Assembly (NCBI RefSeq): GCF_029962835.1
Contig: NC_080578.1
Coordinates: forward strand, 104,635,759-104,699,758
Origin: Magnolia sinica
Taxonomy: Eukaryota > Streptophyta > Magnoliopsida > Magnoliales > Magnoliaceae
Length of the DNA stretch: 64,000 nt
Direction: 5' to 3'
The notes beneath the pieces were generated by a model that had not been told where the DNA came from, did no database searches, and worked only from the letters and a program-made list of their open reading frames with translations. Each line of letters opens with the position of its first letter. Position 1 is the first letter of the stretch. The translations under genes and the position numbers were made by a program. Of this stretch, positions 1-64,000 are shown one piece after another.

Positions 1-439
1 CTTTTCCTAACTACCTAATTTTCTTGTATCCATGTGCCTAAATGATAAGTGGAATGTTCAGGCCAAAACCCCCATGATGATTGACGGAATCTCACACACA
101 TGTGAGTTGAATATGGGTACAAATGGATTGAGCCAACCCAATGGGTCATTTGAGCCAATCTGGTAATAAATGGGCTTGGATTTGAAATTGAAACATCAGA
201 TTGGGTCCAAGTCCAAAACACCATCCCAATTATAAAAAAGTTCATGTCTATAACTTCTCAAAGTTGACCGTCCTTCCCCCAGTTCTTTTTTCCTTTATTT
301 ATTGGGGGTGGGCAACGATATTATTATAAGAAGCCTTTTGAAGCAATCCCAACAGATTGAGCATCTCTTGTTGTTGTTCTTCTTCCAACAGGTTCTTTCT
401 ACATAAAAGGGGTCCAAGTCACCACATCCCCTCCTATAG
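1..439. other. Unassigned intergenic DNA
   Basis: No conserved coding frame, RNA gene or repeat structure could be recognised. Short open frames on both strands have no family motif. The LINE fragment starting near 440 may extend a little into it. Confidence 0.4.
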
Positions 440-1290
440 AGACGCAATGAGCAGCTAACATGTTTGGCTCCACCGATCTTTCAGCCAATCGAGGAAAAAT
501 ATCTTAAAGTGGTTTATCTCCCAACTAGACATCCTCCCAAAGGTGAATACCCTGTCCATCCCCCCAACGAAAGTCCTATCCCCTCTTTGAACTTATCCCA
601 CATTCTAGATATTGCTTTCCAAACCCCAATAATTTATAGAAAGAGGACGCTTTAATCCATCTTTCCCCCTCCTCTAGCCTGTATTTCTTTACTATCACTT
701 GATATCAAAGATTTTCTATCTCGAATCCAAAACACCAAAGCCATTTCCACATAATTGCAAAATTCATCAGCCCCAAACTCCTTATCCCTGCACCGCCCTC
801 TTGCATTGACTTGCACACCTCTTCCCATTTCATTAAATAAAATTTATACTTCGCTTCTGCATCTTGCAAAAGAAAAACCCTTAGATTTTGTCCAAGCGAT
901 CCAAAAACGATTTTGGACACCTAAATAAGGACATAAAGTAAACCAGAAGATTTCGTATTGCCAGTTTTATTAACGTCAATCTTCCCCCTAAAGACAGGCG
1001 CCTTCTTTTCTAACTCAATAATTTCCTTTCAAATCTCCTCACCAACTTCTCCCACAGATGCTTAGCAAGCTTTCCTATACAAAATGGAAGACCTAAATCA
1101 GAAAGAACCTGCCCGGCACCCAAAGATATTTGCATATTCCTCCAATTCACAGTCAGATAAATGGGTCCCCGACACTTCACACTTACTTATGTTCACCTTT
1201 AGACCAGAGATTACGTCAAAACATACAACAATTTTCCTCAATTGTCCACCTTTCTTGCACTCGCAACATTTGACGGGTTGAATTTGGAAA
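440..1290 (-). pseudogene. LINE (L1-type) reverse transcriptase C-terminal fragment, decayed
   Basis: Reading the minus strand gives, in order, the landmarks of the C-terminal half of a plant L1-type reverse transcriptase: SGLKVNISKCE (about 1190-1225), then FCIGKLAKHLWEKLVRRFERK, then RLSLGGRLTLIK (about 968-1005), then KYKFYLMKWEEVCKSMQEGG and GIRSLGLMNFAIMWKWLWCF (about 720-860). This is the usual order of the thumb and post-RT region of plant LINEs. The frame shifts between these blocks and contains stops, so it is a dead fragment. No N-terminal endonuclease or poly(A) tail was found nearby. It was probably 5'-truncated or rearranged. Confidence 0.8.
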
Positions 1291-1329
1291 AAAAAATAAT
1301 AATAATGAAGAAAACCCAAGCCCACAACT

Positions 1330-1980
1330 CCTAAAATCCCTTCAATTAGGATACAGAAGGCAACTAATTAAAATTTAGAATTCTTGGATACAAGGAATCC
1401 AAGGTTTGGAAATGGAAATTGCAATGATTACACAATGATATTTCCATCTTTAATGTAGATTCCAGAATTGGGGATTGTATTTAGATACATGCAGAATCCA
1501 GATTTCATTAGACAACAGTAACCTCATGCATTGAGCCAGGGAACTGCTACTGTGGATGAGTGCAATAATTATTTGGCGGAATCCACAGTTTTGTCTATCC
1601 AAGCAGCAAGGGAATCCAATTTCTTTTCCCCATGTTTCCCTTAGGGCCAGTTTGGATAAGAGAATTCCATAGTAAAAGAAATCAATTTTGTAATTATTAC
1701 AATTTCCTTTTCCATCATGTAGGAAATGAGTTGGATTCATTTTTCCTCGAATCCAGTGTATTGCTTGCAATCCAAATGGAGGAGAAATTTAATCTTATCA
1801 CTTGTGATTTGATTTACCACAGAAATCTCTTTATTCAGGCTGGTTACTCATTTGTATAAGAGAGTTTCATGGTAAAAGAATTTGATTCTGCAATGATACT
1901 TTGTTACAGGCAATGACTATCCATTTCGAATTTGGGAGAGGGAGGTGGAAACGTAGCTGCATTGAAAGTGCACCCCCTTG

Positions 1981-2009
<29 letters not shown>
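1330..2009. repeat. Non-coding DNA ending in a (CT)n microsatellite
   Basis: No coding signal. A sequence near 1635-1660 resembles the 'GGGCCAGTTTGGATAAGAG' edge of hAT-like MITEs, but the other end was not located. A pure CT dinucleotide tract lies at about 1981-2009. Confidence 0.4.
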
Positions 2010-2011
<2 letters not shown>

Positions 2012-2100
2012 CTCTAGCAAGGTAAGCCCTTTGTTTTTATTTTTTTCTTTTCCTCTTCATCATTTTTTTTTCTTTTGCGTCAGGGCAGAATAGGCACAGT

Positions 2101-3120
2101 TTGGCCAGGGGGCCGTTTCGGATTGATGCAAGAAATGAAAATTAAATATGATATGCAAGATCTCAGGCTTTAGATTATACTAATTTAGAAACAATCACAT
2201 AAAATTCCACATCCCACACAAAAGTTCAAACATTCAAGCAAGGGGAATCTGTGCAGGTCCAAGCCTACACAGGTTAGGGCTAGATCAATAAAATTATGGA
2301 CCAAACGATACTCAAAGGGAAGTAAAAAATCATCCACATATGCACAACAATTAGTCCCTGATCCAAGGGATTCACCAATTCCAATTCAGAGAACCCTAGG
2401 GTAAGAAAATGGGCAAATAAATTGAAAGTAATGCAATCTAGGTTTAGGGTTAGGGAGAATAGGTATGAGAGAAGTAAAATAGGTGAAAATCTGAACTTGG
2501 AGATAGTCCCCGCGCCCAGACAGTGGGTCAGGCCTGTCTCACGTGCGCAGGGGTTTGGCCGCACGTGCGAGGGGGCGCCAAACGCAGAAAGCGCCTCCTT
2601 GGCTCTGGTCGGCCAGGGGAGGGCTTCAAAACCCCCAAGTTTCATGTCGATCGGATGTGAGGTCTGTGCGTGGTGCTCCGCCAAAGTTTCAGCCCTCATG
2701 CAGGGCCGGAATCTGGAATTCTACTGTAAAGAGGAAAACTGTTGCAATAAAGGACAGATTTGAAGCACGGATGGTGGTAGGAGATGAGAAATAGAGATGT
2801 AGAAGATGGACGCGAATCGGGATCGATGTGGCTTCGCTTCGATGAAGGGAGGGCTTCACACCTAATTGGATTTCCGCAACTCGAGAACTCAGAGGAGTAG
2901 AAAAATGCATAATTTTTATTAAGCTTCAATCCATCCAAAAAAGCTACAAGGGGTGCATATTTATAAGAAAACCCTATACCACAAAATTCGCGCCATGTGC
3001 GTAACCTATTACTTGGCGATGAAGTAAACCAAAATAAAAACTAATCAAATAAATCTAAAGCATCCATGATATTCTAAATAACATTAATAAGCAAAACCTA
3101 AAATATGAGATTAATCATAC
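2101..3120 (-). mobile_element. Possible solo LTR (unclassified retroelement fossil)
   Basis: This stretch has no coding motifs. On the minus strand it carries a TATA-like promoter (about 2955-2970, reading CTTATAAATATGCACC) followed by a long untranslated-looking segment with a GC-rich core at 2510-2720. That layout is typical of a plant LTR. The terminal TG/CA and target-site duplication were not defined, so the boundaries are approximate and the class is inference. Confidence 0.3.
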
Positions 3121-3320
3121 TAGTGGACCACAATCATAAGATCTTATATTGAGCTTTACTTGACTATCGGGCCCACTCCAACGAACCAAAACTCCGTCTT
3201 CTAAATAGGAGGCCCTCCCTAGATGTCGTTATCGATCCTGATCGATGGTGGGGCCCTCCTCCTTGCGTACATACGTAGGGGGGCGGCGTGCGTATGCGTG
3301 CGTGCATGCGTGATGTCCCC

Positions 3321-3610
3321 ATCACGGATCCCTGACGGCAGGGCCCACTGTGATGTACTTTCCTTACATCTGCACCATCCATCCGTATTGAAAGTTCATT
3401 TTAGGATATGATCCAAAAAATTGAAGCAAATCCAAAGCTCAAGTGGACCATACCACAAGAAACAAACTTGACTGAATCCCCACTATTAAAAATTTCATAG
3501 AGTCCACTGGAATTTTTATTTGCCATCCAACCTGTTGATAAGGTAGTAAAGACTTGGATGAAGAGACCACATAAATATCATCTTGAATATGTGAGTCCAC
3601 TTTTAGGAGC
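3321..3610. repeat. Half copy of the GTGGGCCCACC hairpin element
   Basis: Contains the left-half landmarks of the hairpin family in order: GGATCCCTGAC..GGGCCCAC, a CCATCCATCC-type core, TCATTTTAGGATATGATCC, AAGCTCAAGTGGACCA, then TTTGCCATCCAACCTGTTGATAAGG. The mirror-image right half seen in the 4834-5285 copy is missing. Confidence 0.6.
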
Positions 3611-3619
3611 CACCTAATG

Positions 3620-4059
3620 ATTAGCTTAACTTAAAAATCGATCCAACTATTCATATAGATGGGCTCAATAAAATTACATACTTTTATCCAAGTTTTTCTA
3701 CATGTCAATCTGACTTTTAAATGACTCCATACTTCAAACTCAGGTTGGTGTGAGTGCACAATATCTTACATGTAACTAACTTACAAGTTATCCAAACACA
3801 TAAACTAAGTTACCTGGAAGTAAATTACAGCTTACACCCAAACAAGATTACCTATAACTTTCTTTCACCTGTAAGTAAATTAGCCATAACTTACTTACAA
3901 CTTAAAAAACTTATAGGCATCCAAACGTGACCTCAAATGTGAATTGATTTTCCATGAAAATCTCTTATCCAAACCATCCCTCAGAAGAAAATATGTAATT
4001 TGGTGCTTATCAAGTAAGTCTGCACTAAATAAGGAACAATAAATTAGACCGACCTCATT

Positions 4060-4062
<3 letters not shown>
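3620..4062. other. AT-rich intergenic DNA, MITE-like
   Basis: Contains repeated 'taacttacaagtta'-type motifs and a CCAAACGTGACCTC edge near 3920-3940, suggestive of an AT-rich MITE remnant. No terminal repeat pair could be fixed and there is no coding signal. Confidence 0.3.

Positions 4063-4098
<36 letters not shown>
4063..4098. repeat. (GA)n microsatellite
   Basis: An uninterrupted GA dinucleotide run. The serine/leucine-rich frame across it on the minus strand is a by-product of the repeat. Confidence 0.9.
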
Positions 4099-4102
<4 letters not shown>

Positions 4103-4175
4103 GGAGAGGGAGAGATGGAGATCGGCAATGATGGATTCTTGGGCAGGCGAAGAGTAGCCTTGCTGCATCAAATAA

Positions 4176-4521
4176 TTAACTAAGAGAGGAGTGAAAAAAA
4201 AAAGAGGAGAAGTGAGAATTTTGATTTAAAAAAAAAAAACATACAGTGAAACCGAACTGAAGTTGGGCCAAGGCGACTATGAGGGTGGAGACAAGAACTA
4301 GTACTCCAACTCCTCCATTTCTGCTTTGGCTGGAGCTGCCGCTTGGGAGTAGGAACTCCTCCTCGTTTGGAATTCCCTTCATTCTCCTTCCTATCACTCC
4401 ATTTGCATTCTCTCTGACTATTTGTTTCTCTGTTTCGAATGGGACCCACACACTGGATACTACTTTGAAATTGCATACGTGGCATACAATCCATCCACCC
4501 AAATTATGGGTCCCAGCTTAG
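4176..4521. other. Unassigned region with overlapping open frames
   Basis: Open frames of 80-108 codons overlap on both strands here. None shows a recognised domain. One minus-strand frame has a short hydrophobic stretch (VGVLVLVSTLIVALAQLQF). No splice context ties it to another exon. It could be an isolated exon of an unrecognised gene, but chance is at least as likely. Confidence 0.2.
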
Positions 4522-4833
4522 ATGTATCATGAAACAATAATTGAATGATTGTTGCAATCTAATTGGACGGTATCATTACACACCGTCATTGCTGACTGGC
4601 TTGGACCAATGACGATACAGGAAAGCAGAAAAGTCATGCTTTTGGCAATCAGAGGATCCGGAGGCCTTACTGGATTATCTGACTAGGACATTGATGCGAC
4701 AGTTAAATATGCAAATGATCACAAGGTCCCATTTCAACAAACAAGTGTCCATGAATCAATGGTTAGGATTGCTCAACCAATAAGATTTTGGCACTGTATC
4801 CCCTTGCGACAGATGGATTCCATTTCTGCTTCG

Positions 4834-5285
4834 GTGGATCCCTGACTGTGGGCCCACCATGATGTATGTACCTTACATCCATGCCGTCCATCTCTTTTGA
4901 CAGATCATTTTAGGGCATGATCCCAAAAATGAAGCAGATCCAAATCTTAAGTGGACGCGGACCACACTTCAGGAAACAGTGGTGGTTGAATACCCACTAT
5001 TAAAAACTTCTTGGGAACCAGGCCACCGGAATGTTTATTTTCCATCCAACCTATTGATAAGGTCACAAATACCTGGATGAAGGGACCACACAAATATCAG
5101 CTTGATCCAAAACTTCTGTGGCCCACAAGAAGCTTTTAATGGTCAATCATCACTGTTTCATATGGTGTGGTCCACCTGAGATTTGGATCTGCTTAATTTA
5201 TGGGACCATGCCTAAAATGAGCTGTCAAAATGGCATGGATGTAAGCCACATACATCACAGTGGGCCCCACAGTCAGGGATCCACC
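4834..5285. mobile_element. Hairpin (long inverted repeat) non-autonomous element, full-length
   Basis: The two halves are imperfect mirror images. The left end reads GGTGGATCCCTGACTGTGGG and the right end CCCACAGTCAGGGATCCACC. Inside, the left half carries TCATTTTAGGGCATGATCCC, and the right half carries its complement CCATGCCTAAAATGAGCTGT. It has no coding capacity. This is the clearest complete copy of the commonest repeat family in the window. Its superfamily is unknown to me. Confidence 0.8.
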
Positions 5286-5299
5286 TACCCGCCAAGCTC

Positions 5300-6250
5300 A
5301 TCTGTGACCCGAGTATCAAATAATTCTCCCACCTGGATTCCGATATTTTGGAACCGAAGTGATTAAAAAGAATTTATTTGATTGCCTGCTTGTTGGATAG
5401 TTAATGGACAACCAAATCCAAATGAAAATAATTCAAATATCACAACTTGTTATGTATACCATATGGACAATTTCAAAGTACCAAATAAACTCTTTACTTC
5501 TTCCACTTTCTTCTTTTCACATGCACTGCCCATATCCAACTACTCTTCTATTTTTACGTGGAGAAATACAACAAAAGCAGAGGGTTGACTCAAAATAGGT
5601 CATTCGAGTCTTCCCAGGCAAGGGCATACTCCGCAACAGACCAGGCCCAACGAACCCAACCCAGCTTCTGACAGGGCTTGGACCCATTCAACTTGGTTCT
5701 GCACATGCATAGCCTCATCCATTTTTTTGGTCTTGAATATGTAAAGTTCATTTAATGGCCATGTGATTACCGAAGGATCGTGTTGTATATCTGTTTCAGA
5801 TTTTAGATAAAAATCAGTATATTAAAACCGCGTAAAGGAATAAATCCAATCCCAAAATTCCTGTAAGATGTATATAAGCTATGTACTTGTCGAAGATTGA
5901 ACATTGATAAAATCATCCATCTATTCTCCCTCTCTCATCTCTTATGAAATCTATTAGTAGGAACCTCTTACATCCATCAAAGCTTTCCTATCACATGGAC
6001 TACAATGCTTCATCTTAGGACCTATTAAAAGATCCAAGCCATTTAACTCTACAAAATATTTAGGCGTCTTGAAAAGATTCTTTAACAAATCATTTCAGTT
6101 TATTTTTTGGTTGTGGACAACAAAAGGAGTAAAACAGCCTGAATTTCAGGGGTGCAGATCAAGCAGCTCCGCTCATAGATGGGCCCCCAATGAAGTTCTA
6201 ACTGATCTTGAAGAAAATCCATTTGACAGCCTGAATTTTGAGGCAGAACT
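5300..6250. other. Intergenic DNA without recognised features
   Basis: AT-rich single-copy-looking DNA. Open frames of 64-68 codons lack motifs and splice context. Confidence 0.35.
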
Positions 6251-6251
6251 C

Positions 6252-6351
6252 AGGTCATTGTGGCTAACCAAATGAAATACACCTGTATGTGGATGGGCAG
6301 GAGGTCATTGTGGCTAACCAAATGAAATACACCTGCATGTGGATGGGCAGG
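6252..6351. repeat. Direct tandem duplication, 2 x 50 bp
   Basis: Two adjacent 50-bp units starting AGGTCATTGTGGCTAACC are identical except for one base (TGTATG versus TGCATG). The near-identity implies a recent slip or template-switch duplication. Confidence 0.9.
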
Positions 6352-6853
6352 GTCATAGTCCCACAGGTTAGCATGCCTCCTGAAATTTAATGATACAGAC
6401 CCACCAGCCAACAAACATCAGAGAGTTGGCATTAAAGCCCAGAGGAGCCTATGATCTCAGGAACCCTCCATTGATATTACGCTCATCCCATCATGTTGCC
6501 GCATTTTGAATAGCTTTTGCAAACTCCCCCCCCCCCCACAAAAAAAAAAAAAAAACTTCTGTTACAGGTTGATTTTAGTTGTCAAAAGCCCACATGCAAG
6601 CCAAACACTCCATGTTTACAATCCCTGGCTGAATGATGCCCACCTTTATGATCGCAACAATAACAGCCATGCAATTTGGAGAGAGATGGTTGGGAAGGAG
6701 CAAGAAAAGTGTCCAAAACTCCAAATGGACTAATCAAGACAGCAGTCTGCCAAGCCGACATGTGACTCAGCTAAAACTTGGTCAGACTCGAGTAGGCTCA
6801 GCTGATTTTAGAATCAGCGAGTTTAAAACCATGATGGGTTTTGCATTGCATAG
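6352..6853. other. Intergenic DNA with a poly(C)/poly(A) tract
   Basis: No gene recognised. A homopolymer tract (C-run then A-run) lies at about 6527-6555. Confidence 0.4.
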
Positions 6854-7105
6854 TCAAAACAGTAAAAGCACTAATGAACAAGTACACCCACTTAATCGAC
6901 ATTGCACTTGGACATGATGATAATCCTCACAAATCCAGCTCCAACATCTGCAAGTCTCCAAAAAGTTGAATAAAGAATTCCGGCAAAACTCACACGGATT
7001 CCCCTTGGAATCCTCCAAAAATTGTAAATCTGCCATTTCCCAGCTTTTCAAGGTCCCAGCTGACGAAGTTTGCTCATTCATGCTCGCATTGACTTCTTGA
7101 ACTTC
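6854..7105 (-). other. Exon-like open frame, possible distal tail exon
   Basis: On the minus strand a good splice acceptor (TTTATTTCAG) precedes an open stretch that begins EVQEVNASMNEQTSSAG and runs about 84 codons to a stop. It has no recognised domain. It lies downstream of the LYAR gene on the same strand and could be a distal or 3'-UTR exon of it, or coincidence. Confidence 0.25.
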
Positions 7106-7399
7106 CTGAAATAAAATCCAGATGTTCATGTTATCACAGCAATGGCAATGGCAATGGAAAAATAACTTTGAGCAAGCTAATCCATAATCATCTTAGTTCA
7201 AAAACTCGATTGTATGTTTACTCGGTTCAGGCCAACTCAAAGACTCAAGAAACTAATGACTTGATTTGACTCAGCATTTATAATACTTAAAACTAAACAT
7301 ATTTAATGAGGTAATAAGTATTAAAAATAGTTATCTAATGTTAAAAGTAGGGAAAAAAAAACTGCTTAAATGCTATCCCCCCGGAAAGGTACTTTTCCA

Positions 7400-7780
7400 T
7401 CCCTCTCCCGATTCCCTTGATGCAAGGGACGCTTTGGCAAGATCCCGCTTGTGTGCATCATGGTAAACCCACGTACTAAAACACAAGCCAATGTGGAGCA
7501 CATATGTCACATCTGGGGCTTTCCATCATGTGTTTAACTGTTCAAATCTTTCTGAACCAAAAATCAGTCTATTTTACATCTCAGGTGGATCAAATCATAC
7601 AAAACGAAAGGACAAAAAGAAATGATAGTTTTAACTGTCAGTTTACATTGTACATTGCAATCTACCTGATCATCGGATCTACATAACCTTCTAGCTACAT
7701 AAATTTCAAGTTTGGGCCCACGTTTTAGATGAGTTTGATCATCATCTGAGTACGTGGCCCCACAAGTGTAACATGATGTA
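7400..7780. repeat. Dispersed non-coding repeat remnant (CACATGATGG / CCTGATTTTTGG family)
   Basis: Shares phrases such as AGGTGGATCAAATC, GTGTGCATCATGGTAAACCCAC and 'cctgatcatcggatctac' with the copies at 8330, 11130 and 11998. No open frame is meaningful. Boundaries are approximate. Confidence 0.35.
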
Positions 7781-8021
7781 TTGATTGCATATCACACAAG
7801 ATAGCAGTGCCAAAATCAGTACCCTTTTCCTTCCAAGTTGTGATTCAGTCAAGCATCCCTCATGTGACAGGTGGGAATATGTGTCAGAGATAAGAGTATG
7901 GTGCACGTGTCAGAGATCTGGGGCATTCATGGGTCGCACTTTTAACATGCCAAATTCCAAAAATCAAGTAAGTGTGTTCATCAAGATGATGAGATGCCAA
8001 AAACCATCATGATCATGGGAT

Positions 8022-8304
8022 CAAGGTATGGCAAAATGGTTACACAACGGCCGTAACATTACATAACAGTGGTAACTGTTACGTTTTACGAGGCCAAAAT
8101 AGCTGTTACAGAAAACAGCCTGTAACAGTCCATAACAGGGCTGAAACAGATTTTTTTTTTCAATAAAAAGCGGGGGGGTGGGAGTGGCTGTAATGGCTGT
8201 TACAACCCGTATCATAACGGTAACTGGGCGCTGTAATGGCTGTTACAACCCGTATCATAACGGTAACTAACGGACGACCACCGTTAATGTTGTGGAATAC
8301 CTTG
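8022..8304. mobile_element. MITE-like element with CAAGGTAT termini
   Basis: Begins CAAGGTAT and ends ATACCTTG, a short perfect terminal inverted repeat. The inside is dominated by alternating GTAACGGT/CCGTTAC motifs. A second relative lies at 12509-12694. An internal segment beginning GCTGTAATGGCTGTTAC is duplicated in tandem at 8187-8225 and 8230-8268. No coding capacity. Confidence 0.65.
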
Positions 8305-8329
8305 GAAGGGATGCCCCAAAATTTAGGGT

Positions 8330-8620
8330 TATTCAGTGACTAGGTGGGCTACACCATGAAAAAATGGGACCACCAAAAACCTCCAAATTCATGTGGCGGC
8401 CCACATGATGGTTGGATTGACCTGATTTTTGGCATGTCCAACCTTTACGGTGAGTGAACCCTCTGGACAGGTTGTATGCCCACATACACACATCAAAGTG
8501 GGCCCTGCGGTCGACCCTTGTAGAATGAGTATGTTGTACAAGGACTTGAGAGGCAGGTTCCTCTTCAAGTCATTGCACTCAGGGGCGGAAGAACATGTCT
8601 TAAGTTTTTGACCCATTCAT
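8330..8620. repeat. Dispersed non-coding repeat remnant (CCTGATTTTTGG family)
   Basis: Contains GTGGGCTACACCATG, CACATGATGGTTGGATTGACCTGATTTTTGGC and CACATCAAAGTGGGCCC-type phrases in reverse order on either side, an imperfect inverted arrangement. No gene. Confidence 0.4.
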
Positions 8621-9270
8621 CAAGGTACATGGTAAGCATGCCATCGACCAAAATGAACTTGGATCAAATATGTATGATAAAAATAGGCTGTTGGAGAAAA
8701 AAAATGATGTAGCAGTTAAAAAGTAAGCATATGTGTGTGGCCACTTAATGAGGCAAGCGTACTACCACGATTTTCGGCCCCCTACCTGATGAATGCCCAG
8801 GATCTCTGACATTTGTGCCGTAATTGCAGAACTCTCACACGATTCCATATCCACACATGAAGGAGCACTCGCTGAATCACGACTCTATTCTGGCATCGAA
8901 AATGCAAATGTAACGAGACAAGTGTTGATTACTAGGGGAGCATTGCAGACGTGCGGAACAAGTTTTAGAGAATTGAACCATTCATCAGGTATGGTACAAG
9001 GTAAGCATGGATGGACCAAAATAAAGTTGGCAGGCTAACTAGACAGGTCAAACATGTATGGAAAAAATAGGCTGTTGGAGAAAAAAGAAAAAAAGATCTA
9101 GCAATTAAAAAGTCAACATACACGTATGGTCATTTGATGAGGTACTAACATGATGTTTGGCCCCCTACTTGACGAATGGCTAGGATCTCTGACATGTGTG
9201 CCATAAGTGTAGAACTCTCACATGATTCCGTTTCCACACATAGGGGCACTTGCTGAATCAGGATTCTATG
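8620..9270. repeat. Diverged tandem duplication, about 360-bp period
   Basis: Two successive blocks share the same order of landmarks: GGTAAGCATG..ACCAAAAT, AAAATAGGCTGTTGGAGAAAA, TTTCGGCCCCCTAC / TTTGGCCCCCTAC, AGGATCTCTGACAT, GAACTCTCACA and GCTGAATCA. The first runs from about 8625 and the second from about 8988. The open frame over the first block is not conserved in the second, which argues against coding. Confidence 0.7.
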
Positions 9271-9273
9271 TAA

Positions 9274-9540
9274 TGTAGGGACATTTTCACACCGGGCTCG
9301 AGTGGAGTGGCCTATGGGATGCAAGGGTACACTCGGGGTGGGCGGCCCCTAGGTTGTTGTCTTGCATCAAAGTGGTATCAAAGCGAGAGGTCTCGTATTC
9401 GAGACTCCTCACCGGGGGTGATTAATGCAGGGGTATTTTCACAAAGAGCTTGAGTGCAGTGGCCCCTGGGATGCAGGGATACACTTGGGGGCGGGGTGGG
9501 GCGGGCACGAGGGGAGTTCGACCGAGGACCTGACCCATGG
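9274..9540 (+). mobile_element. TRIM-type LTR element fossil (partial)
   Basis: An LTR-like block ends in GCATCA at 9369 and is followed by a short internal segment (9370-9425). That segment starts with the primer-site motif TGGTATCAAAGC, complementary to the initiator tRNA-Met acceptor end. A second LTR-like start (TGCAGGGGTATTTTCAC) follows at 9426. It belongs to the same family as 42091-42515 and 14322-14671. It has no coding capacity and is incomplete. Confidence 0.65.
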
Positions 9541-9544
9541 GATA

Positions 9545-10118
9545 GATAGATAGGAAGAAAGGATGAAAGGATGACAAGGATAGATAGGATGTGTCCAACC
9601 CACGAGCAAAAGTTCTTCATATGTCCACAAGAGTACACCCACAAGAATATTTGAGTAGAGAGGGGGAGAACTTTATTGATATCATACTTCTCTTATAATG
9701 CTCACCTTAAAAAAATATTAGAATGCCTAGTTCCTACACCATTACTCTTTTTTATCAACTATAAGTGAATCTCTAATGTGATGTGAATCCCCCAACTAAA
9801 TGATTAATTTCAAATCACAATAGTTGACTTCAAATCAATCTAATCTACTTAAGATGGTAAAAGCTTAATAATGGTAAAAGCAAATATAGAAAATAATCAT
9901 AATTACATCTCTAAATCAATCTCATATCTTCAATCAAATCCCCCTTATATCTCCAATTACATCTTTAATTCAGCCTTCATATCTTCCAAAAATAGTAAAT
10001 TGCAATTCTTGATTTAAGCTCCCAAATCTATAAATAAATCGTTCAAAATCAGCACATGTTGGGCCGTACGATGGGCTGTGGGCTTACATCATTGTTGGGC
10101 ACTATAATGGGCCTGCAT
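9545..10118. other. AT-rich intergenic DNA
   Basis: Contains a short GATA/GGAT-rich patch (about 9541-9590) and then AT-rich DNA with 'catctctaaatcaatctcatatcttc'-type simple-sequence drift. No gene recognised. Confidence 0.4.
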
Positions 10119-10800
10119 CAGATGAGATAATGCAGCGGGACAATTCGAGGAACCAATATAGAGCTTCATCAACGAGTGGTCGACGAGGGCGTCAAAGCAA
10201 TGGGCGGGGGAGATGTTGTGACAGACCGATCATTCTCATGGGCTTAAGTCATGACGCAGCAAATTTATGCTCACTTGGACATTAGAGAGGTTTTGTACAT
10301 GTAGAGAATTCTAGAATAGTGAAAAAGTGAATGGAGAGTTGTAGAGAATGGTAGAAAGATGCAACGAATTGTAGAAAGTTCTAGAGTTGTGTGGAAAAGG
10401 TCTAGAGTTGTGTAGATCTTTAGTAGTTTTTACAAAACTCCAGAGGAGGCTTGCAGAAAAGTGTGAAATATTCTAAAAAGGTTCTAAAGAGTTCTTGACC
10501 GTTGGATGAGTGTCATGTGGCACAATCCTAGCCATACATGCATGGGTTCTAGTAGCTTCTTAGATCTATATAAGGGAGTGAAACCATCATTTGTAACCAA
10601 GTAAAGAGTAGTTGTTTTGAGAGCTCCAGTGAAATATAAGGTGGTCGTCCATACCCCTGTGTCTCTCTTGCTTCTTAATGAGATTTGGGGCTTAGCACTT
10701 GGGATGTGCATTTGGGGAAGGCTAGCTCATTTACAACAGGACCATAAGATGAGTGCTTGCTATCTATGCTTGGGGGAAGTGCTAGGGCCATGACATACAA
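10119..10800 (+). mobile_element. Ty3/gypsy fossil: 3' internal tail plus LTR
   Basis: A short internal tail (10119-10212) ends in a purine-rich tract (GGGCGGGGGAGATGT). It is followed by an LTR starting TGTGACAGACC and probably ending near 10795 (CATGACA). The LTR carries a TATA box (CTATATAAGG, about 10566) and repeated GTAGAGAATTCTAGA-like motifs. A purine tract directly before a TGTGACAG start is typical of the 3' end of Ty3/gypsy elements. No internal coding region remains in the window. It is a broken remnant. Confidence 0.6.
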
Positions 10801-11117
10801 GATCAACAGCCTTACTTGTTATCTGTTGTTCAGAGAAAATAATCTTTGAAAGTGGGGTTGTGGATTCGAATCACAAACTTGACCTTATAACTTTTAGCTT
10901 TTCACCAGGTGATTGTCTCAACTTGAGTCAATGAGAGTCATGTCGAGTTGGCAGAGTTAGAGAGTAGAAACCACAAGTCTTATCGAGTCAGGACCGAGTC
11001 ACGCACAAAAGTGAGTTTCCTAGTGACACAGCTCAAAATCTTGCCAAGTCAAGTTGACTCAGCCCAGTTTCGAGTTAAGTCACCGAGTTTTACAACAATG
11101 ATAATAATAGCATATCT

Positions 11118-11440
11118 TAATTCTACATGTTTGCTAACACACATGCACATATCCCATCAACATACCAGCACATGTGCCATGATGTGTTGTGAAAACCCAC
11201 GCCACCCACTGTGGTTCCCAGCTCCCACCATGTGGATGTCCTGGCCCACAAACCAGGCCAGTCCATTCATCAAATGCACACTGAACAGATGGATGGATAA
11301 AGAAAAGAAAAGAGAAGAAAAGAGTTGTGCATTTGTTCAATACACTGGTTCACTTGATAAGTGGACTGGCCTGATTTTTGGCAGGGGCATCTACAAAGTG
11401 GGGTCCACCTGATAGATAACACAAGCTTGGAAACCAGTGC
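11118..11440. repeat. Dispersed non-coding repeat (CCTGATTTTTGG family)
   Basis: Shows CACATGTGCCATGATGTGTTG, CCACCATGTGGATGTCC and GGACTGGCCTGATTTTTGGCAGGGGC landmarks also found near 8400, 12240 and 13150. It interrupts the region just downstream of the LYAR exons. Confidence 0.45.
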
Positions 11441-11482
11441 AGGTGTATAGATGGACCATACATGCATTTCAAGATAACAAAC

Positions 11483-11524
11483 CTCCCAATCCTGATATGA
11501 CGATCTTGAAGTGAGACTCCGAAT
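11483..11524 (-). other. Candidate sixth LYAR exon
   Basis: The segment has a pyrimidine-rich acceptor on its 5' side (..TTTTTTTTCACCTTTGGATAG) and a GT donor on its 3' side. It is 42 nt, phase 0 to 0, and would add IRSLTSRSSYQDWE after MLMHK. Plant LYAR proteins usually continue for about 15-20 residues past this point, so some exon is expected. The match to the usual serine-rich ending is weak. Confidence 0.35.
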
Positions 11525-11789
11525 CTATCCAAAGGTGAAAAAAAATAAACAGTAAATGGTTGTTGGTTGCTCACAATGGTCAATTTTGTTTCTGCTGAAA
11601 TTTCAGACCGTAGCATCCTGAAACCAGGATCTGCTTTTGGGCGCCAACTGAACAAGCTTGTTATCAAGCATAAATCGGGAACTCGAATTAATCTGTTCCA
11701 ATGAAGAAGCAGTTTGGTGATGGCTGGATTAGTTTTAACACTTTTTGGCAAAAATGACAGGGCAAGAAACTGGCAACAACTCAACATAC

Positions 11790-14184
11790 CTTGTGCATGA
11801 GCATGTCCTGGAACTGGGCCTCATCTTGGGTGATTCCAGACTCCTGGAGGGCCTTTGATACGAGCTTTCGCAGCTTTCTAATCTTCATGGCTCCATCTGG
11901 ACTCTGCCTTGCAAACACCGGCACAAGAATTTCATATCAAACATGCACATTTCATTCTCAAAAAAAAAAAAAAAACACATGACAGAAGATGAAATTTGGC
12001 ACATGCAGGACCACGTGCCAACTTGCACCTTATGTGTAAGATCCAAACTGATCCTTAGGAAGGGCCCACCGTGTAGCCGTGACCCAAGAATCAGGGCATC
12101 AACTGTCAGGTGGGTGATGTACAAAAACAATGGACAGTGAAAATTAATTGCCAATACTCCACATCAAGTGTAGATGCGTGGTCCACCCAGTCGATATTTG
12201 ATGTGGAGATGGTCCACCTGATGAGTGGTGAGCAGCCTGATTTTTGGGCCACAGCATTTACCGAGTACAACCCATCTGTAAAGCAGCTTGGATCTAACAC
12301 GTGGCACATGTTGGCATGTGCACCAACATATGAATGTGAGCAAGAAATGTTTGTAGAATTAGCAAAAGAAAACACTGGAAATGGAATATGTAGAACTTGG
12401 GATACTCTTGAAATGCCAAGAATTAGATTTCTCTAAGAATAGAAAAAACTATAAGCCACTAACACAAGATCCGAATTTAAATAACGACAATTTGGAGATC
12501 TCAAGACTAAGGTATGCCAAAACAGTAATGTAATGGTAACAGTGGCAATAGTTACACATTACGGAGCCGAAACTGCTGTTACAGAAAAAATAGCCCGTAA
12601 AGTCCCGCTGCAAGGCCAAAACAGATTTTCTTTGAAAAAAAAGTAGTAACAGCAGTGGCCATTATGGCCACCATTACCGTTATGGAACACCTTGCTCAAG
12701 ACTGCAATAATCTTTAGTATCTGCAAACCTACAGAAACAAATTCCAATTTTCCGTAGAATCAATTGGTTTGCATTACAAAAATCTCCTAGCAGATGCACT
12801 TGGATTTCCAAAAGCATTTTACATGCATCCGATAACCTAAATGGTGGTTTCATTATTTTAAAAGATGGCATGGGACTGATGAAACACTTGAACTCAGGAG
12901 CATCTCAGGCATCCTCAAATGAAACAAAATGTTTAATGCCAAAGCAACATAATGAGGGTTGAAGAGGCAATCCTCGAGAGACATCCCAGACATGGTATAT
13001 GCAGCATATCGGATCCAGGCCACAGGGTTACCTTTGACATGCCCTAGAACAAAAATCGAGACAGTCCAATCATCAGATGGCCCACAAATAAATGTTGAAT
13101 ACGGTGCATTGGTAATATCTTTTCTAACCATTGATTATCTTCATATGCATGACTGGACTGATTTTTGGACTGGGGCATGTTGACATTGATCACCAGCTGA
13201 TGAATGGTTGGATCTCACGCAAGTGTGCCACGTTGGCTGCACTGTGGATAGCCTATTCAATCTCCATTGCAGAAATCAGCCTATCACTTATCTCTAAAAA
13301 AAAAAAAATATACAAGAAAGAACGAAAGAAAGAAATCAGCCTATCACTTCCCCTATAGTACTATACATACATTGAATAAGGAACAATAAGTAGCTGTTTG
13401 ACTGGAATATGCATACCGATTTTAATATTGAAGTAATTAACTTCTTCCACTTTATTTTCTGATGGGTAGCTTCCTTGGGAGAGCCAACAATGCCTGTCTG
13501 ATCTTCATTCTGCAACATTGAATTAGTGTGTTTGTTTTTCTTACGTGGTTCTGCTTCTTCTCTTTCTGCTTGAATCACTTCACCATTGTTCAAATCACTT
13601 CTGCCCTCAGTATCTCCATTACCCCCATGTCCAGATGTATCGAATTTTCTCTTTTTCATCAACAGACTTTCTTTTTCTGCTTCCAGGCTAGATACAGCAG
13701 TGGCTTTTGGAGGGTCGCTTCCTTTTTTTTCATCTATGGTCTCGATTCCTTGTTCTTCGGTTGAGTATTCCCTCGAATGGACATTAACGGCATCCTTCTC
13801 ATTTGCAGTGGATTCTTCTGTTTGGCTGGATTTTTGCTGGGAAGCATGGAAGGCTCGGGCTTTTGCTCTGTGTTTCTTTCCTTCAGCATGGAGCAGCAAG
13901 GTTTGCTTACTCGTAGTGTTGGTATTACAGAGGCTGTGTAGAAACAAGTCCACCAAGAGGCTTCAATTCCCAAAGAAATCAAAGTACAACATTTTTTTAT
14001 CATGTGATCACATCAATCGAAAAAAGAAAAAGAAAAACTAAACAGGAAATTCCAGATTATTGGTTGGCCTTCAACTGATTCACTTTGGGCGTTATGTTTC
14101 TTGTTAATGCACGCAGATTTATTGAACAGGATGAAAATGACAAATGATGCAACAGACAGCAAGGACCTGCTGAAAACACCTCAC

Positions 14185-14258
<74 letters not shown>

Positions 14259-17200
14259 GTGTGTGTGTGTGTGTGAAATTTGGACTATCATTAAAGGTTA
14301 ACATTTACTTTGATACCAATTTGATGCAGGACAATTAACCACTTGCTCTAAAAGCTCGAACTGTTAGAGCATAGTGAATTAATCCCTTTATCTCATAGCC
14401 CAAGCCCCACATCTCATGGGTTAGGACCTTGGCCGAACCCCCCTCGTGGGCCCCAAATCACATGGGTACCACCTCACATGGGCCGCCCACCCCAAGTGTA
14501 TCCCTACGTCCCACGGGCTACCCCGCTCGAGCCCTGTGTGAAATGCGCATTAATCACCCCCAGTGAGGAGTCTCAAACACGAGACATCCCCCGTGGGCCA
14601 TGCCCACCCCGAGTGTGCCCCTGCATCCCACAAACGACCTCACTCGAGCCCAGTGTGAAAATGCCCCTGCATTACATCTTTCCTATTGATGTCAACAAAA
14701 TTAAGAATCTTCACAACATGGCTACAAAAACCTAGTAAAAAGTTGGCGAAGGAGGGAGGTTCCAGATCATCTCTGCTTAGTGAAGATAAAAGGCTGGATG
14801 ATCTCAGATAGTTGAAATCCCAGCCCTGTTTTTTTTCTTTTTACTGGCGTTGTGGTGTCTGGCTGTCCTTAGTAGTTAGTAGTTTTCCAGTTTTTGTCTG
14901 CTTTAGTGACTTTGTCTAGCTAGCTTGTTGTTCTTTTGGGGGTTCGTTTAATAAAATGCAACTTAACTGACAACATTAAAAAAAAGGCCAAAAGTGATCA
15001 ACAACAAGTGAAACTAGTCCTCCAAGCCTAAAATGCAAGGGTCGAAGCTGAAATAAACCTATAACTAAACAAATATTGGTTTGAAAGATTATCATCATCA
15101 TCTAAGCCTTGTCAAATTAATTGGGGTCAGATACATGAATCCTGTTCCGCCATTTGTTTGAAAGACGGGATATAATTTTGAAGAGCCACCAGAAAGTAAA
15201 TCTTAAAAAGTTTACCACATTCTGCCGTTACTCAAACCTGGTCAACATAAAATAAAGTCTATGCTCATCAAAGAATTGGAAAAAGAGACAACTGAGGTCA
15301 TTGAAGAGCTCAAACGATGAACGCGTAATTGAGAAAAAATTGGACTGAAAGAGAACATGGACACCATCCAACAAATGTGTGTATCCGACAGTTTCCAGGA
15401 GGCATAACTTTGTGCGCACTTGCTGATTTGGAGCGATCAATAGCTTGTTTCAAAGGCCTCTTCCAGAACTACATGGCTATTTCTGTATATTCTGCAAGTT
15501 TTGATCTTTTGAGGCATCAAATTTGACCCCAACAAGTAGCAAGGAATTAATGAAGAATTTCTATTTTTTGTGTAATTTTAAAGGTTGCTTGGTCGTTATA
15601 AACCGTTTGATGGTTCAGATTCGAAGTTATTGAATAAGATTAATGGTTTAGATTAGCTTGGGTTTAAGATTAATGATTTAGATTAGCTTGGGGTTTATGT
15701 TTTTGAACAGAAGCTTCTATTGGAATTATTGTAATGGAATTCTTAGTTATTGTAATGGAGTTCTTAGTTATGTTCTTGAATTTTAGACTGGTTTTACTCC
15801 AAAATGGAGAAAACCCCATTTAGAGTTGCTTTGCCCCTCTATCCAATTTCTTCAAACAACCGTCTTTCTTCTTGCCAATTGGGTGTGTTGGATTCATGAT
15901 CCACCCAGTAAAGCTTGTTTTATGGCATTGAGAGATGACTTCTGATTCACAATGGGTGACAAATGATCTGTAGGTTTTCAAGACCAAGATGTGAAAGCAG
16001 GTAAAGTTGAACAAGCAAATATGAAGCAAGAAATCCAAGATCTATGCCAATGAGTAGATCAACTAATGCATATGATCAAGCATCGAGGATAGCAAGGAAC
16101 GGGTTGGAGACACCACATGTTTGAACTGATTTTGGGAGATTTTCTGCATTTCCAAAACCATTTAAAAAAATTGTGCTACCGGTGTGAACTGGTAAAAGGG
16201 AATCTTTAAAAAAAAAATTAAAAAAAAATCTTCTTCGAGTATGATGGATGATGCACATGGACCTAGAAATTGCATGTGTCATGATTATAAGACAATCCAA
16301 ATTGTCCAAGTTGCTGAATCAATTATGCATGGAGTATGACCAAGAAGTTGCACTCAGCCTTTCACACAAGTGGCGACATGAGAAAGTATCCAGCAAACGC
16401 TTTGCACTATCCACATATGATTATACAGATGGCTAATGTTATTGCCTAACTCCATATATCCTCTGTCCTGGCAACTTTTATCATCATAAAATAAACTTAT
16501 CAAGCAATGCTGTCCACACAGTTGTATGACATGTGCCAAACGAAACCTATATAAGAAAATTAGACCATATCCTATTTGGGGCACAGTTTCCCATAACGTA
16601 ACGAGTACTATAATTTTCTTCTCTCGATCTTCACACTTTCACCACCTAGTATCCAGCTCATTAGATGAGCTGGTAGAGATATTGCAGCATGTGTGAGCGA
16701 TCTAGGGTTCAATCCTTGTTAGTGTTACCTTAAAAATATATTTATTAAAAAAAAAAACAAAAAACAAAAAACAAAACTTTCGCCACCTTTTTGAGAAAGA
16801 AGGTAGCGTATGAATATGTCAATAAAGTGGAGAAAATTTGCACCTATTCCACCTTATCGATAAAAAAAGGGCAAAGGATTAAAAAAAATTTTAAAAAAAT
16901 AATATCAAAACATAAAAATAAAATTAAGAACATCCAGGTTGCTTCATAAATTAGGGGGGCAAATTCATCAATTTAGACTCCATGCTGACACAAGATCATT
17001 GTGTGAAATCCAGCTCCTTGATGCACAAGAGGACTGCCACCCTGCAACTCATCGTCTTCCATGCTCCTAATAACCGCCAAGGCACTAAGACCTCCAATGT
17101 TAAGTTTCTGGACATCCGGTAGTTCCTTTTCTTATAATATAAGTGTAAAAATGAGATATGTTATAAGCATTCAGCACTCTTGTTACCCTAGAATCCTACA

Positions 17201-19242
17201 CTGAACAACTGATTTGGTTGCTCAATGTAGGTCTCTTGGAAGGCTGGTTATTCTCTTACTCATTTGATTAGGCACAAGTGAGGGTGCTTCCAGCTAACTT
17301 GACCTAAGATTCTGTCCCCAATGACACTAACCAAGCCTTACCAGCAGCCTATAGAACGTTGCATCAGAAACAGATGGGTTTGTCACTCAAATTAGAGATC
17401 CCTTACATATTGCATTTTCTTTTAATGTTTAAGTATATCTTTTCTTCAAGACATGTTCGTGAAAATATGCTGGGAAAGGTCAGAAAGTTCATCTCATGTG
17501 TAGTTGTGTATGTATTTAGTGTTTCCAATGAAAGCATCTTCACTTCTGTTGGGATCAGATTGAAAGCAAGAACATTTCAAAAGCTACCATTTTATTCTCC
17601 ATCTTTTTTATAATGTTTGATACGGATTCACTTAATCACCTGTCTGAATACGTTTCACATTTGTTTCCCACTCATTAGATGATCTGGTGGAGACAGTGTA
17701 GCGTGTGTGAGTGATCTAGGGTTTGATTCCTGATAGTGTCACCTTTTAAAAAAAAAAAAAAAAAAAATACATTTCACATTTCCGAAAGCATCTTCTATTG
17801 GGAAAGATTGATCGCAAGAACATTTCAAAGTCACCATTTTAATACCCAAATTTTAAATAGCAACCATGTTATTCTCCACCTTTTTTATGCATATTCACTG
17901 TTAATTTTTGCAGACCGTAAAACTTCTGCCAATCTACCATTTAAAAGCCAACCCAAAACAGCTAGGTGGAAGGCTTAAGATTTTGATGATTCTGTTTAAC
18001 TTTTACACTGTAGAAATAGTAAACGCTCAAATCAATGGTTGAGCTACCACAGATGCTACACAAAATCTTTAGGGCAATATCTTTTGTCCCTAACCCTTAT
18101 AGACAACTGGTGGCTCATGAACAACTGGTGTACTTGCTTAAATAAACAAAAAATGAAAATGAACATAGTAACAGAACTCACAAGTGGTCAAATTATAACT
18201 CACCTACAGAACCAGGGGGGATGTGAAGATAACCCAACATTTATATCAATATCTAAATTTTTCTTAGACTCGTTTTTGGGCTTAGCTGGTGTAGCATTTG
18301 AAGTCTTCCCTTGACCTTTGGGACCATATTTCTCCTGAAAAGAACATTTCATCAAGTTAAAGATATTGTTAAAGTCCCTTGATATACATTGATACACCAT
18401 CCTCTAACAGTTCGAGCTTTTAGAGTAATTGGTTGTTTGACATGGTATTAGAGAGGAAGGTCTTGCGTTTGAATCTCAGAGGCAGCAAACATGTCTCCCT
18501 AATATATTCTCCCACAAGAGTGTTAAAGTCCCTTGATATACATTGATACACCATCCTCTAACGGCTCAAGCTTTTAGAGTAACTGGTTGTTTAATAGATA
18601 TGAATATGATACTGGTCCTTGCAGTAAACATTTGGAAGAAGATTTAGCGGTGAAAGAAGTTCCGTTATTGCCTATACATGCATTCATTTTTGCAAGCAAT
18701 ATTAACTAATAAATCAAATTCAACGAAAGAAAGAATCCAATTCGATGATGAAATAATCATAAGCTTTGAGAAGTTGTTTACTAGTGAAAACACAAATATA
18801 CAGAAAGGGTGCAGTATGATTTGTATTAGTCTGAATAACAAACCGCTTCCGAGATGCACTGTGTGTGGCCTTGAACACTTTGTTGGTTGAATGTTTCTCC
18901 GCAGTCAATGCACGATAGCTACAAGAGGGAAAAGAATTGTATCAGTTGACTCTGTAAAACAAAACACCATGAGAAACGAGCACTATAAATAAATCTCAAA
19001 CTAAGCACCTAGAAATAAGATTTTAACGGAGATGCTAACATGGCTAGGAGATGATGGAAGAGGAGGAAAGAGAGAAATGGAGAGTTAAAAGGAGAAATAA
19101 GATAATTCTATTAGAGAGAAATGAATGCAGAAGCACAACTGAATTGATTTGCAATTCAACCAAAACTTGGTTATTTTCCACTTCATTAGACTAGTTATTG
19201 CAATGCGATTCGATATGGCATCCAAACGAAGCAGCCTGATGT

Positions 19243-19288
<46 letters not shown>

Positions 19289-19450
19289 ATGTAGGGAGAG
19301 AGAGAGAGAGAGAGAGAGAGACTGATGTAGGGAGAGAGAGAGAGAGAGAGAATGGCATGAGACCTTGTAAGCAGAGCAAATCCTGAAATGGCCTTGCAGC
19401 TTTGGCTTCTTCAAGTTCTCTCCACAGTCCTCGCACTGAAACCACACCAT
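11790..19450 (-). CDS. LYAR: LYAR-type C2HC zinc-finger nucleolar protein (cell growth-regulating)
   Basis: Minus-strand exons 19364-19450, 18844-18918, 18204-18334, 13417-13933 and 11790-11903 all have GT-AG borders and matching phases. They encode 308 residues before the unresolved end. Two LYAR-type C2HC fingers are visible: C6-C9-H21-C25 ([18 protein letters not shown]) and C32-C35-H47-C50. A U1-like C2H2 finger (C97-C100-H113-H119) spans the exon 3/4 junction. Then comes a charged, low-complexity, nuclear-targeting region (KKRKFD, RKKNKH) and the conserved C-terminal block [24 protein letters not shown] proteins act in the nucleolus in ribosome biogenesis and nucleic-acid binding. The start at 19450 gives the family's usual MVWFQCEDC; an in-frame ATG at 19498 exists. 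The last exon is uncertain: a 42-nt candidate with a good acceptor lies at 11483-11524. Exons 1-2 are duplicated upstream. Confidence 0.9.
11998..12321. mobile_element. MITE-like inverted-repeat element in LYAR-side intron
   Basis: The ends mirror each other: GGCACATGC..CACGTGCC..AAGATCCAA on the left and TTGGATCTAACACGTGGCAC..GGCATGTGC on the right. The interior has the CCTGATTTTTGGGCC landmark of the dispersed family. It lies in the intron between the last two firm LYAR exons. No coding capacity. Confidence 0.55.
12509..12694. mobile_element. MITE-like element, relative of 8022-8304
   Basis: Starts AAGGTATGCCAAAACAG and ends ATGGAACACCTTG, with GTAATGGTAACAGTGG and CCATTACCGTTATGG near the two ends. 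It is the same family as the 8022 element and lies in the same LYAR intron. Confidence 0.55.
14187..14275. repeat. (TA)n followed by (TG)n compound microsatellite
   Basis: About 68 bp of alternating TA, then about 20 bp of TG, in the LYAR intron between exons 3 and 4. Open frames across it are artefacts. It is likely length-polymorphic. Confidence 0.95.
14309..14671 (-). mobile_element. TRIM-type LTR element fossil, tandem-like
   Basis: On the minus strand, a partial LTR (14592-14671) is followed by a short internal piece (14550-14591), then a fuller LTR (14322-14549), and then a primer-site-like ATTGGTATCAAA at 14309-14320. A primer site beyond the second LTR implies an LTR-internal-LTR-internal arrangement, as unequal recombination can produce. 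Same family as 9274 and 42091. Non-coding. Confidence 0.6.
14760..14990 (+). repeat. LINE 3'-UTR-like fragment with A tail
   Basis: T-rich, G-containing text (TTTTTTTTCTTTTTACTGGC..TTCTTTTGGGGGTTCG) leads into TTTAATAAAATGCAACTTAAC and ends in a short A run at about 14977-14985. This is how many plant L1 3' ends look. No coding part is attached. Confidence 0.45.
15086..15175 (-). repeat. RTE-type LINE 3' tail
   Basis: On the minus strand it reads GGATTCATGTATCTGACCCC, AATTAATTTGACAAGGCTTA, then a (GAT)n-like tail. This resembles the widespread plant RTE 3' end (..GACCCCAATTAGTTGGGATAAGGCTT followed by a short trinucleotide repeat). Only the tail is present. Confidence 0.65.
15180..16640. other. 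LYAR intron DNA without recognised elements
   Basis: Short direct repeats 'attaatggtttagattagcttggg' occur at about 15635-15690. Open frames have no domain. Nothing else recognised. Confidence 0.4.
16651..16775 (+). repeat. tRNA-derived SINE
   Basis: Contains an A-box-like TAGATGAGCTGG and a B-box GGGTTCAATCC about 40 bp apart, then an A-rich tail (AAAAAAAAAAACAAAAAAC). A second copy lies at 17668. The tRNA part is not a functional gene: no cloverleaf closes. Confidence 0.65.
17668..17767 (+). repeat. tRNA-derived SINE, second copy
   Basis: Shares CATTAGATGATCTGGTGGAGA and GATCTAGGGTTTGATTCC with the 16651 copy and ends in a pure A run. Both copies lie in the same LYAR intron and the same orientation. 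Confidence 0.65.
18367..18596 (+). mobile_element. Complete miniature LTR element (TRIM), 230 bp
   Basis: Two 76-bp LTRs (18367-18442 and 18521-18596) start TGTTAAAGTCCC. They flank a 78-bp internal segment that opens with the primer-site-like TGGTATTAGAGA, one of the common initiator-Met variants. The element is bounded by a perfect 5-bp target duplication, GATAT (18362-18366 and 18597-18601). It has no coding capacity and looks structurally whole. It sits in LYAR intron 2, antisense to the gene, with its edge 33 bp from the exon 3 boundary. Confidence 0.85.
19243..19351. repeat. (GA)n tracts in LYAR intron 1
   Basis: Three GA tracts are separated by repeats of CTGATGTAGGG. The duplicate at 22612-22644 has only two, shorter tracts, so this is the most changeable part of the duplicated block. 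Confidence 0.9.
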
Positions 19451-19552
19451 CTTCGCCTCTTTCTTTCCTTTAACAAAGAGAGATGTGCTGCAGCTCAACT
19501 CAGGCGTTCGCCTTGTTAGGGCTTCCCTTTTGAATGGATCATCGTTAAAGGG

Positions 19553-20480
19553 GTGGCAAACCGCGGGTTCGGGCGCCGGCTCGGGTTCGGGCTCGGGCTA
19601 GTTTCGTCCGACCCAACGGCAATTCCCACGCACGTGTTCTATCATGCAAATACGCACGTGTTCTCTCAAACAAATTGCCGTTTGGATACGGCTGGTTTGG
19701 ATACGCCTTATAAGCAGTGTTTTTTTTTTTTTTTAATAGCATAGCGGTAATTATTTAAAAAGTTTATGGACAAATTTATTTTAAAATTAGCCAAAAATAT
19801 CGACCCAGTTGAGCTTGTTTGGGAACTTGTAATTTGAATAAGATGGGAAATAAAATTAGAGGTTAATTAATTAGGAGTAAATGTTTTTATATGAGTTATG
19901 TTTGAATGGTGGTAAATGAAATGCATTTGAAATCCAAAAAATGAGTTTGAATAGAAGCAAGTAGGAGGAAATGAAATATATAGGAATTTTTTAACATATT
20001 TGGTAGGAATATATTCAACATCCCAAATCAATTTTAATATCAGTGTACATATACAATAATTAATAGGATGATTGTAATAAGTCTAGGTAAGATACATATG
20101 CGAAATTTCAAGCCTCGAGTAAGCTATAAATATAAGGATCACGATGAAGCAACTCACCAACTTTTTTTTCATTTATATGGTTATCCTTTCAATGGTTTAC
20201 ATCATTTTTTTTTATGTGATTTTGGTGATGTACCCGATCATTGAATTATATCGAAGTATTACTAGCACCACACATGTGTAGTGGACATGTGCGTAATAGC
20301 ACATTTGTTTACATGTGCAACCCTCCAAGGAGCTCACGGATGCATTTCACCCCATTTAATTTCAAATTCCGTCCATTAGAGAGGATTTCATTTGCATGCA
20401 CATTTATTCACATTTCATTCCATTTACATATATTTACTTCCATTAATACACGTATCAATTACCATTTACCTTCATTTACT
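19553..20480. other. LYAR upstream region and AT-rich repeat
   Basis: Upstream of the LYAR start there is a GC-rich GGGTTCGGGCGCCGGCTCGGG stretch (19561-19600), then AT-rich DNA with 'gagcttgtttgggaacttgt' and 'catttactcccatctaaatg' edges that look like a MITE. No TATA box could be placed with confidence. Confidence 0.35.
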
Positions 20481-20867
20481 CCCATCTAAATGACACTAAG
20501 CCAAGTAAGCTCTTAAAAAATAAGTGGATCTCTACCACTTAATTTTCAAAAACCATTTGACTAGTTACTTAATATATAATAGTTTTTTGACTATTTACTT
20601 AAAATTTGTGTATAGTTAGAGTTTTACCAAATAATTTATTTTAAACATAGAGCTTATTTTATTAAAATGAGCAAATAAGCTCTTTATTAATGAAGATGCC
20701 TAACCACTCTTTACACTGGTTACTTATGCCTTAAGTAACTTATTAAAAGTTTATACTTAACCAGTAGATAAGTATGTTTAGAAAACAATGTAATTGCTTG
20801 TCAAAAAGTAGACACATATGTTTAATTTCCAACATTACATAAGTACTTATTTCTCAAGTTTGTTTCA

Positions 20868-21445
20868 TCCACCCTTAATATCTATCATCCATCATGTGCC
20901 CCAGCCTTTGAAGTGAACTGTTCATTATGTTGGGCCCACCTTAGCCATGTATTCAATTTGACCCAATTCATCATGTGGGGCCTACCTTCAATATATACCA
21001 TCTACCTTGCGGCGCCTACCTTTGATGTGGGCTATCCATCATGTGGGACACCTTGGATGTGGGTTATCCATCATGCGGGCCAACCTTTAATGAGGATCAT
21101 CCATCATGTAGGACCCAAGTTTGAAGTGGGGCGTGCCTTGGATGTGGGTCATCCATCTTCAAAGGGCAACCATTGATATTAATGTCCTCACAAGGGGCCC
21201 ACCTTAATATGGGTCATCTTTTACCATCTATGTTATTGTCCATCATATGGGCCCCAACTTTAATATCCACCACCCATCATATAAAACCCACCTTTGATGT
21301 GGACCATCTATCATGTAGATCCACCTTCGATGTGAGCCATCCATCATGTGGGGCCCACCTTAGATGTGGGTCATTCATCATCAACACTTTTGATGTGTAC
21401 CATCCATTGTGTGGGGCCCACCATGACATGAGTCATCCATCATGT
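20868..21445. repeat. Minisatellite, about 35-bp unit
   Basis: Imperfect tandem units built on GATGTGGGYCATCCATCATGTGGGGCCCACCTTT. About 15 units are visible, each diverged. The same array recurs at 24118-24470 and 24650-25030. Confidence 0.85.
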
Positions 21446-21467
21446 GGGGCCCACATTGGACAAGAGT

Positions 21468-21670
21468 AAAGGTGGGCATCGGACTGAGTCGGATCGGATT
21501 CGGCCCAACCTGACCAGATTCGAAATTTGTAGAACCTGATCCGAACTCGTTCCGATCAGGGACTGAGTCTGGATCATCTAATTCGAACAGATTCAAACGT
21601 CTTTTGACCTGAATCGATCCGGGTCCGACCCGGTCAAGAAAACCGAGTCGGATCAGATTGGGGAAAGCTT
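21468..21670. mobile_element. CGG/GTCGG-rich insertion with GGTGGGCAT edge
   Basis: Starts AGGTGGGCATCGGACTGAGTC and continues as degenerate 'gatcgga/tcggg' text. A relative at about 24472-24648 ends in the complement (ATGCCCACCTC). It is non-coding; the proline/aspartate-rich frames across it are compositional. Confidence 0.45.
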
Positions 21671-21809
21671 GAATCATTCATTTTTTCCAACGACATGAAA
21701 ATCATTATATTAATGTTTTGTATGGTACGATCTATTTGATTATTGAATTCACTTAAAATTTAGTATCAACTCCTTAAATGATCTGAAAAAACTGATGGAC
21801 GGTGTAGAT

Positions 21810-22610
21810 ACATGGTATTAGAGAGGAAGGTCTTGCAATTGAATCTCGGAAGCAGCAAACATGTCTCCCTAATATATTCTCCCACAGGAGTGTTAAAGTC
21901 CCTTGATATACATTGATACACCATCCTCTAACGGCTCAAGCTTTTAGAGTAACTGGTTGTTTAATAGATATGATACTGGTCCTCGCAGTAAACATTTGGA
22001 AGAAGATTTAGTGGTGAAAGAAGTTCCGTTATTGCCTAAACATGCATTCATTTTTGCAAGCAATATTAGCTAATAAATCAAATTCAACGAAAGAAAGAAT
22101 CCAATTCGATGATGAAATAATCATAAGCTTTGAGAAGTTGTTTACTAGTGAAAACACAAATATACAGAAAGGGTGCAGTATGATTTGTATTAGTCTGAAT
22201 AACAAACCGCTTCCGAGATGCACTGTGTGTGGCCTTGAACACTTTGTTGGTTGAATGTTTCTCCGCAGTCAATGCACGATAGCTACAAGATGGAAAAGAA
22301 TTCTATCAGTTGACTCTGTAAAACAAAACACCATGAGAAACGAACACCATAAATAAATCTCAAACTAAGCACCTAGAAATAAGATTTTAACAGAGATGCT
22401 AACATGGCCAGGAGATGATGAAAGAGGAGGAAAGAGAGAAATGGAGAGTTAAAAGGAGAAATAAGATAATTCTATTAGAAAGAAATGAATGCAGAAGCAC
22501 AACTGAATTGATTTGCAATTCAACCAAAACTTGGTTATGTTCCACTTCATTAGACTAGTTATTGCAATGCGATTCGATATGGCATCCAAACGAAGCAGCC
22601 TGATGTAGGG

Positions 22611-22644
<34 letters not shown>

Positions 22645-24472
22645 ATGGCATGAGACCTTGTAAGCAGAGCAAATCCTGAAATGGCCTTGCAGCTTTGGCT
22701 TCTTCAAGTTCTCTCCACAGTCCTCGCACTGAAACCACACCATCTTCACCTCTTTCTTTCCTTTGACAAAGAAAGGTGTGCTGCAGCTCAACTCAGGCGT
22801 TCGCCTTGTTAGGGTTTCCCTTTTGAATGGATCGTTAAAGGGGTGGCAACCCGCGTGCTCGGTCGCCGGCTCGGGTTCGGGTTCGGGCTCGGGCTGGACC
22901 TCGCACGTGTTCTATCATGAAAATACGCAAGTGTTCTGTCAAACAAATTGCTGTTTGGATACGGCTGGTTTGGATACGCCTTAAAAGTTGTTTTTTTTTT
23001 TTTTTTTAAAAGCATAGCGGTAATTATTTAAAAAGTTTACGGACAAATTTATTTAAAAATTAGTCAAAAATATCGACCCAGTTGAGCTTGTTTGGGAACT
23101 TGTAATTTGAATCAGATGGGAAATAAATTTTGAGGTAAATTAATTAGGAGTAAATGTTTTTATATGAGTTATGTTTGAATGGTGGTAAATGAAATGCATT
23201 TGAAATCCAAAAATTGAGTTTGAATAGAAGCAAGTAGGAGGAATTGAAATATATAAGAATTTTTTAACATATTTGTAGGAATATATTCAACATCCCCAAT
23301 CAATTTTAATATCAATGTACATGTACAATAATTAATAAGATGATTGTAATAAGTCTAGGTAAGCTACATATGGCAAATTTCAAGCCCCGAGTAAACTACA
23401 AATATAAGGATCACAAACAAGCAACTTACCAACTTTTTTACTGTTCACTTATATGGTTATCCTTTCAATGGTTTGGATCATTTTTTTTAATGTGATTTTG
23501 GTGATGTACTTGATCATTGAATTATTTCTCACTATTACTAGCACCACACATGTGTAGTGGACATGTGCGTAATAGCACATTTGTTTACACGTGTGTCCCT
23601 CCAAGGAGCTCAAGAATGCAATTAATCCCATTTAATTTCAAATTTCGTCTCTGGAAACGATTTCATTTCATTTACATATATTTACTTCCATCAAAACACA
23701 TATCAATTACCATTTATCTTCATTTACTCCCATCTAAATGATACTAAACCAAGTAAGCCCTTAAAAAATAAGTGGATCTCCATCACTTAATTTTTAAGAA
23801 CCATTTGACTAGTTACTTAAAATATAATATCTTTTGACTATTTACTTAAAATCTGTGTATAGTTAGAGTTTTACCAAATAATTTATTTTATACATAGAGC
23901 TTATTTTATTAAAATAAGCAAATAAGCTCTTTATTAATGAAGATGCCTAACTGCTTTACATTGGCTACTTATGCCTTAAGTAACTTATTAAAAGTTTATA
24001 TTTAACTAGTAGATAAGTATATTTGCTAAACAATGTAATTACTTGTCAAAAAGTAGAAACATATGTTTAATTTCTAACATTACATAAGTACTTATTTCTC
24101 AAGTTTATTTCATCCACCCTTAATATCTATCATCCATCATGTGCCCCAACCTTTGATGTGGACCATTCATTATGTTGGGCCCACCTTAGCGATGTCTTCA
24201 ATTTGACCTAGTCATCGTGTGGGGCCTACCTTCAACATATACCATCTACCTTGCAAGGCCCACCTTTGATGTGGGCTATCCATCATATGGGACACCTTGG
24301 ATGTGAGTTATCCATCATGTGGACCAACCTTTAACGAGGATCATCAATCATGTAGGACCCAAGTTCGAAGAGGGGCTTGCCTTGGATGTGGGTCATCCAT
24401 CTTCATAGGGCGACCACTGATATTAATGTCCTCATGAAAGGGCCCACCTTGATATGGGTCATCTTTTACCAT
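21810..24472. repeat. Tandem segmental duplication, copy 2
   Basis: Repeats 18440-21232 in the same orientation. It starts at the primer-site side of the TRIM (ACATGGTATTAGAGAGG), includes one TRIM LTR, both LYAR exons and the upstream AT-rich region, and ends within the minisatellite. Confidence 0.9.
22208..22743 (-). CDS. Duplicated LYAR exons 1 and 2 (upstream copy)
   Basis: The exon 1 copy at 22657-22743 and exon 2 copy at 22208-22282 match the LYAR exons base for base over all 162 coding positions, while the flanking and intron sequence differs. The start codon, both zinc-finger halves and the splice donor/acceptor dinucleotides are kept. There is no third exon before the downstream copy. 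A transcript starting here could splice past the proximal exon 1 into either LYAR exon 2 (also phase 0, giving an extra finger) or exon 3 (giving the same protein). Without transcripts it may equally be an unused partial duplicate. Confidence 0.6.
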
Positions 24473-24649
24473 TTCGGTTCGAGTTTTCGGATCGGTTCTG
24501 TCCGAATACACCTCTATCCAAACCTGACCCGAAAATGATCGGATCTGAATTGGCAAACTCGATCAAGGCCGATCTAGGCCGTCGGTTCTGTTCGGAACAG
24601 TACCGAGTCGGGTCAGATCCACCGGATCGGGTCCAATATGCCCACCTCT

Positions 24650-25030
24650 AGACAAGAGCCATTCATTGTTGACACCTTTGATGTGGACCGTTCATTATGT
24701 GGGTCATCCATCATGATATTTGATGCCGAGTGTCCATTGTGTGGGCCATCCATCATGAGGGGCCCACTTGGTTATGAGCCATTCATAATTAGGGGCCAAC
24801 GTTTGATGCGAAAGGTCATCCATCATGTAAAGCCTACTTTGGATGTAGACCATTCATCATCAGGAGCTTACCTTTGACAGGGATAATCCATTACGTGGGC
24901 TCACATGGGTGTGGGGTTATCCATAATGTGAGGCCCACTTTTGATGTGGACCATCCATAGTGTGGGTCCCACCTTTGATGTGTGGATCGTCCATGCGCCA
25001 TATAGGCCCTACCTTTGATGTGGACCCCGG
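24650..25030. repeat. Minisatellite continuation, about 35-bp unit
   Basis: Same GATGTGGACCATCCATCATGTG-type units as at 20868-21445, more diverged. It is separated from the earlier part of the array by the GTCGG-rich insertion. Confidence 0.75.
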
Positions 25031-26560
25031 GCCTCCTTTGATAGTCATCTTCTGATTTTGGGGAGCATTGGGTGAATTATACATGAGCCACTCGTAAGCA
25101 TCTTGGATCACAAAATCACAGGATGAGACTGTACGGATTAATAACATGAACTGTCATATGCAACCCTGAGGACCATGCATTTGATGTAAGCTGCATTGTG
25201 CCTAAAAATTTCTGTGGTTATGATAGTGTGTGAGCCTGTTGCCTACTTGGACGCAGCAGTATAGGCCAGTAAAAGGGACATCATCTAAGGACTGTCTTTT
25301 TAGCCGACTTCTATGGTAACATGAAGTAAATAAGCCATCATTACCATATTACTATGCTTGTTTAAGCATTTTGGTATATAAATCAATGGTCATATAAAAA
25401 TGCAACAGAAAACTGATGAAAGAATTTATTCTTTATAATTTTATTTAAATAAAATAAATAAAGTAAGCAATACCGTAATTGTAATAGAATGCCACTAATA
25501 TCACTAAATAAGTAAAGCAATTTAATAATCTTTACTCATTTTGTTTAGTTTAAAGACGTGATTGGTGAAAAAAACAGGCTTTAATGGAAGCTGCAGCTAG
25601 ATGATTTATCATGGCCAATGAGAATTGAATAAAAAAAACTGATAGGACCCAATGGTATCGTGACATTGGGCATGGACCCCCCATCCAAAGGAATATCTAC
25701 AAGAAATGTTTTTGTGGTTACAGGACATGAGTTTGGTTGCATGTGCATGATTACGGAAAATCTGAGCCAACCCCAATTGAAGTCAACTTGTCTCGGTCAT
25801 ATCTTTGGATGGTTCAACCAAGCTTCATTCAAGGTTTGCTCAGCCAAACGAGCGGCCGTATCAAATACTTCATTAGATAAGATAGTGAAGCTAAAAAGTT
25901 CCCACCCGCGGCGGGATATGGGCTCAGACTATCTAGGTCGAATTGATTGCCAGTGGTTGGGGCATGCTCGTCTGCAATTGGTCTGGCATGATCCAAGCAT
26001 TGACAGGGTTAGCAGTGCTCAGCTCGTCTGTCCTGCTTGAGTCCAAATGACCAATCGAAATAGTACTGTTGAGCCAAGCTTTATCTAGTAACTCATGATG
26101 GCATTAATTGATGCACCACGATCATAGAGTAACCGACGACATTAATACACGCGTAGTTCTTACTTAATGAAAGAGATCGTGCCGAAAATGACGGACACAT
26201 TCACTCCAATCAAATGGCATAAATAAGAGACTTATCTATGGAAACATATATGTAAGATTTCTCATCCAAAACCTATTTACACTACCCAAACCTACATTTC
26301 TAATCTGCATCACAAGGTCTCTTGCTCTATAGCCAGAGTATGCTTTCTTGTCCTCCTGTGCACACTTACGGGATCCAGGACAAGTGCCTGGAGCTCAATG
26401 GGGTGAGCCAGATTTCTACGTCAACACGCTGCATGGTGGGGTCAGGAATCGTAGAGGATATAAGTCAGTTGACTGAAATAGGTCGTTGGTGTCGGCCACC
26501 TGACGGTGATTAGAAGAAGCGACTGGCATCACGAGCGATTTGGACCTGGATCTGGTACAA
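25030..26560. other. Unassigned intergenic DNA; possible decayed LTR
   Basis: A 126-codon open frame at 25660-26040 on the plus strand has no recognised domain or splice partner. Around 26160-26300 there is a TATA-like GCATAAATAAGAG followed by a TCTCTTGCTC-type stretch, which could be an LTR remnant. Neither interpretation is secure. Confidence 0.25.
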
Positions 26561-26776
26561 ACTCCTCTCCAGTCAATCGACGGAAGCGGATTGGCTGGTG
26601 TACCACACACCAGCGATATAGCCAGTGTGGTTACGTGTCATGCGAAGACGAGCGCTCACGCTCCACGAGCTCCCCGTTGTACGAACGGCTCAAAGGAGAA
26701 CAAAGTCACATGGCCCCACAATAACGTATTTATCATATCCACACCGTTCATCCAATTTTCGAGGCCATTTTAGAGC
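26560..26776. repeat. Hairpin-family half copy flanking the copia cluster
   Basis: Contains GGCTGGTGTACCACAC, CTCCACGAGCTCC, ATATCCACACCGTTCATCC and CCATTTTAGAGC in the order also seen at 40090-40255. The copia cluster begins just to its right, so the cluster apparently landed in or beside such an element. Confidence 0.5.
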
Positions 26777-26802
26777 TTAATTCAACAATTCGATTTCAAG
26801 AA

Positions 26803-27742
26803 TGTTGGAATATTTGGTTGAATTAAATAGACTATTAAAAATCGAGAACCAAAAAAGAAAATAAATTTTGAGAAAGAAGAACTTATTGAATTGAGTCGGG
26901 GAGGTGAGTCACTCGGCTTGAAATCGAATTGCTCCCCTTGGACGGCGTCCCAAGTGCAACAGTTTCCAGAGCAATCGACCTCCAGGATACAACGACTATG
27001 ACCGGTCCCAGTGGTCTATGCACGGGCTCGAACCACTTGCGGTTTAATCAAAGTGCTGAGTTGACTCGCGATGAACTCAGTAGAAAATGCTTAAACCGAA
27101 TATCAGAGGGCGTTTTATAAGAGAAGAATTTTTCGTATTTTAAAATTGGAATCGGTAGTCTTTATATAGACTCAAGTGGTGCATAAGCACCCTTTACAAA
27201 AGGTTAGGTCCGTTGGGTTTAAACCCACAGGTGTGGCCAACCGAAAGGGATCTCTCTGGTTTAAAACGAAAAGGCGCAAGTGCGAGTACACTCCCGCACA
27301 TACTGATCCTGCGAGTACCCATACACACACCCACGCGAGTATACACACACCGCACCCGCACCGCACCCGCGCACAGCCCAGCCCAGCCCGTCGCGCGTCG
27401 CGTCGCGCACGGACACGGACTCGGACTCGGACTCGGACTCGGACTCGGCTTGGCTCGGGCACGGCACGGCTCGGCTCGGCTCGGCCGACTGCGCGTGTGG
27501 TCAATGGCATAGATTAGAGCTATTGGCATAGCCCCCCCACAGGAACAAATTCACATGCCCCCTAAAAGGGGCTCAAGCCCTAGGCAAAAAAATTATCTTA
27601 TATACAAGATAGTTTACTATGTTAAATTCGATGTGGGATAAAATCCACAACTCAAAAGTACTACAACTTTTTAAAATTGGAGGAAAATTATCGAAAATTT
27701 AAAAATTCAAATTTTAATGCTATTTTAAAACAAAATACAACA
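26803..27742 (-). repeat. Left LTR of fossil B (940 bp)
   Basis: Bounded by TGTTGG..CAACA on the plus strand. It carries a TATA box (minus strand TCTATATAAAG, about 27163-27173) and a GC-rich hexanucleotide tract (CTCGGA)n at about 27417-27449. Directly left of it (26777-26802) lies primer-site-like DNA of the same family. Confidence 0.85.
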
Positions 27743-28536
27743 ATCCCTCACATGTTTTAAAATAAACCCTTTCGGATTAAAGCGTAATAGTTGTGCAATG
27801 GTGCCGGTGTCACCATAGACTTGAACCAACATTAGAGTAAGCAAGACAGGTCTACAGGAATCAGGTGACACCATAGTCTTGAACCTGAATCCTTTTAATG
27901 TAGATTGCAAGTACATGCTACTCATACAACTCTTCCTCTACAAGTGATTCTGCGGTTTGGTGCGTTTCGACCATATACAAATACCTGAATTTCATGAGTG
28001 TTGTAGAGAATTCGCCTAAATTCTTATATGAAGTGGCCTCCACCTCCGCACCCATATAGGTAAATTTCATCAAGTGTATGCAGCAACTGTATACACCACC
28101 AAATATATGGCTATGGATTCATTAAGAGTTCTAACAACTCATCCTTCTGCGTTGCTGCTCGCACTGTACACCATAGAAGGGGCTCATACAACTCAGTGCA
28201 ATCGTCTACCTCGTGTCTTGTTGTTTACCCATTGAACCTATCTCATGGGATCTCCACTTGTATAGGTTGGGTTGCCGACACTGGCAGCTCATATATTAGG
28301 CTCAGCCCCATTCCCTTCGATGTATCATTGACTAACCTTTTAGATAGTCCTTTGGTCAGAGGATCTGCTAAATTCTTTTCTGACCTCATATAGTCAACAG
28401 ATATGACTCTATCACGCAACATATGTTTCACTATGTTGTGTCTGAGTCTAATATGCCTGCTCTTTCCATTATATATTTTACTCTTTGCTTTCGCTATAGC
28501 TGCTTGACAGTCACAATGAATAGATACGGCCGATAC

Positions 28537-29399
28537 ATAGCATTAAAATTTGAATTTTCAAATTTTCGGTAATTTTCCTCCAATTTTGAAAAGTTGTAGT
28601 ATTTTTGAATTGTGGGTTTTGTCCCACATCAGACTTGACAAAGTAAATCCTCTTGTATATTAGATAGGCTTTTTGCCTTGGACTTAAGCCCCATTTAGGG
28701 GGCATGTGAATTTGGTCTTGTGGGGGCTATACCAATAGCTATAATTTATGCCATTGACCACACACGTGCACACGTCGAGTCGAGTCCGAGTCGAGTCCGA
28801 GTCTGTGTCCATGTGCGCGACGCGACGCGACGCGACGCGACGCGACGCGAGGCGACGGGACGGGACGGGAAGGGAGTGCGGGTGCGGTGTGTGTATACTC
28901 GCGTGGGTGTGTATATGGGTACTCGCGGGACTTTATGTGGGGTACTCGCACTTGCGCCTTTCGTTTTAAACCAGAGAGAGGTTTTGGTTCGTTGTGTTTA
29001 AACCCAACGGACTTAAACCTTTGTAAAGGGTGCTTATGCACCACTTGAGTCTATATAAAGACTACCGATTCCAATTTTAAAATACGAAAAAAATTCTTCT
29101 CTTATAAAACGCTCTCGGATATTCGGTTTTAAGCATTTTCCTACTTAGTTCATCAACACTTTCGGATTAAATTGCAAGTGGTTCGAGGTTCACAACTGCT
29201 GGGACCGGTCATAGTCGTTGTATCTGGAGGTCGATTGCTCTGGAAACTTGCCTTGGGACGCTGTGCAAGGGGAGCAAATTCGATTTCAAGCCGAGTGCCT
29301 CCCTCGACTCATTCAATAAGTTCTTCTTTCTCAAAATTATTTTCCTTTTTTGGTTCTCGATTTTTTATAGTCTATTTAATTCAACTAAATATTCCAACA
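28537..29399 (+). repeat. 5' LTR of fossil A
   Basis: The TATA box TCTATATAAAG lies at about 29050-29060. GC-rich tracts lie at about 28776-28870, including repeated GCGAC units. It ends TATTCCAACA. Confidence 0.8.
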
Positions 29400-32300
29400 A
29401 TCTTGAAATCGAAAATTGTTGAATTACATAGACTATGGCTACAGTAACAGTAAATGCTTCTACTGAGTTAGCCAAAATCGAACCGTTCGCTGGACAATCA
29501 TTTAAACGGTGGAAACAGAAACTGATGTTCGCTCTGACCACCCTGAAAGTTTCATACATTTTATCTGAATCATTTACTATAGATCCAGCAAATCAAACTG
29601 AAGTAACAGATGAAAATAATTGTAAAAATTATATTCTAAACTCTTTATCCAACGAACTATATGACGTGTATGTTTCTTACGTGTCTGCTAAAAACATATG
29701 GACTGCTTTAGAAAAGAAATACATATTAGAAGATGCAAGCGCTAAGAAACATGCAATTGCTAATTTCCTTCATTATGAAATGACAGACGATATACCTGTC
29801 ACAAATCAGATTCATGATTTTCAAAGTCTAGTTCATGAACTATCGACAGAAGGAATTAAGTTGGATGAAGTGTTTCTGTCAGGAGCACTAATAGAAAAGT
29901 TACCGCCCTCCTGGAAAGAATATAAGAATAGAATGAAACATAAAAAGAACGGTATTTCTTTGGAAACCACTATCGTACACATACGAATAGAGGAGGCCAA
30001 TAGAATCAGGGACCAAAAAGAAAATAAAAATGAGATAGATTCAAAGGCGAATCTTGTGGAATCAAGTCGGGCAAATAATAAGAAAAAGGGCAACTGTCAT
30101 AACTGTGGCAAACCTGGACATTATGCAAATGAATGCAGGCTCAAAAAGAAGAATACAAACAATCAATTCAAGAAAAAGGGAAACTGCTACAACTGTGGAA
30201 AGCCTGGGCATCATGTCAAAACCTGCAGGCTTAAGAAAAACAAAGATAAGCCGCAGGCTAATCTTACAGAAACAGGCAATGAGTCTGACATGATAGTAGC
30301 TGTGGTGTCAGAAGTCTTCCTTGTAAACAACTTGGAGTGGGTACTAGACACTGGTGCAACTAGGCACGTATGCAAGGATCGTAGCATGTTTACCTCCTAT
30401 CAAGTATCAGGAGATGATGAACAGGTGTTCATGGGTAATGCTAGAACGTCTCCAGTTGTAGGGAAAGGGAAAGTACTTCTGAAACTCACTTCTGGAAAGA
30501 CTCTGATGTTGAATGATGTCCTACATGTGCCCGACATTAGAAGAAACTTGGTCTCTGGTTCACTCCTCAATAAGGCTGGTATTAAGTTAGTATTTGATTC
30601 AGATAAGCTTGTAATGACTAAGAATGGAACCTTTGTTGGTAAGGGGTACTGTAGCGATGGTTTATTCATTATAAATGTATCCAATGATAATAATAAGAAG
30701 ACATTCAGTTCTGTTTATATCGTTGAACCTTTTTATCTATGGCATAGTAGATTAGGTCATGTGAATATAGCATCTTTAAAGAAAATGAAAAGATTAGGTT
30801 TATTACCTAATATATCTAATGAAGAATTTAACAAATGTGAAACATGTGTCGAATCAAAATTCATTAGAAAACCCTTTAAACAAATAGAAAGATCATCTGT
30901 TCTAGTATTAATATGAAGTGACTTAGGTGATTTTAGAAATCACATATATAAAGGCAGTAAAAGGTATTATGTAACGTTTGTAAATGATTACTCTAGATAC
31001 AATAAAGTATACCTACTAAGAAACAAAGATGAAGCTTCAGATGTTTTTTCTAAATACAAAATTAAAGTTAAAAATCAGTTAAATATAAAAATTAAAAGAC
31101 TTAGAACAGATAGAGGAGGTGAATATGAATCTTCTCAATTTAGAGAATTATGTGAAAAGAATGGAATAGTTCACGAAACTACAGCTCCTTATACACCAAA
31201 ACAGAATGGAATAACAGAACGTAAGAATAGAACTTTAAAAGAAATGATGAATGCTATGTTAAATAGTTCAGGCTTACCCTCAAATATGTGGGGAGAAGCA
31301 ATTCTATCTGCCTGTTATATTCTAAATAGAATTCCTTCTAAATCTTTTGAACAAACACCATATGAACTTTGGAAGAATCATGTTCCTAGTTACAAATATA
31401 TTAAAGTGTGGGGGTGTCTTGCTAAAGTAGGATTACCTGAAACTAAGAAAAGAAAGTTAGGTCCTAAAACAACCGACTGTGTATTTATAGGTTACGCACA
31501 AAATAGTGCGGCCTATAGATTTTTAGTTTTAAAAACTAAGGATAATATTCTAGATCCTAATACAATTATAGAAGCTCGGGATGCAGAGTTCTTTGAGAAT
31601 GTATTCCCTATGAAATTTAAATCTATAGGAATAGAGGAAGTCAAAGAATCAGATATTGCGTCTACTAGTAAAAATGCATACGAGAAAGTAGTAGAAGAGA
31701 TACAACCAAGAAAAAGTACTAGGGTTAGAAGAGAAACTAACCTAGGAGATGGTTTTTCACTTTCTTAGTAGAAGATGATCCTACAACTTATATAGAAGTA
31801 ATTAACTCTCCAGATGCAACTTTTTGGAAGGAAGCAATAAATGATGAGTTAGAATCTATTATATCTAATAACACATGGAAAATTGTAGACCTACCACCTG
31901 GAAATAAACCAATAGGTTGTAAATGGGTGTTTAGAAAGAAACTAAAATCAAATGGGACTATTGATAAGTTTAAGGCTAGGTTGGTAGCGAAAGGCTTTAA
32001 ACAAAAAGAAGGAATAGATTACTTTGATACTTACTCTCCTGTAACTAGAATTACAACTATCAGGGTCTTAATAGCGATAGCCTCCATATATAAACTGGTG
32101 GTACATCAGATGGACGTAAAGACAGCTTTCCTAAATGGAGACTTAGAAGAAGAAATATATATGGAACAACCGGAGGGTTATAAGATATCAGGAAAAGAAA
32201 ATAAAGTATGTAGACTAATTAAATCATTATATGGTTTAAAACAGGCTCCTAAACAATGGCATGAAAAATTTGATGGTGTTTTAAAATCAAATGGTTATCA

Positions 32301-33861
32301 TATAAATGATGTAAATAGATGTGTATATAGTAAAATTTCTAAAATTGATTATGTTATTATATGCCTTTATGTTGATGACATACTTATTTTTGGAACAAAT
32401 ATTAAATTAGTCAATACAACTAAGAATTTCTTGTCATCTAAGTTTGACATGAAAGACTTAGGATATGCTAGTGTAATCTTAGGTATTGAAGTAACTAGGA
32501 AAAATGGTGTTATTATATTATTACAATCTCATTACATTGAGAAGATATTGATAAAGTTTAACCATTTTGACTGTTTACCTATCAGTACTCCTTATGATTA
32601 TAGTGTGATTCTCATGAAGAATACAGAAAATAGTGTCTCTATTGGAGTATTCCAGAATAATTGGTAGCCTCATGTATCTAACAAACTGCACTAAACCAGA
32701 CATAGCTTTTGCAGTAGGAAGGCTAAGTAGATATACACATATCCCTGAAAAAGAGCATTGGAATGCTTTGTCTAGGATTTTGAAATACCTAAAAGGCAAT
32801 ATAGCCTATGGTTTACATTATAATATTTTTCTGCTGTATTAGAAGGATACAGTGATGCTAACTGGATTAGTGATTTAGATGAGACAAAATTCACGAGTAG
32901 ATATGTTTTCACTTTGGGTGGAGGAGCAGTCTCTTGGAAGTCTACCAAACAGACATGTATCACTCGGTCTATTATGAAATCCGAGTTTATTACCTTAGAA
33001 AAGGCTGGATCAGAAGTCGAGTGACTTAAAAATCTTATAGCTGATATACCATTGTGGCCAAAGCCTGTATCGGCCGTGTCTATTCATTGTGATTGTCAAG
33101 TAGCTATAGTGAAAGCAAAGAGTAAAATATATAATGGAAAGAGCAGACATATTAGACTTAGACACAACATAGTGAAACACATGTTGCGTGATGGAGTCAT
33201 ATCTATTTAATGTGTGAGGTCAGAAAAGAATCTAGCAGATCCCTTGACTAAAGGACTATCTAAAAGATTAGTCAGTGATATATCGAAGGGAATGAGGCTG
33301 AGCCTAATATATGAGCTGCCAGTGTCGGCAACCCAACCTATACAAGTGGAGATCCCATGAGATAGGTTCAATAGGTAAACAACAAGACATGAGGTAGACG
33401 ATTGCATTGAGTTGTATGAGCCCCTTCTATGATGTACAGTACGAGCAGCAACGCAGAAGGATGAGTTGTTAGAACTCTTAATGAATCCATAGCCATATAT
33501 TTAGTGGTGTATACAGTTGTTGCATACATTTGATGGAATTCACCTATATGGGTGTGGAGGTGGAGGCCGCTTCCTATGAGAATCTAGGCGAATTCTCTAG
33601 AGCACTCATGAAATCCGGGTAATGGTATATGGCCGAAACGTACTGAACCGCAGAATCACTTGCAAAGGAAGAGTTGTGTGAGTAGCATGTACTTGCGATC
33701 TACATTAAAAGGATTCAGGTTCAAGACTATGGTGTCACCTGATTCCTGTAGACCTGTCTTGCTTACTCTAATGTCGGTTCAAGTCTATGGTGACACCGGT
33801 ACCATTGCACAACTATTACGCTTTAATCCGAAAGGGTTTTATTTTAAAACATGTGGGGGAT

Positions 33862-34829
33862 TGTTATATTTTGTTTTAAAATAGTATTAAAATTTGAATT
33901 TTCAAATTTTCGGTAATTTTCCTCCATTTTTGAAAAGTTGTAGTACTTTTGAGTTGGGGGTTTTGTCCCACATCGGATTTGACAAAGTTAACTATCTTGT
34001 ATATAAGATAGTATTTTTGCTTAGGGCTTGAGCCCCTTTCAGGGGGCATGTGAATTTGGTCCTGTGGGGGGGCTATGTCAATAGCTCTAATCTATGTCAT
34101 TGACCACACGCGGGCGCGCGCCGAGCCGAGCCGACCCGTGTCGTGCCGTGCCGAGCCGAGCCGAGCCGAGCCGAGTTCGAGTCTGAGTCCGTGTCCGCGT
34201 GCGCGACGCGACGGGACGGGACGGGACAGGCTGGGCTGGGCGTGGGCGCGGGTGCGGTGTGTGTATACTCGCGTGGGTGTGTGTATGGGTACTCGCAGGA
34301 CTGTATGTGCGGGAGTGTACTCGCATTTGCGCCTTTTCGTTTTAAACCAGAGAGATGCGTCCCTTCCGGTTGGTTGCCTCTGTTGGGTTTAAACCCAACG
34401 GACCTAACCTTTTGAAAAGGGTGCTTATGCACCACTTCGGAGTCTATATAAAGACAACCGATTCCAGTTTTAAACATACGAAAATTCTTCTCTTATAAAA
34501 CGCTCTCTGATATTCGGTTTTAAGTATTTTCTACTGAGTTCATCGCTGAGTCAACTCAGCACTTTCGGATTAAATTGCAAGTGGTTCGAGCCCGTGTACA
34601 GTGAGTGCACCGCTGGGACCGGGTCATAGTCGTTGTATCCTGGAGGTCGATTGCTCTGGAAACCTGTTGCACTTAGGATGTTGTTCAAAGGGAGCAAATT
34701 CGATTTCAAGCCGAGTGACTTAGTCACGCCTCGACTCAATTCAAGAAATCCTCTTTCTCAAAAATTTTATTTTCCTTTTTTGGTTCTCGATTTTTAATAG
34801 TCTATTTAATTCAACTAAATATTCCAACA
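33862..34829 (+). repeat. 3' LTR of fossil A (968 bp)
   Basis: Starts TGTTATATTTTG directly after a GTGGGGGAT purine tract and ends TATTCCAACA. It has the family TATA box (about 34444-34455) and a GCCGA-type tract at about 34120-34175. TAC flanks the element on both sides (28534-28536 and 34830-34832), a possible trace of target duplication. Confidence 0.85.
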
Positions 34830-37800
34830 TACTTGAAGGTCTAAACAAGGTAGACTAAGAGATTTCTAAGCCACTCATCTTCTGATCCAGCCTTTTTTAA
34901 GGCAATAAACTCGGATTCCATAGTAGACCGAGCGATACATGTCTGCTTGGTAGACTTCCAAGAGACTGCTCCTCCACCTAAAGTGAAGACATATCCACTC
35001 GTGGACTTTGTCTCATCTGAATCACTAATCCAGTTAGCATCACTGTATCCTTCTAATACAGCAGGAAAACCATTATAATGTAAACCATAGGCTATACTGC
35101 CTTTTAGGTATCTCAAAATCCTAGACAAAGCATTCCAATGCTCTTTTCCAGGGTTATGTGTATATCTACTTAGCCTACTTACTGCAAAAGCAATGTCTGG
35201 TCTAGTGCAGTTTGTTAGATACATAAGGCTACCAATTATTAGAATACTCCAATTGAGACACACTATTTTTTCGTATTCTTCATGAGAGTCACACTATAAT
35301 CATAAGGAGTCCTGACACAATCAAAATGGTTAAACTTTCTCAATATCTTCTCAATGTAATGAGATTGAGATAATATAATAACACCATTTTTTCTGGTTAC
35401 TTCAATACCCAAGAGTACACTAGCCTCTCCTAAGTCTTTCATGTCAAACTTAGATGACAAGAATTTCTTAGTTGTATTAACTAATTTAATATTAGTTCCA
35501 AAAATAAGCATGTCATCAACATAAAGACATATAATAACATATTCATTTCCAGAACTTTTACTATATACACATTTATCTACATCATTTATATGATAACCAT
35601 TTGATTTTAAAACACCATTAAAATTTTCATGCCATTGTTTAGGAGTCTGTTTTAAACCATATAATGATTTAATTAGTTTACATAATTTATTTTTTCTTTT
35701 CCTGATATCTTATAACCCTCAGATTGTTCCATATATATTTTTTCTTCTAAGTCTCCATTTAGGAAAGTTGTCTTAACGTCCATCTGGTGTACCACCAGTT
35801 TATATATGGAGGCTATCGCTATTAAGACCCTGATAGTTGTAATTCTAGTTACAGGAGAGTATGTATCAAAGTAATCTATTCCTTCTTTTTGTTTAAAGCC
35901 TTTCGCTACCAACCTAGCCTTAAACTTATCAATAGTCCCATCTGGTTTTAGTTTCTTTCTAAACACCCATTTACAACCTATTGGTTTATTTCCAGGTGGT
36001 AGGTCTACAATTTTCCAAGTGTTATTAGATATAATAGATTCTAACTCATCATTTATTGCTTCCTTCCAAAAGGTTGCATCTGGAGAGTTAATTGCTTCTA
36101 TATAGGTTGTAGGATCATCTTCTACTAAGAAAGTGAAAAAATCATCTCCTAGGTTAGTTTCTCTTCTAACCCTAGTACTTTTTCTTGGTTGTATCTCTTC
36201 TACTACTTTCTCGTATGCATTTTTACTAGTAGATGCAATATCTGATTCATTGACTTTCTCTATTCCTATAGATTTAGATTTCATAGGGAATATGTTCTCA
36301 AAGAACTCTGCATCCCTAGCTTCTATAATTGTATTAGGATCTAGAATATTATCCTTAGTTTTTAAAACTAGAAACCTATAGGCCGCACTATTTTGTGCGT
36401 AACCTATAAATGCACAGTCAGTTGTTTTAGGACCTAACTTTCTTTTCTTAGTTTCAGGTAATCCTACTTTAGCAAGACACCCCCACACTTTAATATATTT
36501 GTAACTAGGAATATGATTCTTCCATAGTTCATATGGTGTTTGTTCAGAAGATTTAGAAGGAATCCTATTTAGAATATAACAAGCAGATAGAATTGCTTCT
36601 CCCCACATATTTGAGGGTAAGCCAGAACTATTTAACATAGCATTCATCATCTCTTTTAGAGTTCTATTCTTACGTTCTGCTATTCCATTCTGTTCTGGTG
36701 TATAAGGAGCTGTAGTTTCGTGAACTATTCCATTCTTTTTACATAATTCTCTAAATTGAGAAGATTCATATTCACCTCATCTATCTATTCTAAGTCTTTT
36801 AATTTTTATATTTAACTAATTTTCAACTTCAATTTTGTATTTAGAAAAAGCATCTAAAGCGTCATCTTTGTTCCTTAACAGATAAACTCTAGTGAACCTA
36901 GAGTAGTCATCTACAAAAGTTATGTAATATCTTTTTCCACCTCTAGACATGTGATTTCTAAAATCACATAAGTCATTATGTATCAACTCTAATAGAACAG
37001 ATGATCTTTCTATTCGTTTAAAGGGTTTTCTAATGAATTTTGATTCTACACATGTTTCACATTTATCGAATCCTTCATTAGATATATTAGGTAATAAACC
37101 TAATCTTTTCATTTTCTTTAAAGATACTACATTCACATGACCTAATCTACTATGCCATAGATAAAAAGGTTTAACGATATAAACAGAACTGAATGTCTTC
37201 TTATTATTATCATTGGATACATTTATAATGAATAAACCATCGCTACAGTACCCCTTACCAACAAAGGTTCCATTCTTAGTCATTACAAGCTTATCTGAAT
37301 CAAATACTAACTTAAAACCAGCCTTACTAAGGAGTGAACCAGAGACCACGTTTCTTCTAATGTCAGGCACATGTAGGACATCATTCAACATTAGAGTCTT
37401 TCCAAAAGTAAGTTTCATAAGTACTTTTCCTTTCCCTACAACTGGAGACGTGCTACCATTACCCATGAACACCCATTCATCATCTTCTGATACTTGGTAG
37501 GAGGTACACATGTTACGATCCTTGCACACGTGCCTAGTTGTACCAGTGTCTAGCATCCACTTCAAGTTGTTTAAAAGGAAGACTTCGACACCACAGCTAC
37601 TATCATGTTAGACTCATTGCCTGTTTTCTGTAAGATTAGTCTGCGGCTTATCTTTATTTTTCTTAAGCCTGCAGGTTTTGACATGATGCTCAGGTTTTCC
37701 GCAATTGTAATAGTTTCCCTTTTTCTTGAATTGATTGTTTGTATTCTTCTTTTTGAGCTGCATTCATTTGCATAATGTCCAGGTTTGCCTGATTGGATTT

Positions 37801-38486
37801 GATTGCCCTTTTTCTTATTATTTGCGACTTGATTCCACAAGATTCGCCTTTGAATCTATCTCATTTTATTTTCTTTTTGGTCACTGATTCTATTGCCTCC
37901 TCGATTCGTATGTGTACGATAGTGGTTTCAAAGAAACACCGTTCTTTTTATGTTTCATTCTATTCTTATATTCTTTCCGGGAAGGTGGTAACTTTTCTAT
38001 TAGCGCTCCTAATATAAACACTTCATCCAACTTAATTCCTTACGATAGTTCATGAACTAAACTTTGAAAATCATGAATTTGATTTGTGACAGTTATATCG
38101 TCTGTCATTTCATAATGAAGGAAATTAGCAATTGCATGTTTCTTAGCGCTGCATCTACTAATCTGTATTTCTTTTCCCAAGCAGTCCATATATCTTTAGC
38201 AGACACGTAAGAAGCATGCACGTCATATAGTTCGTTGGATAAAGAATTTAGAATATAATTTTTACAATTATTTTCATCTGTTACTTCAGTTTGATTTGCT
38301 GGATCTATAGTAAATGATTCAGATAAAATGTATGAAACTTTCAGGGTGGTCAGAGCGAACATCAGTTTCTGTTTCCACCGTTTAAATGATTGTCCAGCGA
38401 ACGGTTCGATTTTGGCTAACTCAGTAGAAGCATTTACTGTTACTGTAGCCATAGTCTATGTAATTCAACAATTTCGATTTCAAGAT

Positions 38487-39398
38487 TGTTGGAATATTTG
38501 GTTGAATTAAATAGACTATTAAAAATCGAGAACCAAAAAAGGAAAATAAATTTTGAGAAAGAAGAACTTATTGAATTGAGTCGAGGCGTGACTGAGTCAC
38601 TCGGCTTGAAATCGAATTTGCTCCCCTTGGACAGCGTCCCAAGTGCAACAGGTTTCCAGAGCAATCGACCTCCAGGATACAACGACTATGACCCGGTCCC
38701 AGCGGTGCACTCACTGTACACGGGCTCGAACCACTTGCAGTTTAATCCGAAAGTGCTGAGTTGACTCAGCGATGAACTCAGTAGAAAATGCTTAAAACCG
38801 AATATCAGAGAGCGTTTTCTAAGAGAAGAATTTTTTTCGTATTTTAAAACTAGAATCGGTAGTCTTTATATAGACTCCGAAGTGGTGCATAAGCACCCTT
38901 TACAAAAGGTTAGGTCCGTTGGGTTTAAACTCAACAGGTGCGACCAACCGGAAGGGACGCATCTCTGGTTTAAAACGAAAAGGCGCAAGTGCGAGTACAC
39001 TCCCGCACATACTGATCCTGCGAGTACCCATACACATACCCACGCAGTATACACACACCGCACTTTGCACACGCGCCAGCCCGTCCGCGGCCCGTCCGTC
39101 CGTCCGTCGCGCAGCGCGCACGGACTCGGACTCGGACTCGGACTCGGCTCGGCCCGCGTGGTCAATGGCATATATTAGAGTTATTGGCATAGCCCCACTC
39201 CCAAAGTCACATGCCCCCTGAAAGGGGCTCAAGCCCTAGGCAAAAAGACTATCTTATAAACAAGATAGTTTACTTTTTCAAATCCGATGTGGGACAAAAC
39301 CCACAACACAAAAGTACTACAACTTTTCAAAATTGGAAGGAAATTATTGAAAATTTGAAAATTCAAATTTTAATGCTATTTTAAAACAAAATACAACA
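38487..39398 (-). repeat. Right (5') LTR of fossil B (912 bp)
   Basis: Bounded by TGTTGG..CAACA on the plus strand, with the family TATA box on the minus strand and (CTCGGA)n / (CGTC)n tracts at about 39090-39150. Confidence 0.85.
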
Positions 39399-39539
39399 TC
39401 ATCTGGCACATAAGTAGTTCAAACTAACTGTCCACGTCATGGATTTGAGTTTAGTTGTATTATGAACCAAACATCACCCTTTATTTTATTGTATTTTTAT
39501 TTCAAACTTCTGTGAGGCTTCTGACCCCAAAAAAGCTTT

Positions 39540-40097
39540 CAATGGTAGACGTTAAATCCCCACTGCTTTTTTCAGTGTGGTCCACTTGATGGTTAGATCT
39601 ACCTTATTTTTTTGTCTCAGGCCTTAAAACTACCTCGCCAAATGGATGGACGGTTTGGATATAACACACGTTCTATGATAAGACCCACCTAACATAATCG
39701 CAGCAATGGAGGAACTTTCGTGCATGACATGCTGCAGTCTGCACGCCGTGTATAGCGGGCAGTTCTGTAGGTGGGCCCACCGTGACGTATCTGTACATCC
39801 AAGCCATCAATCCCTTTTCTCAGATTATTTTAAGGCATAAGCACATAAATGAGGCAGATCTAACGCTCAAGTGGACCACAAGCTTAGTTACATTAAAACG
39901 CACAAAGCATTAAATTTAAGAGTCATCTTTAGTGTGGTCCATTTGAGCGTTGGATCTGCTTCATTTTTGTTTAATACTTAAAATAATCTGAGAAAAGGGA
40001 TAGACGGTTCGGATGTACAGATATATCATGGTGTGCCCACCCACAGGACTGCCCGTTCGGAGCTAGGGACGGGTGGGGTAGTACGCAATCCGCGTCC
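39540..40097. mobile_element. Hairpin element(s), right end of Mutator-MITE type
   Basis: 39756-40055 is a clear inverted repeat: left CGGGCAGTTCTGTAGGTGGG, right CCCACCCACAGGACTGCCCG. Its right extension (GGGGTAGTACGCAATCCGCG, 40076-40095) equals the terminus of the complete 61337-61568 element, so it belongs to that family with a diverged left end. A half copy of the larger hairpin family precedes it. Confidence 0.65.
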
Positions 40098-40690
40098 GTG
40101 GTACACCACAGCGATCGGACGTGTCGTGAAGGAAAAACGGTGACGCTCCTCGAGCTCCGTATTGTTCAAACGGTTCAATGGAGATGAAAGTTACAGGGGT
40201 CCTAAAATAATGTATTTATTTTATCCACACTGTTCATCCATTTTTTGATATCATCTTAGGGCCCGTTTGGCCGGTCGGATTGGAAGGGATTGGATGGTAT
40301 AGGAAGGGATTGGAAGTCATTACCGTTAAAACATTTCTAGGGCTCACTATAATGTTTATTTTTCATCCAATCTGTTTATAGGGTCACAAAGTCTTGAATG
40401 AAAAGTAAAAACAAATATTATATTGATCTAAAACTTATATAAACCCCAAAAGGGTTTCAATAGTATACATCCAAATCATTCATTTCTTTTTACAGTGTGG
40501 TCTACTTAATATTTATATCTGCCTTATTTTTAGGCTCAAGCATTAAGACGAGCTCGCAAAATGGATAAAAGGTTTGGATATAACGTATACCTCGTGATGG
40601 ATCCACAGAACTTGCTGACATCAACACACCAGCCAAATCGCTTGTGTGGTACACCAGCCAATCCGCTTCCGAAAAGGAGGTACCGCAATC
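40098..40690. repeat. Composite hairpin-family copy with MITE edge
   Basis: Landmarks GTGACGCTCCTCGAGCTCC, CACTGTTCATCCATTTTTTGA, and later TTTAGGCTCAAGC and GGATAAAAGGTTTGGATATAACG form two facing halves. A GGGCCCGTTTGGCCGGTCGG stretch (40260-40280), typical of hAT-like MITE ends, lies between them. Confidence 0.5.
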
Positions 40691-40699
40691 TTCGTGGGG

Positions 40700-41218
40700 C
40701 GGTCATGAATCAGGAATGATGTAACGTCTCAACTGTAACCACTCAATAAAACATTCCCAGATGGACGGCTCATGTTCCACAGATCGACGGCCAGGTCACG
40801 TTCTCTTGCCCACTTGACCCGGAAACGACCCAACAAACAAACGTTATCTTAACATCGCCCACCACCGACTGACCGACCGACCGACCTGCCCACAACTGCA
40901 ACGACGAGTGTAATCCGTACCTTTAAAAGATATCAGCCGTTGCTTTCTCTCAAGTAATCCATTCCACTGGCATGAAGGCGAATTGGCACTCAATCCAAGT
41001 CGTCTAAGTCGTGACTAAAAGAGATCAACGGTCCTGATTTAATGCTATAGAAATGCCTATTAATAGCTCTGCTCAGGTCCCACACAACACTGAGGCGGTT
41101 TAGTTTGTGGGAACACGTATACGAACTATTCAATATCTGGACGACTCTAAAAGAGAAAGGAAAAAGGAGAGAGAGAGCAGAGAATCTTGGACTTTTCATT
41201 GATAATAGAAGACTGAGG
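40700..41218 (+). promoter_or_regulatory. Upstream region of the CFIm25 gene
   Basis: Between the last repeat and the start codon lies about 500 bp with CCGACCGACCGACC short repeats (about 40872-40886) and a purine-rich GGAGAGAGAGAGC leader just before the ATG. No convincing TATA box was found, as expected for a housekeeping gene. The transcription start cannot be placed. Confidence 0.4.
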
Positions 41219-44200
41219 ATGGGAGACGAGATAGCATCTGCAAGAGATAGAGATAGAGATAGAGATAGCAGAAGAAGCAGCAGCAGCAGCAATGTAATAG
41301 ATATACACCCTCTCAGTGGCTACTACTTCAGTTCCAAAGAAGCCATTCCCGATAAAGACGATACCTTGTCTGATCGGATCCTAAGGATGAAATCCAAGTA
41401 AAAAATTTCTTTTTTCTTTAAATTTCTTTTCATATATATAAAAAGAGTGGGCGTTTGGATGCACTATGGAATTGAATCGCACTCTGTTTTTTTTAATCCA
41501 CTAAAGCGGGGAATAGCCAGAAGTATGCAATTTGAGGAGCCACTTACTTCATTGAGAGTTCTGTGAAACACCATTTGATTATTCTCGTTTCATCCTGATT
41601 AAACTGATTTTTTTTTTTCTTTTTTTTTTCTGCAATTCAATTCACTGGGGCGTCCAAACGCTATTGCACTTGGGGCGTCCAAACGCTATCCATTTGAAGT
41701 ACGTTCTGTTTTTAGTCAAAATAAGGTGGGGGAATATAACCCTATTGTAATTTCCTTCGTCGGCATTCATGATGAGGGCTCAGGCCGGGCTGCAAGCCAG
41801 ACATATGTGTGATTGCAATTCAATGGGTTATTTCCTTACTAGATGACTACAACCAAACTGAATATTTACAACCCAATTCACTCGTGCATCTGAACAAGCT
41901 TGTTAGTATTGATTTTAATTCGAAGTTTGGGCCTCTCATTTTGAGCTGATTATATGAATCAGCTATGCTGCAACCGGGATGAGGACCTGCGTGCAAGGAG
42001 TACTTCTGGTCAGTATCTGTATGTAAAAAGCGCTTTTCTTTTGGAATTTGGCTTCCTTCTACTTGCTTACTTTGTTTTGCAAGAAACTAATGCATGGGCA
42101 TTTTCACACTGGGCTCGAGTGGGGTGGCCCGTGGGATGCGGGGACACACTTGGGGCGGCCTGTGTGAAGTGGAACCCATGTGAAGTGGGGCCAATGAGCA
42201 GGTTCGGCTGAGGTCCTAACCCATACGATGTGGGGCCTGGGCTATGAGATAAAGGGATTGATTTGCCACTCTCTATCCATGTGAAGTGGGGCCAACGAGG
42301 AGGTTTGGCTGAGGTCCTAACCCATACGATGTGGGGCCTGAGCTATGAGATAAAGGGATTGATTCGCCAGTTTGAGCTTTTAAAGCAAGTGGCTAATTGT
42401 CCTGCATCAAAGTGGTATCAGAGCGGGAGGTCTCGTGTTTGAGACTCCTCACCGGGGGTGATTAATGCATGGGCATTTTCACATCGGGCTCGAGATGGGG
42501 TAGCCCCTGAGATCATTCTCAACCACTACATGTACAAATTTCTTCCTACTTTGGCCCCTTTCCTTAGGGCCATTTTGGTTACCATCAAATTGTCTTCGGA
42601 TAGAACTTTCTGAACACATCTCTCAAATCAAGGGTGTCTAGACAGGCTTATATAAATGGATTATTTTGTCGTTTTGTCTCTTGTTTGTCAAACACCCCAT
42701 CTATGGCTCTAACAAACACTAGTCACATTAGCATGTGTGGACATGTGGTTAAAGAAAAGAGTTTTCACTTATGGCACATTGACACGTGCAACTTATATGC
42801 CAAATATGGCACATGTGCCATGCATTCGTATAGAAGATCACAACTCCCTGTAGTTTATGGAAAATAGGTTAAAACCAACTTTTGTGTTAGGATTTCCCAA
42901 TCTCCACAAGAACAACTCATTTTTTCGGATCCTATGTTTTATTGAAATTAGTGTCATGTTTGAATAATTGTTGTTGACAAACCACAGACATATGCTGTGT
43001 CCAGACAAGGCGTTATCCGAATGGAACTTTTTCCATAACCAAATGGCCTTGTATGGATCTCTTTGTAATTAAGAATTGGAGAAAATGTTGTTTATGAGTT
43101 AGAGAATGTTCAACACTTTCTTCTCAATAAGTCTTAGGGCCAAGTGCCTTCTGAAGAAAAAAAAAATGTTGGTGCTAATAGAATGAAGGATCATAAAATT
43201 TTCTTATGCATGAGATTCACTTGGAAGCAAACGAAAATCATTGTGCTCATAAGCAAGTTAGTAACATATGTTTGTCTAATACCTCTCCTGAGCTATGTCA
43301 TGAAGGTCATGTAGGTTAACTTAATGGAAAAGAGTGCTGGTTATGGCACTCCTTATTTGGAACGTGATTTTCCAACACAAGGGTAGACCGGAAGCCCAGT
43401 CGCGAGTCCCAATGCTGTACTAGTTTCGGTCTTGTCTAAACCAATTGATATAATCCATATAAAAGGACTTCTAGAGTCTTTTCTTATTGTAATTAGTGTT
43501 CGAAGTATCGGTATCGCTACAAGTTTCGTTGGCCAGGGATACGGAAACAATATCGATATCGCCGATAACCGGAAATGCGGGGAAACATGGGAAAAATGGT
43601 GGATTTTTCAGCGAAACTTTAGGAGATATTAAAATATACATAATTGCATATGTAAAAATAAAAAAAATTGCAAAAAGAATGCAGACATAACAAGTTTCCA
43701 TTTAATGGAGCCTTGAAAGCACGTGTTGTTGAAAGAAATCGGTCCAACTATACCATCCGGCCTATTTAACCATCCAACCTTCCATCCTAACATCCATCGA
43801 TATTGCAAAATATCAACAACACATGATATTTCACCAAGAAATCATCAACAATTGTAAAGGAAATGAAAGATTGTGGTTCAATATCGCGCATGTTGCGATA
43901 TTGATAATATCGAGATATTATCAATGACAAATTGAACACTACATACAACCAAGTGCCCATGAAAAAAAAATTGAAATAAATTTTTTTCTAATACACAAAA
44001 TTTTGATGATATCAGTATGTTGGCGATATTATTGAAATATCGTCGATATACTTATGATACAAGCATTACCTAGAATTTACATAGACGAAAATATTGGCAA
44101 TACATTGGCGATATTGATGCATTGGCAGTACAAGCGACACCTAGAATTTACATAGTTGAAAAATATTGGTAATTACATTAGCGATATTGATACGTTGGCG

Positions 44201-46969
44201 ATACTTAGCGATACATTGCTAATACCTGGAATTTCCGATACTAGCGGCGTTATTGGTATCGCTACCAGTGTTATCGGTATCGCTGAGCTGGAGATAAAGA
44301 TAATATTGGAGATAATTCGAACACTAGCTGTAACAAATGACCAAAGAAATATACAAACAATGGGCTTCTGGGGTTTCTATGACCAATCCAATTGGCATCT
44401 GCGTCAGCGAAAGAGCAAGGTATTAGAGGAATCTGATGTAAGATCTCTCATTATGGTGAAAAAGACTTCAGAAATTTATTATAAAGAAGTAAGATCTCTG
44501 ACTTGGATAAAGTTACACATAGAGAATGTTTCATTCTATGAATGAACATGAGCTTGCCTAAGGACCATCTACGAGTCGACTCACAGCATGGATCTCATGA
44601 AGAATGTTGGTTAGCAAGTAATGATATGAGTATGCTAGCAGCCTATCACACTACACAGTCAAGCAAATGCTGACAAAAGTTACTAACATTGTGTTCAAGC
44701 GGTGTGTTCACCTAAAAACACATCTAGGGTGTACTTGAATTGTAAGGGAACATGCTTTCAATAACTGATGGTTAATGACTGGGACACGAGGTGGACGAGT
44801 TGTGAGACATGAGATGAGTAAATTTAGAACTAAAGGGGGCAATGTTGGGACGTAAAAGAAGATGCGCATCATCATTGATCATGACAAACTTGTTGTTTGT
44901 AACACTAAAAGTAATGCCTGAGTAAATTGAGGTGGATCCATGTAGAATTGGATAGAGAAATAAAGTAGATGCTCTTTAGTCTTTAGTGATCAGTCACTTA
45001 CACAGTCAGCATCATGGCAGTGATATCATTCTTCTCATACGTGGGGGATAAAAAAAATTCATTCAATAGCTCAAATAGGTTTGGTAGTGTCTGCTAGAGG
45101 AGTATGAGTGTAGGAAGTGCCAAATTTGGAAAGAGGAAGCGACTCTAGTCAGGGTCCTCCCTTTGTTATCTCATTTGGAGGTATGTCGCTAGCCCTGGAG
45201 AAGGACAGCGTCTTTAATGAGGCAAATAAACAAAGGGTACAAAATTTGCATAGAGTTCATGAGAAACATGTGTAGTTGTTAAAGAATGTGATGTGAACTG
45301 TGATGTGATGACGGTCATGTACAAAGATCCAATTCTGTTGTCAAGCGTAATGGAAACTCATTCATGAATGCCTCTCCAATTAAAAAAATCATTCATGAAT
45401 GCCATGAATCCAAAGATCGTCTTTAAAAGCATGAAAAGGTTATTAATAAAGCACGGTTGGGGAGACTCTGATTGCAGCAACTGTGTGCACCAATACCAAG
45501 GGATTAAGTGAAAGCTGTGTCTGAATATTGAAATGGTGGAGGATGTATGGTCAGAAACTGCAAAGGAGTCTCATCGAATGTTTCTGGATGAGCTGGTAAA
45601 CAGCCAATTTGTCTCTTAGAGAGGAAGGAACAGAAGCATCGCTGGAATGTGTCACTGTGGACTCAGAAGTATAGAAGTTCCCAGTCAGCTACTTTCCCTT
45701 CTGTGTTTGGGGTTGCTTGCATTGTTTCTTGAATTGGACCTCATCATTCTCACTTGATGCTTTGAATATCATAGCTTTATACCAAAAAAACTAGTTGGAA
45801 TTCCAGGCCTAATACTGGTCCTATTGTTCCACCTGAAACAGCTATATACAGTTGAGAGAGATCTTGAAAGGTCTCGAAGCTAGGATTCATGTGGAGTCTC
45901 ACCATATGTTAGAAGCATCTCACTTATAAATTTCCAGGTGCAGGAAACAGGGGAACAAGGGGGAAAAAAAAAAGAACCCTTTCAATCAAAAAGGCCATAT
46001 GGCATCTAGAAAGAATGCTTTTATAGAGGCCCCTTCCCTATTTACCTAGCAATTAAAAAACCCAGAAACTCCAATAGTTTGCTTGATTTGACTCCGAAGA
46101 TAAAGGCTATATCACTCATTTTTCAATTTCAAGAATTCTGTGATAGAAAATGCTCAGTGCTGATTATCTTTATATCTCTGTCAGGAAGACGGATATCATC
46201 CACATTCTGTGATAGGATTAAGAATTTCTTTCCAAATACGTTTACATAGATGTAATGGTCTTCCACATTTATGAATTATGACAAAGTTGAAGTAACTGAA
46301 GTATGTAGCTTCATGTATCGTTGTCATGTAGACTGTTCAGCTGGTATATCATTTATTCAATCAACACACTTTTATCCTCCTGTCCCTTCATTTTCATAAC
46401 CTAATAGCTGGCACATGTAGATATTTGATCCAGATCATCATTCAAGAATGCAATTTTTACGTTTATTTAGAATCTCTCTAAATCCATATGCATTATGATG
46501 GCTAGGATCATCCCTCATTATGTTGACGGAGATCTATTCACCTCTGCCATAAAAGGCTAAACTCTTTTCAGCAAAAATTCCAAACCCTGGCGCAAGAAGA
46601 TGAGAAGATGACATCTAAGTAATTCAATTGAAACCGTCCAATTTATGGTTATCAGTTTAGATGTATCATCAACCAATATGCATGCTTATTTGATTATCTG
46701 CCTATCTGATTGGTATGCATTTATTGGATGGTCATATCCAATGGTCCTGTTTCACCAAACAAGTGTCTAGAAATCAGTGGTTAGGATCATTTAAACAATC
46801 TTGATTTTTGGACTGTCTCAGAGACAGTGGCCACTCAATGTAGTAGGTTTATCTTGAGCATTATCCTCTGCACACCATTTCTGTGTGCCTGTGTATCAAG
46901 CATCATACACAGGCATATTATCAAATAGTCATCTTTCTTTTGCTCTTAAAAATAGTGAAACAACTCTTA

Positions 46970-47030
<61 letters not shown>

Positions 47031-50000
47031 TCATTTATCTATAAATTTTCTAGTTTATATAGTTGTATAATTACAAAAAAAAAAAAAAGGCAACTTGCCC
47101 ATTGTCATGTTGACCCACCCGAGTCAAGTTTTGTGGGTCGACCGAGTCTAATCTGAATCCTGAGTTTGCCATCCTTGCATCTGCACCTTTCCTCTGCTGG
47201 GGCACAATGGATGGGAGATGTTTGTGATACTATTCCCCCAGTTTTGAATTGTAGTAGAATTAAGTGTGACAATTATCCTCTTTGGTTGTCACTTGTCACT
47301 CATGTGCTTCTTGTCTAACATCAGGAGCTTTGCTGTTAGAATCCTTCACATCATCTTCAAAACCTTTGACCAACTCAGCGAGCTGCCACTCATGATGATT
47401 GGAGGATTGGTGTCTTGATTCTTCACAATTGAAGAACTTGATGGAGCATAATTTTGTTACTCCTAACCAAGACTCCTTTCACGTTGGCCCATTATACTCG
47501 AGGAGTTGGATGCCTAGCCATATGGCATAGCTCGGTCAACTCCCATACCCATGCTTCTACCTTGTTGGCTTGTTGAATCTTGATACCAAGAAATCCTTTA
47601 CAAACTAGAAGTCTAGAATCTCTCTAATCCACCCTGAATTTGATTATCAGTCTTTCCACCATCAAGGCAAGTTGATGCATATTACCCATGTTCCACATTG
47701 TATGCCACGGGAGTTGATGTCAAATAAACAGGTGTAAGCCACTAACATAACAAGCAGTTAACACATTCTCACTTTCCTTCAAGTCATTCGGTCACGAGTT
47801 TGTAAAATATTTTTGGTTCACTTACAGATGGCTCTCTTTCCTTGACAAAGATGATGGAATATTTGGAAAAGAACTTAGTCATATTCCATCAGAGGGAATT
47901 TATTCTTCAAATGCATCTTATTGTCAAAATCAAACCTTTCTTTTGTCACACTCATAACTTTAGCTTGCTCCCACCAAGCCAAAGCATATCCCTGCAACTA
48001 GAGCGCCATGAGCTCCACCCTATTTCATCATTACCTGCTTGAGTCTGTTGAATGGTAAGTGATAAAATCTTCTCGGTACACCTTGAAACTTGGCGACTCC
48101 AATTTAATTCCTTAATATTATTGCAGACAGAGATTTGAACAGGAGGATCTTCCTCATCTTCTTCTATTAACAAGTGTGGAGCATGACCTTGAAAGCAAGC
48201 ATTCTGCCTGAGCATCATTGTCTTCATCATGCGCATGAAGAAACTTGATTTTCTAAATGGCATGATAATCCTGCTTTTTTAGTCACTATATCTCTTCATC
48301 TCATGAATCTCTTAGTAGATAGCAGATACACTGTCATTGGCTCTTCCACACCCCATTGAATGGATGAAGTGATCATACACCTTCACGGTACAAAAAATAG
48401 AGATTTGACACAATAATCCATGGCAACAGTTGACATTCTTCTTCAGGGAATAACCACATATGATACCTTAATCTGGTGCAGGAATCCACCTTTTCCACTT
48501 GGCCAAGTAATCTTTGGCCACGAGATTGTACTCATGCCATTGGATGCCTGGGGCTTACCATGTCATGATGCCAATCCACCACAGAGAAAAGGGCCAAGGG
48601 TTTGTAAGGTCTGAGGCTGGGGAAAAACTCAGATCCACAGAATCATAAGTTCGAGACTAGGGGTCCTCTCCATTGTTAAAACTCTTGATCTAACAGGTTT
48701 TGAACTCTATACTTAAATAAATGTGATTTAGAGTGAATTATATGCTAAAAGCAGAACTAATGATCCTTTTGGGGAATTATTTTAAGATGACTGTACTTGT
48801 GAGTTGTACTTGTAAGCATCACTCGTGGACTTGGTGGGTGAATAAGATCCTTGGTTACATGCTTTAACTACAACTTCTGGTGATCCTTGTTGTACTGATT
48901 TATTTTACTCACATTAAATGCTTTCCCTAAAAACTTCTGGTATTGGCTAGGATCAAGAAGAAGATCACCTTTATTATTGTTTAGGTTGACCATTTTTCAT
49001 TGGAGAGTTGATGACCCAAGCTCCTGATCAGCCTCTCTAAGTAAACTTCAAACAAATTTATATTTGTGATGAAGTTTCCATCTTTGATGTTGCAACTTCA
49101 ATCCCAATACCTTGATGGACTGAATCTATCCCAAGTCACGTGCCATGAAAATCATCATATACAATAGGCCAACATCATTCTCTTGAGCTGTGGTGCCTTT
49201 GTTCCTTCTCTTCACCTACACAGTGTGACCAAAACTATGAATAATATAGTACCACTTAGCCACTCAAACACCAGCACAGCAATTGTGTGAGTTTTCACAT
49301 CAGTCTTGCCTCACATATTTTCTCTATTTAGTTCACTTTTTTTTTTTCTTTAATACCTGGATCATTTACATACCTGAAGGTAATTGTGCAGATATGACAT
49401 GACATGGATAAGGGTATGAGTTTTTTTTTTGGAGAGATCAAAAGGGGAAGCTGAAGGGAGTTTGGTTATTATTTATTTTGGGGGTAGGAGAGTTTGGTTA
49501 AGTTTGCACTATCCCAACTTTGTCTCAAATACTAAAACTTCAGGCCCAAGCCCAACCTGCAGCCTGTTAAGTGCGGCCTGAAACCGGTAAAAAAGGGGTA
49601 AAACCAGATGGCCCTATGTCAGATGTGTCTCAGCCATACATGGTTTATATTAAGAGATAATTACAAATTACGAAAACATGTAATGATAATTTGAAACATG
49701 CACATTTTCGTGTAGCCTGATATTTGGGTTCAGCAAGTCAAACACCTACACTCATACCAGTCCCTGCACCGAAATAGCATACCATATTCATATGATCAAG
49801 CGTATGCAGCATTAAACTATTAAAAATCACTAAGGGGCTTAAAGTACAATGCTGTCTTCCAACAGGAGTAAAATATTCTAAATCGTCCATAAAATACTGC
49901 TTTACCAAGGTAATCAACTGAATTATGTTGATGAGTTTGTTGCCACAATTGCATTATTGATGCGGACACCAGGCCATTCAAAGTATATCAACGCAGGAGG

Positions 50001-53000
50001 CGTGCGTTACCCGTGTCAATGTGGTGAGATGACGGATACGGGTCGAGTCTCTAGAGGTTGAAGACCTTACATGTGTTCGTGACATGTGTAAGTTGCTTAA
50101 AGGAGACATTTGGACCATTGGATCGCGAAGATGGTGTGATCGGACCGTTGGATTGTCACGGCCTACCTTCATTACACCACCTTCACAGCGTTATTATCGG
50201 GGCCCATCGGGCATTTTCAATCTGTATTTAGTTTATGAACATTTGACTTATTTAAGTTTTGAGACAATTTGTGCACAATTTTGTGCGAATTTCTTTTTTT
50301 TTGAAACTTTTTTAAGGGTATTTTGGTAATTTCATGTAATTACGAATTTATAAGGGTTGCCCTAAACCCATAGCATGTTATGTTATGTTTATGAAAAGAA
50401 AAAAAAGAGAGCTTTTTGCTTTTAACGATCTCACTTCCAGTGATTGGAAGAGGGCGTGAGGCCTAGGTAAACGATTTCTCATGCTCTACTTCTTTCTCCT
50501 TCTCTCTTTTCTCAAGGTAATCTTTTCTTTAACCCTATTCTCTTCCTTTTCTCCTATAATCTTTAGATCTAGAAGCCAAATCTTGTTTCTTTTTATCTAA
50601 ATCATTAGATCTCAAAAGATTTTCATCCCCACATAAAACCCATCACCCAAATCTAAATTTGAAGAACTACCAATTCTTTTTTGAATTTTCCAGATTTCCC
50701 AATCCAGGAAATTCCTATTTTTCTGGATTAGAAAATCCACTTGGATTGTTAGATGGACCTATTGCAAGACGAAAGTTCTATCTTTCGCCGGATCCAATTA
50801 AATTCAGATTTTAAGATTCAATACTTCGTGTTTGTGATGGATGACCTTAACAATGCTATATTAACCTTATTCTTTTCTTTTGTTTATGATGTATAAGGCA
50901 GGCTGATATTTTATTTGTTTTTTTTTTTTTTTTAATTGCATGAATCTCCCCTTTTCAAATACCATGCTCATTTAAGGTTCAATTAGGCCGTCCTACATCA
51001 ATTATGTTAATAAAACGACAACTTCGAAGTTATTCTTGAACCTTGAAACCATTGAAGACGGAAGTGTTGGACTCATAAATAAGGTTGATTTGATTGTAGT
51101 CCTGTCACCAGATTCATCATGTATTGTCTTATCTTGTTATCATTGACCTTTCAAGGGCCCTATAACATGTTTACTAAATCTGGCAAAATTCAAATTTTCT
51201 TGATTGGAAATCAGGCCCGACAGTTTAGTTCTGTGTACATGAGATTTTTTTTTTCCAATTAAGGTCTATAGCATGTATTATTCTTCGGAAGAACAACACG
51301 ATGGTTGTTTAAAACAGGTGGAATTGTTTCGACACCCTCATGTGTTGCTGCTGCAAGTAAGGAATTCGTTCTTCAAGCTTCCTGGCGGTCGTTTGAGACC
51401 TGGTGAATCAGGTATATTTTTCTCATGTTACTCTCCTTTGGGAATGTATTTTTCCAGAAATACATTCTGCTGTACAAGTCACATACTCTAGTTTGTAGTT
51501 AAACAAGCTGTTCTTCACCTAGTTTGGTGTTTGTACAGCTTGAGCCCATTGCCGGACTTCTAATCCATCTGCAACATGCCCATTTCAACTCATATAATTC
51601 AGGTTGAGAAGGCTTGAATCATTGAGGAATCCATGCGCTGCAAGCATAGGTTTAAGATGGAAACTTATATTTACCCACGATCTTTCGTGCATCCAGAATT
51701 AAAATGAAGCCTTTTTTTTTTCTCCCTTCAAAACAAAGTGGTATGAATATTCTATTTTTAACAGATTGCTGAATTGCAAATTTGAATGTTTTTAGAGATA
51801 GATGGACTGAAACGCAAGCTTTCAAGCAAGCTCTCTGTCAGCGAAGATGTCATCGGTGCCAATTGGCAGGTAAATGCTTCTATCAATAATATTATGTTGA
51901 GAGTTCACAATTTTCAAGTAGTTTAGATTAGAGAGATGATCCTGTGCACGTAGTTTACACTGTGTTAAGTTCCACATGCGTTGTTTTGGGCAATTGGGCA
52001 GTCATATCATCGATCTGGATTTTGGACTGTCCATTCAGACTGAGATTTTCTCATGTGACAAAAGCCAGCATCATATTGATTGGACGACTTTAACCATCGA
52101 TCAGTGATTTGGATAATGGATGGTCCAGGAAAATTATAAATATGTGGTCCAGTCATCAAACTGGATAGTTCATCTAGTGAATGCCTCAGATTTATTCTCT
52201 AAAAAAGTCACTTCAATCCAATGATCCTAGCCGTTTGAGACCTTGGTTGGATGGTAGGATCATTTAATCATTATGATTTTCACAAGTGGTGGTCCATGAA
52301 AGTCCATGAAGAGTGGGTTGTACTGGATGGACAGTCCAGATCGATGTTTTGGACTCTCCTCATGTCCAATACCACTCGTAAGCATAGTAATGAATGCCAA
52401 CTTATTTTGTATGATGATAACCCTTTATATTACTAAAAGAGGTTAACTAAATGTTTTTTATTTGCTTTGGTTTTCCAGATAGGAGAGAGCCTTGGAATGT
52501 GGTGGAAACCTGACTTTGAAACTTTGCTGTATCCATATCTTCCGCCTAATGTACAAAGACCTAAGGTTGTCGACTACAGCATTCTTACAACTCCATATGT
52601 TGGCAATATGCAACATCTAATTGCAATATTCATGCCGCCTTTTGCAGGAATGCACTAAACTTTTTCTGGTGAAGTTGCCAATGAACCAACGATTCGTTGT
52701 GCCACAGAACCTAAAACTGCTAGCGGTTCCATTGTGCCAGATTCATGGCAACCACAAGGTACAGTACATTCATTGCTTGAAGTTCCACTATTTAAGTAGG
52801 CTAGGGTGCATTTGGATGCACTATCATATTGAATTGGAACAATTGTTCTTTGGACCATTCGAAGAAGCATACAGATGGCAACAGTATGCTATTTTGAGGC
52901 ACCCACTTCAATTTGAAACTGTCTTTGTTCGGTAAGTGCTAAAACCCCATTCCTCTTTTAGCGGAATGGAGAAAGTCTGTCCAATGTGGCAAGAGAACTT

Positions 53001-53244
53001 GTTTCTTCCAATGAAAATGACTGCAGTGGACATTTGCTCCATTGGCATTCTGCTCAATGCAGATTTGGTAGAATTCAAATGCCACCTTAATAAAGCCAAC
53101 ATAAACAAATTGTGGCTTCCTTTATTGCTTTGACAATTATATTTTAATTTGATTGCCTTTTTTTTTATGTAGACGTATGGTCCGATAATCTCAGGAATCC
53201 CACAGCTACTATCTAAATTCTCCTTTAACATTGTGGAACATTAA
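41219..53244 (+). CDS. CFIS1: Pre-mRNA cleavage factor I 25-kDa subunit (CFIm25/NUDT21-like)
   Basis: Seven exons with consistent phases: 41219-41397, 41963-42008, 51318-51411, 51796-51869, 52479-52565, 52648-52758 and 53173-53244, giving 220 aa. The protein follows plant CFIS1: HPLSGYYFSSKEA near the start, NYAATGMRTCVQGVLL (exon 2), HPHVLLLQVRNSFFKLPGG (exon 3), GLKRKLSSKL (exon 4), WWKPDFETLLYPYLPP (exon 5), LAVPLCQI (exon 6) and YGPIISGIPQLLSKFSFN (exon 7). The Nudix box GGRLRPGES..LKRKL lacks the catalytic glutamates, as in the family, which binds UGUA in pre-mRNA instead of hydrolysing. It acts in the nucleus in poly(A)-site choice with the larger CFIm subunits. An in-frame ATG at 41105 exists; 41219 fits family length. 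Exon 2 uses a CTG|GTCAGT donor. Between CFIS1 and CFIS2, the MGDE-type N-terminus favours CFIS1. Confidence 0.93.
41244..41295 (+). repeat. GATAGA hexamer and CAG-like run inside CFIm25 exon 1
   Basis: Repeated AGAGAT units and then AGC repeats encode RDRDRDRD and SSSSS near the N-terminus. The rest of the protein has no such bias, so this is an in-frame microsatellite in the variable N-terminal region. Confidence 0.85.
42091..42515 (+). mobile_element. TRIM-type LTR element fossil in CFIm25 intron 2
   Basis: The first LTR is 42091-42409 (TGCATGGGCA..CCTGCATCA). The internal segment is only 56 bp (42410-42465) and contains TGGTATCAGAGC (42413-42424), the classical primer site for initiator tRNA-Met. 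A second, partial LTR starts at 42466. Inside the first LTR a roughly 95-bp block starting near 42175 is repeated near 42277. It lies 82 bp past the exon 2 donor. Confidence 0.75.
42520..43490. other. CFIm25 intron 2, unassigned DNA
   Basis: No gene or clear element. Contains 'gcacatgtgccatgc'-type inverted motifs near 42775-42825. Confidence 0.35.
43495..44325. mobile_element. Non-autonomous element with AGTGTTCGAA termini
   Basis: Starts AGTGTTCGAA and ends TTCGAACACT, a perfect 10-bp terminal inverted repeat about 830 bp apart. The interior is AT-rich and packed with self-complementary GATATC / CGATATTG / TATCGGTATCGC motifs. The 129-codon open frame near its right end reads only these repeats. 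No transposase. Superfamily not assigned. Confidence 0.6.
44330..46640. other. CFIm25 intron 2, unassigned DNA, possibly retroelement-derived
   Basis: Near 44820-45010 the text 'gggggcaatgttgggacg' could be a purine tract with an LTR start, but no partner LTR or coding block could be confirmed. No host exon recognised. Confidence 0.25.
46640..46850. repeat. Dispersed repeat shared with 4500-4800
   Basis: Shares 'caaacaagtgtc..tcaatggttaggat' and 'agtttagatgtatcat' phrases with 4500-4800. Non-coding remnant of an unnamed family. Confidence 0.45.
46971..47024. repeat. (CT)n microsatellite
   Basis: A pure CT dinucleotide run of about 54 bp in CFIm25 intron 2. Confidence 0.95.
47200..48265 (-). 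mobile_element. Ty3/gypsy gag fossil in CFIm25 intron 2
   Basis: On the minus strand, scattered pieces fit a plant Ty3/gypsy Gag: a YALAWWEQAK-like block (about 47960-48000) followed by HLKNKFPLMEYD and LFQIFHHLCQG. These match the family's usual W..W...L..KF.P.DY...LFQ....L.QG pattern. It is heavily broken and old. No LTRs or pol region were identified with it. Confidence 0.55.
48270..49950. other. CFIm25 intron 2, unassigned DNA
   Basis: No exon or element with definable ends. Some of it may be retroelement-derived by proximity to the gag remnant. Confidence 0.3.
49960..50520 (+). mobile_element. Possible solo LTR in CFIm25 intron 2
   Basis: A GC-moderate block with GGACCGTTGGATTG, then T-rich text, an ATTTATAAGGG TATA-like motif (about 50346-50356) and a CTTTCTCCTTCTC leader resembles a plant LTR promoter and leader. 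Termini not defined. Confidence 0.3.
51940..52400. mobile_element. Imperfect inverted-repeat element in CFIm25 intron 4
   Basis: ATCGATCTGGATTTTGGACTG near 52002 is mirrored by CAGTCCAGATCGATGTTTTG near 52331. Between are paired GGTCCA/TGGACC phrases. It occupies most of the intron between exons 4 and 5. Confidence 0.5.
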
Positions 53245-54640
53245 GTCAGAACCCCTTCTGTCTCAACGGTCGGGTTAATAAGCACAGGTATACAAGAGCC
53301 ACTAAAGGTGAGAATGAGATGTGTGTTATAATGCAATTTCAGTACATATGTGGAAGAAAAACCCCTGGTAGAGATGTATTCTTCTGCTAGATCGAGCTAT
53401 CTGGTGTGAACTTTCTCCTCTTATTTTTTATTGTATATATTTGATAAATGCTAAGGTAGATGTATTTTTTCTTCTGAGAAATGGAAACTACAAATTCATA
53501 ATTCATAGGCGGCCCCTGGTTCATGGATTAAAGAATTGTTCAGATAGGTTTGTGTTAACATCCTATCCTAATTTAGCCAGAAGTGTGTAATGGGACTCAG
53601 GTTCATTTATAGAGTTCCTTTTCTGAAGTAGGTTGATCATCATTCACTCCATTTCTGCTTTGTGTAGAAGTTGGTGCTTGTAACTTCTTCTTTAGGCTCT
53701 GTTGGAATGGATGCCTGCTTTTGGCACTGTCAGGTTTTTTTTTTATTACTAGTCTGCTGCTAAAAGAAAAAGAAAATAATGGTTAATATAGAAGCTGTTT
53801 CTGAACACTGCACAATTTACCTGTGACTCCAACTGGTAGGCCCTCTTGTGGAGAACCATATCCACGTTCCTTGTGCTAGGTACCTGCTCGGGTTACTTTC
53901 ACGAACCAAGGGCCCCAATGGGTGGAACTTTCATGAGGTCGGCCTCATGCAACAGGTACGTTGCCTCATGTTAACCATTGTACCGAAAAATCATGATAAA
54001 ACAAAACTCAAGCCATACCACAGGGAACCATGGGGATGGAATAGCTACCATTAGTTTTGTGTAGGGCTCTACCATGGTGTTTATATGCTCTCCAATCCAT
54101 TCACTAGATGTACCTCATCATGATGAAATAATTAACCAAAAACAATGATATTCCATGTATATTCCAAAGTGCAGATGGGCAAGACCAAGTGAACTTAAGA
54201 CATTTGAGTTATAACTTTTGTGGGGGTGGAGGTGGTTGCCTGAGTGTTGAATCAGCCTAATTTTTGGGATCAAAGGTCACACAGGGGGTGTCTGTGGACT
54301 TCATATGTAGGCCAAACTAGGGATGGTGTAACTATGAATGATGTGAATGTCATGTATGTTAGGTCATTTCCCCACGTTAGAGATGGTAACCCTAGTATGT
54401 TTCTTATCGTGGATGCAGAGTTGAACCCAAAGTAGTAGAAAACATATCGACACATATTCTCAGTGTATGATTGTGGGCTTCAAATGGATGTTAGAAATAT
54501 AATCAGGAAAAGAAAAGAAAGTTTTCCTTTGACATTATGTTTTCCCTGTTTAAATTCCATAGAAAATCATGGATTCGAATGTGGATCGTCTGTGTTGAAG
54601 GCACAGAAAAATTCAGTGCCGTCCCTTCGCATTGGCCCAT
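53245..54640. other. CFIm25 3' flank and intergenic DNA
   Basis: The first few hundred bases presumably hold the 3' UTR. No unambiguous polyadenylation signal could be chosen. Nothing else recognised up to the hairpin cluster. Confidence 0.35.
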
Positions 54641-54679
54641 GTAATTGTTGATGAACACGCCCATTTTCTTTCTCACCAA

Positions 54680-55142
54680 TGGATTGCCTACCACACAGTC
54701 CAACTTTTATCATGTGGAAATTCACTGGGTCCATACCGTCCATCAAAAATTTCAGATTATTCTAAGAGCATGAGCCCAAAAATGAGACACATTCAAAGCT
54801 CAAGTGGACCACACCATGGAAAGCAGCCGGGATTGAATGACTACTGTTGAAACCTTCCTACTTCCTAGTAGGGTTTACTGTGAGGTTTATTTGCCATCTA
54901 ACCTCTTCATAAGGTCACACAGAACTAGATGATGAGAAAATACAAACATCGGCTTGATCAGAGCTTTCTGTGGCTCTAAGATGTTTTCAACGGTAGGCAT
55001 CCAATTTCGACGGTTCCTAATAGTGTGGTGCACTTGAGCCTTGGATCTGCCTCACCTTTGGTTTCATGCCCTAAAAGGCATGAAAAAAAAAGATGGACAG
55101 TGTGGATCTAATAGATATATCATGATGGGGCCCATGGAAGTT
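54680..55142. mobile_element. Hairpin-family element
   Basis: The left half has ACCGTCCATC..CATGAGCCCAAAAATGAGAC..CTCAAGTGGACCACACC. The right half mirrors it with GCACTTGAGCCTTGGATCTGCC..CATGCCCTAAAAGG..GATGGACAGTGTGG..ATCATGATGGGGCCC. Non-coding. Confidence 0.7.
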
Positions 55143-55179
55143 CCCTAGGTTTTCTTTCTGGTTTTCTTTCCTCCGGGAG

Positions 55180-55640
55180 CAATGGAATTCCTTGACATGT
55201 GAAATTTACCTATTCTTGAATATGAACATTTCATCCATTTTTTAAAGATGATTCTTGGATATGAACCTAAAAACAAGGAAGATCAAAACCTCAAGTGGAC
55301 CACACCATAGGAAACAATAGGAATGATGCTAGTGTTGAAAACTTTTTGGAATTACATAAGCTGGTATCAAGCTAATATTTATGTTTTACCTTCATCCAGT
55401 TATAGGTGACCTTATAAATAGGTTGGATGGGAAATAAGCCGCACTGTTGGCCCTAGGAAGGTTTCAACGGTAGTTTGTTCAATCCCCGCTGTTTTTTGTG
55501 ATGTGGTCCACTTGAGATTTGGATATACCACGTTTCCTAACTCGTGATCTAAAATTATCTGAAAAAATTGATGGACGGTGTGGATCTAACAAAAAAAATT
55601 CATTGTGGGTCTTCGAGAAGCTACACAGGTTAAAAGTTGT
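55180..55640. mobile_element. Hairpin-family element, next copy
   Basis: The same mirrored landmarks, starting at a diverged left half (CCATTTTTTAAAGATGATTC..CTCAAGTGGACCACACC) and ending GATGGACGGTGTGGATC near 55590. Confidence 0.6.
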
Positions 55641-55720
55641 GTTGTGTAGAACGCACTATCCTGTATTTTGTGAGCTGTAGTGACGTGGACAAAGAGAAGC
55701 GCGGGCACTGGAATGTATAG

Positions 55721-56252
55721 GGACGTCGATTAGTTATTGCGGGTTTAGCAGCGAGACTCAGCTACTGAAGTCGGTCACCAAGTCTTGTGGGCCCACCATG
55801 ATATATCTGTTGTATCCACACCGTCCATCCATTTGGAGAGATCATTTTAAGGCATGAGCCAAAGAATGAGTCCAATACAAAGCTTGAGTGGACACCACCA
55901 TAGAAAAAAATGAGTAGAGTGACGTCCACCATTAAAAATTTTTAGAGGCTTAGGAAGTTCTCGATCAAGCTGATATTTGTGTTTTCCCTTTGTTTTATTT
56001 ATTTATGAACAGGTTGGATCTCAAATAAACATCACGGTGGACGTAGGAAGGTTTCAAAAAAGTGGTTGTCACTCTCTCCACTGTTTTTTTAGTGGGATTT
56101 TCTGGAGCTTTGGATCCGCTTCATTCTTGGTTCATATCTCCCAATGCATGAACGGCATGGATGCAACACATACGTCATGGTGAGAGCCCACGAGAGTTGG
56201 TGACATCGCTTCAGTAACTAGTCTCGTTACTGCAAGTAGCTAATCCGCGTCC
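55721..56252. mobile_element. Hairpin-family element with long terminal inverted repeat
   Basis: The left end GGACGTCGATTAGTTATTGC and the complement of the right end (GGACGCGGATTAGCTACTTG) align. They continue through a paired GAGACT..TACTGAAG..GTCACCAA block. The inside has the standard CCACCATGATATATCTG..CCGTCCATCC and mirrored halves. Confidence 0.7.
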
Positions 56253-56423
56253 AATTTTCAGTGCTTTCAACACATATGATCCACACTGGCTGTAATTACG
56301 CTCATTTTCACTTCAGCCCATCTCACAAGGCTCAATTGGAAGCTGTGAGATGAAAAGATTTACTCTTGCAAATCAAACAAATCTCTAGAAATAGAATCCA
56401 TTTGAATTCATTTATTTATGATG

Positions 56424-57024
56424 TTGGAATATTGGTTGAATCGAATAGACTACTTAAAATCAAGAACTAAAAAAAGAAAATAAAAATTGAGAAAGAAAAT
56501 TTATTGAATTGAGTCGAGGCATGACGTAACTTATTTAGCTTGAAATCGAATTTACTCCCCTTGACAATGTCTCAAGTGCAATAGGTTTCCAGAGCAATCG
56601 ACATCTAGGATACGACGAATATGATCCGGTCCTAATGGTGCATTTACTCTACGCGGCTCAAAACTACTTGCAGTTTAACCCGAAAGTACTGAGTTAACTC
56701 AACAATGAACTCAACAACCAAAATTCATAAATCAGAATACAAAGAAAGTTTTATAAGAGGAGAGGAGAAATGATTCTTCGTTTTCAGAAAAATGAATCGA
56801 AAGTCTTTATATAGACTCTGAAGTGGTGCATTAAGCACCATTTCGAAAGGCACAAGTGCAAGTACACTATCGCAAATAAAGTCTCATGAGTACTTATACA
56901 CACACACACACACATGCGAGTACACCCACGCCCACCCCAGCCCGTCCCATCGCGCACACGTATACAGAATCGGCTCGGCACGGCACGACACGTGCGTGTG
57001 GTCAATGACATATATTAGATATTA
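56424..57024 (-). mobile_element. Partial copia LTR of the A/B family
   Basis: Starts TGTTGGAATATTGGTTGAATC on the plus strand and follows the A/B LTR in minus orientation through the TATA box (TTTATATAGACTC, about 56809) and the GC-rich CGGCTCGGCACGGC tract, stopping near 57020. No internal region is present. It is more diverged than the four LTRs at 26.8-39.4 kb and is a broken remnant. Confidence 0.75.
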
Positions 57025-57047
57025 TTTAATAAAAATATGTTTAAGTT

Positions 57048-57072
57048 TTATCTCTCTCTCTCTCTCTCTCTC
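57048..57072. repeat. (CT)n microsatellite
   Basis: A short pure CT run just right of the partial copia LTR. Confidence 0.9.
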
Positions 57073-57194
57073 TTATTTGCATGGATTCAAGAAACTATCA
57101 CATGGATTCAATGTCTTATGCATTTGAAGAAGACAACTTCTATTCCTCATTACATCTTTTCCAGCGCCATCTTGCCCATATGGGATTTGGAAAT

Positions 57195-57310
57195 GTTTCA
57201 TTTTTTTGGATCATGCCCTAAAATGAGTTTTCAATACTAACAGATGGCATGGATGTAGTCACATACATCACAGTGGGCCCCACAGTTAGGGATTCACCAA
57301 CTCGATGGAT
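57195..57310. repeat. Right-half copy of the hairpin family
   Basis: GATCATGCCCTAAAATGAG..CATGGATGTAGTCACATACATCACAGTGGGCCCC ACAGTTAGGGATTCACC matches the right terminus of the 4834-5285 element. The left half is missing. Confidence 0.65.
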
Positions 57311-57520
57311 TTGGTGTCTCACCTAATCCGCTCCCCTTAGGTGGGAAGGTCACATTGGACAATTGGCACACTATACAATTAGCAGGCTTTAAATATTCAA
57401 AAAGAAACTAACTTGTTTGTTTAATGCATATTTCTGGATTCTTTTGCAAATGTAACTTGACAAGGTTGGATCACAAGGTTGCATCTTGGACTTCGGTTGC
57501 ATAGCTTTGAACCCACAGTT

Positions 57521-57980
57521 TGTTGATGTGGCAAAGTTCTTATGCTCCACCGTGATGCATGTGTTATATTCACAATGTCTATCCATTTTTCCAAATCATT
57601 TTAGGGCATAATCCCAAAAATAAGACAAATTTGAGATTCAAGTGGGCCACACCATAAAAAGCATTGGGGATTGAACACCTATTATTAAAAACTTCTTGGG
57701 TCAACAAAAGTTTTGGATCAAGCTGATATTTGTGTTTTCTCCCATATGTGTGACATTACCAATAGGTTGGATGGCAAATAAACATCATGGTGGGCCCTGA
57801 GAAGATTTCTACTATGGGCTTCATTGTCCCGTTGCTTTTTGTGGTGTGGTATGCTTGAGCATTGTATCTACCTCATTTTTGGGCATTATTGAGCTCATGC
57901 CCTAAAATGATATGCAAAATGGATGGCCGGTATAGATATAACACATCATGATGGGCTCACAAAACTTTGCCATGTCAACA
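57521..57980. mobile_element. Hairpin-family element with TGTTGATGTGGCAAAG ends
   Basis: The left end TGTTGATGTGGCAAAGTTCT mirrors the right end AACTTTGCCATGTCAACA. The interior has the standard paired halves (ATTTTAGGGCATAATCCC / CATGCCCTAAAATGAT). A complete copy with different outer sequence from the 4834 copy. Confidence 0.75.
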
Positions 57981-58265
57981 TAGTGCCGACCTTGGTATTG
58001 TGTTCTATGCCAGCTAATTCGGGTTCTTGCATATTTTGGAGAAATCAGACTTTTTGATTGCCACATTTTAAGAAAATGGGAGGAGATCACAATGGTGTTT
58101 GAGAATGATTTCCGCATTTTGTTTCCGTGGACTATTATGGTAATGTATAGTATAGGAAAACTTACATCATTATATATATATTGTAATTGGATATTATCAA
58201 TTGTCAAATCATCATAATCCTTTCGGATCCCACAAGATAGGCAGACGTGAAGATGTTTATGTGAC

Positions 58266-58660
58266 AGTTTCATGGGCCCCACACTGTCCATCCATCTGAT
58301 GTGGTTATTTTATGGTATAAGGCAAAAAGTGAGGTAGTCCCAAAGTGAAAATGAACCACACCACAACCAACAATAGGAATTTAATGCCAGCCATTGAAAA
58401 CTTTTTGGGGTCCATGGAAATGTTAGATCAAGCTAATATTTGTGTTTTCCCTTCATCTAGGTTTGTTTGACCATATGAACAAGTTGGATGCCAAATAAAT
58501 ATCCTGGTGGGCTATAGGAAGGTTTCAACGTCGGGCATCATTATCCCAATGTTTTTTGTGGTGTGATTCACTTGAGCTTTGAATCTTCCTCGTTTCTGGG
58601 GACATGCCCTAATATGATATTACAAAATGAATGAACAGTGAGGATATAATACATATTAAT
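58266..58660. mobile_element. Hairpin-family element
   Basis: CACTGTCCATCCATCTG..GGTATAAGGCAAAAAGTGAGG on the left is mirrored by CCTCGTTTCTGGGGACATGCCC..AATGAATGAACAGTGAGG on the right. Non-coding. Confidence 0.65.
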
Positions 58661-58669
58661 AAATTTACA

Positions 58670-59870
58670 TCTAAGTGCATTGCATCAGGAAAGTGCTTTA
58701 CATGTTTGGACATTGAGTCATAAGAAACGTAATGAAATGTGAGACTTCTCTATGCCTACTAAATGGTAGAAGCCTATCAAGGGGCATATGTGGGTTGATG
58801 GGTTTCAACTCAAACAAATGACCAAATTCCTACTTGATGCATTCATTCATTCACACATTATATGATATTTGCATTTTCCTTTGAATTTATATTGTATATG
58901 ATTGTTGTTATTTTATTTTAATCTGATTTAAAGAATTACATCAGGATTTCTTAGTAGTCTTGGCCAACTTATATGTATTGATATAAAACTGTACATATAT
59001 TATTGAGGGTAAGCCAGTGGTTCAAGAACATGAGGTTGTAGCCAAGTTAGAAAAGGTTTTAAGGGACACGTAGCCCTACCTGATAGAGGAAGAAGTTGCT
59101 AACCTGGTCCAGTTATGATTATCATTTTAATTACATTTGATAATTTTGAATTACTATTTCTTTATTTGAAGTTTGTTGGACAAAATTTATTTTATTGCAT
59201 AAGACCCTAAATGAAAAGATCCTTAACAATGTTAAGAATTGATGATTGATTTCTTATTTATAAGATATAGTTGAGCATGAATGGAACTTATATTTTCTAG
59301 TAGTATTACAAGTGAAGTGAATTTTGTATAAGCATATCATATATATAATTTAAGTACACTTAGTGTATAAGTCATGGAATGAATCTCGGTCCAAAATATA
59401 TGCTAGGTACCCAAAATCTAGGGGTGGCATGGGTTAAGGTCCCATCAGCATGAAATGAAAACCTAAACCTAGTTTAGGTCTCTCCACTCAAGTATTAATT
59501 GTAACACATCATTTACGAGAGACACCGTGTCTCTTTCACCCGCCTCACGGTCTGCCATTTGGGTTTCTGGAGTTTGTACAAGTGAGGATCCCAACCTTTA
59601 GTCTGAACAAAATGATCCTAGTCTTTGATAGCGAGCTTTCATGGCTGCGCCATTAACTATCTTTGATCCACTACTTTTTGTATAAACCAGTCCTGAACTT
59701 TCAATCATTAGAGGTTCTAAATGGACTGTTAATGCCAGATGCATCAAAAAAATAAAAAAAATAAAAAAAAATAAATAAATGCCAGATGCATCCCAACAGA
59801 CTACATCGCTAGATGGGAGTTCTTTGGAGCAGAGGCCGTGCAATATGGGGACCAAGGGACCAATGGTCTG
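58670..59870. other. Intergenic DNA without recognised gene
   Basis: AT-rich. An A-rich simple tract lies at about 59745-59780. Nothing definable. Confidence 0.35.
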
Positions 59871-59879
59871 GATTTCCTA

Positions 59880-60380
59880 TTGATGCTTCCAATAGCCAGT
59901 AGCTATTGCACAGTGCTATGTGAACCCACCATGATGTATGTGATGTATGTGTTTTATCAACTCCGTCCATTGTTTCATACAATGTTAATGTACAAACAAC
60001 AAAAATAGGCAAATTCAAATCTCATGTAGACCAAACCACAGGAACCAGTGGTAATTGGACACCCACCATTAAAATGGTCCTGGGGCTACAAAAGTTTTGG
60101 ATAAAACTGATTATTTTATTTTATTTTCATTGGTTGGATGGTAAATAAACATTACAGTGGGCCTTGGGAAGTTTCTACTGGTGAGTGCGAAGTTTCTACT
60201 GGTAAGTGCTGTTTTCTTGTGATGTAGTCCACGTGGGGTTTGGATCGTCTCACTTTTTTGGGCTCATGTCCTAAAATAAGTGGAGAAATAAATGAATGGC
60301 GTGGATAAAACATATATATTATGATGGTCCACATAGCACTGTTCAGTAACCAGTTCGTTGCTGTGATTAATCCGCCTCTT
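59880..60380. mobile_element. Hairpin-family element
   Basis: The left CAGTAGCTATTGCACAGTGC and the complement of the right (CTGGTTACTGAACAGTGC) pair. The interior has the CCACCATGATGTATGTG and mirrored CATATATATTATGATGG..halves. CAGTAACGAG/TAATCCGC-type ends link it to the 55721 copy. Confidence 0.65.
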
Positions 60381-60403
60381 ACGGGGCAAAAATATTAAAA
60401 GCT

Positions 60404-60800
60404 CTGGCGGATTGGGTGGTATCCGGGTTAGTGGATGTTACACTGACCATATGGGGCCCACGGGAAACAGTAGTAATTGAAAGCTCATCGTTAAAAACTT
60501 CGTCTACTTAATGTTTATTGACCATCCAATCTGTTGGTAACCTCACACAGACCTGGATGAAAAAAAAAAAAAAACCAAATATTGGCCTGATCCAAAACTT
60601 TTGAGGCTCACCAAAAGATTTTAACGGTCAATAACCACTTTCCTGAAGTGTAGTCTACCTGAAATTTCATCTACTTAGTTTCGGGACCATGTCTTAAAAT
60701 AAGTTGGAAAAACTGATGAACATAGTGGATATACATGCATACATCAAGGTGGGCCACATAGTGAATATACATGCATACATCGAGGTGGGCCCCTATGTCA
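60404..60800. mobile_element. Hairpin-family element
   Basis: Left half from GGCCCACGGGAAACAGTAG, right half ending ACATCGAGGTGGGCCCCTATG. Facing CCATCCAATCTGTTGGTAACC and AAAGATTTTAACGGTC landmarks lie in the middle. Confidence 0.6.
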
Positions 60801-60839
60801 GGGTCTCACCCACATTGCTGGTTGGGGTCGCAACCAAGT

Positions 60840-61235
60840 CGTACTTGGGGCTCTGTGGACCCCACCCTGATGGTTTTACCCACGCCAGCCATTCATTTTT
60901 CAGATCAATTTAGTACAGGAGCACAAAAAATGAGGCAGATTCAATGCTCTAGTAGACCACACAGTGGCAAAAGTTTTGATCAAGCTGATGTTTTGTTTTC
61001 CCTTTCTATGTGCTCTTATGAACAGGTTACGGAAAATAACATTATGGTCTGCCCTAAGAAGATTTCAACAGTAATGGGTCATCATCATTGCTGCTTCTCG
61101 TGGGTGGTCTACATGAGCGTTGGATCTGCCTCATTTTCAGTGTAGTACCCTAAAACGATGAGAAAATATGGATTGACAGCATAGATAAAACCCATACATC
61201 ATGATGGACCCCAAAGGTCCACTGCTGGACTTAGT
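60840..61235. mobile_element. Hairpin-family element nearest the beta-galactosidase gene
   Basis: GGACCCCACCCTGATGGTTTTACCC on the left is mirrored by AAAACCCATACATCATGATGG on the right, with the usual paired halves between. A GTCCAGCAGG/CCACTGCTGGAC palindrome follows at 61218-61250. Confidence 0.6.
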
Positions 61236-61336
61236 CCGTCCAGCAGGGACAGGACCCAAACAGCTTTTGACCGCTACAGCCCAACATGGCTGTGGTGCGG
61301 TTAGGGAATCCAGCCATTCCCACTCATGCACTGCTC

Positions 61337-61568
61337 CGACGCGGATTGCGTACTACCCCCGCCCGTTTTTGTTTTGATGCCTTAAAATAATCTGATGTGG
61401 TGTGGTCCATTTGTTCGTTGGATCTGCCTCATTTCTGTTTTGATGCCTTAAAATAATCTGAGAAAAGGGATAGACAGTTTGGATGTACAGATACATCACG
61501 GTGGGCCCGCCCACAGAAATGCCCGTTCGGAGCTAGGGAAGGGCGGGGGTAGTACGCAATCCGCGTCC
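61337..61568. mobile_element. Mutator-type MITE (232 bp) upstream of beta-galactosidase
   Basis: The terminal inverted repeats are perfect over 27 bp (61338-61364 and 61541-61567, GACGCGGATTGCGTACTACC...). A perfect 9-bp direct repeat, GCACTGCTC, flanks the element (61328-61336 and 61569-61577). A 9-bp target duplication is the hallmark of the Mutator superfamily. It carries an internal hairpin half and has no transposase. It ends about 100 bp upstream of the TATA box of the next gene. Confidence 0.88.
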
Positions 61569-61670
61569 GCACTGCTCAGCCAGCCACATGAGAGCGAGAG
61601 AGAGAAACAGCACCGAAACTCTCTCTACCTACGTAACTACCTTTCCCACACTCTTCAGGACATGCATGAC

Positions 61671-61677
61671 TATAAAA
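61671..61677 (+). promoter_or_regulatory. TATA box of the beta-galactosidase gene
   Basis: TATAAAA about 250 bp upstream of the start codon, followed by a C/T-rich leader. Transcription would start around 61700, giving a 5' UTR of roughly 220 bp. Confidence 0.6.
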
Positions 61678-61920
61678 GCCCATAAACCCGCCGTCTTCTC
61701 CACCCGTCTCAGCTTTCCTCCCCCTACTACCCGTACAAACCGCCATTTCTCCCTCTCTCTCCAACAGCAACCGTAACAACCACGACTTCATTGTCTTTGA
61801 TCATTTCATCGTCGGAGAGAAGAAGGAAAACAGAAGAAAGAAAAACAAAAGCACTTCAAAATCAAATAGAAATTTCAAAAAAGAAGACAACCCATTTCAC
61901 AATTTTCAGTTCTTTCAGCA

Positions 61921-64000
61921 ATGTTGAGGTCACGATGCGGCGCAGTTCTTCTCAAGTTCCTTTGCTTGGTAGTTCTTTCTGCGACTGCATTAGCCCACAA
62001 GAAAGTGACCAAGGGCGTGACTTATGACGGAAGGTCATTGATCATTAACGGACGAAGGGAGCTTCTCTTCTCAGGTTCCGTTCATTATCCACGTAGCACT
62101 CCTGAGGTATTGAATTGGATAATTAAGCTGTTTTCAATCTTTATTTTCTTTATGCCTATGAATTTGATTATTGAAGATGTGGGGTTGGATTTTTGTTAGA
62201 CATGGCCACAAATCATTGCAAAAGCAAAGCATGGAGGGCTCAACGTCATCCAGACCTACGTCTTCTGGAATGTTCATGAGCCTGTTCAAGGCCAGGTATA
62301 GCTCGACTGATTTTAAAGGATTTTGATAGTATTCTAACAAAAGAAACATACAACCACACGTGTGTTTAGCTTCAAACTGAAATCACCCAACTGAGATATG
62401 CAACAGAAATTAGATTCTTGGCAGCACCTCCAAACACAACCAATGTATAGTATCAGGAGTGATTGATCTGAGTTGTTGAAATTGCAGTTCAATTTTGTTG
62501 GAAGGAATGATCTGGTGAAATTCATCAAGACGGTATGGCAGCAAGGCTTGTATGTGACCCTCAGGATCGGTCCCTTCATCGAGGCTGAATGGAACTTTGG
62601 GTATCCATTATTTTCCTTCTAATCATATGATTGTTTTCACTTCAAATCAGTTGTTTTTCATTGAAAAAAAGCTTACTTTTATTAAATTGTTCTAATATTG
62701 TCGGATGCGCACTAGAGGATTCCCTTACTGGCTAAAAGAGGTGGAGAACATTACCTTCCGTACCGATAATCCACCATTCAAGGTGGTTTCTTCCCCATGA
62801 TTCTTATTTTCCGTTATTGATATGAAATGAATACGTAAGCTTACATGCACATTCAATGACCTCTTATTGAAAATTTTCAATATTCAGTATCATATGGAGA
62901 AGTTTACAAAGATGATTGTGAACATGATGAAGAGAGAGAAGTTATATGCATCTCAGGGCGGTCCTATTATCCTATCACAGGTTTAATTCCTTTGTAATTT
63001 CCATCCTCCAAATTGAAAGTATGGTCTTGCTTAATCCTGTTAATCTCACCTTAATATTCTTTGGTGGGTCCAGATCGAAAATGAATATAACATGATCGAG
63101 CTTGCATTTAAGGAGAAGGGAAAATCTTATGTTCAATGGGCCGGAAACATGGCGGTTGGGCTAAAGACAGGAGTGCCATGGGTGATGTGTAAGCAAAATG
63201 ATGCCCCTGATCCAGTGGTCAGTCTACTATCTTCACCTTCTTTCTTACAAGGTACAAACAATCAGAGGGTTCTATGGCCTAAAAATGTTTTTTTTCCTTT
63301 TTTCTTTGTGAGTGTGAAGATCAACTCATGCAATGGAAGGAACTGTGGAGATACTTTTGTTGGCCCGAATCGACCAAATAAGCCTGTGTTATGGACTGAG
63401 AACTGGACTGCTCAGTACAGAGTGTTTGGTGACCCACCATCTCAGAGATCAGCTGAAGATCTTGCATTCTCAGTTGCTCGCTTCTTCTCCAAGAATGGCA
63501 CGCTCGTAAACTACTACATGTATCATGGTGGAACGAACTTTGGCAGAACAGCTTCCTCATTTGTAACAACTCGCTATTATGATGAAGCTCCTCTCGACGA
63601 ATATGGTTTTCAGAAGGAACCCAAGTGGGGTCACCTCAGGGACTTGCACTCTGCTCTGAGACTTTGCAGGAAGGCTTTGCTTTGGGGGCTTCCCACTGTT
63701 CACACAATGGGGAAGGATCTAGAGGCCCTTGTTTATGAGAAGCCAGGAACTAGTGTGTGTGCTGCCTTCCTCACCAACAATGATACTAGAGTAGCTGCAA
63801 CTGCAACTTTCAGAGGTGTTGAATTTTATCTACCCTCGCGGTCGATCAGTATTCTCCCTGATTGCAAGACTCTGGTCTTCAACACTCAAAGGGTAATTTG
63901 CAATCTCTACCACTTGTTTTCTCAAACACTGTTAAAAAACATTACAGGGAAAAAAATAAAAAATAAAAAATTCAGATTCAGGAAAACACTGGAATTATTG
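61921..64000 (+). CDS. BGAL: Beta-galactosidase, GH35, secreted (5' part; runs off window)
   Basis: Exons 61921-62106, 62200-62295, 62488-62600, 62716-62782, 62888-62980, 63074-63217 and 63320-63892 splice in phase to 424 residues; the remainder lies beyond the edge. A 25-residue signal peptide ([11 protein letters not shown]) precedes the GH35 barrel ([20 protein letters not shown]). The GH35 signature [13 protein letters not shown] supplies the acid/base Glu189. LWTENWT supplies the nucleophile Glu260. GGTNFGRT follows. Plant BGALs remove terminal beta-galactosyl residues from cell-wall pectin, xyloglucan or arabinogalactan in the apoplast. The [21 protein letters not shown] and DEAPLDEYG wording resembles the BGAL11/13/14 group rather than the BGAL1 type, but the subgroup is not certain. 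The C-terminal lectin-like part cannot be judged. Confidence 0.95.

Follow-up and report, generated by a model that had tools for sequence, protein, structure and literature searches.

How did the front end of one plant gene come to lie twice in its own neighborhood, and does the second copy serve the gene? Both questions are raised by a locus of Magnolia sinica, which we examined in a window of 64,000 nucleotides (contig NC_080578.1, all positions being counted from the first base of the window). The gene is read on the minus strand. The coding part of its first exon occupies 19364..19450 (87 bases), and exon 2, which carries the Pfam domain zf-LYAR, lies at 18844..18918 (75 bases). Exon 3 (18204..18334) was placed from its splice sites and reading frame, and exon 4 (13417..13933, the low end being approximate, as it was read from the GT after ...AAATCG) from an open frame and an acceptor; both are matched in a protein search of the genome. 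The exon borders 1/2 and 2/3 are both in phase 0. The name LYAR, given to the gene in the original prediction, is upheld by the protein of the first four exons, in which Pfam finds zf-LYAR (E = 6.2e-16) as well as zf-met, the latter lending support to exon 4. The best PDB match is 1wjv, which is named LYAR (E = 8.2e-12), and the two chains matched, 1wjv and 6zmi, bear the names LYAR or cell growth-regulating nucleolar protein.

As far as a protein search of the genome can show, LYAR appears to be a single-copy gene in which the front end alone is doubled. When residues 1-139 were compared with the plant's own genome (1.84 Gb, 127 contigs), 24 candidates were scored and six matches were obtained, all at one locus: exons 1, 2, 3 and 4, and the copies of the first two exons, 1' and 2'. 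A nucleotide query covering 18800-19400 gave 39 listed matches, three of which are the two copies in the window, while the other 36 are repeats of at most 75 bases. One stretch of LYAR intron 1, 19158-19227, is itself a dispersed repeat inside the gene and occurs in 34 of the 39 genome matches listed.

The two blocks that the original prediction described are real. Positions 18440..21227, the source (copy 1), align with 21810..24472, the captured fragment (copy 2), in a single BLAST alignment of 2793 columns at 89.8% identity. Both are oriented on the minus strand and contain LYAR upstream DNA, exon 1, intron 1, exon 2 and part of intron 2; copy 1 is continuous with exons 3 and 4. The coding part of exon 1' (22657..22743, minus strand, 87 bases) is identical to that of exon 1, and exon 2' (22208..22282, minus strand, 75 bases), which encodes one zf-LYAR finger and is in phase 0 on both sides, is identical to exon 2, so the predicted absence of coding differences holds (0/162). 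The splice sites had likewise been called the same in both copies; the GT, the AG and the donor contexts are indeed equal, but the acceptor tract of exon 2' differs at one base. Beside the LYAR start, both copies also carry GGGGTGGCAA...CGGGTTCGGGCTCGGG (19546-19610 and 22836-22890), which looks like what we take to be one end of a further miniature transposon rich in GC.

The arrangement had been called a tandem duplication. Copy 2 is instead bracketed by the ends of a DNA transposon and by a target-site duplication (TSD), and it replaces the interior of that transposon. Simple tandem copies would abut, or be spaced by the length of their unit, whereas the 582 bp between these two consist of a repeat array and a transposon end. 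The element, which we describe as a hAT-like non-autonomous transposon with captured LYAR DNA, spans 21467..24650 (3184 bp). Its 13-bp TIRs, TAAAGGTGGGCAT and TAGAGGTGGGCAT, match in inverted orientation at 12 of 13 positions, and it is flanked by an exact 8-bp TSD, GACAAGAG, at 21459..21466 on the left and 24651..24658 on the right; on the strand given, this octamer occurs in the window at these two places only.

The whole window was scanned for signatures of this kind. Exact 8-mer pairs 100-8000 bases apart were examined, with at most one mismatch allowed in the 13 terminal bases. The unfiltered scan gave 13 matches, 12 of which, that is all except 21467-24650, have palindromic 8-mers; the reversed control gave 26 matches, and there were none in 40 Markov shuffles. 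Once palindromic and simple 8-mers had been excluded, 12,190 pairs yielded 21467-24650 as the sole match and the reversed control yielded none. A relaxed scan (up to three mismatches) added six matches in the window, all with two or three mismatches.

The element interrupts a CATCATGTGGGGCCCACC-type tandem array (20870..21458) with units of roughly 34 bp. When the flanks were joined at one GACAAGAG, 61 of 80 ungapped positions matched the adjacent array unit, compared with 36-53 for 32 other joining offsets and 44 for the right-side array. The interval 21467-24650 is a clean insertion into the array, whose register is restored when the insertion is removed. The same array, with its unit of roughly 34 bp, is also found at 24659-25030, upstream of LYAR.

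The names hAT, TRIM and PBS, as we apply them to elements in this window, are in part our assumption. The TSD lengths given in the parts of PMC8903248 and PMC4717578 drawn on here back the names hAT and TRIM. An 8-bp TSD without a fixed motif is what is found in the hAT superfamily, and the hAT label rests mainly on it, because the ends of the element start with TA, versus CA for the hAT ends in the rice table of PMC4423477. No stop-to-stop frame of at least 120 amino acids lies inside 21467-24650, and the element thus qualifies as non-autonomous. Long inverted arms cannot be claimed for it, since its two ends can be aligned with each other in inverted (score 71.5) as well as in direct orientation (69.0), and both scores exceed the highest among 200 shuffles (63). 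Elsewhere in the window, 26778-39398 holds a large inverted arrangement of elements with gag-pol-like frames on both strands, in which 28537-33035 matches 39379-34860 at 91% and 26795-28537 matches 34837-33066 at 91%; we presume these to be Copia-type elements, the gag-pol naming being likewise our assumption.

Both ends of the transposon find their counterparts in a family of high copy number within this genome; first-look candidates number 1743 for the left end, 1839 for the right end. The best 40 of each were scored and, the window aside, 28 of 39 left ends pair up with 28 of 39 right ends. These 28 paired copies were taken as the family set, which favors standard lengths because its members were chosen for paired ends, and outside which stand 11 left and 11 right unpaired ends that may include unusual interiors. 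The copies measure 2098-2220 bp and each covers 98-100% of one of them, L049, in which the longest frame is 121 amino acids. The TSD is perfect (8/8) in 21 copies and 7/8 in six; in the remaining copy it reaches 7/8 once shifted by one base. LYAR DNA was found by BLAST in none of the 28 copies, which marks it as host-gene cargo of the kind carried by Pack-TYPE and Pack-TIR elements.

Comparison with 12 family copies shows where the transposon ends and the cargo begins. The left family end, 21467..21810 (344 bp), is 92.7-94.5% identical to all 12, and the homology stops at 21809-21810; the right family end, 24468..24650 (183 bp), is 88.1-95.6% identical to all 12, and the homology starts at 24468. 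Seven further places in the window match 21714-21810 at 63-67%. That this stretch might be a separate piece of filler was considered and ruled out, as the family copies show it to belong to the transposon's own left end. Relative to the same 12 copies, about 1.6 kb of family interior is missing at LYAR and the 2.66-kb LYAR fragment stands in its place. Family and source overlap at the left junction by 1 bp only (A) and at the right junction by 5 bp (ACCAT), overlaps that may represent microhomology.

These boundaries bear on whether the second copy is an assembly artefact made of uncollapsed haplotypes, an alternative that the original prediction had kept in view. A divergence of about 2% in the exon-intron part is compatible with an allelic difference, but copy 2 has a TSD, inverted ends and family arms at its borders, and its flanks form one unbroken array once it is removed. 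We therefore consider an artefact very unlikely indeed.

The direction of copying can be read from a TRIM-like miniature LTR element in LYAR intron 2 (18367..18596), which is complete in the source but truncated in the copy; the gene was therefore the template. The element is 230 bp long, runs from TG to CA, has LTRs of 76 bp as read (94% identical over 72 bp) and is flanked by a 5-bp TSD, GATAT, at 18362-18366 and 18597-18601. We take 18367-18596 to consist of LTRs with a PBS-like TGGTATTAGAG on the strength of general features of such elements. Copy 2 starts at the border between LTR and PBS of this element. Its 230 bp are below the 292 bp quoted, in the section of PMC4717578 used here, for the smallest TRIM.

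The other end of the source, 21227, is 231 bp from the insertion site (TSD start 21459), the bias toward nearby DNA that gap-filling should produce. We conclude that the structure is very probably a single-copy Pack-hAT, or Pack-TIR, beside its parent gene: a non-autonomous hAT-like insertion, gap-filled from LYAR, with probable later conversion of part of the cargo. A transposon of 2.1-2.2 kb would first have inserted in the repeat array, some 2 kb upstream of LYAR. A break within this transposon, or a replication fork stalled there, would afterwards have been mended by copying adjacent DNA, a repair that would have deleted about 1.6 kb of the interior and added 2.66 kb of LYAR DNA, oriented like the gene itself. 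Thereafter the upstream part would have diverged at a near-neutral rate, and the exon-intron part would have been homogenised with the gene, gene conversion being the most likely cause. Both gap-filling as the route and the order of events, with insertion before capture, are what we infer from this anatomy.

Two other routes to the same anatomy deserve consideration. An ordinary tandem duplication with a breakpoint in a pre-existing transposon could have come first, and a later deletion in the second copy could have removed the stretch of array and the left transposon end, along with all remaining DNA as far as the breakpoint. Such a history would yield two long direct repeats in tandem with a transposon end on each side, as observed, but it requires an extra deletion that erased every other duplicated base. 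The LYAR homology of the copy runs directly into the right end of the family, with no trace of 21228-21466 and no left end between them, and the final anatomy is that of an interior replaced between family ends. We regard this route as improbable. In the second route, two transposon ends lying close together would have undergone alternative transposition while the flank was re-replicated. This process, which generates composite insertions at maize Ac/fAc, would likewise place transposon ends and a TSD around a segmental copy, and the possible microhomology at the inner joins resembles that described in the portion of PMC4270019 consulted. However, composite insertions as described there carry DNA that is contiguous with the end of a donor transposon, whereas the LYAR source continues at 21228 into the array, and two inner junctions are present here instead of one. 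A donor transposon that has since departed without trace is conceivable; even so, we give this route little credence.

The divergence between source and copy bears on what followed the capture. The original prediction reported many substitutions in the intron and flank alike. This is true of the upstream DNA, where 139 of 1724 positions differ (8.1%), but not of the introns, where 18 of 772 differ (2.3%; Fisher p = 6e-9), so that two regimes had been lumped together. They are divided by a change point at 19455 (support 19425-19566), immediately upstream of the start codon, with 18/938 differences on one side and 139/1720 on the other; its likelihood ratio is 49, against a largest value of 17 in 300 permutations. 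A second change point, which adds 11 to the likelihood ratio, marks a hot stretch of 13/55 near 19560-19632. Upstream divergence is thus uneven, with 22/188 differences in 19546-19750, 11/289 in 19751-20040 and 101/1155 beyond.

The transposon ends provide a yardstick for these values. They carry 25 private differences in 520 positions (19/342 and 6/178), which predicts a source-copy divergence of up to 9.6% if capture came right after insertion. The upstream 8.1% is near this expectation, though below it (P = 0.014), and the introns, at 2.3%, are far below it. The suggestion that the duplication is young and its flanks drift fast is therefore not borne out: the upstream DNA does not exceed what the transposon ends predict, and the unusual feature is the likeness of the exon-intron part. 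Gene conversion, which the original prediction also listed, still stands and explains introns and exons together; from the pattern of differences, homogenisation of the exon-intron part with the gene by conversion seems the most likely cause. The low intron divergence could instead reflect less mutation in transcribed DNA. CpG decay found no support as the cause of the step, as differences in a CpG context are a minority on both sides of it (25/137 upstream of 19540, 6/23 below). Transitions make up 79 of 137 differences upstream of 19540, a smaller share than the 18 of 23 below.

Are the copied exons used? It is conceivable, though we think it unlikely, that both exon pairs are in use and kept identical by selection, with an alternative promoter giving rise to a LYAR protein with an extra zinc finger. 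The absence of coding differences, the intact splice sites and the phase-0 exons all fit such a reading. The order 1'-2'-2-3 would be a natural splice, because exon 1, as a first exon, needs no acceptor and, cryptic sites apart, would have none; phase-0 borders keep it in frame, as had been predicted, and Pfam counts two zf-LYAR stretches in it. Were the copied promoter active, splicing would probably pass over exon 1 and join exon 2' to exon 2, to give two zf-LYAR fingers.

Against use of both pairs stands the observation that the introns are almost as alike as the exons. The 0/162 coding differences are modestly surprising beside 23/859 in local non-coding DNA (18440-19540; Fisher p = 0.038), but the probability of 0/162 is 0.11 if only the copy is free of constraint. 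Judged on the alignment, identity of the coding bases is weak evidence of use, and purifying selection on both exon pairs, considered as the main cause of that identity, is unsupported, the introns being alike too. Nor is constraint evident at the promoter. Within 300 bp upstream of the start codon, 27/280 positions differ, no lower than the 112/1444 further upstream (p = 0.28), and there is thus no sign that the copied promoter is being kept. The stronger version, in which the cargo would act as a second LYAR promoter, 1'-2'-2-3 would encode a duplicated finger and repeated conversion would keep the exons identical, also seems unlikely. If it is true, the gene gained a promoter and a domain through in situ gap-filling of a transposon. 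Since exon 2 is in phase 0 on both sides, such a capture could in a single step present a gene with another promoter as well as an additional zinc finger.

The structure at LYAR is real and instructive and, read as an in situ Pack-hAT next to the gene it was copied from, of a kind already known. The locus provides a clean plant case in which the interior of a DNA transposon was filled with the upstream DNA and first exons of the adjacent gene, and it shows that such a capture can pass for a tandem gene duplication. A search of the literature found no report of the LYAR case, which is no proof that none exists.

Among related systems, Pack-hAT elements share with the LYAR element captured coding DNA and the 8-nt TSD of hAT (PMC8903248, in the sections cited here). 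Those sections propose that Pack-TYPE elements acquire DNA by fusion of neighboring insertions followed by remobilisation; unlike what that model expects, the LYAR source lacks flanking ends of the family and the cargo is found once. packFinder, which removes singletons, would not retain it, as the listed matches of the 18800-19400 query away from the LYAR locus are repeats of at most 75 bases and the protein matches lie at that locus only, and the element is therefore classed as a single-copy Pack-TIR and not as a mobilised Pack-hAT family. The maize elements Ds2 and Ds-l4 likewise combine hAT ends with an interior that has given way to gene fragments in which an intron is retained, but the two donors illustrated for them in the part of PMC3260210 used here are on other chromosomes, whereas the LYAR template ends 231 bp away. 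The likeness to Ds drawn here is one of layout. Repair of transposon excisions in rice by SDSA leaves filler DNA of 1-123 bp in the cases covered by the cited portion of PMC4423477, far shorter than the 2.66 kb of LYAR cargo.

A further parallel is offered by animals. In a survey of 100 animal genomes, single-copy Pack-TIRs lie near their parent sequences, most of the templates within 15 kb being under 5 kb away, and have similar junctions, with microhomology; the authors infer a transposition-independent gap-filling (PMC8277862, as far as the excerpts relied on here extend). The excerpts also call gap-filling "worth exploring" for plant Pack-MULEs, so that the LYAR locus bears on a route inferred for animals and proposed for study in plants. 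The TIRs (12/13) and the superfamily-typical 8-bp TSD that define Pack-TYPE and Pack-TIR elements are present at LYAR and common to the 28 family copies. Like the single-copy Pack-TIRs of that survey, the LYAR element has TIRs, an interior that duplicates DNA from close by, overlaps at its breakpoints and a cargo found once; unlike the animal examples described there, it is a plant hAT-like element that carries upstream DNA and two exons in the sense orientation and is located upstream of its parent gene.
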